Source: an uncultured Agathobaculum sp. (lineage in GTDB: Bacteria > Bacillota > Clostridia > Oscillospirales > Butyricicoccaceae). Taken from it: a stretch of DNA of 34,527 nucleotides. The DNA lies in assembly GCF_944380975.1 (NCBI RefSeq), contig NZ_CALWJK010000022.1:1-34527 (forward strand), written 5' to 3'. Of this stretch, positions 1 to 34,527 are shown piece by piece; positions within the stretch are counted from its first letter, which is position 1; each line of letters begins with the position of its first letter. A program made the translations under genes and the position numbers. The notes below the pieces were generated by a model. The model was not told the origin of the DNA, did no database searches, and saw nothing but the letters and a program-made list of their open reading frames with translations.

Positions 1-403
1 TCATAGATTTTGCAAATCAGCTTTTCCAGTTCCCCGGCCCGCTTTTGGGCGGCGGCCAGCCGTTTCCGCTTCTTGGAGATGTCGGCGGTCTGCTGGGCGG
101 CCTGCGTTTCCTGGACAGTGCGGATAAACTCGGCCCGGTCATTCTTGGAATACTCCGCGATGGCCCGGAGCATATCCGCAATCAGTGTCAGAACAGCTTC
201 GACCTTGATACGGTGCTGTGTAGGGCAAAGGGAGCCGATAGGGTACTTCCTATACTGGCTGCAAATATACTGAGGAACATGCTTGCCGCTATAGGTGCGG
301 TGAATGTACATCTTGCCCTGCAATCGGCGCAGTACATCAGGCCGGTCAGGGGATAGGCCTCCCCAAAGTCGTCCGGGTAAAGAAAAGTTAAAGGAATATT
401 CAT
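1..403 (-). pseudogene. C-terminal part of a large serine recombinase, frameshifted and cut by the window edge
   Basis: Read on the minus strand, the segment begins with an FGEAYPLTGLMYCADC stretch, typical of the recombinase zinc beta-ribbon (the first CxxC is visible). Near position 318 the frame is lost. One frame over, it continues as GKMYIHRTYSGKHVPQYICS, then SLCPTQHRI, then a long Lys/Arg/Gln/Glu-rich coiled coil ending KLICKIYE at the left edge. That order (zinc ribbon, second Cys pair, coiled coil) is the C-terminal half of transposon-type large serine recombinases, which integrate or excise mobile elements. A single missing G in a G-run explains the break. The catalytic resolvase domain is absent, because an in-frame stop lies just upstream of the first Met. 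It is therefore a dead fragment marking an old integration event. Confidence 0.85.
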
Positions 404-492
404 GGGTCTGCTTGGCTCTTCATGTTATAATTTCAGTACCAATGATAGAAGCAAAACTTGATTGAAAAAGCTGCAATCGGGGAGGATAGGAC

Positions 493-1131
493 ATGAAGCG
501 CATCATTACAAATGGAATCAGCTATCTGGAGCCACTTTCGGGCAGTAACCAATGGTACTGGGGCATGGATTACACAGGAGGAGACCTGTATGAAGCAGGA
601 GAGCTCTACCGGGACGGACACCCGATTCAATGTAACAAAGGTATCTTGGTTCACTATCCTGATGGAATCGTGTATGAGCCTGTTCACACAAAGCCTGGGC
701 AGTATCTTGGGAAACCGGTGTATTTCGATGGTCAGGTGGTGTTGCTGATGGTGGACTTTCCCAAAGAAGAGATCCATATCCTGAGCTTTAATGATGCAAC
801 AGAAAAGACCAACCAGCTTGCGGTGCTGCCCCTCGCTCTTGCTGAGGACTGCTACAACCTAATGCTAAAAACCTCACCCATTCTTTTAACCAGAGCGCCT
901 CAAGGAAATCGATTCTATATTCTTTGGCCAGAGCGCCGGGAGTTTGTTCTGGAGGACTGTGAGAGTTTCATTCTTCTGGACGGAGACAGAATGTATACCG
1001 AAAAATGGTATGAGGACCCGGACTACCGGGATGAGGTTCTTGTACGAGATTTTAGGACAGGCAATGTTCTGGAGCGGATACCGGGGTGCATTTGGACTAT
1101 GCCGGATGGTCAGAAATGGCTCCTGGGGTGA
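493..1131 (+). CDS. hypothetical protein, 212 aa, possibly immunity-type
   Basis: The start is set by GGGGAGG about 9 bases before the ATG, and a TATAAT hexamer lies at 426-431. The protein is soluble, without signal peptide or membrane segment, rich in aromatic and acidic residues (YWGMDYTGGDLYEAGEL near the N-terminus, WTMPDGQKWLLG at the end), and looks beta-rich. I do not recognise a named family. Its size, acidity and position at the head of a run of unrelated small single genes beside a recombinase scrap recall arrays of orphan immunity proteins of polymorphic toxins, but that is inference from context only. The next gene follows after about 30 bases with its own ribosome binding site, so the two may share a transcript. 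Confidence 0.75.
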   Translation: MKRIITNGISYLEPLSGSNQWYWGMDYTGGDLYEAGELYRDGHPIQCNKGILVHYPDGIVYEPVHTKPGQYLGKPVYFDGQVVLLMVDFPKEEIHILSFNDATEKTNQLAVLPLALAEDCYNLMLKTSPILLTRAPQGNRFYILWPERREFVLEDCESFILLDGDRMYTEKWYEDPDYRDEVLVRDFRTGNVLERIPGCIWTMPDGQKWLLG

Positions 1132-1164
1132 GTATACACAAGGGGCTAACAACGGAGGCAGATG

Positions 1165-1791
1165 ATGGAGACAACATTTGAAAAATGGTATCCCTGTGAT
1201 AACTTGGATACGATGTACGATGTACACGATGTGTGGCTTGGGCAGGAAGGATATTCTTTTATTCTGCTGTCCGATGGCCAGCACAGAAAGAAATTGGAAG
1301 GACAGCGGCTGATGTTTACATGGGAATCCATCGTTAGCTATCAACTGTCCGAGGAGCGTTATCGGGAAGATCTCTGGGTCTCTGATCCTAAGCAGGCGTG
1401 GTCTTTCTGGAAGAGTACAGATTCTTCATATTTGAATGCACTTCGAGAACGAAGCACACTGGTTCCTGATGGAGCTGTCCACTGGCTGTTTGTGGGGACC
1501 AATCTTATTGCAGATGTAATTGCGGCGCAGCCGCCTAAGGTCACCGTGATCGCGCCTAACGCTGGGATTGCTAAGGCACACCGCAAGGAGTTTGAGTTCC
1601 AAGGGTGCGTGGAGGTGCCGATGGAGCTTTCGGAGGACCAGTTACTGGACAGGTTCCTGATGTTTATCGAGGAGAACGGCTGGAGTTTCGGTGGCGGTGT
1701 ACGAACCATCGTAGACGGCTACTATATCAACGAGGACGACACACCGGGAAAGCCAGTTTGGCCGGAAAAGGCAAGTAAGGAATCCCCTTAA
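1165..1791 (+). CDS. hypothetical protein, 208 aa, possibly two-domain immunity-type
   Basis: Two adjacent ATGs (1162 and 1165) follow GGAGG; the second gives the better spacing of six bases. The N-terminal two thirds open with FEKWYPCDNLDTMYDVHDVW and contain the phrases WESIVSYQLSEE and VHWLFVGTNLIADVIAAQPP. The general pattern (a WYP..DN opening, a mid-protein aromatic strand, then an FVGTN..IDV-like strand) reminds me of small uncharacterised Bacillota proteins found near polymorphic toxin loci. A C-terminal stretch (about residues 125-208) reads EVPMELSEDQLLDRFLMFIE and then a Gly-rich loop. There is no signal peptide or membrane segment. No function is assigned; an immunity role is a guess from company and size. 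Confidence 0.72.
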   Translation: METTFEKWYPCDNLDTMYDVHDVWLGQEGYSFILLSDGQHRKKLEGQRLMFTWESIVSYQLSEERYREDLWVSDPKQAWSFWKSTDSSYLNALRERSTLVPDGAVHWLFVGTNLIADVIAAQPPKVTVIAPNAGIAKAHRKEFEFQGCVEVPMELSEDQLLDRFLMFIEENGWSFGGGVRTIVDGYYINEDDTPGKPVWPEKASKESP

Positions 1792-1819
1792 AATAACGAA
1801 CAGAAAGGACGATGAAAGG

Positions 1820-2215
1820 GTGGCACTTGAGATAGTTGCAGCCAAAGACACCAACCATGCGTTTGAGATTCTGTCGTTCAGCCCCAGAAAAACGATGAAA
1901 CATCATATAGTAGACGAACCGGAAGGAATTGACGGCTTCCTGTACGATACCAGAAACGAACTCACAAACTATACATACTATTACCAATTTGATCCATACA
2001 GAGAAACCCAACTTGAAGGGGATCAGGTTCCGGCAATTAAGACTTTTTCGCAATCCATCGTAATGTGGCTTGATGAACATGGCACAGAAGAAAACAGCGT
2101 GATTCAGCAATATGGCCTGTCCTTCCAAAAGATTCGGCGTTTTGCGGATAAATTGGGTCGTGTATGTGATGTAGCCATGGAGCATGGATATGGATTGTCC
2201 GGGATTGGAGACTAA
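1820..2215 (+). CDS. hypothetical protein, 131 aa
   Basis: A GTG start at 1820 is chosen because the ATG at 1812 runs into a stop after seven codons, and because AAAGGACGATGAAAGG lies just upstream. The protein begins MALEIVAAKDTNHAFEIL and ends with an acidic and aromatic C-terminus (MEHGYGLSGIGD). It is predicted soluble and mixed alpha/beta, with no Cys pairs or catalytic motif that I recognise. It follows the preceding gene by 28 bases. It is one of the small-gene array at 493-3106 and shares its likely accessory or immunity-like nature, which remains unproven. Confidence 0.65.
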   Translation: MALEIVAAKDTNHAFEILSFSPRKTMKHHIVDEPEGIDGFLYDTRNELTNYTYYYQFDPYRETQLEGDQVPAIKTFSQSIVMWLDEHGTEENSVIQQYGLSFQKIRRFADKLGRVCDVAMEHGYGLSGIGD

Positions 2216-2247
2216 AGCACAAAGATATTTAGGGAGAAAATCTAACC

Positions 2248-2651
2248 ATGAATCCTGAAAAAACACACTTATATACCACTTATATAAAAAACAATATCAG
2301 CAACCAATAGAAGAAGAAACGCCTCCGCATAAAGGAAAATCTAAGACGGCTGCTACCTCAGATAGCCGAAAACGGTCTAAGCACAAACACATATACAAAA
2401 AAATCATCTTACACTATGGTAGTGACTCGTTTTGTTGGGGTAGACAATGCGGAATTTGCGGGAGATTGGATTCTACATATAAATCTTCTTATTCGAACTC
2501 CAAGGAGTTTCAGGTAACCGGTGAGGGCTTGTATGGAGAGTGGAGAAGTATTTGCCTTACCGAAATTCATAGAAGATATCCTGAATACACCATTATGACA
2601 TTGGAAAACGCAAAGTGGATGGAATGGACAGGAGATAAAACATATGAGTGA
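2248..2651 (+). CDS. hypothetical protein needing a -1 frameshift (A_AAA_AAC site at 2286-2292)
   Basis: An ATG at 2248, preceded by AGGGAG, opens MNPEKTHLYTTYIKN and stops soon after. In the -1 frame an uninterrupted reading runs from a TGA near 2258 to the stop at 2649-2651 and has strong protein character: QYQQPIEEETPPHKGKSK, then RKRSKHKHIYKKIILHYG, CWGRQCGICG (a Cys pair) and a C-terminal WMEWTGDKTYE. This second frame has no ATG/GTG/TTG start before 2466, which would cut the conserved-looking part in two. The frames join exactly at A_AAA_AAC, in phase for canonical -1 slippage (ATA AAA AAC, then CAA TAT). Either programmed frameshifting joins them or an A-run indel has broken the gene. 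The family is not recognised. Confidence 0.5.
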
Positions 2652-2662
2652 AGGGCGATGAA

Positions 2663-3106
2663 ATGATACTTCCAAGAGGAATTACAGGATTTTGGAGCGT
2701 GAACACAGCGCCGCCGCCGTTTTTGGACGAAAAAGCGTTCTGTCAGATGTGCTACTCAATTGCCATGGAAAACGGCGGGACTGTGACAGAATTAGATACA
2801 GATACATCACCAACAAACTTCTATTCTACTCAGATCCGTAGACATGACAACTTCATTTTTATTTTGCAGAACATCCATTATCCCTATGCGGCCTTTGCTG
2901 AGCGGGATGATTCCGGCGGATTTGTTCTGACCAGTCAGCCAGAGTGGTTCCGATTGCCGACGGGGGCGGTGCATTTCCTGAGCCTTGCCGAGCTGAATAA
3001 GGACTGGCACAACCTGTGCGGAGAACTCAGTCCGGAAGAACTGGAGCAGATCCGCTATTGGAAACCGCAAACAGTCGGAGAAATCATATTTAACACTTGG
3101 GATTGA
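2663..3106 (+). CDS. hypothetical protein, 147 aa
   Basis: The ATG at 2663 is preferred over the GTG at 2648 because GAAGGGCG sits about seven bases upstream. The protein opens MILPRGITGFWSVNTAPPPF and closes with an RYWKPQTVGEIIFNTWD stretch. I believe this opening/closing pattern (LP.GITGFW ... RYWKP.T.GEIIFN.WD) recurs in an uncharacterised Bacillota family often near toxin-immunity loci, but I cannot name it. The middle has alternating hydrophobic strands (NFIFILQNIHYPYAAFAE). It is soluble with no signal peptide. It is the last gene of the small-gene array; a strong hairpin follows 170 bases downstream. Confidence 0.72.
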   Translation: MILPRGITGFWSVNTAPPPFLDEKAFCQMCYSIAMENGGTVTELDTDTSPTNFYSTQIRRHDNFIFILQNIHYPYAAFAERDDSGGFVLTSQPEWFRLPTGAVHFLSLAELNKDWHNLCGELSPEELEQIRYWKPQTVGEIIFNTWD

Positions 3107-3273
3107 TGTGGTCGACGAAGAACTTGTGCTCACATGGATATGCGGTGCAAAAGACTGTTTTCCAGAGAAAATATTCACTGCTCCAGTTAGATGCGCCGCA
3201 AACGTCTTTATGATACACTGTGTATATGGGATAAAAAGCTGGCCTGGGTTTTGTTTATAAACTAAATAACCTA

Positions 3274-3317
3274 ACGAAAACGCTCCTGTACATTATTCAG
3301 TACAGGAGCGTTTTCGT
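3274..3317. terminator. 18-bp perfect inverted repeat, bidirectional terminator
   Basis: Arms 3274-3291 (ACGAAAACGCTCCTGTAC) and 3300-3317 are perfectly complementary around an 8-base loop. The outer part is A-rich on the left and T-rich on the right, so it can act as a factor-independent terminator on both strands. It separates the small plus-strand genes from the minus-strand remnants that follow. Confidence 0.75.
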
Positions 3318-3357
3318 CTGCAGATAGGAAAAACATGTCTACAAACTGTGAAATTAT

Positions 3358-3848
3358 CTACCCGAAACCCTTGCGATACCCGTCATCAGATAATCGGCGC
3401 AGGGGAGTGCAATAATAGAGTTGCTCAGAGCTCAGTACCGTTGGGTAGAACTGCTGGGCTTGCCGTCTGCGCCATACTTTGTCCAGCTTTTCGGTACTAC
3501 CATCATACGCGCAGTCTCCTGTTTTGCAGGGGAACGGGCACAACCCCAAAAGATCATCTGCAAACCAGAAGGCAAAGGATGTGACAAGCTCGGCTAAAAT
3601 AGTGAGAAAAGGGTCGGTTGGATGCCCAAAGCAGTCTCGGAACTGAACGTGTTTCTGCTTTTGGTAATGCTTCCCGCATACGGAACAATTGAAAGGAGTA
3701 GAGAGCGGGTATACGCCCACCGTTTCAAGAAAAGAGTCTCGAATTCCCGCGGAGGAGAGGAGTTCGCTGGGCCGGTTTCAAAATGTAGCAACATGGGGCG
3801 GAACTTAAACCGTATTTTGTGAGCACACTGTCCTCCCCAATTTGCCAC
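3358..3848 (-). pseudogene. frameshifted Cys-containing protein of unknown family
   Basis: The minus-strand reading starts MANWGGQCAHKIRFKFRP near 3848. After a frame change near 3775 it continues RPSELLSSAGIRDSFLETVG, then an FNCSVCGKHY zinc-ribbon-like CxxC, and ends GYRKGFG at the stop at 3358. The second frame is closed upstream by a TGA immediately before the join, so a single indel is the simplest explanation. I do not recognise the family. The CxxC suggests a zinc-binding nucleic-acid or transposition protein, but this is speculation. It faces the bidirectional terminator at 3274-3317. Confidence 0.4.
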
Positions 3849-3909
3849 AAGAAAGATGCGTTGCCGTGGTGCCAGAAGGGGCTTTTGTAAAACCTTCTGC
3901 GCGGTGAAT

Positions 3910-4088
3910 TTATTCTACTACGGTCACTTCACCATTCATCGGTGCGAAAAACTGATTATCGTCTGTTTGGATTGCTACTTCATCACCAACTGTTTTTTCT
4001 GAAAAAACATGGTCAGATACAGATTCAATTGCAATTACAATGCTAGCAATCGAAGCTATAATATCTATTATTTTGTTTCGAAAAGCTC
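3910..4088 (-). pseudogene. remnant of a PTS glucose-type EIIA domain
   Basis: A minus-strand frame open from about 4088 to the TAA at 3910 reads IESVSDHVFSEKTVGDEVAI and then FFAPMNGEVTVVE. This matches the signature of glucose/sucrose-type EIIA domains (SEVxDxVF..K..GDGVAI....G...AP.xGEV..V), which receive phosphate from HPr in the phosphotransferase system. Only the N-terminal part of the domain is present. The active-site His region that should follow is missing, the frame stops right after GEVTVVE, and there is no start codon with a ribosome binding site. It is a non-functional fragment, of interest only as a trace of an earlier insertion. Confidence 0.5.
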
Positions 4089-4123
4089 ACTCAGCATTTT
4101 CAATCACTCGATTTATGAAGCTT

Positions 4124-4237
4124 TCATTTTTCCAACTCTTTCATTGCTTTTTCATAAGAGTATCCACATTGAATCATGCAAATTGCAGCTTTTGCATTAT
4201 GCTTTGCAGCTTCATAAATTTCCACAGCTTGTTCCAT
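4124..4237 (-). other. 37-codon minus-strand ORF of protein-like composition
   Basis: The reading is ATG to TGA: MEQAVEIYEAAKHNAK, then CMIQCGYSYEKAMKELEK. It is an amphipathic helical composition that looks like the C-terminus of a real protein rather than noise. No ribosome binding site precedes the ATG, so it is probably another decayed fragment in the same block as the EIIA piece. It lies immediately before the conserved leader repeat (4242), so the repeat boundary may have cut it. No function can be assigned. Confidence 0.25.
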
Positions 4238-4262
4238 CGAGCAAAGGCGAAAATATTTCATC

Positions 4263-4291
4263 TTTATCGACGAGAGAAACTGCGCTATATT
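4263..4291 (+). promoter_or_regulatory. predicted promoter of the first backbone operon
   Basis: TTTATC (4263-4268) and TATATT (4286-4291) are separated by 17 bases. The same pair is kept in leader copy 2 (TTTATT, TATATT, 17 bases) despite changes in the spacer. The -35 is weak, which would fit activator dependence, and the TGTCAGAGTAA repeats lie just downstream of the expected start. Confidence 0.45.
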
Positions 4292-4333
4292 AAGAGTGTA
4301 ATCATGTCAGAGTAATTTTGTCAGAGTAACCCG

Positions 4334-4359
4334 CCCAGGGGGCAGTCTGCCTATCTGGG
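4334..4359 (+). promoter_or_regulatory. leader RNA hairpin, copy 1
   Basis: CCCAG (4334-4338) pairs with CTGGG (4355-4359) and encloses GGCAG (4341-4345) pairing with CTGCC (4347-4351). An alternative outer pairing AACCC/GGGTT is also possible. It has no T-run, so it is more likely a structured regulatory element than a terminator. Confidence 0.5.
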
Positions 4360-4396
4360 TTGTACAAATGCTCGAAACCTGATTCACCACACAATG

Positions 4397-4443
4397 AAGA
4401 CCGTACAGAAATCCGATTTATGGATGCTGCACGGTCTTTTTTT
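4397..4443 (+). terminator. attenuator-like intrinsic terminator in leader copy 1
   Basis: AAGACCGT (4397-4404) pairs with ACGGTCTT (4431-4438). Inside, CAG pairs with CTG and ATCC with GGAT around a short loop, and seven Ts end the structure at 4443. It lies between the predicted promoter and the first gene, about 35 bases before the start codon, so transcripts would stop unless read-through is allowed. A short ORF (ATG at 4394, MKTVQKSDLWMLHGLFLC) overlaps the hairpin but has no ribosome binding site. Confidence 0.65.
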
Positions 4444-4478
4444 GTGCAGAAATTCGAAAATGATCGGAGGAAACAAAA

Positions 4479-5813
4479 ATGAGTGAACAGAAAAACGGGT
4501 TTGGAAGCATGGAATTTGGTACGGAAAACAGTCTGGAAGTATTATTCGGCAGCTTCAGCGCACCGCCGGTGGATCTCGGTGATGCGGGAGCACAGGTAGC
4601 GGCGGAAGCAGCTGAAACGACAAGCAATGCAAAGCAGGAAGTCATGTCCGAAACGCCACAGGCACAGGAATCCACGCCGCAAGCGCCGGTCCAGATGCCG
4701 CAGGCACAGCCCAAAGCGACCGCTACGCCGGAAGCACAGGAAGACCCTTCGCCGCAGTCCACGAAGACGACCGGTCAGGTGATAGACCTGTTCGGCGCCG
4801 TCGCAGAAGACGGTGCAGACGCCTTGCTCGCAAAGCTCGCCGGGAAGTCGCCGGTATTCGAGTACGGTTCTATCAAGGATGAGATCAACGATCCCACCCT
4901 TACCTTTGAGCAGCTGCGCGTCAAGATGGCGGCAGACTGCCCGGAGCTCGAAGCGCGTGCGCATGTCTCGTGGACGGTCAGCTATGCGGGCATCACAGAA
5001 CGGGTCACGGATGCGGAAAACAGTATTTTTGAGGTAAAAGCTAAGATCGAGAAAGGAAAAAAGTTCAAGGAAGTAGTCAAAAAGCTGAAACCAAAGGACA
5101 AAGAGCCAGTTTGTGTAGTCAAGCCTGCCGTCACGGCGCAAAAAAAAGGCGTGCTGCCGTTTCCACCCTACAAAGGGATGTTTGTTAGCACGGAGCAGGC
5201 CGCGCAGTCGGATAAGGCGATCGCCTATATCCCCGCGCGGGATGGCAAAGTGTACGAGATACGGCGCAACGAGATCGGTACGTTTATCGCACCTTCGCAG
5301 TGCATCGCAGAACTCGAGGACATCCGGGCAGGCTTTCAAATGAGCCTGCCCCGGCTCCCAGCATCGCTGCTAGCACAGATTATCGCTTTTTTCCGTCGCG
5401 TGTGTGTGGAATACGGCCGAGATCTGGAGGCGCTGGTCAACGTGCTGTGGGATCGTCAGGAGAAAGAATATGTCCTGCACGTTCCGCCGCAGAAGATCGA
5501 CGCCATGAGCGTCAAGACCGACCTGTCGCAACAACCAGACCCCGCGCGCTTCCTGCACGTCATGGATGTGCATTCGCACAACACCATGTCGGCACGGTTC
5601 TCCAAAGTGGATGACCGGGACGAGCAGGCCACGCGCCTGTACATGGTCATTGGCCGTCTGGATCGGTATTACCCGGAGGTTCGCTGCCGCTTTGCGTGCG
5701 GCGGCCGTCATGTGGAGATCCCGGCAGAGCAGGTCTGCGAGCGTGCGGACGTCCCTTTCGCGCCGGAATGGCTGCAAGCAGTCCATGATGGCAGTCTGAA
5801 GGAGGCGGCATAA
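4479..5813 (+). CDS. JAMM/JAB-domain isopeptidase-like protein (PRTRC protein A-like)
   Basis: The protein has 444 aa. Residues 30-100 are a low-complexity Ala/Pro/Gln linker. Residues about 125-225 form a conserved domain with SWTVSYAGITE, a basic helix and VKPAVTAQKKG. The C-terminal Mov34/MPN (JAB) domain (about 250-415) has the full zinc motif: H365-S-H367, seven residues, S375, then D378. JAMM enzymes cleave isopeptide or C-terminal bonds of ubiquitin-like proteins. In PRTRC-type plasmid loci a JAB protein sits beside a ThiF/E1 protein, as here: the next gene starts directly after this stop codon. The start is fixed by GGAGG eight bases upstream. The substrate is unknown; the middle domain might itself be a beta-grasp or partner domain, which is inference. 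Confidence 0.85.
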   Translation: MSEQKNGFGSMEFGTENSLEVLFGSFSAPPVDLGDAGAQVAAEAAETTSNAKQEVMSETPQAQESTPQAPVQMPQAQPKATATPEAQEDPSPQSTKTTGQVIDLFGAVAEDGADALLAKLAGKSPVFEYGSIKDEINDPTLTFEQLRVKMAADCPELEARAHVSWTVSYAGITERVTDAENSIFEVKAKIEKGKKFKEVVKKLKPKDKEPVCVVKPAVTAQKKGVLPFPPYKGMFVSTEQAAQSDKAIAYIPARDGKVYEIRRNEIGTFIAPSQCIAELEDIRAGFQMSLPRLPASLLAQIIAFFRRVCVEYGRDLEALVNVLWDRQEKEYVLHVPPQKIDAMSVKTDLSQQPDPARFLHVMDVHSHNTMSARFSKVDDRDEQATRLYMVIGRLDRYYPEVRCRFACGGRHVEIPAEQVCERADVPFAPEWLQAVHDGSLKEAA

Positions 5814-6539
5814 ATGCGGTTTCCCGTATCTTGTCCGATCCATATCGTGATGATCGGCTGCGGCGGTACCGGCGGGCATGTTGCTCCACACTTGTACCGC
5901 CTGCTGTACTCAGTTTTCCGTCCGTCTACTGTAATCCTGTGTGACGGGGATATTGTAGAGAAGAAAAACCTTGTTCGGCAGAACTTTGTCGCCTGTGACC
6001 TTGGCCGGAACAAAGCCGCCGTGCTCGCAGAGCGGTATTCCGCGGCGTTTGGGATGGAATGCAGCTATGTTCCGGACTATATCGAAAGCGCAGAGGAACT
6101 GCAAAAGCTCCTCCGCTCTTCGCAAAAAGATGCGCTGGTGATCCTGATTGGCGCGGTAGATAACAACCGCAGCCGTCAGCTGTGCAATGAGGTGTTTTAC
6201 CGATCGCGGGATCTGGTCTACATTGATTCCGGCAACGGCATGGCGAACGGCCAGGTTGTCTGTGGCATTCGCAAAGGTGGCCGAACCGTACGCAAACCTG
6301 TTGCGGGGTTTTATCCGGATATCCTCGATCCCACGGACAAATTTCCATCGGAATTGTCCTGTGCAGAGGCTTCCGTCTCCTCGCCGCAGGCCATGACCGC
6401 CAATATCATGGCGGCAACACTGGTACTCTGTATGCTGTACAACATCATTGCCGGCGGCGAGCTTGATACCCGTATGACGACCTTCTCCAGCAAAACGGTC
6501 AATGTCCGGCCGCTGCTCTCGAAACGGAGGGCGGCATAA
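5814..6539 (+). CDS. ThiF/E1-like adenylyltransferase (PRTRC ThiF-like)
   Basis: The protein has 241 aa. A Rossmann nucleotide-binding loop reads IGCGGTGGH (residues 14-22), followed by the E1/ThiF signature DGDIVEKKNLVRQNF (44-58) with the ATP-contacting Asn, Arg and Gln and a downstream Lys at 67. A Cys in LSCAEAS (C183) lies where E1-like enzymes of this group keep their reactive cysteine. Such enzymes adenylate the C-terminus of a ubiquitin-like or sulfur-carrier protein. The start follows the preceding stop without a gap and is served by AAGGAGG; the stop overlaps the next ATG by one base, so translation is coupled. Partners are the JAB protein upstream and the E2-like protein four genes downstream. 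No thiamine or molybdopterin genes are nearby. Confidence 0.9.
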   Translation: MRFPVSCPIHIVMIGCGGTGGHVAPHLYRLLYSVFRPSTVILCDGDIVEKKNLVRQNFVACDLGRNKAAVLAERYSAAFGMECSYVPDYIESAEELQKLLRSSQKDALVILIGAVDNNRSRQLCNEVFYRSRDLVYIDSGNGMANGQVVCGIRKGGRTVRKPVAGFYPDILDPTDKFPSELSCAEASVSSPQAMTANIMAATLVLCMLYNIIAGGELDTRMTTFSSKTVNVRPLLSKRRAA

Positions 6540-7897
6540 TGGCACAGATCCCTTATGTCTGCGGCCGTCTGGGCGAGCTTACGCAGGATATCCGGTGGCG
6601 TACAGACCAGCTTCCCGCTTTGCGGGAGGCCGACGGTGCCGCGGCGCTTCGCCAGATCGCGCAGCACTTGCAAAAGCTGGTATCGGCACTGCGGGAGGCT
6701 GCCCTGCTGCTCGAAGAAGCCGGCCTGCATGAAGCTGCAGCATATACTGCCCAGCTTAGCGCGGCCGCCAGTGCGTTTCATATCCGCACCGAGGATTACA
6801 GCCGGCTCACTGCCGCGTTTGCCGATTGGCTACAGCGTATGTCGCCGCTGCTACCGAACACCGAAACCAAAACGGTAAGTGCCGCTGTGATTGGCCGACT
6901 GATGAACAACGTCCGTCTCGGGTACTATCCCACTGAAGCGGCACACGTTGGTTGGCTGAAAGCCGCGCTCCGGTTCCCAGAAGGCAAAGCGGTCAATCTG
7001 CTGGACCCCTGCTGCGGTGAGGGCGATGCGCTCCATCAGCTCGCAGACGGCGAGAACGCAGTGACCTATGGCGCAGAACTGGACGAAAGCCGTGCGGAAG
7101 CCGCACAGACTGTGCTGGATCATGTGGCGATCGGCAGCTACTATTTCGCCCGCATTTCACGCAGCGCATTCCATCTGCTGTTTCTCAACCCACCGTATCT
7201 GCAAATGTACGGCGGTGCGCGGAGCGAAAAGCGGTTCCTTGGCGAGAGCTACGACCACCTGATGATGGGCGGCGTACTGATCTACATCATCCCGTATTAC
7301 CGGCTTACCGATGACGTGTGCAACTTTTTGGCAGCCCACTTTGACCGACTGATGGCATACCGCTTCTGCGGGGAGGAATTCCAAAAGTTCCGCCAGATCG
7401 CTATCCTCGGCGTGCGCAAACCGCGCGCGGAAAACCCGCGCATGGCTGGACTGCTGGAAATGGTGTCGCTTCATCCGGACAAGCTGCCTACGCTCGATCA
7501 TATCCCGCCGGAGAGTTATCCACTGCCGGACGCAGAAAAGGCGGTCTCCCTGTTTCAGGGCGCGCAGTTCAACGTGCGCGAGCTTGCCGAGCAGATGCGC
7601 CGCATGGGCAGTATGCTGCCGAAGCGCTCTGCGCTGGATGGACAAGAAAAACGCCCGCCGCTGCCACTCACAATCGGCCAGATCGGTCTGGTGGGCGGTT
7701 CAGGACTGATCAATGGGCTGATCGAGTGCGAAACACCTCATGTCATCAAAGGTCAGGTCATCAAATCCACCCGCAGGCGGACCGGCGACCAGTACGACGA
7801 ATGTGACGGCAGGGCGACAACCGAAATCATCGAAACAACCAGCAACAAGATGGTGTTCAACCTGCTCACGCCGGATGGTGTGAAGCTGCTGGCATGA
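6539..7897 (+). CDS. N6-adenine-type DNA methyltransferase-like protein (DUF6094-like)
   Basis: The protein has 452 aa. An N-terminal helical region (1-105) precedes a class I methyltransferase fold: LLDPCCGEGDAL (154-165) is the SAM-binding loop and FLNPPY (215-220) the amino-methyltransferase catalytic motif IV; a GYYPTEA segment (128-134) resembles motif X. A C-terminal 150 residues may hold a target-recognition or partner domain. By family it should methylate adenine in DNA, perhaps protecting the element or marking its replication; no restriction nuclease is adjacent. I recall similar proteins annotated DUF6094 on Clostridia plasmids and integrative elements, but this name needs a profile search. 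The ATG overlaps the E1-like stop by one base. Confidence 0.82.
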   Translation: MAQIPYVCGRLGELTQDIRWRTDQLPALREADGAAALRQIAQHLQKLVSALREAALLLEEAGLHEAAAYTAQLSAAASAFHIRTEDYSRLTAAFADWLQRMSPLLPNTETKTVSAAVIGRLMNNVRLGYYPTEAAHVGWLKAALRFPEGKAVNLLDPCCGEGDALHQLADGENAVTYGAELDESRAEAAQTVLDHVAIGSYYFARISRSAFHLLFLNPPYLQMYGGARSEKRFLGESYDHLMMGGVLIYIIPYYRLTDDVCNFLAAHFDRLMAYRFCGEEFQKFRQIAILGVRKPRAENPRMAGLLEMVSLHPDKLPTLDHIPPESYPLPDAEKAVSLFQGAQFNVRELAEQMRRMGSMLPKRSALDGQEKRPPLPLTIGQIGLVGGSGLINGLIECETPHVIKGQVIKSTRRRTGDQYDECDGRATTEIIETTSNKMVFNLLTPDGVKLLA

Positions 7898-7911
7898 AAG
7901 AAGGAACAAAA

Positions 7912-8205
7912 ATGAACGCAGTAAATGAGCATGTCATTCATGAAGTACCGTTCCCGCCCGGTCAGATCGTTGTGACACGGCGCATTGCAGACGAGCTGAA
8001 CAGTCTGGTCATCGGCCATCTGCTCAGCCGCCATCTGCATTGTGACTGGGGCGACCTGTGCGAGGAGGACTGGAAACTCAATGATGCCGCGGTGCGGCAT
8101 GGGGAACGTCTGCTATCCGCCTACAAAGCAGCAGGTCAGAAGGTGTTTATCATCACCGAATGGGACCGTTCCGCAACCACGGTGTTGTTCGCAGACGAAT
8201 ATTGA
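7912..8205 (+). CDS. small plasmid-related protein, 97 aa
   Basis: The ATG at 7912 is preferred over 7894 because GAAGGA lies six bases before it. The sequence PPGQIVVTRRIADEL ... CDWGDLCEEDWKLND ... FIITEWDRSATTVLFADEY matches a family common on plasmids and integrative elements of many phyla (pattern PLGQIVAT...GDWGD...D...N......G.RL.S.Y......WIITE.DRS.TT.LLP.EY). That family is usually annotated only as 'plasmid related protein' and its function is unknown. Its presence supports the mobile-element reading. It lies 14 bases after the methyltransferase gene in the same operon. Confidence 0.85.
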   Translation: MNAVNEHVIHEVPFPPGQIVVTRRIADELNSLVIGHLLSRHLHCDWGDLCEEDWKLNDAAVRHGERLLSAYKAAGQKVFIITEWDRSATTVLFADEY

Positions 8206-8216
8206 GGTGAAGAAGT

Positions 8217-8516
8217 ATGTTGAGATTGGATCTGAAAGGCTTTGTCCGCGCGCTGGAAACGGTGCCCGAGCAGGAAATCAATGGGGCGCCACTCCTTGGC
8301 GAGGGGTATCTAACGGAGTGCATCGCACTGCCGTTCCTGATGGGCAAGTACATCTCATTGCAGGATGTCGACTTTGCCGCATTCGACCCGGAAGACGCAC
8401 GCGCGATGTACTACCGCTGCGAGGAAGCAGATCACCTTGGCGGTTTGGCTCTCCAGCTGTATCAGCCTGCAGTACATGCAAAACCGGTGCCGCAGCCGCA
8501 GATCGCTTTTGTCTGA
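8217..8516 (+). CDS. hypothetical protein, 99 aa
   Basis: A GAGGTGA ribosome binding site stands six bases before the ATG. The protein begins MLRLDLKGFVRALETVPEQE and ends with a Pro/Gln/Val tail. It is acidic and soluble with no recognised motif. It was considered as the missing ubiquitin-like protein because of its size and place between E1-like and E2-like genes. However, it has no C-terminal di-glycine and no clear beta-grasp pattern, so this is unsupported. It is likely translated as part of the operon. Confidence 0.65.
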   Translation: MLRLDLKGFVRALETVPEQEINGAPLLGEGYLTECIALPFLMGKYISLQDVDFAAFDPEDARAMYYRCEEADHLGGLALQLYQPAVHAKPVPQPQIAFV

Positions 8517-8529
8517 GGGGGTGACGTTC

Positions 8530-9114
8530 GTGCGAAGCTATGAAAACCTCCAATATGCGTTCCAACAGCTCGAGCTGGCAGCTGCCTATTACGCGGCTGG
8601 TAAGCTAGACGAATTCATCCGAAATACAGGCAGTCTGCTCACAGGTGACGAGGATTTCCTCTATGCCAGCTGGTATGAATTGCTCTATGCACTGGCGGAT
8701 TTCGTGGATATCCGCGACGACGAGGACACCATGACGAACCGAATGTACTTTTCGGACGAAACCATGCGCGTCTACTTTGCCCATGCGCAGGCGTGCGCCG
8801 CGCGGGATGGCATTCCGCTGAAGCAGGAGGCGTACTATCAGAACGCCTGCTCCTATGTCTATGAAACCCTGCTGGATGCATGCCCGTACAGCGGTTACTT
8901 CCGCGTTGTCACGCAGCCCCACCACGAATACGGCTACGGGCTGTCTGTCTGGATTGCGGTAGAAGCTTTTACGGACTGGGAGCCACTGCTCTTCGCTTTA
9001 TTGGACATCATGGGATTTTTCCGCTCCAGCGTAGAGGTGCTGATGGCCTCCGGTGAAATCGGCAAGGTTCTTCCGTTTTCTGAGAACAAGCAGCAAGCAA
9101 AGGAGGCAGCATAA
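8530..9114 (+). CDS. hypothetical protein, 194 aa
   Basis: The GTG at 8530 is chosen because AGGGGG ends nine bases upstream; the GTG at 8521 would abut the ribosome binding site. The product (VRSYENLQYAFQQLELAAAY at the start) is rich in Tyr, Phe and acidic residues and looks mostly helical, with paired helices resembling tetratricopeptide-like packing, though no repeat is clear. There are no membrane segments or catalytic motifs. The stop overlaps the next ATG by one base, so it is coupled to the E2-like gene and may work with it. The family is not recognised. Confidence 0.68.
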   Translation: MRSYENLQYAFQQLELAAAYYAAGKLDEFIRNTGSLLTGDEDFLYASWYELLYALADFVDIRDDEDTMTNRMYFSDETMRVYFAHAQACAARDGIPLKQEAYYQNACSYVYETLLDACPYSGYFRVVTQPHHEYGYGLSVWIAVEAFTDWEPLLFALLDIMGFFRSSVEVLMASGEIGKVLPFSENKQQAKEAA

Positions 9115-9782
9115 TGGAGACCAATGTGCGTGAAGCGGTGCTCTATCTCAATCCGCTCAAAACCGTGGTCAAGACAGAACTGATCCGCGGAGATGGCACG
9201 CGTCTGGTCAAGCACATCCCCGGTGACGCACTGGCAAGCGAGCTGCAAGCGCACGTCCATTTGGCACCTATGCGTAGTGGCCTGCTCCCTCCCGGCTGCA
9301 TTGCACTGACCGCCTTTCAAGACGGCTGGGACGTCACGCTGGACTGCGGTTTAGATCATTGCACGGTCTGGTACCATAACACCGAGTTTCCGGACTTCCC
9401 GCTGCCGCGCATTCTGCTGCGGTGCCAGGTAAAGGGCGACCGGATCTCCGGTTTTGCGCTCGGTATTGCGGATACCGGCATCATCACGCTGGACACCCAG
9501 ATGTACCGCTGTCCCTTCCCGAACGTCAACGGATTTCACCTGTGCACCGGCAGCAACCAGTTTACCGGTTATGATACACTCTGGAAGCTGCGTTCGCTGC
9601 CCAGCCGGGTGCTCTCCCTGCCGTTCGGGGACGACTACTACAAGCCGGACTGCACCAAGCTGAATTTGTCCGCCCGCGACTTATTCGAGCACTTAAAGGA
9701 CAAGGCATCTTCGTACTATTACAGCGATGTGCTGATTCCGATGGGCAAAACCGTGACGGACTTTATCGGAGGTGCGCTATGA
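9114..9782 (+). CDS. PRTRC protein B / prokaryotic E2 family D-like protein
   Basis: The protein has 222 aa. The diagnostic stretch is CPFPNVNGFHLCTGSNQF (133-150). PRTRC-B/Prok-E2_D proteins carry a similar PF.NV...G.(V/L)C.GS segment with the cysteine in the place of the E2 active site, which here would be C144. Family knowledge places such proteins with ThiF/E1-like and JAB-domain partners, exactly the set in this operon. The expected role is to take a ubiquitin-like tag from the E1-like protein and pass it to a target; no tag protein is obvious in the window. The ribosome binding site AAAGGAGG is good; the stop overlaps the next ATG by four bases. The call rests on a short motif plus context, and a profile search would settle it. 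Confidence 0.6.
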   Translation: METNVREAVLYLNPLKTVVKTELIRGDGTRLVKHIPGDALASELQAHVHLAPMRSGLLPPGCIALTAFQDGWDVTLDCGLDHCTVWYHNTEFPDFPLPRILLRCQVKGDRISGFALGIADTGIITLDTQMYRCPFPNVNGFHLCTGSNQFTGYDTLWKLRSLPSRVLSLPFGDDYYKPDCTKLNLSARDLFEHLKDKASSYYYSDVLIPMGKTVTDFIGGAL

Positions 9783-10558
9783 CAGGGCAGGAACTGAGAC
9801 GGCAGCTTTGTGAGCCGTTTGCCGCTGCGGACGTTGAGTGGCGCGTGACCAAAATGCGAAACTCAAACAGCGAGGGACTGGTCGTGGCGTTTATCGACAG
9901 CCGTGCGATCCAGAACCGTCTGGACGATGTGGTAGGACCGTTTTGCTGGCGCACGCGGTTCATTCCGTGGCACCAGTATGTCCCGAAGCCGGGCAAATAC
10001 GATGACCCGTCTGAGGTAAAGACACCCGTATCTTCCCAACTCTGCGGACTCTCCATCTATCTGGAGGAGCGCAAAGAGTGGGTGGAAAAGGTAGACGGTG
10101 CGGAAAACACCGACATCGAAGCCATCAAGGGCGGTATTTCGGACAGCTTTAAGCGCGCGTCTGTGCTTTGGGGCATCGGCAGATATCTGTACGAGATTCC
10201 GGCAAAATGGGTATCGCTGGACAAGTACAAGCAGATCGCCCGTCCAGCAGACTTAAACGCGTACTATGCAGAGCAGCTGCAGAAGCTGGGGCTGTGCGCA
10301 GCGCAGTCATCTAACACTGGTAACGTACCGGCGGATATCTACGCTGTGCGCGGCCTGCAGCCGGCGCCCATGCAGGGCTATCCGGCCGCTGTGTGGGTCG
10401 ATCTGGTCACACCGGATAACCGTGCGCTCAAGGTGTTCAGCCTCGGCACAAAGCCAGGGCTGGCCAGCGGCGTGCGCATCCAAGGCGCAAAGATCGTACA
10501 GCGAAACAGCGCCGGCGGCATGTACTACGAGCTGCAGGACTACCGGACGGCAGCGTGA
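9779..10558 (+). CDS. Rad52/Rad22-type single-strand annealing protein
   Basis: The protein has 259 aa. The Rad52 core is visible: a GPFCWRTRFIPWH strand region (53-65) and the signature segment GGISDSFKRASVLWGIGRYL (118-137), in which basic residues line the ssDNA groove. Proteins of this family form rings that anneal complementary single strands and are common phage and mobile-element recombinases. The C-terminal 90 residues are less conserved. The gene overlaps the E2-like gene by four bases and is followed after about 14 bases by a Rad50/SMC-like ATPase, giving a recombination pair. Start: ATCGGAGG before the ATG. Confidence 0.88.
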   Translation: MTGQELRRQLCEPFAAADVEWRVTKMRNSNSEGLVVAFIDSRAIQNRLDDVVGPFCWRTRFIPWHQYVPKPGKYDDPSEVKTPVSSQLCGLSIYLEERKEWVEKVDGAENTDIEAIKGGISDSFKRASVLWGIGRYLYEIPAKWVSLDKYKQIARPADLNAYYAEQLQKLGLCAAQSSNTGNVPADIYAVRGLQPAPMQGYPAAVWVDLVTPDNRALKVFSLGTKPGLASGVRIQGAKIVQRNSAGGMYYELQDYRTAA

Positions 10559-10572
10559 GAGGAGGAATCATG

Positions 10573-12360
10573 ATGGCACAGTTTTCGGTTTTGCAGATCG
10601 AAACGCTGAAAGTCACCGGCTTTGGTCGGTTCGCTGCCGAGCAGGAATGGTCTTTCGGCCCGATGACCACAGTCACCGGCCACAATGCACAGGGCAAAAG
10701 TACGATCGCAGACGCGATCGCTTACGCCCTGACCGGCGCTCCGTTCTTCGGCGGACGTGATCTCGACCATCTGCACCACACGGACGCCCCCTTTCTCCGG
10801 GTGGAGATGCTTGTCCGCACGGACGACGGCCAGACGCATGAGATCCGCCGGGTGCGGCAGAACAGCAAAAGCATTCTTTCCGTGGACGGCACTACGACCA
10901 CGCAGGAGCGCTTTGCCGAGCGTTTCGGCAGCCGTGACCTGATTCTGTCTTTGCTCAACCCCCTGTATTTCACCGAAGTGCTGGGCGGCAGCGGTCGCAA
11001 GCTGATCGAACAGTATCTTCCGCCGGTACCGCATGAAGCGGTCATGGCAAAGCTCAGTGAGCACATGCGCAGCATTTTGGGAAACGATCGGCTGGAAATG
11101 CCGGAGATTTATCTGAAAGACAAGCGCGATACGCTGAAAGAGCTGGAAAAAGACCGGCTGGTGCTGGACGGCCAGATGCAGCAGGCCGAAAACCAACGGG
11201 CAAAGCTGCAAAAAGAGCTTGGCGAAAAGCAGGTGCTGCTTGCCCATACTACAGCGGCGCTCGAGCCTCTGGCGCGCAAGCAGCAAGCCTACGACACTTC
11301 GGCAATCGAATCACAGATCGCAGGGCTGGGCGCCCAGTATGACTCGGTTACGGAAGGTCATGCCGAACAGGAGCGCGCCCGGCTGCAGGCGGAACTGGAT
11401 GCCGCGCAGCAGCGGCAGTATGAATCTGCCGGCGCGGCACAGCTGCAGCAGATGCAAAACCAGCTTCAGCTTCTGTACGGTAAGTACAACGATGAAGCCG
11501 GTCGCTTACAGTATTTGCAGCGGCAAGGCATCTGTCCGACCTGCCTGCGCCGTTTAGATGGCGCCGCATTTCCCGAAGTACAGGCGGCCTTTGCCCAGCG
11601 GCTGCAAAAAATTCAGGCGGACGGTATCGCTATCCGGCAGCAGGGCGAAGCACTCGCCGCGCAGGAAGCTCAGAACCGTCAGCAGTTTGAAGCTCAGAAA
11701 GCTGCCGCGCTCTCCCGTCTTGCCGCAGCACTCAAAGCGCTGCCTACCGGCAGTGCCGCACAGCAGCGTGACAGCATCAAGGCGAAGATCAAGGAGCTGT
11801 CCGCAGCCCTTGTGCTGGGTGGCCTGACCGCCGAAGAGGTGCAGCAGTACCAGAGCCTGTCCCGTGAGCAAGGCAAGCTGGAAAGCGAGATCGAGCAGAT
11901 CCAGAAGCTGATGGACAGCCTGCCCAAGGGGCAGAAAGAGGCGCTCGCGCAGCTGGACGAAGAAATCCGCGTCGTAAACGACCAGATCACAGCGGCAAAG
12001 GCGTATCAGTCCGAACGGGCGGCGCTGCTGTTTGCGCCGGTGCGTATGCACAAGGCCGGGCTCCGGCTGTATGAACCGGTAAAGGAAAGCGGGGAAATGC
12101 GGGACGTGTTCAAACTGACCTATGACGGTCGGGATTATATCCAGCTGTCCTTGTCCGAGCGCGTCCGCTGCGGATTGGAGGTGGTGGAACTATTATCTAC
12201 GCTTTCCGGCAAGTGCTATCCGCTGTTTGTAGACAACACCGAGTCCTACTGTGACTTCGGCGCCGCGCAGCACAGCGGCCAGACCATCCTTTCGCGGGTC
12301 GTCCCGCGGCAGACGCTGCAGGTGAATGCCGTACAAGCACCGCAGAAAAAGGCAGGGTGA
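10573..12360 (+). CDS. Rad50/SMC-like AAA ATPase with zinc hook
   Basis: The protein has 595 aa from the ATG at 10573 (seven bases after AGGAGG; the ATG at 10570 is also possible). Walker A is GHNAQGKST (36-44). Long Gln/Lys/Glu-rich coiled coils on both sides flank a zinc-hook CPTC (321-324). Near the C-terminus an ABC-type signature region (LSLSERVRCGLEVVEL) and a Walker B strand (CYPLFVDNTES) complete the ATPase head. Rad50/SbcC proteins tether DNA ends, usually with an Mre11/SbcD nuclease. No such nuclease is seen here; the partner may be the Rad52-like protein just upstream. The coils are much shorter than in SbcC (over 1000 aa), as in phage-type SMC-like ATPases. Confidence 0.88.
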   Translation: MAQFSVLQIETLKVTGFGRFAAEQEWSFGPMTTVTGHNAQGKSTIADAIAYALTGAPFFGGRDLDHLHHTDAPFLRVEMLVRTDDGQTHEIRRVRQNSKSILSVDGTTTTQERFAERFGSRDLILSLLNPLYFTEVLGGSGRKLIEQYLPPVPHEAVMAKLSEHMRSILGNDRLEMPEIYLKDKRDTLKELEKDRLVLDGQMQQAENQRAKLQKELGEKQVLLAHTTAALEPLARKQQAYDTSAIESQIAGLGAQYDSVTEGHAEQERARLQAELDAAQQRQYESAGAAQLQQMQNQLQLLYGKYNDEAGRLQYLQRQGICPTCLRRLDGAAFPEVQAAFAQRLQKIQADGIAIRQQGEALAAQEAQNRQQFEAQKAAALSRLAAALKALPTGSAAQQRDSIKAKIKELSAALVLGGLTAEEVQQYQSLSREQGKLESEIEQIQKLMDSLPKGQKEALAQLDEEIRVVNDQITAAKAYQSERAALLFAPVRMHKAGLRLYEPVKESGEMRDVFKLTYDGRDYIQLSLSERVRCGLEVVELLSTLSGKCYPLFVDNTESYCDFGAAQHSGQTILSRVVPRQTLQVNAVQAPQKKAG

Positions 12361-12366
12361 CGAAGC

Positions 12367-13392
12367 ATGGCATACAAAACCTTTTCCGTCGTGATGGCGG
12401 CTCGCAAAAGCGGGCTGCCGGTAGAGGATTGTGGTCTGCGGCAGCTACATATCAATTGTCCGTTTTGCGGCGACCGCAAACGGCGACTGTACCTGTACAC
12501 AGACACCAATCAGTACCATTGCTTTAACTGCCGGGCGCATGGCAACGCGGTAGATCTGTACGCGAGACGCACCGGGTTATCCTATGCGGACGCGTATCAC
12601 GAGCTGCTGGGGGATAGCCTGATCCACTTCCCAAAGCCGGCGACAGAGCTGCCCCCTGAGCGCGAACCAGCGCCGCTGTCACAGCGCGATATGGTGTACC
12701 GCGCGATGCTGGAGCTGCTGCCCCTGTCCGCGGCACACTGGGATAACCTACTATCTCGCGGCCTGACCGATTCCGCCATCCGGCAGAACGGCTACCGCAC
12801 ATTGGCGTTTGGCAAGGAGCTGCGCGACTATATCGCCGCGCAGCTTTCCTCCCGGTTTGATCTGAATGGTATCCCCGGCTTTTTCTACGCGCAGGGCACG
12901 TGGCGCATGTGCGCATACAGCGGCCTTTTATTGCCGGTGCGCGCGGCGGACGGCCGTGTGCAGGGCATCCAGATCCGTCGCGATGAAGCTGTGCACATGA
13001 AGTACGCATGGATGTCCAGCACCGGCAAGCCGTATGGCACCGGCGCACGGAGCTGGGTGCACGTTGCTGGTGACCGCAGCCGCAAAGAGGCGGTGATCAC
13101 CGAAGGGCCGATCAAGGGCGATGTGTCCAGCGCACTGACCGGCGGCGGACTGTTTGTCTGCCTGCCCGGCGTCAACGCGATTTCCTTTCTTCCCGACACG
13201 CTGCGCGCGCTTGGCGTGCGGCGTGTATGGGAGGCGTTCGATATGGACAAGCGGAACAACGCACAGGTGGCAGACGCGGCCGCGAGACTGCAGGCAGAAC
13301 TGAAAAAAACCGGCATCCCTTGCCGCACGATGGCATGGGACCCGGCCTGTAAGGGCATTGACGATTATCTGGCGATGAAGCGAAGTGCATGA
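12367..13392 (+). CDS. CHC2 zinc-finger / Toprim-like primase (DUF3854-like)
   Basis: The protein has 341 aa. A DnaG-type zinc finger at the N-terminus has CPFC (31-34) and HCFNC (51-55). The central part is divergent. A Toprim-like domain carries ITEGPIKGDV (244-253; conserved Glu) and AFDMDKRNN (290-298; the Asp-x-Asp metal site). DnaG-family enzymes make RNA primers for replication. The Toprim half resembles DUF3854 domains of plasmid and phage primases. It starts six bases after the ATPase stop, and its end overlaps the proposed upstream start of the next gene. Together with the helicase and clamp of the second operon it implies that the element primes its own replication. No C-terminal helicase-binding domain is seen. 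Confidence 0.85.
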   Translation: MAYKTFSVVMAARKSGLPVEDCGLRQLHINCPFCGDRKRRLYLYTDTNQYHCFNCRAHGNAVDLYARRTGLSYADAYHELLGDSLIHFPKPATELPPEREPAPLSQRDMVYRAMLELLPLSAAHWDNLLSRGLTDSAIRQNGYRTLAFGKELRDYIAAQLSSRFDLNGIPGFFYAQGTWRMCAYSGLLLPVRAADGRVQGIQIRRDEAVHMKYAWMSSTGKPYGTGARSWVHVAGDRSRKEAVITEGPIKGDVSSALTGGGLFVCLPGVNAISFLPDTLRALGVRRVWEAFDMDKRNNAQVADAAARLQAELKKTGIPCRTMAWDPACKGIDDYLAMKRSA

Positions 13393-14374
13393 GGAGGAAT
13401 TGCATTATGACAACCAATCCGAACGGCTTTATGGAGTACAGAACAGCACCGACGAAAGCCAGCTGCTTGGCAAATTTCTGTATTACTCGCTGGCCGATGT
13501 ACTGGTACAGAAGGAGGACTTCGAGCGCATTTGCACGGCGCTGGATTTTCCTTATTCCGGACGGCGCATCTCGGTTGTGGACGCGTTCAAAAACGCCACT
13601 GGCAAGGTCACGCGCCGCACGGTAGCAGGTGCCAGCGGTTCACAGGAGATCTTCCGAATCTACTGCCGCGACAATATGCGGGACGGAAACCTGTATTCGC
13701 GCGAACTGGTGCGTGAAACCGTTGGCCTGCGTACCAACCGCTATGACAAGCTAGCGAACATCTGCTATGACCGCGACACGGACCGGATGTATCACGACAT
13801 TGTTGAAAACGATCCGTCCCTTGATGTAGAACAGCTTTGCCGGAACATGGAGGACAAGTTTCAGGTATTCCGCAATTGCCTTGGCCGCAGCCAGATCGAT
13901 ACGATCCTGCTGCACTACCTTGGCACGCTGGACGCCCTGCCAATCTCGGTTTACGGCAAGCTGTACTTTGTCCCGCGGGATAAGATGCACAAGGTGGGCC
14001 TGTTCGAAGATTTCCTCGAAGAGCTCAATCGCGCCAACCAAAACGACAAGGCGCTGGTAGTCAACAGCTTCTATGTAGCGGACGACGAAAAACAACGGGA
14101 AAAGATGGCTTCTGAATTTTATACGCTTGTGCGCAAGGAGGCACAGGAATATCAGGAGCGCGCTATGTATCTGATCGACAGCGGGTGCCAGAGTCCGTCC
14201 ATCATGGAGCGCTGGATTGGCCGCATCGACGATCTGAAACAGAAAAAACAGCGCTATGAGGCGCTGTTCAGAAAGGAATTGAGTGAAACCGACGCGGAAT
14301 TCGACTCCCTCCAGCTGTATTCGCAGGAATTGCAGATCCGGGCTGATGGGATTCGGATACAGCGCGCGGCGTAA
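13385..14374 (+). CDS. conserved mobile-element protein of unknown function, 329 aa; start disputed
   Basis: The protein is soluble and mostly helical, with a basic coiled-coil tail (DDLKQKKQRYEALFRK) and a central IDTILLHYLGTLDALPISVY core. As read, it uses a GTG at 13385 overlapping the primase stop. However, AGGAGG is best placed for the ATG at 13407 in another frame, whose first residues (MTTNPNGFMEYR) would join this frame at NSTDESQLLGKF if one A were restored near 13442. So either the N-terminus is remodelled by an indel or an unusual start is used. The 3' part is duplicated at 20630-21250 and 24047-24116. It may belong to DUF6744, but I am not sure of that name. It is the last gene of the operon, followed by a strong terminator. 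Confidence 0.75.
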   Translation: MHEEELHYDNQSERLYGVQNSTDESQLLGKFLYYSLADVLVQKEDFERICTALDFPYSGRRISVVDAFKNATGKVTRRTVAGASGSQEIFRIYCRDNMRDGNLYSRELVRETVGLRTNRYDKLANICYDRDTDRMYHDIVENDPSLDVEQLCRNMEDKFQVFRNCLGRSQIDTILLHYLGTLDALPISVYGKLYFVPRDKMHKVGLFEDFLEELNRANQNDKALVVNSFYVADDEKQREKMASEFYTLVRKEAQEYQERAMYLIDSGCQSPSIMERWIGRIDDLKQKKQRYEALFRKELSETDAEFDSLQLYSQELQIRADGIRIQRAA

Positions 14375-14460
14375 AATAAAAGAAAAAGGTGGCTGTAACA
14401 GCCACCTTTTTCTTTTAGATTATCCCACATTTCAGAACGTCGTTTGGAGAGTACACCAAG
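14305..14460 (+). repeat. backbone gene 3'-end repeat, copy 1 (intact)
   Basis: The last 70 bases of the 13385-14374 gene, its terminator and about 45 further bases recur with scattered substitutions at 24047-24201. The coding part alone also recurs at 21178-21250. All lie in the same orientation at cargo-block boundaries. Confidence 0.8.
14378..14416 (+). terminator. strong intrinsic terminator of the first backbone operon
   Basis: A 19-bp perfect stem (14378-14396 with 14398-14416) has GGTGGCTGT at its top and an A-run before and a T-rich run after. It can act in both directions. It is repeated in slightly altered form at 24124-24152. Confidence 0.9.
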
Positions 14461-14680
14461 GAATTTGTTTTTCGAGCTTTTCTTTTTAATCTTCCTCTTT
14501 ATGCTGAGCAACTTTCGGGTGAGCAGAGAGGTTCTTCTGACCCACCATTTTAGTGTAAATAGCGCTCTAAAATGTTATTTTTTTCAAGGAAAAGTCGATA
14601 TTGTAAACAAAGTGAGGATATAGTAAAAAGATGGTAGTTCTTTTGCCGGCCGTTTTACGGGAAAAGGAGATGAAACAGCT
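14417..14680. other. junction region between backbone and cargo
   Basis: This is AT-rich non-coding sequence. The first 45 bases belong to the repeated gene-end segment; after that nothing matches the other copies. Near the next gene, AAAA, 15 bases and GCCGGCCG resemble a sigma-28-type flagellar promoter only weakly. No gene is supported here. Confidence 0.4.
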
Positions 14681-15142
14681 ATGACCATCACAGATATGGC
14701 CCGCATGCTGATGAATGCGGATCGGTATCAGCGAGGAGCCACACAGCCAAAGTATCCAAACGGCGCTGCGGTAGCGCATCCTGATACGCCGGATGACGGG
14801 ATGGATATTACTGGGATGACTGCGGCGGATTTTCATATCATCCCTGTGTCCAAGGAGATCGAGCAGAAAGTACGGGACAGAGTATTTGAGAATATGAAGT
14901 ACCGCTATGGCATGACCGGGACAGGCAATGAATACGGAGAAATGGTACATAGCTATTTGATGTCTATCCCCGCCAAAGACCGGAGGGACGCAGCCTACAC
15001 CATAGATCAAATTCATTTTGACGAAGTGGAAAAAATCAATGCCTTTGTTAAAGCCCGTGTCCCCGGCTGGCAGCCTGGACAATCATTTGATACCAGTATT
15101 TTGGATGACTACAAGAAAAGCACTATGGATGTCAAGGTATAA
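14681..15142 (+). CDS. hypothetical protein, 153 aa
   Basis: Start: AAAGGAG nine bases before the ATG. The protein (MTITDMARMLMNADRYQRGA at the start) ends FDTSILDDYKKSTMDVKV. It has no signal peptide or membrane segment, a helical N-terminus and a charged middle. The C-terminal third is clearly paralogous to the decayed segment at 16772-16970, so the family existed here in two copies. I do not recognise a named family; similar small proteins in Clostridia are often found near motility-related genes, but that is a loose memory. It heads a run of three plus-strand genes with separate ribosome binding sites. Confidence 0.75.
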   Translation: MTITDMARMLMNADRYQRGATQPKYPNGAAVAHPDTPDDGMDITGMTAADFHIIPVSKEIEQKVRDRVFENMKYRYGMTGTGNEYGEMVHSYLMSIPAKDRRDAAYTIDQIHFDEVEKINAFVKARVPGWQPGQSFDTSILDDYKKSTMDVKV

Positions 15143-15195
15143 TCATTTGCAGTGTTATTATTGAGGTATGTGCAACTCGTGAGGAGGATGAAATC

Positions 15196-16071
15196 ATGTA
15201 CCTATCAAACCAAGTGTTCTCAGTTTTGAATAACAACGGCATTTTTCAAAACCGCAATTTGTTTGCCGCAAATTCCGGTATTTTTTCACCTACTGAAAAG
15301 CATCAGACCGCACTTCAAAATATCTCAGCCCAGATTGTGTCCAAACAGGCAGGTGCAGAGCGGTTAGAAGAGTTGTCCAAGGCTGCACAGATCCGGAAAG
15401 ATACCTATGTGAAAACCAATGAAGCCACTTCATTGGAGGAAACTCCCACTGAGCTGTTAGAACTGTATTTGCATAATACCAAGATGTATTTGACACTATC
15501 TGAAGGGTATGAGCAAGAACTATTGGACTTCAAGGAGCAGTTGCAGGAATGGGATCAAACCATCCAAGGATATCAGGATATTCTGGATGGAAAGGCTGCT
15601 TTGCCGGAGAGCCATACTATGCAGAGCATCCTTTGGTCTTATCAGACAGCCCAAAAAGACAGAGAGCAGTTCTTTCAAGACGGGATCGCTCACATTAACG
15701 AGAACCGATACAGCGAGTTTTTTTCTAACGATAGACTTGACCACACGCTAAAAACTGTGTTGGGGGATGAAACATTTTCCGCATTTGGCGCAAAAGATTC
15801 TTCCACCTGGCTGATTGATCCCTCCGCCTCCGATATTTATGGTGAAATTGACCGTGTATTGTCCGAGGCACACGGAGTAACAGAGGAACTTCAGAAGGGT
15901 GTTGATAATATTTACAGCATCCTAGAGGAACGGGGATACGGAGAAAAGTACAAAGGCTATCTTCGCTCTTGGGCTGACCCCCAAAATTCGTACTTCGACA
16001 AGACCGAAGAAATGAACATCCAAAAGTTGATGATTGAGCGGTTAATGAAGGAACCTTTGAAGCAACTATAA
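15196..16071 (+). CDS. hypothetical helical protein, 291 aa
   Basis: GAGGAGG precedes the ATG by nine bases. The protein opens MYLSNQVFSVLNNNGIFQNR and is largely alpha-helical with Gln/Glu-rich amphipathic stretches (LLDFKEQLQEWDQTIQGYQD). There are no signal peptide, membrane segments or cysteines. It lies 53 bases after the 153-aa gene and 131 before the 190-aa gene, and the three look like one functional set. Its size and coil-rich make-up suggest a structural or chaperone-like role. The family is not recognised. Confidence 0.75.
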   Translation: MYLSNQVFSVLNNNGIFQNRNLFAANSGIFSPTEKHQTALQNISAQIVSKQAGAERLEELSKAAQIRKDTYVKTNEATSLEETPTELLELYLHNTKMYLTLSEGYEQELLDFKEQLQEWDQTIQGYQDILDGKAALPESHTMQSILWSYQTAQKDREQFFQDGIAHINENRYSEFFSNDRLDHTLKTVLGDETFSAFGAKDSSTWLIDPSASDIYGEIDRVLSEAHGVTEELQKGVDNIYSILEERGYGEKYKGYLRSWADPQNSYFDKTEEMNIQKLMIERLMKEPLKQL

Positions 16072-16202
16072 TCGCACCATTCAGCCGCACAAGGATAGGG
16101 ACAGGCACCTGCCGACGCACCTTTTTTGCATAGCTGAAATAACGCTTTCTGGCTTTCTAACGCTCGACACCGTGTTCTGAATAATGTTGGGAGGGAATAT
16201 CT

Positions 16203-16775
16203 ATGCAAATTGGTGGCTTAGGAACTAACGGTACCGCTACGCTGGACGGAACTTCGCAAGTCCAAAAATCAGCAAAAAAGACTGTTGAAAATGCGATCAC
16301 AGATGGCTTTGTAAAGCAGATTGAAACACTGGCCCGCGAGGATGCGGAAAAGGGCATCTATATGGACGAGAAATTTAGTCAACTTCGGCGTGCTCGAATG
16401 GAGCAATATATCTCGCCTGATCGTGCGGGTCCGATGGCCAAAGTGAATTCTGTTATGAAAACATTGGAAAAAGAACAGGAGCGGATCAAGGTCTACCTTG
16501 AGCGCCTTTTGGGCGATTATTCTGCCGAAATCGAAGGCGATTCGATATTTCGGACAGCCGAAGTTTATTCACCAGAGGGAGAACTGATTGCAAGTTATAG
16601 TAGTTTTTATGGTCAATGGACGACGCATCAAACAAAAGCAGAGTTAAATTTTATTACTGAAACGGACATGATTTATTTGCAGGCATTTCGAGAAGCCCGT
16701 GCGGAGATGAAAGCTACCGCCCAAGGACAGGCACAGGCACCTGCCAACGCAGCCACCGTGGATATTCGTGCATGA
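16203..16775 (+). CDS. hypothetical protein, 190 aa
   Basis: Start: GGGAGGG eight bases before the ATG. The opening MQIGGLGTNGTATLDG resembles the N-termini of exported flagellar-type or secretion-chaperone proteins in having a Gly/Thr/Asn-rich unstructured lead without a signal peptide, but this is only suggestive. Phrases include MDEKFSQLRRARMEQYISPD and SYSSFYGQWTTHQTKAE; the tail is Ala/Gln-rich. The stop overlaps the start of a decayed paralogue of the 153-aa gene, so a second copy of this gene pair once followed. Confidence 0.75.
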   Translation: MQIGGLGTNGTATLDGTSQVQKSAKKTVENAITDGFVKQIETLAREDAEKGIYMDEKFSQLRRARMEQYISPDRAGPMAKVNSVMKTLEKEQERIKVYLERLLGDYSAEIEGDSIFRTAEVYSPEGELIASYSSFYGQWTTHQTKAELNFITETDMIYLQAFREARAEMKATAQGQAQAPANAATVDIRA

Positions 16776-16970
16776 CCACAGCGGATCGCAAAGTAGTCCC
16801 CGTCTCAGACCGCGCCAATGCTGGCTGGACATTGGATCAAATGCACAGGGATGAAGTCTATTGTCTCTATGACTTCGTCCGTTTCCGTATTCCCGACTGG
16901 GGAGATTGGTCAAAAGTTTGATACCAGTATTTTGGAGGAATACCGCCAGGGCATTGATGTAAAGGCGTAA
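16772..16970 (+). pseudogene. decayed copy of the 153-aa gene (C-terminal part)
   Basis: From the ATG at 16772 the reading includes GWTLDQMHRDEVYCLYDFVR, parallel to DQIHFDEVEKINAFVKARVP in the 14681 gene. After a frame change near 16900 it continues IGQKFDTSILEEYRQGIDVK, parallel to GQSFDTSILDDYKKSTMDVK. The N-terminal half is missing. It is therefore a truncated, frameshifted paralogue. Confidence 0.8.
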
Positions 16971-17056
16971 AGATAGAAGAATACGCAAAATTGATAGTCC
17001 CTATTGTTCCATCGGCGGCTAAATCGCCACCCAATCCAATACCACCACCTATCGGA

Positions 17057-17090
17057 AAGGCGCAGGCAACCAACTGGTTGTTTGCGCCTT
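17057..17090. terminator. hairpin terminator after the 14681-16970 genes
   Basis: Arms 17057-17071 and 17076-17090 pair over 15 positions, with G-U pairs at two of them, around loop AACT. AA/TT ends flank it but no long T-run follows, so its strength is moderate. Confidence 0.55.
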
Positions 17091-17131
17091 ATTAGTATAT
17101 AGATCATACCACACCGCTCCCCATTCCTTAT

Positions 17132-17360
17132 CGGGAGAATGGTGCGAAGGGCAAGCGCCGCACCGTCTTTTTCCCGGACAAACTGCAGAGACTGCTCCGC
17201 GCCTATCTCCAAAAACAAAAAAACACCGCCGGAGCGGTGTTTGTCAGCAGGCATGGAAAGCCTCTGGATTGGAGCAATATCTGGGGGATATGAAAAAGCT
17301 ATGCGAGAGCGCCGGGGTGGAGCCGTCCATGCCCGGCAGATCGGGCGGCTGGGGCTGGTA
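17132..17360 (+). pseudogene. tyrosine recombinase (phage integrase family) fragment
   Basis: In the best frame the sequence reads GKRRTVFFPDKLQRLLRAYL, then AGAVFVSRHGKPLDWSNIW. After a shift near 17280 it continues DMKKLCESAGVEPSMPG. This is the middle of a Xer/phage-type integrase catalytic domain (the beta-strand region after the first Arg, with a kRr.vpfP..l...L..Y pattern). The catalytic HxxR and Tyr are missing and a stop follows. It is a relic of a tyrosine-recombinase element next to the palindromic sites at 17362-17426. Confidence 0.6.
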
Positions 17361-17361
17361 G

Positions 17362-17383
17362 TCACATAATTTTCGTTCTGTGA
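17362..17383. promoter_or_regulatory. 22-bp palindromic site 1
   Basis: A dyad of the form CACANAA-N6-TTCTGTG with TTTTCG in the centre; here TCACATAA and TTCTGTGA. It shares the same core as the sites at 17405 and 17679. Confidence 0.6.
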
Positions 17384-17404
17384 TTTGGGCATAAAAAAGT
17401 CCCA

Positions 17405-17426
17405 CCACAGAATTTTCGTTCTGTTG
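17405..17426. promoter_or_regulatory. 22-bp palindromic site 2
   Basis: CCACAGAA, TTTTCG, TTCTGTTG. It has the same orientation and core as site 1, 43 bases further on. With site 3 it forms an inverted pair about 270 bp apart. Confidence 0.6.
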
Positions 17427-17625
17427 TAGCCTGATGAACTTTAGGGCGCAGTTTCTTGTTTCATTATACACGAACCGCCCAGATTCGACAAACACAATCT
17501 GTTAAAAACTGCATACACACATAGCAAACCAGACGGGCAACATACAATTTTTGTGCCCGTCTATTTTTGTGCGCCTAAATCCAGAGTGTTTCGATAGGAA
17601 ATTCCTTGTATTGCCAGAATCCCCC

Positions 17626-17654
17626 TTGAGGTTTCCCCTGGGATTCGCTATAAT
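17626..17654 (+). promoter_or_regulatory. promoter of the S-layer-homology protein gene
   Basis: TTGAGG (17626-17631) and a perfect TATAAT (17649-17654) are separated by 17 bases, giving a start near 17661 and a leader of about 140 bases. Palindromic site 3 lies just downstream of the start, a position suited to repression. Confidence 0.75.
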
Positions 17655-17678
17655 TGCTATGTATATAGTTGATTTCCA

Positions 17679-17700
17679 CCACGGAACGAAAATTCTGTGG
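17679..17700. promoter_or_regulatory. 22-bp palindromic site 3, operator-like, inverted
   Basis: CCACGGAA, CGAAAA, TTCTGTGG. Its reverse complement matches site 2 at 20 of 22 positions. It sits at about +18 to +40 relative to the predicted transcription start of the surface-protein gene. Confidence 0.6.
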
Positions 17701-17803
17701 CACAGCTCCCAGGCCTGGATAGAAGCTATACCATCGGCCCTGGCGGGGCACTGACTGTGAGAAATATGGAACTGGGCGCTGCCGCCCGAAAGGAGGATAC
17801 CAA

Positions 17804-20209
17804 ATGAAAAAACGATTTTTAAGCCTGCTCTGTGTCCTGGCGCTCTGCCTAGGCCTGCTGCCCGTCACGGCGCTGGCGGCGGCGGTAGATGCCCCTCAGA
17901 CGCTGTATGTAGCTGGGCAAGTGATTACTGATGAGGGCTATTATACGCAATCTGGAGATAGTTGGACGAAGTCTAGCGATACTTCCACACCGCCTTCAGC
18001 GCCATATTTCCATTATACAAAAGGCGGCAACAACACCCCCGCCACCCTGACCTTAAGCGGGGCGACGATTCAGGGAGGAACTTCTACCGTATCAGTTCCT
18101 TATGGCGCCGGGATCTATGCTCAGTGCAAAAACGGAGAGTCGGTTTCCCTGACCATCGAGCTAATTGGCAATAATACCATCACAGGCCACTATGGGATTT
18201 TTATGGATATACAACAAGGAGATACACTAGGCGCAAATGCCTCCCTAAATATCACTGGTGACGGCAGTCTCACAGTTACCGGTACAGATTCCCACGGTCT
18301 ATTTGTCAAAGGCGGAACAGGCAACGCCTCCCTGAACATCGAGAAAGCCACTGTCACAAGCAACACCAATAATTCCTATGCTGCCGGTGTCTATGTGATG
18401 TCCAGCACTAGTGCCAACACCCCGACTCTCTCCCTTGCCGTCAACGGCGGCAGCCTGACCGCCAGCGGCGGCACAAGCGGGGATGGGATACAGTTTTATG
18501 TGGGATCGCCTCAAGCCACCGGTGCCACTACCAGTCTGACGGTCAGCGAAAATGCGATCGTGGACGCCAAAACAGGCGGGATCAGTGCATCAAGAATTTC
18601 GGAAACGCTTCCTACGCCGACACCAACGGGTGAAAATAGCAGCGGTATCGTCTTTAACGGCACGGAAGGCACTGTGTACGGCGATGTGACCTTGGATAAG
18701 AGCCTCACCATCAATGAAGGCGAGACCCTTACCGTCCCGGATGGCTCCAAGCTCAACTGCAATAATAACCTGACCAACAACGGCACCATCCTCGCCAGCG
18801 GTGGCACCGTGACGGGCAGCCTGAGCGGCGGCACGACGCCCACGACCCCCAGCATCAGCGACCAGCCGCAGAACAAGGAAGTGACCGCGGGCGAAACCGC
18901 CACCTTTACTGTGGAGGCCAGCGCAGGGAGTGAAACCCCGACCTACCAGTGGCAGCAGAAAACTGCGGCCAGCGGAAGTGACTGGACAGATATTTCCCAA
19001 GAAACCAGCGCCAGCTATACCATAAGCAGCACCACTACCAGTATGAGCGGCAACCAATACCGCTGCATTGTGACGAGCGCCAGCGGCGTCAGCGTCATAA
19101 GCGCCGCTGCCACTCTGACCGTCGAGGCATATATACCACTGACCACCTACACTATCAGCGCCGATGTTACCCCCGCAGGTGCGGGCAGCGTGTCCGGCGG
19201 CGGCAGTTACACAGAGGGTACATCTGTCACCCTCACCGCTACCAACAATCCGGGCTACCGCTTCGTGGGCTGGGTGGAAGGCGAACAGACCGTGAGTACC
19301 GATACCACCTATACCTTCACGGCCAACAGCGACCGAAGCCTCACCGCTCAGTTTGACAGAATTTCCTCCGGCGGCGGTGACAGCGACCCCACCTACTCCA
19401 TCACGCTGCCCAGCCGGGTCACCGGCGGCGAACTCAAGCTCTCCCGGCGCTATGCCGAAAAGGGGGAGACTGTGACAATTACCGCCATCCCCGACGAGGG
19501 CTACGAACTGGATACCCTGACGGTCACCGACAGCAAGGGCAAAGAAATCGACCTGCCCCATAAGGGCGGCAACGAGTACACCTTCAAAATGCCCGCCGGG
19601 CGGGTGGAAATCGAGGTCTCCTTCCGGGAGATCGCGGTGGAGCTGCCCTTCACCGATGTGCCGGAGGGCGTATGGTATGAGGACGCCGCTGCCTATGTCT
19701 ATGAACACGGCCTGATGGCAGGCACCAGCGCCACCACCTTTGCCCCCGACGCTACCACCAGCCGCTCCATGATCGCCACCATCCTCTGGCGCATGGAAGG
19801 CAGACCCGTGGTCAACTACGCCATGGACTACACCGATGTGGCCCAGGGCCAGTGGTATTCCGAGGCCATCCGCTGGGCAGCCAGCGAGGGCATTGTGAGC
19901 GGTTACGGCAACGGCCTGTTCGGCACCAATGACCCCATCACCCGTGAGCAGTTTGCCGTCATGCTGTATCGCTACGCCCAGGAGCAGGGTTACGATGTGT
20001 CCATCGGTGAGAACACTAATATCCTGTCCTATACGGATGTGGCGGATCTCAGTGAGTATGCCATCTCCGCCATGCAGTGGGCCGTGGGCGCTGGAATCAT
20101 CAACGGCACCGGCGACGACTCCACCCTCATTCCCCAGGGCCAGGCCACCCGCGCCCAGGCGGCGGTGATGCTGCAAAGATTTTGTGAGAAATATGCCTAT
20201 ACTGAATAA
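17804..20209 (+). CDS. secreted S-layer-homology (SLH) surface protein with Ig-like and repeat domains
   Basis: The protein has 801 aa; start after AAAGGAGG. A signal peptide (MKKRFLSLLCVLALCLGLLP, cut near residue 27) leads to a Thr/Ser/Asn/Gly-rich beta-helix-like region (about 60-340, SLTIELIGNNTITG type). An Ig-like domain follows (about 350-440; YQWQQK and YRCIVTSASG), then a bacterial InlB-B/Listeria-Bacteroides-type repeat (about 446-520; GYRFVGWVEGEQ) and a second repeat (about 530-610; GYELDTLTVTD). Three SLH motifs close it (about 615-800; FTDVPEGVWYEDAAAYVYEH, YTDVAQGQWYSEAIRWA, YTDVADLSEYAISAMQWAVG). SLH domains bind pyruvylated cell-wall polymers, so this is a surface adhesin-like protein. 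It stands alone, with its own promoter and terminator, as a cargo gene. Confidence 0.93.
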   Translation: MKKRFLSLLCVLALCLGLLPVTALAAAVDAPQTLYVAGQVITDEGYYTQSGDSWTKSSDTSTPPSAPYFHYTKGGNNTPATLTLSGATIQGGTSTVSVPYGAGIYAQCKNGESVSLTIELIGNNTITGHYGIFMDIQQGDTLGANASLNITGDGSLTVTGTDSHGLFVKGGTGNASLNIEKATVTSNTNNSYAAGVYVMSSTSANTPTLSLAVNGGSLTASGGTSGDGIQFYVGSPQATGATTSLTVSENAIVDAKTGGISASRISETLPTPTPTGENSSGIVFNGTEGTVYGDVTLDKSLTINEGETLTVPDGSKLNCNNNLTNNGTILASGGTVTGSLSGGTTPTTPSISDQPQNKEVTAGETATFTVEASAGSETPTYQWQQKTAASGSDWTDISQETSASYTISSTTTSMSGNQYRCIVTSASGVSVISAAATLTVEAYIPLTTYTISADVTPAGAGSVSGGGSYTEGTSVTLTATNNPGYRFVGWVEGEQTVSTDTTYTFTANSDRSLTAQFDRISSGGGDSDPTYSITLPSRVTGGELKLSRRYAEKGETVTITAIPDEGYELDTLTVTDSKGKEIDLPHKGGNEYTFKMPAGRVEIEVSFREIAVELPFTDVPEGVWYEDAAAYVYEHGLMAGTSATTFAPDATTSRSMIATILWRMEGRPVVNYAMDYTDVAQGQWYSEAIRWAASEGIVSGYGNGLFGTNDPITREQFAVMLYRYAQEQGYDVSIGENTNILSYTDVADLSEYAISAMQWAVGAGIINGTGDDSTLIPQGQATRAQAAVMLQRFCEKYAYTE

Positions 20210-20384
20210 TCGCTTTTATCTGTCCAACCGCTTTTGCATGGGGAACAAAGCATGTCCCGCTGATGATCTCACTGTGGCAAGAGCGGCACCGCAAAGGAGG
20301 CTGTGATTGAGATACATATACCACTTTTGATCTAACCTCTATCTGGAGGGATTGGAAAAGACATATCTCACCGCCTGATTTTGT

Positions 20385-20421
20385 GGCGCAGACAGCCTAT
20401 GTGCTGTCTGCGCCTCCTTTT
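20385..20421 (+). terminator. intrinsic terminator of the SLH gene
   Basis: A perfect 12-bp stem, GGCGCAGACAGC (20385-20396) with 20403-20414, loop CTATGT, then a T-rich run starting TCCTTTTTTT. Confidence 0.88.
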
Positions 20422-20424
20422 TTT

Positions 20425-20482
20425 CGACGATGTTCTCTAACATTCGCTATCAATTTTGGGCGAGTGTTAGAGAATGTCGTCG
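20425..20482. repeat. long imperfect inverted repeat
   Basis: Arms 20425-20447 (CGACGATGTTCTCTAACATT, then CGC) and 20460-20482 are complementary at 20 of 23 positions around a 12-base spacer. It starts four bases past the SLH terminator and has no T-run of its own. It may be a recombinase site or a transposon end; the truncated gene copy begins about 150 bases later. Confidence 0.65.
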
Positions 20483-20629
20483 ATTATTTTTTGCACATTT
20501 TCAAATAAGTGACTGGAAATGTATTAAAAAAACGGTAAAAAAACAAGTACTTTTTGTAAAAGAAATGGTGTTTTATTTTCAGATGTCACTCGCCATCTTC
20601 GAGCGTTTGAAAACAAATTTTTTAAACGC

Positions 20630-21250
20630 TTGGAGGTCTGCTATGATCGCGACACGGACCGAATATACCGCGATGTCGTAGAAACCGCCCCGTCCCTTGA
20701 TGTGGAACAGCTTTGCCGGAGCATGGAGGAAAAATTTCGGGTGTTGCGCAACTGCCTTGGCCGCAACCAAATCGACACGATTCTGCTGCATTACCTCGGC
20801 ACGCTCGACGCGCTGCCGATCTCGGTTTACGGCAAGCTGTACTTTGTCCCGCGGGATAAGATGCACAAGGTTGACCTGTTCGAAGATTTCATCGAGGAGC
20901 TCAATCGCGCCAACCAAAACGACAAGGCGCTGGTCGTAAACAGCTTCTATGTAGCGGACGACGAAAAGCAGCGGGATAAGATGGCTTCTGAATTTTATAC
21001 GCTTGTGCGCAAGGAGGCACAGGAGTATCAGGAGCGCGCTATGTATCTGATCGACAGCGGGTGCCATAGTCCGTCCATCATGGAGCGCTGGATTGGCCGC
21101 ATCGACGATCTGAAACAGAAAAAACAGCGCTATGAGGCGCTGTTCAGAAAGGAATTGAGTGAAACCGACGCGGAATTCGACTCCCTCCAGCTGTATTCGC
21201 AGGAATTGCAGATCCGGGCTGATGGGATTCGGATGCAGCGCGCGGCGTAA
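20630..21250 (+). pseudogene. N-terminally truncated second copy of the 13385-14374 gene
   Basis: From the VCYDRDTDRIYRD stretch to the final MQRAA, this matches the last two thirds of the 13385-14374 product. The first 45 or so residues carry a dozen substitutions, whereas the last 85 are almost identical, including silent positions. The first 120 residues are lost, and only a TTG with GAGG immediately after it could start translation. The frame is still open over 206 codons, so the duplication is fairly recent or the 3' part has been homogenised by gene conversion. A different hairpin follows it than the one after the intact gene. Confidence 0.85.
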
Positions 21251-21260
21251 GCATGTAATG

Positions 21261-21290
21261 AGGAAAGGCGGCTATTTGGCCGTCTTTCCT
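21261..21290 (+). terminator. hairpin after the truncated copy
   Basis: AGGAAAGGCGGC (21261-21272) pairs with GCCGTCTTTCCT (21279-21290), with one G-U pair. There is only a weak T-rich tail. Confidence 0.55.
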
Positions 21291-21292
21291 TA

Positions 21293-21671
21293 TCTTCAGT
21301 TTTTTTCATCCATAGCTTGATAAGACAATTGTTGCATTTTTTCTTCGTATGCACTATCAGTCGGCCTAGAATCGTCCAACTTTGAATCCTACGGTAGAAA
21401 CCTCGCATCGCAAGGCGCGGGGAAATGAACAATTGTCTTTTATACAGATACACATATAGAAAATATTGGAATTTGTGTATAAACACAAAGTTTTCTCGCA
21501 TTTTACATTCATATGGTCGAATGTAGGCAAAGGATTTTAGTATTATTAAGGTCGGATTGTTTGATCTGTATTAGAAGTTACGAATTACTGCACAATTGCA
21601 AAAACAATGGCGAGTCAATTTATCTTGAAATAATGCAGAGCTGCAAAGAAAAAGAAAGTGGAGGAAATGTT
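21293..21671. other. 379-bp AT-rich region upstream of the chemotaxis gene
   Basis: An open frame begins at 21513, but its first 53 codons lack protein character and the real start is at 21672. A sequence resembling a vegetative promoter is not clear, and no good sigma-28 site was found. The region probably holds the promoter of the chemotaxis gene. Confidence 0.4.
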
Positions 21672-23720
21672 ATGAGAAAACGGAATGCGGAGCGAAAAAA
21701 AACAAGGTGTAAATTTGGAATCGTTCCAAAATTCCTGATTGGGATATTGATTCCATTGTTTGCTGTCCTGTGGGCAATGGGGATTTTTCTTGGTGTCGAG
21801 GTTTCCAAGACAGTCAATCAATCCGTCAGCACAGAATTGGGCGGACAATCCACTGCGGCTTCTAGTCAGGTAAGTGCTTTTTTTGAACGGTATTTCGGTA
21901 TGACGGAAGGTTTGGCGGCAACACAGATTGTGCGTGATATAGCAAACGACAAGACAAATGACAGCATGCAGGATAATCGATTGTTTGCCAGCCTGATGGA
22001 GACATTGAATATGTTGCAGCAGGATAATGCGGAAGATGTTGATTATATATGGATTGCGTCTTTGACAACGGGGGAAGTTGCACAAAGTGACGGGAAGTTA
22101 TATTCTCCATCCGAGATTGATATTACCACACGCGCCTGGTATCAGCAGGTCAAGAAAAAGAATGATAGCATCGTATCCAGCATGTATACGAGCATCAATA
22201 CAAACAGCACGATGATTACCGTGGCAAGTCCGGTTTATAACAATGGATGGATCGTTGCTATTGTCGGCATGGATCTCAAGATGGATACGCTGAACCAGAT
22301 GTTGAGTAAAGTCAAAATCGGTCAGACAGGTTATATCACGCTGTACGATTCGGCTAGTCAGATTGTATATCATCCGGATAGCACTTTGATTGAAACCAAT
22401 GTGAAGGATATCAATTATTCACAGAATATGCTGGATGTGATCCTGAATAAACAGGATTCTGATGCTATAAAATATACACGCGATGGAACTGCGTACTACG
22501 GAAGTACGGTCAATATCAGCAAGCTGGGCTTTACCATGCTTGGTGTCATGCCGGAAGCAGAATTTACAGCGCAAACCACGGCAATCATGCGTATTTTAGT
22601 AATCGGTGTCATCTGCTGCGGTATTCTGATGGCACTAATCTGTGTATTCTTGGCACTGTCCATCACCAAGCCGCTCAAGCGGCTGAATGCTTCTGTCAGC
22701 ATGCTGGCCGACGGTGCGCTTGATGTCAAGGTGGACATCAAGGGGAATGATGAAGTCAGCGCGGTTGGCCGTAATATCCGCAGAATCATCGATCGTTTAA
22801 GCGAATATATTCTCTATATTGATGAAATTTCGTATGTGTTAGGTCAGATTGGACAGGGAAATTTGCAATTCTGTCTGAAGTATGCTTATGCCGGTGAGTT
22901 TGCCAAAGTCAAAGAGGCATTGCTGGGCGTACAGGACACATTGACAAAGACCGTGATGTCCATTGCGCAATCTTCAAGCCAGGTAAACGCCGGTGCAGAG
23001 CAAATTGCAATTGGAGCACAGTCTTTGGCGCAAGGTGCAACCGAACAAGCGTCTTCCGTGCAGGCGCTTGCGTCTTCCGTACAAGATTTATCTGCGCAGA
23101 CGACCGAGGAAGCAAATAAGGCTGTCGAAGCCGGTAAGTTCCTGCAGAAGATCGAAGCGGAAGTGGACAAAAGCAATCATCAAATGGTGCTGATGCGTAC
23201 CGCAATGGATGACATCAGCATGCAGTCCAACACTATTCGTAGCATAATTAAGACAATAGACGATATTGCATTCCAGACCAATATTCTGGCGCTAAATGCG
23301 GCGGTAGAGGCCGCCCGCGCGGGCGCAGCCGGTAAGGGCTTCGCTGTTGTTGCGGATGAAGTGCGCAACTTGGCAGGAAAGAGTGCGGAAGCGGCGCGGA
23401 AAACAAACGAGCTGATCGAGAACTCGGTTCAGGCAGTCAAGCATGGCGAAGAGTTGACGCAGGTGACGGCGCAGGCGCTAGAAGCGGTTTCGGATGAAAC
23501 AAAGAAGATCGTGGAAACTATTGATACTGTGGCTTCCAGCTACCACGATCAGGCAGACAAGCTATCCGAAATCGCAAGAGGCATTGACCAGATTGCAGGT
23601 GTCGTACAAACCAACTCGGCAACCGCTGAGCAAAGTGCGGCTGCAAGCGAAGAGCTGTCTGGACAGGCACGCGCTATGAAGGATCAGGTGGCGCACTTCA
23701 AGCTGAATATAGAACTGTGA
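21672..23720 (+). CDS. methyl-accepting chemotaxis protein
   Basis: The protein has 682 aa from the ATG at 21672, which follows GGAGG at seven bases. It has a short basic N-terminus, TM1 (about 19-42, [20 protein letters not shown]), a long extracytoplasmic dCache-like sensor with [31 protein letters not shown] and [20 protein letters not shown], then TM2 (about 303-328), a HAMP domain beginning [17 protein letters not shown], and the cytoplasmic signalling domain. The hairpin tip is the hallmark, [20 protein letters not shown] (about 533-552) followed by [18 protein letters not shown]. It relays ligand binding to CheA/CheW. No other chemotaxis genes are nearby, so it is cargo that would plug into host motility. 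The dCache sensor often binds amino acids or carboxylates, but the ligand is unknown. Confidence 0.95.
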
Positions 23721-23839
23721 TTTGACAGATTGTTTTTTATAAAAAATTATCTACAAACAGAACCCATGGACGGTGTCACGATCTATTTCTCTTTTGGACA
23801 GTCGAATCGCGGCGCAATATATCATTAAAAATGCAGTAA

Positions 23840-24019
23840 AGTCAAGCACAAGCGGGATTGCAGAAAAACGCGCTCCCTAAGCAGTTGATTGAAGATTTGC
23901 TGGTTAAGCCAATGATATACTTGCTGTGGAGTAATGCAATCATTAAACATATCGCGGATCTGATGATAACAGCAAACAACGAGGGCAGTGCACTTTTGCC
24001 TAAGTTGTCCGCGCAATGA
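23840..24019 (+). pseudogene. large serine recombinase scrap
   Basis: A frame ending at the TGA at 24017 reads LQKNALPKQLIEDLLVKPM, then NAIIKHIADLMITANNEGSA and LLPKLSAQ. This resembles the segment just after the zinc ribbon in large serine recombinases (K..V.K..IEDLVV......L........IA..V......E...LP.L..QL). Start, catalytic domain and coiled coil are missing. It marks another integration scar just before the third gene-end repeat. Confidence 0.5.
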
Positions 24020-24046
24020 GCGGATGATGAAAAACAGCATAATCAA

Positions 24047-24201
24047 CTCCCTTCAGATGTATTCGCAGGAGTTGCAGGTCCGGGCTGATGGGATTCGGAT
24101 GCATCATGCGGCGTAAAAACATAAAAAAGGTGGCTGTTACAGCCACCTTTTTCTTTGTATCGTCCCATATTTCAGAACGCCGCCTGGGGAGTATACCAAG
24201 A
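24047..24201 (+). repeat. backbone gene 3'-end repeat, copy 3 (decayed)
   Basis: The sequence matches 14305-14460 with scattered substitutions: the last 23 codons of the 13385 gene (LQMYSQELQVRADGIRMHHA), its stop, the GGTGGCTGT terminator stem (24124-24137 with 24139-24152, followed by Ts) and about 45 bases beyond (TATTTCAGAACGCCGCCTGG). The terminator is still perfect, so the copy may remain functional as a transcription stop. Confidence 0.8.
24124..24155 (+). terminator. intrinsic terminator within gene-end repeat copy 3
   Basis: AAAAAGGTGGCTGT (24124-24137) pairs perfectly with 24139-24152 around a one-base loop. Compensating A/T differences relative to 14378-14416 preserve the stem. 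Confidence 0.8.
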
Positions 24202-24444
24202 AAGTTAAGATAACTCTTGCTCGTTCGTGCTATGTGCTCTGTGGCAGTTACCTATCATTACTTCTTGAAAGATAAAGCAAACGGCAGCCTTGAAATGGTA
24301 CTTTCAAAATCGCCGTTCATTTGGTAACGTCTAATTAAAGCACAACAGACTTTGACCTCGAATCAATGGTTTTTTATATGTCGTCTCGTTGGCAGTTTGG
24401 ACTCTCTATGCATAGACATCTACGTATCTTCCGGCATCTATTGT

Positions 24445-24650
24445 CTTGAAGGAAGATTCCTGCGCTTTTTGCATATCATTTGACTCTGTTTTTTGAGATA
24501 TTGAATTTGCTTTTCAATTTCTTTAATTTGTTTTTCTAGCTTTTCTTATTTCTCGTTATCTTCATAATGAACAGCTTTCTGCTTTTCGGTTTCCAGGCTC
24601 TGTGATTTCTGCTCCAAGGACTGGATTTTTGAATCGACACCAGAAATAAT
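24445..24650 (-). pseudogene. remnant of a FlxA-like coiled-coil protein
   Basis: The minus strand reads VDSKIQSLEQKSQSLETEKQ, an in-frame TAA (24546-24548), then EKLEKQIKEIEKQIQYLKKQ. The repeating KIxxLExQ / LEKQIxxIEKQI heptads resemble FlxA-like proteins of Firmicutes. There is no start with a ribosome binding site and the reading is broken. The rest of 24202-24858 shows no supported gene. Confidence 0.45.
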
Positions 24651-24858
24651 TAAGAAGTCACTTAGAGCATACATCTTCAGACGGCAGCTACAGCCTATGC
24701 ACTGCACATGTATGCGATCCAATATTAGTTCTCAGAGGATGCTGTATAGGATCCCATAGAGACCAAGTCGGAGCAGGCGCGGACATGGTGGGTGAGTTTT
24801 TTCGGAAGATAAAGGACTGCAGTCTCGAGAATAAAAGAGTTATTTTATTACGCTCCTT

Positions 24859-25527
24859 TTATTTTACTTTGTAATAGAATGTAAGCTTATATATACTGTA
24901 AAAGAAGGAACAGATAGCAGAAATCATCATGATGCAGATAATTATAGTTACAAATGGAAAGATACTATTTGTATCAATTGTATTGATGGAATAGATTGTG
25001 GCAACATTATAAACAACATTTTCATAAAATAAGTTCATTATAATGCGAGATATTGTATTGGCAGACGAAAGCAAAATAAGGTATAGATAAATTAGTATAA
25101 TACCTGTGATGTGTATGCAGGTTGTGGCTTTACATATCCAAGCTGTAACAATATTTTTTGTAGTAAATTGTAGTAAGATCGCAATAATCATATAAATCAA
25201 AATAATGCATATCATCCAACCGAATGTAATATTTTGATCCGTAAATAGGATCAAAGCTAAAATAATGATAATAGGGGTATTAAGTTTGTCAATAGCTGAA
25301 TGAATCGAACTATTAATGTTGAAGTCATTTATATGTTTTTTCTTATTAGTTATATATGTGTAAGGGAGATGAGTTAATAATATTGAACAGAAAAGTATGA
25401 GCGAAATAATTGTACTAATTGGAAGGGACAAATTGTCTTGTGATATGTTGACCAATTGTAGAGGTTGTGATGCAAAAAGAATAAAAAAGGAAATTAGGGA
25501 AATACGGATTATAGTTATTATCATCAT
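24859..25527 (-). CDS. polytopic membrane protein, 222 aa, very AT-rich
   Basis: About six hydrophobic segments rich in Ile, Leu and Phe (ISLISFFILFASQPLQL at the N-terminus, ILYMIIAILLQF-type stretches in the middle, ending near FFYSIYKLTFYYKVK). The start is the first of two ATGs after AGGTGAG. Codon use is far more AT-rich than the backbone operons. It lies 92 bases downstream of the secreted 194-aa protein on the same strand and is probably co-transcribed with it from 26278-26256. No family is recognised; a role in export of, or immunity to, the secreted partner is possible but unproven. Confidence 0.75.
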   Translation of the reverse strand: MMIITIIRISLISFFILFASQPLQLVNISQDNLSLPISTIISLILFCSILLTHLPYTYITNKKKHINDFNINSSIHSAIDKLNTPIIIILALILFTDQNITFGWMICIILIYMIIAILLQFTTKNIVTAWICKATTCIHITGIILIYLYLILLSSANTISRIIMNLFYENVVYNVATIYSINTIDTNSIFPFVTIIICIMMISAICSFFYSIYKLTFYYKVK

Positions 25528-25619
25528 AAAAACTCACCTATTTTATTTGCTAGACAGAGTATCCTTGTATGGAGAACTAAGCAGGACTTTTTCAAAACGT
25601 CCTGTTTATCATGAATTTA

Positions 25620-26204
25620 TTATTTAGTTTTGATATCATCTGTCAAGGTTTTTGCAGTTTCACCAAAATATCCTGTTGGCAGAGTTATAGCTGCGCCTGC
25701 AGAAAGTCGGTAGATATGATTGCTTTGCAATCCAGTAAATTCGCCATCGAATGCAAAAGCCCATGAATCAGTGTCAAAATCGGAGAAAAATTTAATGTAT
25801 TTCCCAGCAGATATATCATAGAGGTTTACAGTTACACCTGCATACGGAAGAACAATTTTCGGAGGACTGATGATGGAAGCGGTAAAATCAATAGTGTCCT
25901 TGGTCGAATTAGACGCTAGCTGGAAGTACCAATAGTATTCTTCTAAGGCATTAGTGGAAACGTCACTAGTGGTCGAAGTAGGTTCGAGCGGCATATTATT
26001 ATATACTTCTTGAATATCTTCTGGAAGGGAATAAAATTCTTCAGGTTCAAAATAGCGATAAAGATCTCCGTAAGTTGAATTATTGGTTGGCGTAAATCCT
26101 TCCACGTCCTCCGAAGTATTAACAGCACCTGCCGTTACAAGTGCAGATGATAAGATAGTGGTTAGACACAGGAATGCGGAGAAAAGACGAGATAATTTTT
26201 TCAT
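25620..26204 (-). CDS. secreted protein of unknown function, 194 aa
   Basis: A Sec-type signal peptide, MKKLSRLFSAFLCLTTILSS, runs to a cleavage site near ALVTAGA-VN (about residue 27). The mature part has no cysteine. Its first half is acidic and disordered (DLYRYFEPEEFYSLPEDIQE). Its second half is beta-rich (VLPYAGVTVNLYDISAGKYI; NHIYRLSAGAAITLPTGYFG), like a small extracellular beta-sandwich. The start follows AGAGGA. It has its own promoter with an operator-like palindrome and is followed by a membrane-protein gene. The low GC content points to recent transfer. The family is not recognised. Confidence 0.8.
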   Translation of the reverse strand: MKKLSRLFSAFLCLTTILSSALVTAGAVNTSEDVEGFTPTNNSTYGDLYRYFEPEEFYSLPEDIQEVYNNMPLEPTSTTSDVSTNALEEYYWYFQLASNSTKDTIDFTASIISPPKIVLPYAGVTVNLYDISAGKYIKFFSDFDTDSWAFAFDGEFTGLQSNHIYRLSAGAAITLPTGYFGETAKTLTDDIKTK

Positions 26205-26233
26205 GAAGATTCCTCTTTCTACATAGTAAAATG

Positions 26234-26255
26234 GCAGTTAGCATCTGCTAATTGC
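26234..26255. promoter_or_regulatory. 22-bp palindrome, operator-like, in the 5' leader of the secreted-protein gene
   Basis: GCAGTTAGCA, TC, TGCTAATTGC: the arms match at nine of ten positions. On the minus strand it directly follows the -10 hexamer, so it would cover the transcription start. Confidence 0.6.
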
Positions 26256-26283
26256 AGTATAATATATATTCCAAATTTTTCAA
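26256..26283 (-). promoter_or_regulatory. promoter of the secreted-protein/membrane-protein pair
   Basis: On the minus strand, TTGAAA (26283-26278) and TATACT (26261-26256) are separated by 16 bases. Confidence 0.65.
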
Positions 26284-26345
26284 TAGAAAGAATAACAAAT
26301 TTCTTGATTCATTTTTGTTTGAATTCATCAGAAGGAAAAATAGGA

Positions 26346-26388
26346 AACGGTTTACCTGTTTGCGCAAGGCGTGAACGGGTAAACCGTT
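26346..26388. terminator. 15-bp inverted repeat in the intergenic region
   Basis: AACGGTTTACCTGTT (26346-26360) pairs with 26374-26388 with one G-U pair; the loop is 13 bases. There is no T-run on either side, so it may be a weak terminator or a protein-binding site. Confidence 0.4.
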
Positions 26389-26540
26389 GTCTGTATGGTA
26401 AAGTGTTTATATTGACGGCACTGATCAGTCATGTTATACAATAAAAACAGAATTATTAACCTTTATCAGAGCCACTTCGGGTCTTGGTACGCCCGGTGAT
26501 ATATAGCTGCCATAGTAACCTTTGTGAATAGGAAAGTGCA

Positions 26541-27251
26541 TCACGATCCTGTAGGAGTAACCCTATATATCTTTCCCTTTAGTTGTATTAGGTTCATATA
26601 TCTTCCACCATCAGTTTTCATCATTGGTAAATCCTCTATGGCATAGGGATTATCACATGACAGCCAATCGCTCCACGCCTTATCAAAGCAATGCATTTCA
26701 GAAATGCAAAAGTCTTTCAGATGTGGTTCGAACTTTGGCCTCCACCAGTCAATAGAATGCCACATTTCCAGCGCTTCACTTTCCCAAAAAGGTTTCATTT
26801 CTTCGGGTATATTGGAATGAATTTCGTACTTCATTCCCGGAAATGCAATCGCCACCACTGCTTCTGGCTTCAGAATAGGCATAAGTACTTTTTCAAAATA
26901 TGTATCATTATTACCAAAATAGTGATAAGCATCAATGCTGAACACGCCATCAAAAAATCCCTTAGCAAAAGGCAAATGCAGTGCATCCATTTGTAACGGG
27001 ACAACCAAATTTTCTACACCCATTTCAGTAAAACGAGAAAAGTTATCATCAGGCTTTGTCCACAGATCCACAGCAAAAACCTCTACACCAAAATGTTTTG
27101 CCAAGTATATCGAACTAAGACCGCGCCCACAGCCGAGATCCAACACTCGCATCCCAGGATGTAGTTGAAGATCATGTGCCAGTTCTTGCGCAATGCACCA
27201 TGCATTTGGCCCCATCATATTCTTCTTTAAAAAGGACTGCTCCAGTTCCAT
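26541..27251 (-). CDS. class I SAM-dependent methyltransferase
   Basis: The protein has 236 aa from the ATG at 27251, which follows AGAGGAG eight bases upstream; the longer reading to 27311 lacks a ribosome binding site. The SAM-binding loop is MRVLDLGCGRGLSSIYLAKH (about residues 34-53), followed by VFAVDLW (acidic end of beta-2) and the FFDGVFSIDAYHYFGN strand. It is related to the UbiE/SmtA-type small-molecule methyltransferases; the substrate is unknown. It stands alone on the minus strand with a TATAAT-like -10 upstream and no partner genes. Confidence 0.88.
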   Translation of the reverse strand: MELEQSFLKKNMMGPNAWCIAQELAHDLQLHPGMRVLDLGCGRGLSSIYLAKHFGVEVFAVDLWTKPDDNFSRFTEMGVENLVVPLQMDALHLPFAKGFFDGVFSIDAYHYFGNNDTYFEKVLMPILKPEAVVAIAFPGMKYEIHSNIPEEMKPFWESEALEMWHSIDWWRPKFEPHLKDFCISEMHCFDKAWSDWLSCDNPYAIEDLPMMKTDGGRYMNLIQLKGKIYRVTPTGS

Positions 27252-27311
27252 TAGTAATTCTCCTCTTTTATGACTTGTTGTGACAGTTGCAAAACATATT
27301 GCATTCTGCAT

Positions 27312-27638
27312 ATAGCTTCTAACTAAACTGACAAATAATTATACCATATTCTTGCAAATACTACCATAATGGGTTTAAACTCAGTGTCTCAGACCATTGT
27401 AAGAATACTAGAGTGATATACTAAAACCATATACCCAAAGCAATACGGTAAAACATGTAAGCGATGCTTTAGATGGGACAAATACAAGAAACCAATCCTC
27501 GTCTTCGCTGCGTCCCTATGCTATACGAGCAGGTGAGGGAGATGATCGTCCGCTGCTTACAAGGTGCACACTATTTACAGACCTATTAAAACAAAGTGCT
27601 TGACTGTTATTGGGATATGCGTTTTTCGACTATTCCAA
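27312..27638. other. 327-bp intergenic region without a supported gene
   Basis: It contains a TATAAT-like hexamer on the minus strand near 27340 that could drive the methyltransferase gene. A short open stretch near 27470-27560 has no protein-like pattern that I can match. No hairpin of note. Confidence 0.4.
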
Positions 27639-28016
27639 TTAAAATTCTTTTGCATCCTGGAAAAGGCAATCTGCGCAGTGAGACCGATATTCCAGATGAC
27701 GGCTGATATATTGATTTCCCCAATCACTGAACTGCTCCAGCAAGTTGAGAAGTGTACTTCCATTGTCTGTTAACTGATACTCCACCCGCACCGGCACTTC
27801 ATTGTACTGCTTTCGGCTGACAATTCCATACTCCTCAAGATGTTTAAGCGATTGAGATAACATAACATTGGTGATTCCCGGCACAGCTCTTTTAATTTGA
27901 TTATAGCGTAGTGGCATCCCATCCTTTAGCAAACATATAATGCTCAACCGCCATTTACCACCAACAACATCCATAGCCAGACGTAGAGGACAAATTTCTG
28001 ACTGCTCCTTATTCAT
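27639..28016 (-). CDS. HxlR-family winged-helix regulator
   Basis: The protein has 125 aa. CPLRLAMDVVGGKWRLSIIC (9-28) is the family hallmark (Cys followed by GGKW). RYNQIKRAVPGITNVMLSQS (37-56) is the recognition helix region, and YQLTDNGSTLL (80-90) the wing/strand end. HxlR proteins respond to aldehydes, quinones or electrophiles, often through the N-terminal Cys, here C9. It is divergent from the flavodoxin gene with 138 bases between starts, the usual arrangement for a regulator and its target. The intergenic region holds an ATGTAC ... GTACAT inverted pair that could be its operator. Confidence 0.92.
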   Translation of the reverse strand: MNKEQSEICPLRLAMDVVGGKWRLSIICLLKDGMPLRYNQIKRAVPGITNVMLSQSLKHLEEYGIVSRKQYNEVPVRVEYQLTDNGSTLLNLLEQFSDWGNQYISRHLEYRSHCADCLFQDAKEF

Positions 28017-28071
28017 GTGATGAACCTCCCAAGGTAAGAAAAAATATACTATGTACGAAATAACTGCGTTA

Positions 28072-28099
28072 TTGAGAAAATCACTAAGACGTGTATAAT
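28072..28099 (+). promoter_or_regulatory. promoter of the flavodoxin gene
   Basis: TTGAGA (28072-28077) and TATAAT (28094-28099) are separated by 16 bases. ATGTAC upstream (28051) and GTACAT downstream (28108) of this promoter form a spaced inverted pair suited to HxlR-type control. Confidence 0.65.
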
Positions 28100-28154
28100 A
28101 AAATTAGGTACATAAATTATACCAGATATTCATAACTTATCAAGGAGGATTTAC

Positions 28155-28640
28155 ATGAAACTGGCTATTGTATACGATACACAGACAGGAAATACCGCCA
28201 AAATGGCAAAATATATTATTGAGGGTATTTCTACTGTTGATGAAGCCGAAGCGAAAGCTTTCCCGATTACCGATGTTGATGAGGAATATGTGAAAGCAAG
28301 TGATGCTCTGATTGTCGGCACGCCGACCTACAATGGATATCTTACCGCCCGCATGAAAGCTTGGTTGGAGAGCGCTCCTGCTAAGTTAAATGTTGCTGGC
28401 AAGTTGGGGGGCGCCTACGCTACAGCAGCTTTTATTCATGGGGGCGGGGATCTGGCCATCCAATGCATACTCACACACCTCATGGTAGACGGTATGATGG
28501 TGTATTCTAGTGGACAGGCGAAAGGGATGCCTGTCATTCATCTGGGACCAGTGGCAATCGCTCCTGACATAGAAACCTTCGCACACCTGTTCCGCGTCTA
28601 TGGCAAGCGCATGGCAGAACAGGTTGCAAAAATTGTTTAA
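28155..28640 (+). CDS. flavodoxin-like / WrbA-type FMN protein
   Basis: The protein has 161 aa; start after AAGGAGG. The FMN phosphate loop is YDTQTGNTAKMA (8-19, flavodoxin TxTGNT pattern), followed by DALIVGTPTYNGYLTARMKA (50-69, the typical GTPTY loop) and AAFIHGGGDLA (91-101). The length and GTPTY/GG loops fit the NAD(P)H:quinone oxidoreductase/WrbA-like branch, which reduces quinones by two electrons and protects against electrophile stress. This fits the divergent HxlR regulator. A weak hairpin lies about 35 bases downstream. Confidence 0.9.
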   Translation: MKLAIVYDTQTGNTAKMAKYIIEGISTVDEAEAKAFPITDVDEEYVKASDALIVGTPTYNGYLTARMKAWLESAPAKLNVAGKLGGAYATAAFIHGGGDLAIQCILTHLMVDGMMVYSSGQAKGMPVIHLGPVAIAPDIETFAHLFRVYGKRMAEQVAKIV

Positions 28641-28928
28641 GCGCCATATTACGCAAGAAAGGCTTTGTTTCGGAGGGAAATCTATTATTTCCTTCTCGTT
28701 CTCTCACAATCAAAGAGAATAAATGCAAAATTATACTGCTACACCAGAAAATCGCCACAAGCAATTTATACGCACATTCTGAACCATGGTTCTTGCATTT
28801 TAGGTACGAATGGATAGATGATGCAGGCAGGATACCAGCGATCGGAAACTTTACTTGCATCGATACACATAGCTTATGCAACGCTTATTATACCCGCATT
28901 TGCCGTTTTCGTTTAAAAATATCGCATT

Positions 28929-29961
28929 GTGGATGTGCGTCTCACTTGGACCACAGTAGAGATCTTTTTCGCCATTACACGGATTGCCTACCATCTGCGA
29001 CTAAACGGTGGTCCCAACCAGTACAGCACGGTGGAGGCGCATATTACGACGGATCACCAATCCTACCTGCAATGGAATAGCGAGCATTTCCTCTGCTGGG
29101 CAGAGCGGATTGGCCAGCACACCGCTGCTGTGGTACGGCTTTTTCTCTCTGTCCACAAGGTGGGGCCGTAGGACTACAAGTCTCATATTGCCTTGTGCTT
29201 TCCGGAAAAGCCGTCACTTACACCGCTTCCCCCAGCCTAAAGAGAATCTAGGCTATCCGGAAATTCGGGCAGGACAAGCCGCTCTCCTGGGTATGCTCTG
29301 GCCAGACCGTAAGATCCAAAGGCCAATAAATTCACCAGGGCCGTCGGCTACTACAAGAGGGGGAATGGGCATGCTGAGCAATGAAACGATTTGGAAACTT
29401 TGTAAAATGCGCTTGGGCGTCATGGCTGAAGACTTCTTTGCCCAACTGGGAGATACGCAGTTCTAGGTGATGCCCTTTGAGGATCTCTTTGCCATGCTGT
29501 TAGATACGGAGTGGAGCGCCAGGAGAAGTAACCGCCTGACTTATTTTATTCTCAATGCCGACTACGCTGACCCAGCCGCCTGTGTGAAGAATATCTAGTA
29601 GCTTCCGGAACGAAAGCTGAATCGGGAACATATCCTGCGGCTGGCCTCCTGTGCCTATCTCTATGCAGGGCATAATGTCATCATCCTGGGCCCCATCGGG
29701 GCTGGAGAGATCTGTCTGGCCTATGCTCTTGGTATGGTAGCCAGTTGCAGTTTTTGCTCTGTGCGGTACATCCGTCTGCCGGATCTGATGGTGGAAATGT
29801 CTGTGGCCTGAACCAACGGCGCCTACTGGGACTATATGAAAAAGCCAGGAAAGAGAAGCTGCTTATCTTTGATGAATGGTTGCTTTACATGCTCAAGGAG
29901 GCAGAAATTCGGGATATGCTAGAACTGGTAGAGGATTGGAATAAGATGGTCTCCAGCTAGA
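28929..29961 (+). mobile_element. decayed IS21-family element (istA and istB remnants)
   Basis: 28929-29171 reads as the C-terminal part of an IstA transposase (RIAYHLRLNGGPNQYSTVEA, SVHKVGP). After a frame change it goes on with KAVTYTASPSLKRI and RKFGQDKP. From the ATG at 29371 an IstB-like helper follows (MLSNETIWKLCKMRLGVMAE), broken by TAGs at 29464 and 29596, a TGA near 29809 and a frameshift near 29845, ending LVEDWNKMVSS. The IstB Walker A reads GPIGAGEI, so the essential Lys is lost. IstA lacks its N-terminus and DDE region. No terminal inverted repeats were found. The element is inactive. Confidence 0.85.
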
Positions 29962-30314
29962 TTGAGGGCGAGTCTATGCACAAGCACAAGGTTATCCCAG
30001 AGTAATTCCCTTCATGATGCCACAGTGCACCATGCTCCTGGTTGCTATGCACCATCATCCACGGTCAAGCTGCACTTTTTAAAGCGGTATACGTATTGCA
30101 AGTTTAGAATACCATAGTTGTCACTTTGTGCGATAACCGAAAGGATCGAATTTTTTATTATTTCTGCGAAAAAATTCCGTTGTTTTAGTGCAAATAGTGT
30201 TTTACCACTTGTATTTCTCATCGCAGAAAATCAGTATAATATCAAAGCTGTTGGCAACAGCAAGATAGTCATTTGTCGCGATCAAGCTCACATGATAATC
30301 GTCAAATAATAAAA
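29962..30314. other. 353-bp region between the IS21 remnant and leader copy 2
   Basis: It is AT-rich from about 30110. A GTATAAT hexamer at 30234-30240 may be part of a promoter but no -35 is well placed. The open frame 30118-30309 has no protein-like composition. No gene is supported. Confidence 0.4.
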
Positions 30315-30335
30315 CAAAGGCGAAAAATTTTCATC

Positions 30336-30364
30336 TTTATTAACGAGAGAAACCGCGCTATATT
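30336..30364 (+). promoter_or_regulatory. predicted promoter of the second backbone operon
   Basis: TTTATT (30336-30341), 17 bases, TATATT (30359-30364). It is the counterpart of 4263-4291. Confidence 0.45.
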
Positions 30365-30469
30365 AAGAGTGTAATCATGTCAGAGTAATTTTGTCAGAGT
30401 AACCCGCCCAGGGGGCAGTCTGCCTATCTGGGTTGTACAAATGCTCGAAACCTGATTCACCACACAATG

Positions 30470-30516
30470 AAGACCGTACAGAAATCCGATTTATGGATGC
30501 TGCACGGTCTTTTTTT
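30470..30516 (+). terminator. attenuator-like intrinsic terminator in leader copy 2
   Basis: Identical to 4397-4443: AAGACCGT/ACGGTCTT stem with inner CAG/CTG and ATCC/GGAT pairs, then seven Ts. It lies about 35 bases before the helicase start. A frame from the ATG at 30467 runs through it in phase with the helicase, unlike copy 1. Confidence 0.65.
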
Positions 30517-30550
30517 GTGCAAATTCAAAAAGATCGGAGGAAAAACGAAT

Positions 30551-33529
30551 GTGAGGGAAAACAGATTGATGGAGGTACGGTATCAGGACAGTGCGCAGGG
30601 CATCATGCTCACCGGCTATGCGGACACAGTAATTGCAGATCCGCAGTACAGGCTGGTCGGTATCCGCTTTGGCGGCTATCCCGAGATGGTGCAGGGCATG
30701 TCTGCTGCGATTTGCGGTGGCGCCACGGTCACCATATCCGCAGAGGAACAAACGTATGTGCTGACCGCAGAACGTGGACGGTATCGGAAAACGCTGATCC
30801 ATGAGGGTTCGTACACGGTAGCAACCATTCTGTGGGATGACAAAAGCGTCAGCAGGAACATGTCGGAGAACAAGAACGAGGAGAATGCCGATGATTCGGA
30901 AAGAAGAAATGAAGGAAGTCAGACACGGGAAGCCTATTTGCTCTGCGCAGCAGGGGATCAAGATGCGTTATTTCACGAAATAGATCGTGTCAGCACGATC
31001 CCTATGATCCCGCAGTTCGCGGATTACCTGATCGCAGAGCTGCAGGCACGGAACATTCTCACCAGATGCCTTGTGCGGACAGTGTACGAGCCGTTCGAGG
31101 CATGGCAGCTTACCTGCACACCGGAAGATCAGAATATTGCGGATGTGGTGACAAGCGGCCTCAAAAGCGGCGAGATCCGCATACCTGGCACGCAAGACGG
31201 CCAAACAGACGCCTTTCGTGAGATTGGCGGCGTTGCAAGCTATCTGAATGCGTTCGGATCTGTCATTGCCGCCCGTATCCGTGGGCAGTTTGACCCGCTG
31301 TATGACCCGGCAACAGAGCCGTTGTCAGAAGCCGTACTGGAGTTGAACCGCTATGTTGAACAGACGGCCGGTTATCCCTTGTATGGCGCGCAGCTTGCGG
31401 CAGCGGAAGCGCTGCGCCGTAGATTGCAGAAAGACAAGCTCGGGCTGCTGATCGCGGAATGCGGCAGCGGAAAAAGCAAGGTCGGCAGTCTGGCGTTGCA
31501 GGCGTATTTTCTGCAGAAGCAGCGGAAGTGCCTGCACATCGTCCTTTGTCCGTCCCACATGACGGGCAAATGGGTACGGGAGCTGGATGAAACCATTCCG
31601 GATTCGCTGTCTGCGGTCGTGCAATCGCCGGAAGACTTTGACGCCCTCTATGCGGAATATGTCCGCGGCAGCCGAACGGTCTTTGCCGTACTGTCCAAGG
31701 AAACCGCGCGGGATGGCTATATGCGCCGACCGGCGGTGCGCTGGAACGTGATAAAGCGTGGCTTTACCTGCCCGGACTGCGGCAGTGTAATCCAGATGGA
31801 ATTTCTGGACTGCGGCAAAAAGACGCTGATAGACGCGACATCGGACTACTTCCGTACCGAGACCCGCGCCAACCGCAAGTGCGAATGCTGCGGCGCTGTC
31901 CTTTGGACGGCCACCACCGCGGAGGAGCAGAGCGAATGGGTACGCATCAGCCATGTAGGCTATATCCATCGCCGATTTGCCGGACAGGCATTAAAGGCCT
32001 GCAAAACCGCGGCTGCGAAAAAGCAGTTGGAGGAACTGGGGCGAAACCCAAACCGCTTCATGACCGCCCGCGGCGCCTGCCGCCGGTTTCCGCTCAGTAC
32101 CTATATCAAAAATAAGTACAGCGGCAAAATAGACGGCTTAATTGCGGATGAGCTGCACCAGTTTGCAGCGAACAGCGGACAAGGCGACGCAATGGGCGAG
32201 CTGTTTGCCGCCGCAAAGAAGTGCATCGGCATGACGGCGACCCTGATCAACGGCTATGCGTCGGGTATTTTCTATCTGCTGTACCGCACCTGTTCGCAGC
32301 TGATGCAGCAGGACGGACAGGCCTTCGCTTCCCAATCGCACTTTGCGCAGGAATACGGCGTAATCGAGGACACCTATACAGTGACAGAAGGCGGATACAA
32401 TTCCAACCGTCGTGCGGTCAAGCGAAAAAGGCGCTCCCGACAGCGGCCCGGCGTATCGCCGCTCGTGTACAGCCGTTTCCTGCTGGAAAGCGGCGTATTC
32501 CTCACCCTGATGGATATGGGTAAGGAACTGCCGGAGTACGAGGAAATCCCTGTGCCCCTCTCACTGCCGCAGAATCAGTATCAGGCGTATGAGCAGCTGG
32601 AGAAGAGTTTTCAGGCGCTTTTCAAGGATCGCAGCCGGGAAGGCCGCAAGTTGGCGCAAAAGCTGCTGTCTGTTTACCTCAATCTGCTGATGGCCTATCC
32701 GGATCAGCCGTATGGACATAAGCCGATCGTGCATCCGGCCACCGCAGATCCGATTTTGATACCAGAGGACAGCGGTTCGCCTATGGACGAAACCGAAAAG
32801 GATGCAAGGGCGATTGAGATCATCCGGGGCAAGGTTGCCGCCGGGGAGCGCGTGCTGCTCTACGTCAACTGGGTGCGTCTGGATACTCGGACACGCCTAA
32901 AGCGCTTTCTCACGGATGCCGGCATCCGCGCCGAGATCATGGAGGACAATGTGCCGCCGCGGAAACGCGAGGCATGGGTGGCAGAAAAGCTTCGCCAAGG
33001 GATGCAGGTGATGATCACCAATCCAAGCCTGGTCGAAACCGGGCTGGATCTCAATGACTTCACCACGCTGATCTTCTACGACATCGCATTCAAGCTGTTC
33101 ACGTTCCGGCAGGCAAGCCGCAGGTCATGGCGCATCAACCAGACCGCGCCGCGGGTGGAGGTCTACATCTTGTACTACCGCCATACCATGCAGGAGCGTG
33201 CCGTCCGGCTGATGGCCTCCAAGCTGTCGGTCGCCGGCATCATCGAAGGCGGCGTCATGACGGATGAAGGCCTGGCGGCGATGAGCGAAAGCGAGGATAT
33301 GATGTCCGTGCTGGCAAAAGAGCTGGCCGAAGGCATCCGGCATGAGAATGCCGTAGCGGACATCGCTGCCTCCTTCCGCAAGATGGCCGTGCTTCACCCG
33401 GTGCACAAACAAACCGAACAGAAAGCAGAACAGAAACCAGAAAGTACACCCGTACAGAGAAAAACGATACCGATGATACAGCCTGTGCAGGAGCCGGAAC
33501 AGCTATCGCTCTGGGAGCTGGCAGGCTAA
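30551..33529 (+). CDS. SF2 DExH helicase with internal zinc fingers
   Basis: The protein has 992 aa from the GTG at 30551, ten bases after GGAGG; the ATG at 30549 is followed at once by TGA. Residues 1-110 form a beta-rich N-terminal domain. Motif I is AECGSGKSK (about 301-309). FTCPDCGS and a second Cys pair CECCG form a zinc module (about 405-450). Motif II is ADELHQF (about 531), motif III GMTATL (about 560). The C-terminal RecA domain includes VMITNPSLVETGLDLNDF and motif VI RQASRRSWRINQ (about 850). The zinc module between motifs I and II is unusual. It most resembles DEAD/DEAH helicases annotated on large Clostridia elements and is expected to unwind or remodel replication and recombination intermediates. 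The clamp gene follows after 14 bases. Confidence 0.9.
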   Translation: MRENRLMEVRYQDSAQGIMLTGYADTVIADPQYRLVGIRFGGYPEMVQGMSAAICGGATVTISAEEQTYVLTAERGRYRKTLIHEGSYTVATILWDDKSVSRNMSENKNEENADDSERRNEGSQTREAYLLCAAGDQDALFHEIDRVSTIPMIPQFADYLIAELQARNILTRCLVRTVYEPFEAWQLTCTPEDQNIADVVTSGLKSGEIRIPGTQDGQTDAFREIGGVASYLNAFGSVIAARIRGQFDPLYDPATEPLSEAVLELNRYVEQTAGYPLYGAQLAAAEALRRRLQKDKLGLLIAECGSGKSKVGSLALQAYFLQKQRKCLHIVLCPSHMTGKWVRELDETIPDSLSAVVQSPEDFDALYAEYVRGSRTVFAVLSKETARDGYMRRPAVRWNVIKRGFTCPDCGSVIQMEFLDCGKKTLIDATSDYFRTETRANRKCECCGAVLWTATTAEEQSEWVRISHVGYIHRRFAGQALKACKTAAAKKQLEELGRNPNRFMTARGACRRFPLSTYIKNKYSGKIDGLIADELHQFAANSGQGDAMGELFAAAKKCIGMTATLINGYASGIFYLLYRTCSQLMQQDGQAFASQSHFAQEYGVIEDTYTVTEGGYNSNRRAVKRKRRSRQRPGVSPLVYSRFLLESGVFLTLMDMGKELPEYEEIPVPLSLPQNQYQAYEQLEKSFQALFKDRSREGRKLAQKLLSVYLNLLMAYPDQPYGHKPIVHPATADPILIPEDSGSPMDETEKDARAIEIIRGKVAAGERVLLYVNWVRLDTRTRLKRFLTDAGIRAEIMEDNVPPRKREAWVAEKLRQGMQVMITNPSLVETGLDLNDFTTLIFYDIAFKLFTFRQASRRSWRINQTAPRVEVYILYYRHTMQERAVRLMASKLSVAGIIEGGVMTDEGLAAMSESEDMMSVLAKELAEGIRHENAVADIAASFRKMAVLHPVHKQTEQKAEQKPESTPVQRKTIPMIQPVQEPEQLSLWELAG

Positions 33530-33543
33530 AGGAGAGGATAAAT

Positions 33544-34527
33544 ATGCGTTTTACAGCAAATCGTTCCGAATTGCTGCCAATCATCCGGCGGTGCAGCCTG
33601 ACGATCGGCCGGTATTTTGAATCCCGTGAGCGGTCTTGCGTCCTGATGGAAGCAGACGCCAAAACCAACACCGTCATGTTTACGGCGCGCAGCAAAGGCT
33701 GTATGCTGCAAATCCGGCACGGCTGCCGCGTGGAGCAGGAAGGAAAAGCGCTGTTGTTTGCCGCCATCTTTCAGCGGATGCTGGAGCTGTTTGCGGACGA
33801 AGCGACAACGGTCGCAACAGATGACCGGCGGATCGAGGTGCGCAATGCCAAATCGGCCTATGATTTTGCGCTCCTGGATGTGAGCCAGTATCCCAAGGCA
33901 GAACAGTCCGCCCCGGAGCAGCTGCTGGACTGTGAGAAGCTGAACGAAATCAGCACCAAGGTGTTGTTTTCGGCAGCGCGCGGTGACAGTATCCGGCCGC
34001 AGCTCAAGTGTGTGCGTCTGCGCGTCCACGACGGGCGCTGCAGCGGCTCCAGCTGCGACGGCATTCGGCTCACAGTGGCAAGCGCCACAGCAGCGCAGAA
34101 CGCGCCGCTGGACATGCTGATCGAAGCAGATGTGATGAAGACCCTGCTCACCGTATTCCGCGGCATTCCGCACTGCAAGATCGGTATCCGCGAAGGGACC
34201 GTGCTGTTTCTCGGTCCCGGCCTGGTGTTTACCGCATCGCTTGCAAGCTGTGGCGCACTCAATCTGGACGCGCTGCTGAGCAGTTTCCAGGCAGCAAGTA
34301 AGCTGCAAATAGACGGCGCTGCATTCAGTGCGGAGCTTCGCCGGATCGGCATTGGCCATTCGGCAGGCGCCAGCGTGATTTTGCAGACGGCGAGCGGTGT
34401 GCTGCGTTTATCTTATTTCAGTGCAGACAAACAGCCGCTTACCAGCGTTTCGGAGGTGCCCGCAGAGATCGACATGCCGCTGCCAAAGAAGGGCTTCTGC
34501 TACAACTATTCCTATTTGCGGGAGGCC
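33544..34527 (+). CDS. dnaN: DNA polymerase III beta subunit-like sliding clamp, 3' end cut by window
   Basis: 328 codons are present; start after AGGAGAGG. The N-terminus MRFTANRSELLPIIRRCSLT matches the first clamp domain. Further domain-like repeats follow (FAAIFQRMLELFADE with RIEVRNAKSAYDFALLD in domain 1, and LLDCEKLNEISTKVLFSAA opening domain 2). It is divergent from chromosomal clamps and rich in Ser/Ala/Cys. DnaN rings tether polymerases to DNA. A mobile-element copy suggests recruitment of a replicative polymerase to the element or replacement of the host clamp. It is co-directional with the helicase gene, 14 bases apart. Confidence 0.82.
   Translation, partial: MRFTANRSELLPIIRRCSLTIGRYFESRERSCVLMEADAKTNTVMFTARSKGCMLQIRHGCRVEQEGKALLFAAIFQRMLELFADEATTVATDDRRIEVRNAKSAYDFALLDVSQYPKAEQSAPEQLLDCEKLNEISTKVLFSAARGDSIRPQLKCVRLRVHDGRCSGSSCDGIRLTVASATAAQNAPLDMLIEADVMKTLLTVFRGIPHCKIGIREGTVLFLGPGLVFTASLASCGALNLDALLSSFQAASKLQIDGAAFSAELRRIGIGHSAGASVILQTASGVLRLSYFSADKQPLTSVSEVPAEIDMPLPKKGFCYNYSYLREA

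Follow-up and report, generated by a model that had tools for sequence, protein, structure and literature searches.

A stretch of 34,527 nucleotides from an uncultured Agathobaculum sp., referred to here as the window, probably encodes all components of a ubiquitin-like conjugation system from a mobile and itself probably conjugative element, in which a proprotein joining a ubiquitin-like (Ubl) domain to a JAB protease is cut after the Lys-Gly that ends at G224, ThiF and an E2-like protein conjugate the released modifier, and JAB reverses the reaction. The modifier would be made as a Ubl-JAB proprotein, and JAB, acting in cis or in trans, would cut it after Lys-Gly (G224), leaving a Ubl with a C-terminal Gly. 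ThiF would adenylate this Ubl and then hold it as a thioester (C183), and the Prok-E2_D-like protein (C144) would pass it to a target, from which JAB, once freed, would also strip it. Because both parts share a single start codon, modifier and deconjugase would be produced in a 1:1 ratio.

This reading supplies the missing modifier for a widespread family of E1/E2/JAB systems. If conjugation takes place, a ubiquitin-type system would be tied to the replication and recombination of mobile elements and not to immunity, and bacterial mobile elements and phages would be shown to have tag-plus-protease proproteins and polyubiquitin.

The Ubl domain and its Lys-Gly junction

By profile comparison, residues ~118-224 of the 'JAB' protein (Table 1) are homologous to stand-alone Ubl proteins of sister plasmids. 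In hhalign comparisons, the gut-type Ubl domain matched a plasmid-type Ubl profile with a probability of 93.4, a combined PRTRC_C and phage profile with 92.2, and a phage-only profile with 91.2, while the maxima in 100 column shuffles were 4.9, 2.2, and 1.7, respectively, and 11 other operon profiles used as controls gave 2.4 or less. A profile of the two PRTRC_C sequences alone failed (0.19). The plasmid-type profile, built without gut sequences from 13 Ubls (eight stand-alone mature, one tailed, and four Bacilli fusions), matched 64 of 77 gut fusions at E<=10 and 31 at E<=0.01, with all 64 matches inside the N-terminal domain, and at E<=0.01 it found one other ORF besides known Ubls (L066 1926). 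Matches to the gut domain span mostly strand 1 to helix 1, and the beta-grasp fold of residues 118-224 is predicted purely through profile homology to Prok_Ub-like proteins. At E<=1, the Pfam matches listed for 65 gut Ubl domains (25 of 27 families) do not include Prok_Ub, and PDB-sequence profile searches gave no believable match.

The junction Lys and Gly are kept in all 77 gut-type fused ORFs, and KG also marks the junction in 10 of 10 Bacilli fusions examined. The residues after KG vary, as does the spacer to the Y[KRA] motif (2-7 residues in 71 of 72 non-redundant gut-type fusions), while KG is invariant. Stand-alone Ubls terminate at a Gly aligned with the fusion-junction Gly, with C-termini of KKG, KNG, AKG, KAG, KNKG, KTKG, or KTNG in the sister systems and, in one phage Ubl each, LG-K (L116) or NG (L127) in place of KG. 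Phage Ubls include tandem repeats ('polyubiquitin'), each repeat ending in GTKG or GVKG and some carrying extra tails. Neither the host genome (G000) nor a 167.8 kb S. variabile record yielded a second Ubl.

Identity of the N-terminal domain with the known JAB-N was considered and rejected, as the PRTRC_A match (residues 250-413) falls after KG and the plasmid-type Ubl match before it. A preliminary description of the locus, made from the sequence and a list of ORFs, mentions neither the Ubl domain (~4830-5150) nor the JAMM glutamate, E317.

Catalytic residues and operon structure

The three central ORFs (444, 241, and 222 aa) are present in the ORF list at the coordinates of Table 1, and conservation of their catalytic residues among relatives is far beyond chance. 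The JAB translation reads H365-S-H367-x7-S375-x2-D378, the JAMM motif as first described. Together with E317, these residues are kept in 71 of 71 gut-type JABs and in at least 29 of 30 others (E317 and H365 in all 30; H367, S375, and D378 in 29, with one gap), and two of the 77 fused ORFs (L067, L083) stop before the motif. The Prok-JAB match scores 25.6 bits in Pfam (cut-off 25), and the PRTRC_A match of 48.9 bits (E=5.4e-13), under the curated cut-off of 101.8, identifies a homologue that is not a member by NCBIfam rules. ThiF carries GCGGTGG at residues 15-21 and C183 within FPSELSCAEA, again in agreement with the preliminary description; C183 is conserved in 72 of 72 gut-type and 38 of 38 other proteins, with a Pfam ThiF match of 56.3 bits (cut-off 28.1) and a PRTRC_ThiF match of 104 bits (cut-off 144.75).

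In the E2-like protein, the proposed C144 lies within PFPNVNGFHLCTG (translation of 9114-9782) and proves invariant in homologues (54 of 54 gut-type, 22 of 22 others), including Aeromonas and phage relatives. All these residue counts exclude identical sequences, ThiF proteins of <150, E2s of <140, and JAB stretches of <120 residues, and the window is included in both classes. Against the window E2, PRTRC_B scores 21.3 bits (E=1.4e-4; cut-off 131.45) and Prok-E2_D 15.6 bits (cut-off 25). Across an alignment of 64 E2s that includes the window (A5), Prok-E2_D matches 61 and PRTRC_B 59 at E<=0.01; at that threshold the window E2 is matched by PRTRC_B only, and a Prok-E2_D search of the genome missed it. 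Searches for a UBC homologue of solved structure gave none that was believable, the sole PDB chain at E<=10 being Syn-F4-Link (E=1.5). No His column of the A5 alignment is fully or almost fully conserved; of 75 sequences, 68 have D at position 174, 6 have H, and 1 has S. The window carries G172 where 72 of 75 have Asn.

From 4479 to 14374, genes are separated by -8 to +11 bases, which bears out the tight operon with methyltransferase, Rad52, Rad50/SMC-like, and primase genes proposed earlier. Of the small proteins, g7894 has no family match in Pfam or NCBIfam scans and shares one ORF with the methyltransferase in six gut-type loci, and relatives of g8217 mostly end in [FY]-hydrophobic. The longest ORF for g8521 begins at ATG 8365.

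Table 1. Features of the Ubl-JAB locus in the window.
Feature	Coordinates	Strand	Basis
Ubl-JAB proprotein, 444 aa: low-complexity N-terminus, Ubl domain, KKG junction, JAB-N region, JAMM peptidase	4479..5813	+	translation; Prok-JAB, PRTRC_A; Ubl by hhalign and hmmsearch
Ubl domain, aa ~118-224, ending K222-K223-G224 (predicted mature C-terminus)	~4830..5150	+	profile match; KG 77/77
K222-K223-G224, predicted JAB cleavage site after G224	5142..5150	+	KG conservation; ends of stand-alone Ubls
JAMM peptidase core: E317, H365, H367, S375, D378	5409..5783	+	residue conservation
ThiF/E1-like adenylating enzyme, candidate reactive C183	5814..6539	+	PF00899 56.3 bits; PRTRC_ThiF E=7.9e-30
DUF6094 methyltransferase, NPPY motif (by eye)	6539..7897	+	PF19587 296.9 bits
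Small protein g7894	7894..8205	+	found in part of gut-type loci
Small protein g8217, C-terminus -F-V-COOH	8217..8516	+	translation
g8521, between g8217 and E2	8521..9114	+	GTG 8521 as presumed start
PRTRC_B / Prok-E2_D-like E2, candidate C144	9114..9782	+	PRTRC_B E=1.4e-4
Rad52/Erf-like annealing protein	9779..10558	+	PF04098 49 bits; phrog_1097 E=2e-40
Rad50/SMC-like ATPase	10555..12360	+	PF13514, PF13476
DnaG-type primase with CHC2 zinc ribbon	12367..13392	+	PF01807 35 bits; PF12965 37 bits
DUF6744 protein	13385..14374	+	PF20529 307 bits
SF2-type DNA helicase	30467..33529	+	phrog_62 E=2.3e-33
Sliding clamp (DnaN-like), cut by contig end	33544..34527	+	phrog_947 E=8.7e-12; NF004184 E=1.9e-9

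Alternative functions and the putative target

As 77 of 78 gut-type Ubl matches lie in a single chain with JAB (the remaining one is truncated where the fetched sequence stops), the Ubl might stay on JAB and serve in targeting or regulation, with E1 and E2 handling another Ubl or a substrate C-terminus in the manner of Cap2; known E1-E2 fusions can act on non-Ubl substrates, according to the available part of PMC12355090. Such an arrangement is nevertheless improbable, given that KG is invariant despite varying downstream residues and spacer, that relatives encode such a domain on its own, as a protein terminating at the junction Gly, and that no other Ubl was found in the host genome. A ThiS/MoaD-like sulfur carrier, which ThiF would activate for thiocarboxylation while the 9114 product would be no E2, is more improbable still. 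It would suit the ThiF family membership and the single terminal Gly, but an E2-like protein, its Cys invariant, is present in 43 of 49 long gut-type loci, and a Pfam scan of 20 window ORFs recognised no family of sulfur metabolism.

Within the proposed conjugation system, the target would most likely lie in the same operon or replication module and could be the sliding clamp, Rad52, primase, or AAA protein. A replication or recombination protein is plausible as the putative substrate because the operon with Rad52, the Rad50-like ATPase, and primase is conserved in gene order among relatives, where a clamp gene often adjoins ThiF. Conjugation may instead be real and directed outside the element, at host or competing-phage proteins, as a defence or counter-defence cassette. 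Related E1/E2/JAB systems belong to immune operons, known for CBASS and Bil and putative for Bub, in the available parts of PMC13373217 and PMC11354881, related gene sets occur on phage contigs, and the AAA, primase, methyltransferase, and helicase genes match PADLOC defence models (such as LmuB E=2.5e-14 and DRT DnaG-like E=6.1e-12), although these matches may only reflect general families. Set against this are neighbours devoted to replication and recombination, the lack of a recognised nucleotidyltransferase or effector among the ORFs scanned with Pfam, and PADLOC itself, which calls neither type II CBASS nor Bil, matches the Ubl-JAB and E2 proteins nowhere, and matches ThiF only to the adenylation part of E1-E2 models and to BilD at E=0.0022 (Bub is not present as such in the output). 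An outside target is rather unlikely, and as it concerns the target only, it is compatible with the proposed machinery and the likelihoods of the two are not exclusive. A bolder proposal is doubtful as a whole, somewhat more so than an outside target: conjugative elements of gut Clostridia would carry a self-processing ubiquitin, freed from its own deconjugase after KG and attached to the sliding clamp or Rad52/primase machinery of the element itself, switching between replication and annealing-dependent recombination as a prokaryotic counterpart of PCNA ubiquitination/SUMOylation, with the same modifier serving as polyubiquitin in sister systems of jumbo phages.

Known systems and variation among relatives

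The system is a remote variant of PRTRC/type 6d. It has in common with PRTRC (TIGR03734-TIGR03738) a JAB (PRTRC_A), a ThiF, a PRTRC_B E2-like protein, and a PRTRC_C-like Ubl, and resembles it in its plasmid setting and in a nearby clamp gene, also found on an Aeromonas plasmid. The PRTRC kinship put forward in the preliminary description stands as homology to PRTRC_A, PRTRC_ThiF, and PRTRC_B, but all three scores fall below the curated cut-offs, and the proteins are therefore placed as remote relatives. Unlike PRTRC, the window has its Ubl fused to JAB, with no stand-alone PRTRC_C Ubl found in the host genome, and a Rad52/AAA/primase/DUF6094 operon. ParB was not recognised among the subset of window ORFs scanned with NCBIfam, and the S. 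variabile record has ParB at 29.3 bits versus 278.6 for PRTRC_parB. None of the literature titles listed concerned how PRTRC systems work.

Type 6d systems (Iyer, Burroughs, and Aravind 2006) combine a JAB with an N-terminal domain, an E1, a Cys-bearing E2 without the usual His, and a small stand-alone Ubl with a conserved terminal Gly (PMC1779556). The window likewise has a single operon for E1, Cys-bearing E2, and a JAB that carries an N-terminal domain, but its Ubl is the N-terminus of the JAB protein, with the terminal Gly kept (77/77), and the absolutely conserved His downstream of the type 6d E2 Cys is not seen in the window family, position 174 being taken as its likely place. Type 6e has tandem Ubl repeats, as do relatives of the window; its E2 is inactive, and JAB is usually fused to E1 (PMC1779556). 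For the phage protein TAPI, release of its Ubl by JAB is described, as is one TAPI-JAB fusion in an E. coli prophage; unlike the window, TAPI neighbourhoods have no E1 or E2 described in the part of PMC1779556 that covers them. For FtsH ternary conflict systems, the available part of PMC7159879 proposes that an associated JAB releases a Ubl from a larger polypeptide, but the fusion partners of that Ubl are E2 and EAD1 instead of JAB, and caspase-like effectors and a RING E3 accompany it. Bil, Bub, and CBASS Cap2/Cap3 follow the same bacterial E1-E2-JAB conjugation logic, and BilC processes BilA before conjugation, as the available text of PMC11354881 has it. The window differs in its Ubl-JAB proprotein, in having no recognised immune genes alongside, and in its separate E1 and E2, in contrast to the E1-E2 fusion of Cap2. 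The Ubl-JAB fusion was not met in the literature searched; specialist Bub, Bil, and Burroughs work lay outside that scope, so the architecture is not claimed to be unpublished.

Co-occurrence of the three genes, expected from the preliminary description, holds largely within the gut type and does not always hold beyond it. Cultured hosts include Massiliimalia massiliensis (L076) and Acetatifactor muris (L030). Among 49 long gut-type loci (>=9.5 kb 3' of ThiF; two contigs counted twice), E2, methyltransferase, and AAA genes are found in 43 and Rad52 in 42. For five of the six loci without E2, the downstream ORFs were listed and on visual inspection resemble insertions, deletions, or chromosomal genes, and a genome-wide search for four of the six found E2 elsewhere in two hosts and none in two. 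Outside the gut type, JAB and ThiF can come apart: five plasmids (L008, L009, L010, L134, L140) and contig L102 carry ThiF, E2, and Ubl with no JAB detected. On viral contigs, an alignment scan found 28 loci and a single-protein scan none.

Ubl tails or repeats show a weak association with JAB, being present in 7 of 15 stand-alone cases with JAB (L011, L098, L108, L113, L116, L128, L129) and 0 of 7 without (L008, L009, L010, L102, L134, L137, L140; ThiF presence in L137 was not part of the count), for a Fisher one-sided p=0.038 and two-sided 0.051 with kinship ignored. A JAB beside an already mature Ubl is also common (8 of 15: L106, L107, L109, L111, L112, L125, L127, L136). This count covers the fetched loci and leaves out L133 and L139 (Ubl already mature and a JAB at another site of the plasmid), the near copies L114, L115, L118, L119, and L130, and L110, L117, L120-L124, and L126, where no Ubl was recognised.

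A UBL-JAB-ThiF triple fusion (L027, L046) is not claimed, as L046 resembles a frameshifted read. On the best ThiF tree, the Ubl-JAB fusion needs four changes (three to four in bootstrap trees), two of them forced by well-supported branches. In L136, the Ubl is split off just after KG and JAB is a separate gene, and this locus adjoins the fused L132 and L143 in the ThiF tree (98/95).

Operon integrity and conserved residues

The window is the whole of contig C22, one of the 88 that make up a 2.34 Mb draft genome, and the eleven genes of its operon are separated by gaps of only -8 to +11 bases. The residues on which the preliminary description based an E1-E2-JAB cassette, namely the JAMM motif of the JAB protein, C183 of the ThiF/E1-like protein and C144 of the E2-like protein (PRTRC_B/Prok-E2_D), were all found in the translations at the positions named, along with the JAMM glutamate, E317.

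Conservation of these residues and of the operon exceeds chance. With the window entered in both classes and with identical rows and short stretches left out, including L067 and L083 (L and a number denote loci holding related genes), ThiF C183 is cysteine in 72/72 gut-type sequences, the type to which the window's fusion of a ubiquitin-like (Ubl) domain to JAB belongs, and in 38/38 others, and E317, H365, H367, S375 and D378 are each present in 71/71 gut-type sequences and in 30, 30, 29, 29 and 29 of 30 others, respectively. Loss of E2 C144 among homologues, which would have counted against the cassette, was not seen (cysteine in 54/54 gut-type and 22/22 other sequences). The fused ORFs of L067 and L083 stop ahead of the JAMM motif, and HxHx7SxxD occurs in 75 of all 77 fused ORFs.

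Six loci (L007, L012, L014, L016, L017 and L019) repeat the gene order, in some cases with one more gene following ThiF, and it is kept in sufficiently long gut-type loci, barring exceptions such as loci without E2. Among 49 gut-type loci (two contigs being counted twice) that extend 9.5 kb or more past ThiF in the downstream direction, the methyltransferase, both small genes, E2 and AAA are present in 43, bearing out for the gut type the expected co-occurrence of JAB, ThiF and E2, while Rad52 is present in 42 and primase in 39. E2 is missing from six (L037, L054, L064, L070, L083 and L099); genome-wide searches of four of their hosts found E2 on other contigs in two and none in two. ThiF of the window type was found in 5 of 245 genomes sampled class-wide, the window's own included.

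Coordinates of features in the window and in related loci
Source	Coordinates	Strand	Feature
Window	4479-14374	+	Operon: Ubl-JAB, ThiF, DUF6094 methyltransferase, three small genes, E2-like, Rad52/Erf, Rad50/SMC-like ATPase, DnaG-type primase, DUF6744
Window	8217-8516		Small gene two upstream of E2
Window	13385-14374		First DUF6744 gene
Window	20630-21250		Partial second DUF6744 gene
Window	right end		Helicase and clamp genes
L011	2676-3425		Tandem Ubl, phage/virus contig
L108	4543-5295		Tandem Ubl, phage/virus contig
L128, L130	4804-5553		Tandem Ubl, phage/virus contig
L113	5529-5951		Tandem Ubl, phage/virus contig
L118	5369-5791		Tandem Ubl, phage/virus contig
L027	8618-10762		Single frame, Ubl-JAB and ThiF
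L046	8570-10774		Single frame, Ubl-JAB and ThiF
L020 (OY725881)	34099-46176		ParA, ParB, RepA_N, coupling protein
L007	15710-16501		Bactofilin-like
L012	2788-3483		Bactofilin-like

A Ubl domain joined to JAB

About 225 residues precede the PRTRC_A-like part of the JAB protein, and Bacillota plasmid proteins adjoining ThiF resemble this N-terminal part. Two stand-alone Ubls match known families at scores below the curated cut-offs, that of L008 to Prok_Ub (E=0.0054) and that of an Aeromonas plasmid (L010) to PRTRC_C (E=6e-4). A profile of 13 plasmid-type Ubls, containing no gut sequence, was run against the 77 gut fusions and matches 64 at E<=10 and 31 at E<=0.01, with all 64 matches confined to the N-terminal domain. 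The profile-profile probability between the gut domain and plasmid-type Ubls was 93.4, whereas 100 column shuffles did not exceed 4.9 and 11 other operon profiles did not exceed 2.4; in contrast, a two-sequence PRTRC_C profile by itself scored 0.19, and Prok_Ub was absent from the 25 Pfam families listed (of 27) for 65 gut Ubl domains. Judged at the level of their families, the Ubl would adopt a beta-grasp and the E2-like protein a UBC fold. A mixed Ubl profile, weighted to the window type because it contains the window sequence, returned no Ubl beyond the fused copy in the host draft genome (91% complete), the complete S. variabile record OY725881 (167.8 kb) or two more hosts; an additional match in a third other host (E=0.063) was taken as noise.

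Lys-Gly closes the Ubl domain in 77/77 fused gut-type ORFs (72 non-redundant); in 71 of the 72, 2 to 7 spacer residues separate it from a Y[KRA] motif, and the flanking residues are variable. All ten fused Bacilli plasmid proteins examined have KG at the junction and a complete JAMM, and stand-alone Ubls of sister systems terminate at the aligned glycine (SGAKKG, PKKG, SGAKNG, GGAKG, QKKG, KNKG, VKTKG, VKTNG). In the simplest reading, JAB would release the Ubl by cleavage at the junction glycine.

On a tree of 49 ThiF sequences, fusion requires four changes, with three to four in bootstrap trees, whose bootstrap had not settled, and two forced by well-supported branches. L136, with a Ubl ending in KG and JAB as the next gene, groups with fused L132 and L143 (support 98/95). 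Elsewhere a single open frame spans Ubl-JAB and ThiF; that of L046 looks like a frameshifted read, and that of L027 reads naturally.

Stand-alone and tandem Ubls, and known systems

Phage polyubiquitin genes lie close to E2-JAB-ThiF and encode head-to-tail units ending in GVKG or GTKG, four with a terminal tail of 1 to 17 residues in Bacillus phage vB_BauM_KLEB27-3 (L011), L108, L128 and L130, and two without a tail in L113 and L118. Short tails occur in L129 and L098 (Thermosipho, bacterial). Single phage Ubls end in KG (L106, L107, L109, L111, L112 and L125), NG (L127) or LG plus one residue (L116). Among systems with mature stand-alone Ubls, the L008, L009, L010, L134, L137 and L140 plasmids gave zero matches to the family JAB profile, PRTRC_A or Prok-JAB, and the 3.9 Mb L102 genome gave none to the first two and four weak, sub-cut-off matches to Prok-JAB. 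Where the Ubl stands alone, it has a tail or repeats in 7 of 15 systems with JAB versus 0 of 7 without (Fisher test uncorrected for kinship, p=0.038 one-sided and 0.051 two-sided), a bias consistent with JAB processing, short of proving it. In plasmids NZ_AP024502 (L133) and NZ_CP065512 (L139), ThiF occurs at two places and a JAB match lies away from the mature stand-alone Ubl; each plasmid probably carries two separate Ubl systems.

The window proteins do not reach curated PRTRC cut-offs, placing the system outside PRTRC. It also lacks the stand-alone Ubl and the conserved histidine downstream of the E2 cysteine that characterize type 6d, although its predicted working is alike. JAB release of the Ubl of phage TAPI was proposed in 2006, with one TAPI-JAB fusion noted, in PMC1779556, which also described polyUbl for type 6e, and JAB release of Ubl out of a multidomain protein was proposed in PMC7159879. 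In the part of the literature that was covered, no prior report of a Ubl-JAB proprotein in an E1/E2 system, or of polyUbl in the window's family, was found.

Element type, neighbors and candidate substrate

The element type is probably conjugative, because the S. variabile record encodes a TraG/VirD4-type coupling protein (187.9 bits), RepA_N, ParA and ParB. The one match to a T4SS coupling protein in the window's genome is on a different contig and does not itself establish membership of the same element. The circular OY725881, whose coupling protein has 1242 aa, by eye also has chromosome-like genes.

Of 75 gut-type loci, 24 have a clamp gene directly after ThiF, and 30 have one somewhere in the examined, often short, stretch. 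In Bacilli plasmids L141, L142 and L146, Rad52-dnaN lies upstream of E2-[Ubl-JAB]-ThiF, in L143 dnaX and delta' follow ThiF, and in an Aeromonas plasmid dnaN is upstream. Because clamp, clamp loader and Rad52 recur as neighbors, a replication or recombination protein is the favored substrate, through guilt by association only.

The DUF6094 methyltransferase and the g7894 domain share one ORF in L028, L029, L030, L031, L096 and L103, which suggests joint action. In some elements, among them L007 and L012, the gene of a protein labeled bactofilin-like by eye separates ThiF or the clamp gene from the methyltransferase.

The small gene two upstream of E2 encodes a poorly conserved protein whose C-terminus nevertheless keeps the pattern [FY]-hydrophobic-COOH; 61 of the 64 gut-type copies have F/Y at position -2. 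An upstream ORF with such an end was found in 28 of 34 further E2-bearing loci (26/31 minus gut-type fragments L019, L069 and L090) versus 9 of 271 background ORFs, the count drawing on L008, L131-L146, L098, L102 and L106-L128, with near copies and L010 excluded. Outside the gut type, this protein is often acidic ahead of its end (DDFI), and such acidic ends resemble the SSB tip.

The partial second DUF6744 gene is nearly identical to the first in its C-terminal part, and an insertion or rearrangement may account for the segment between the two.
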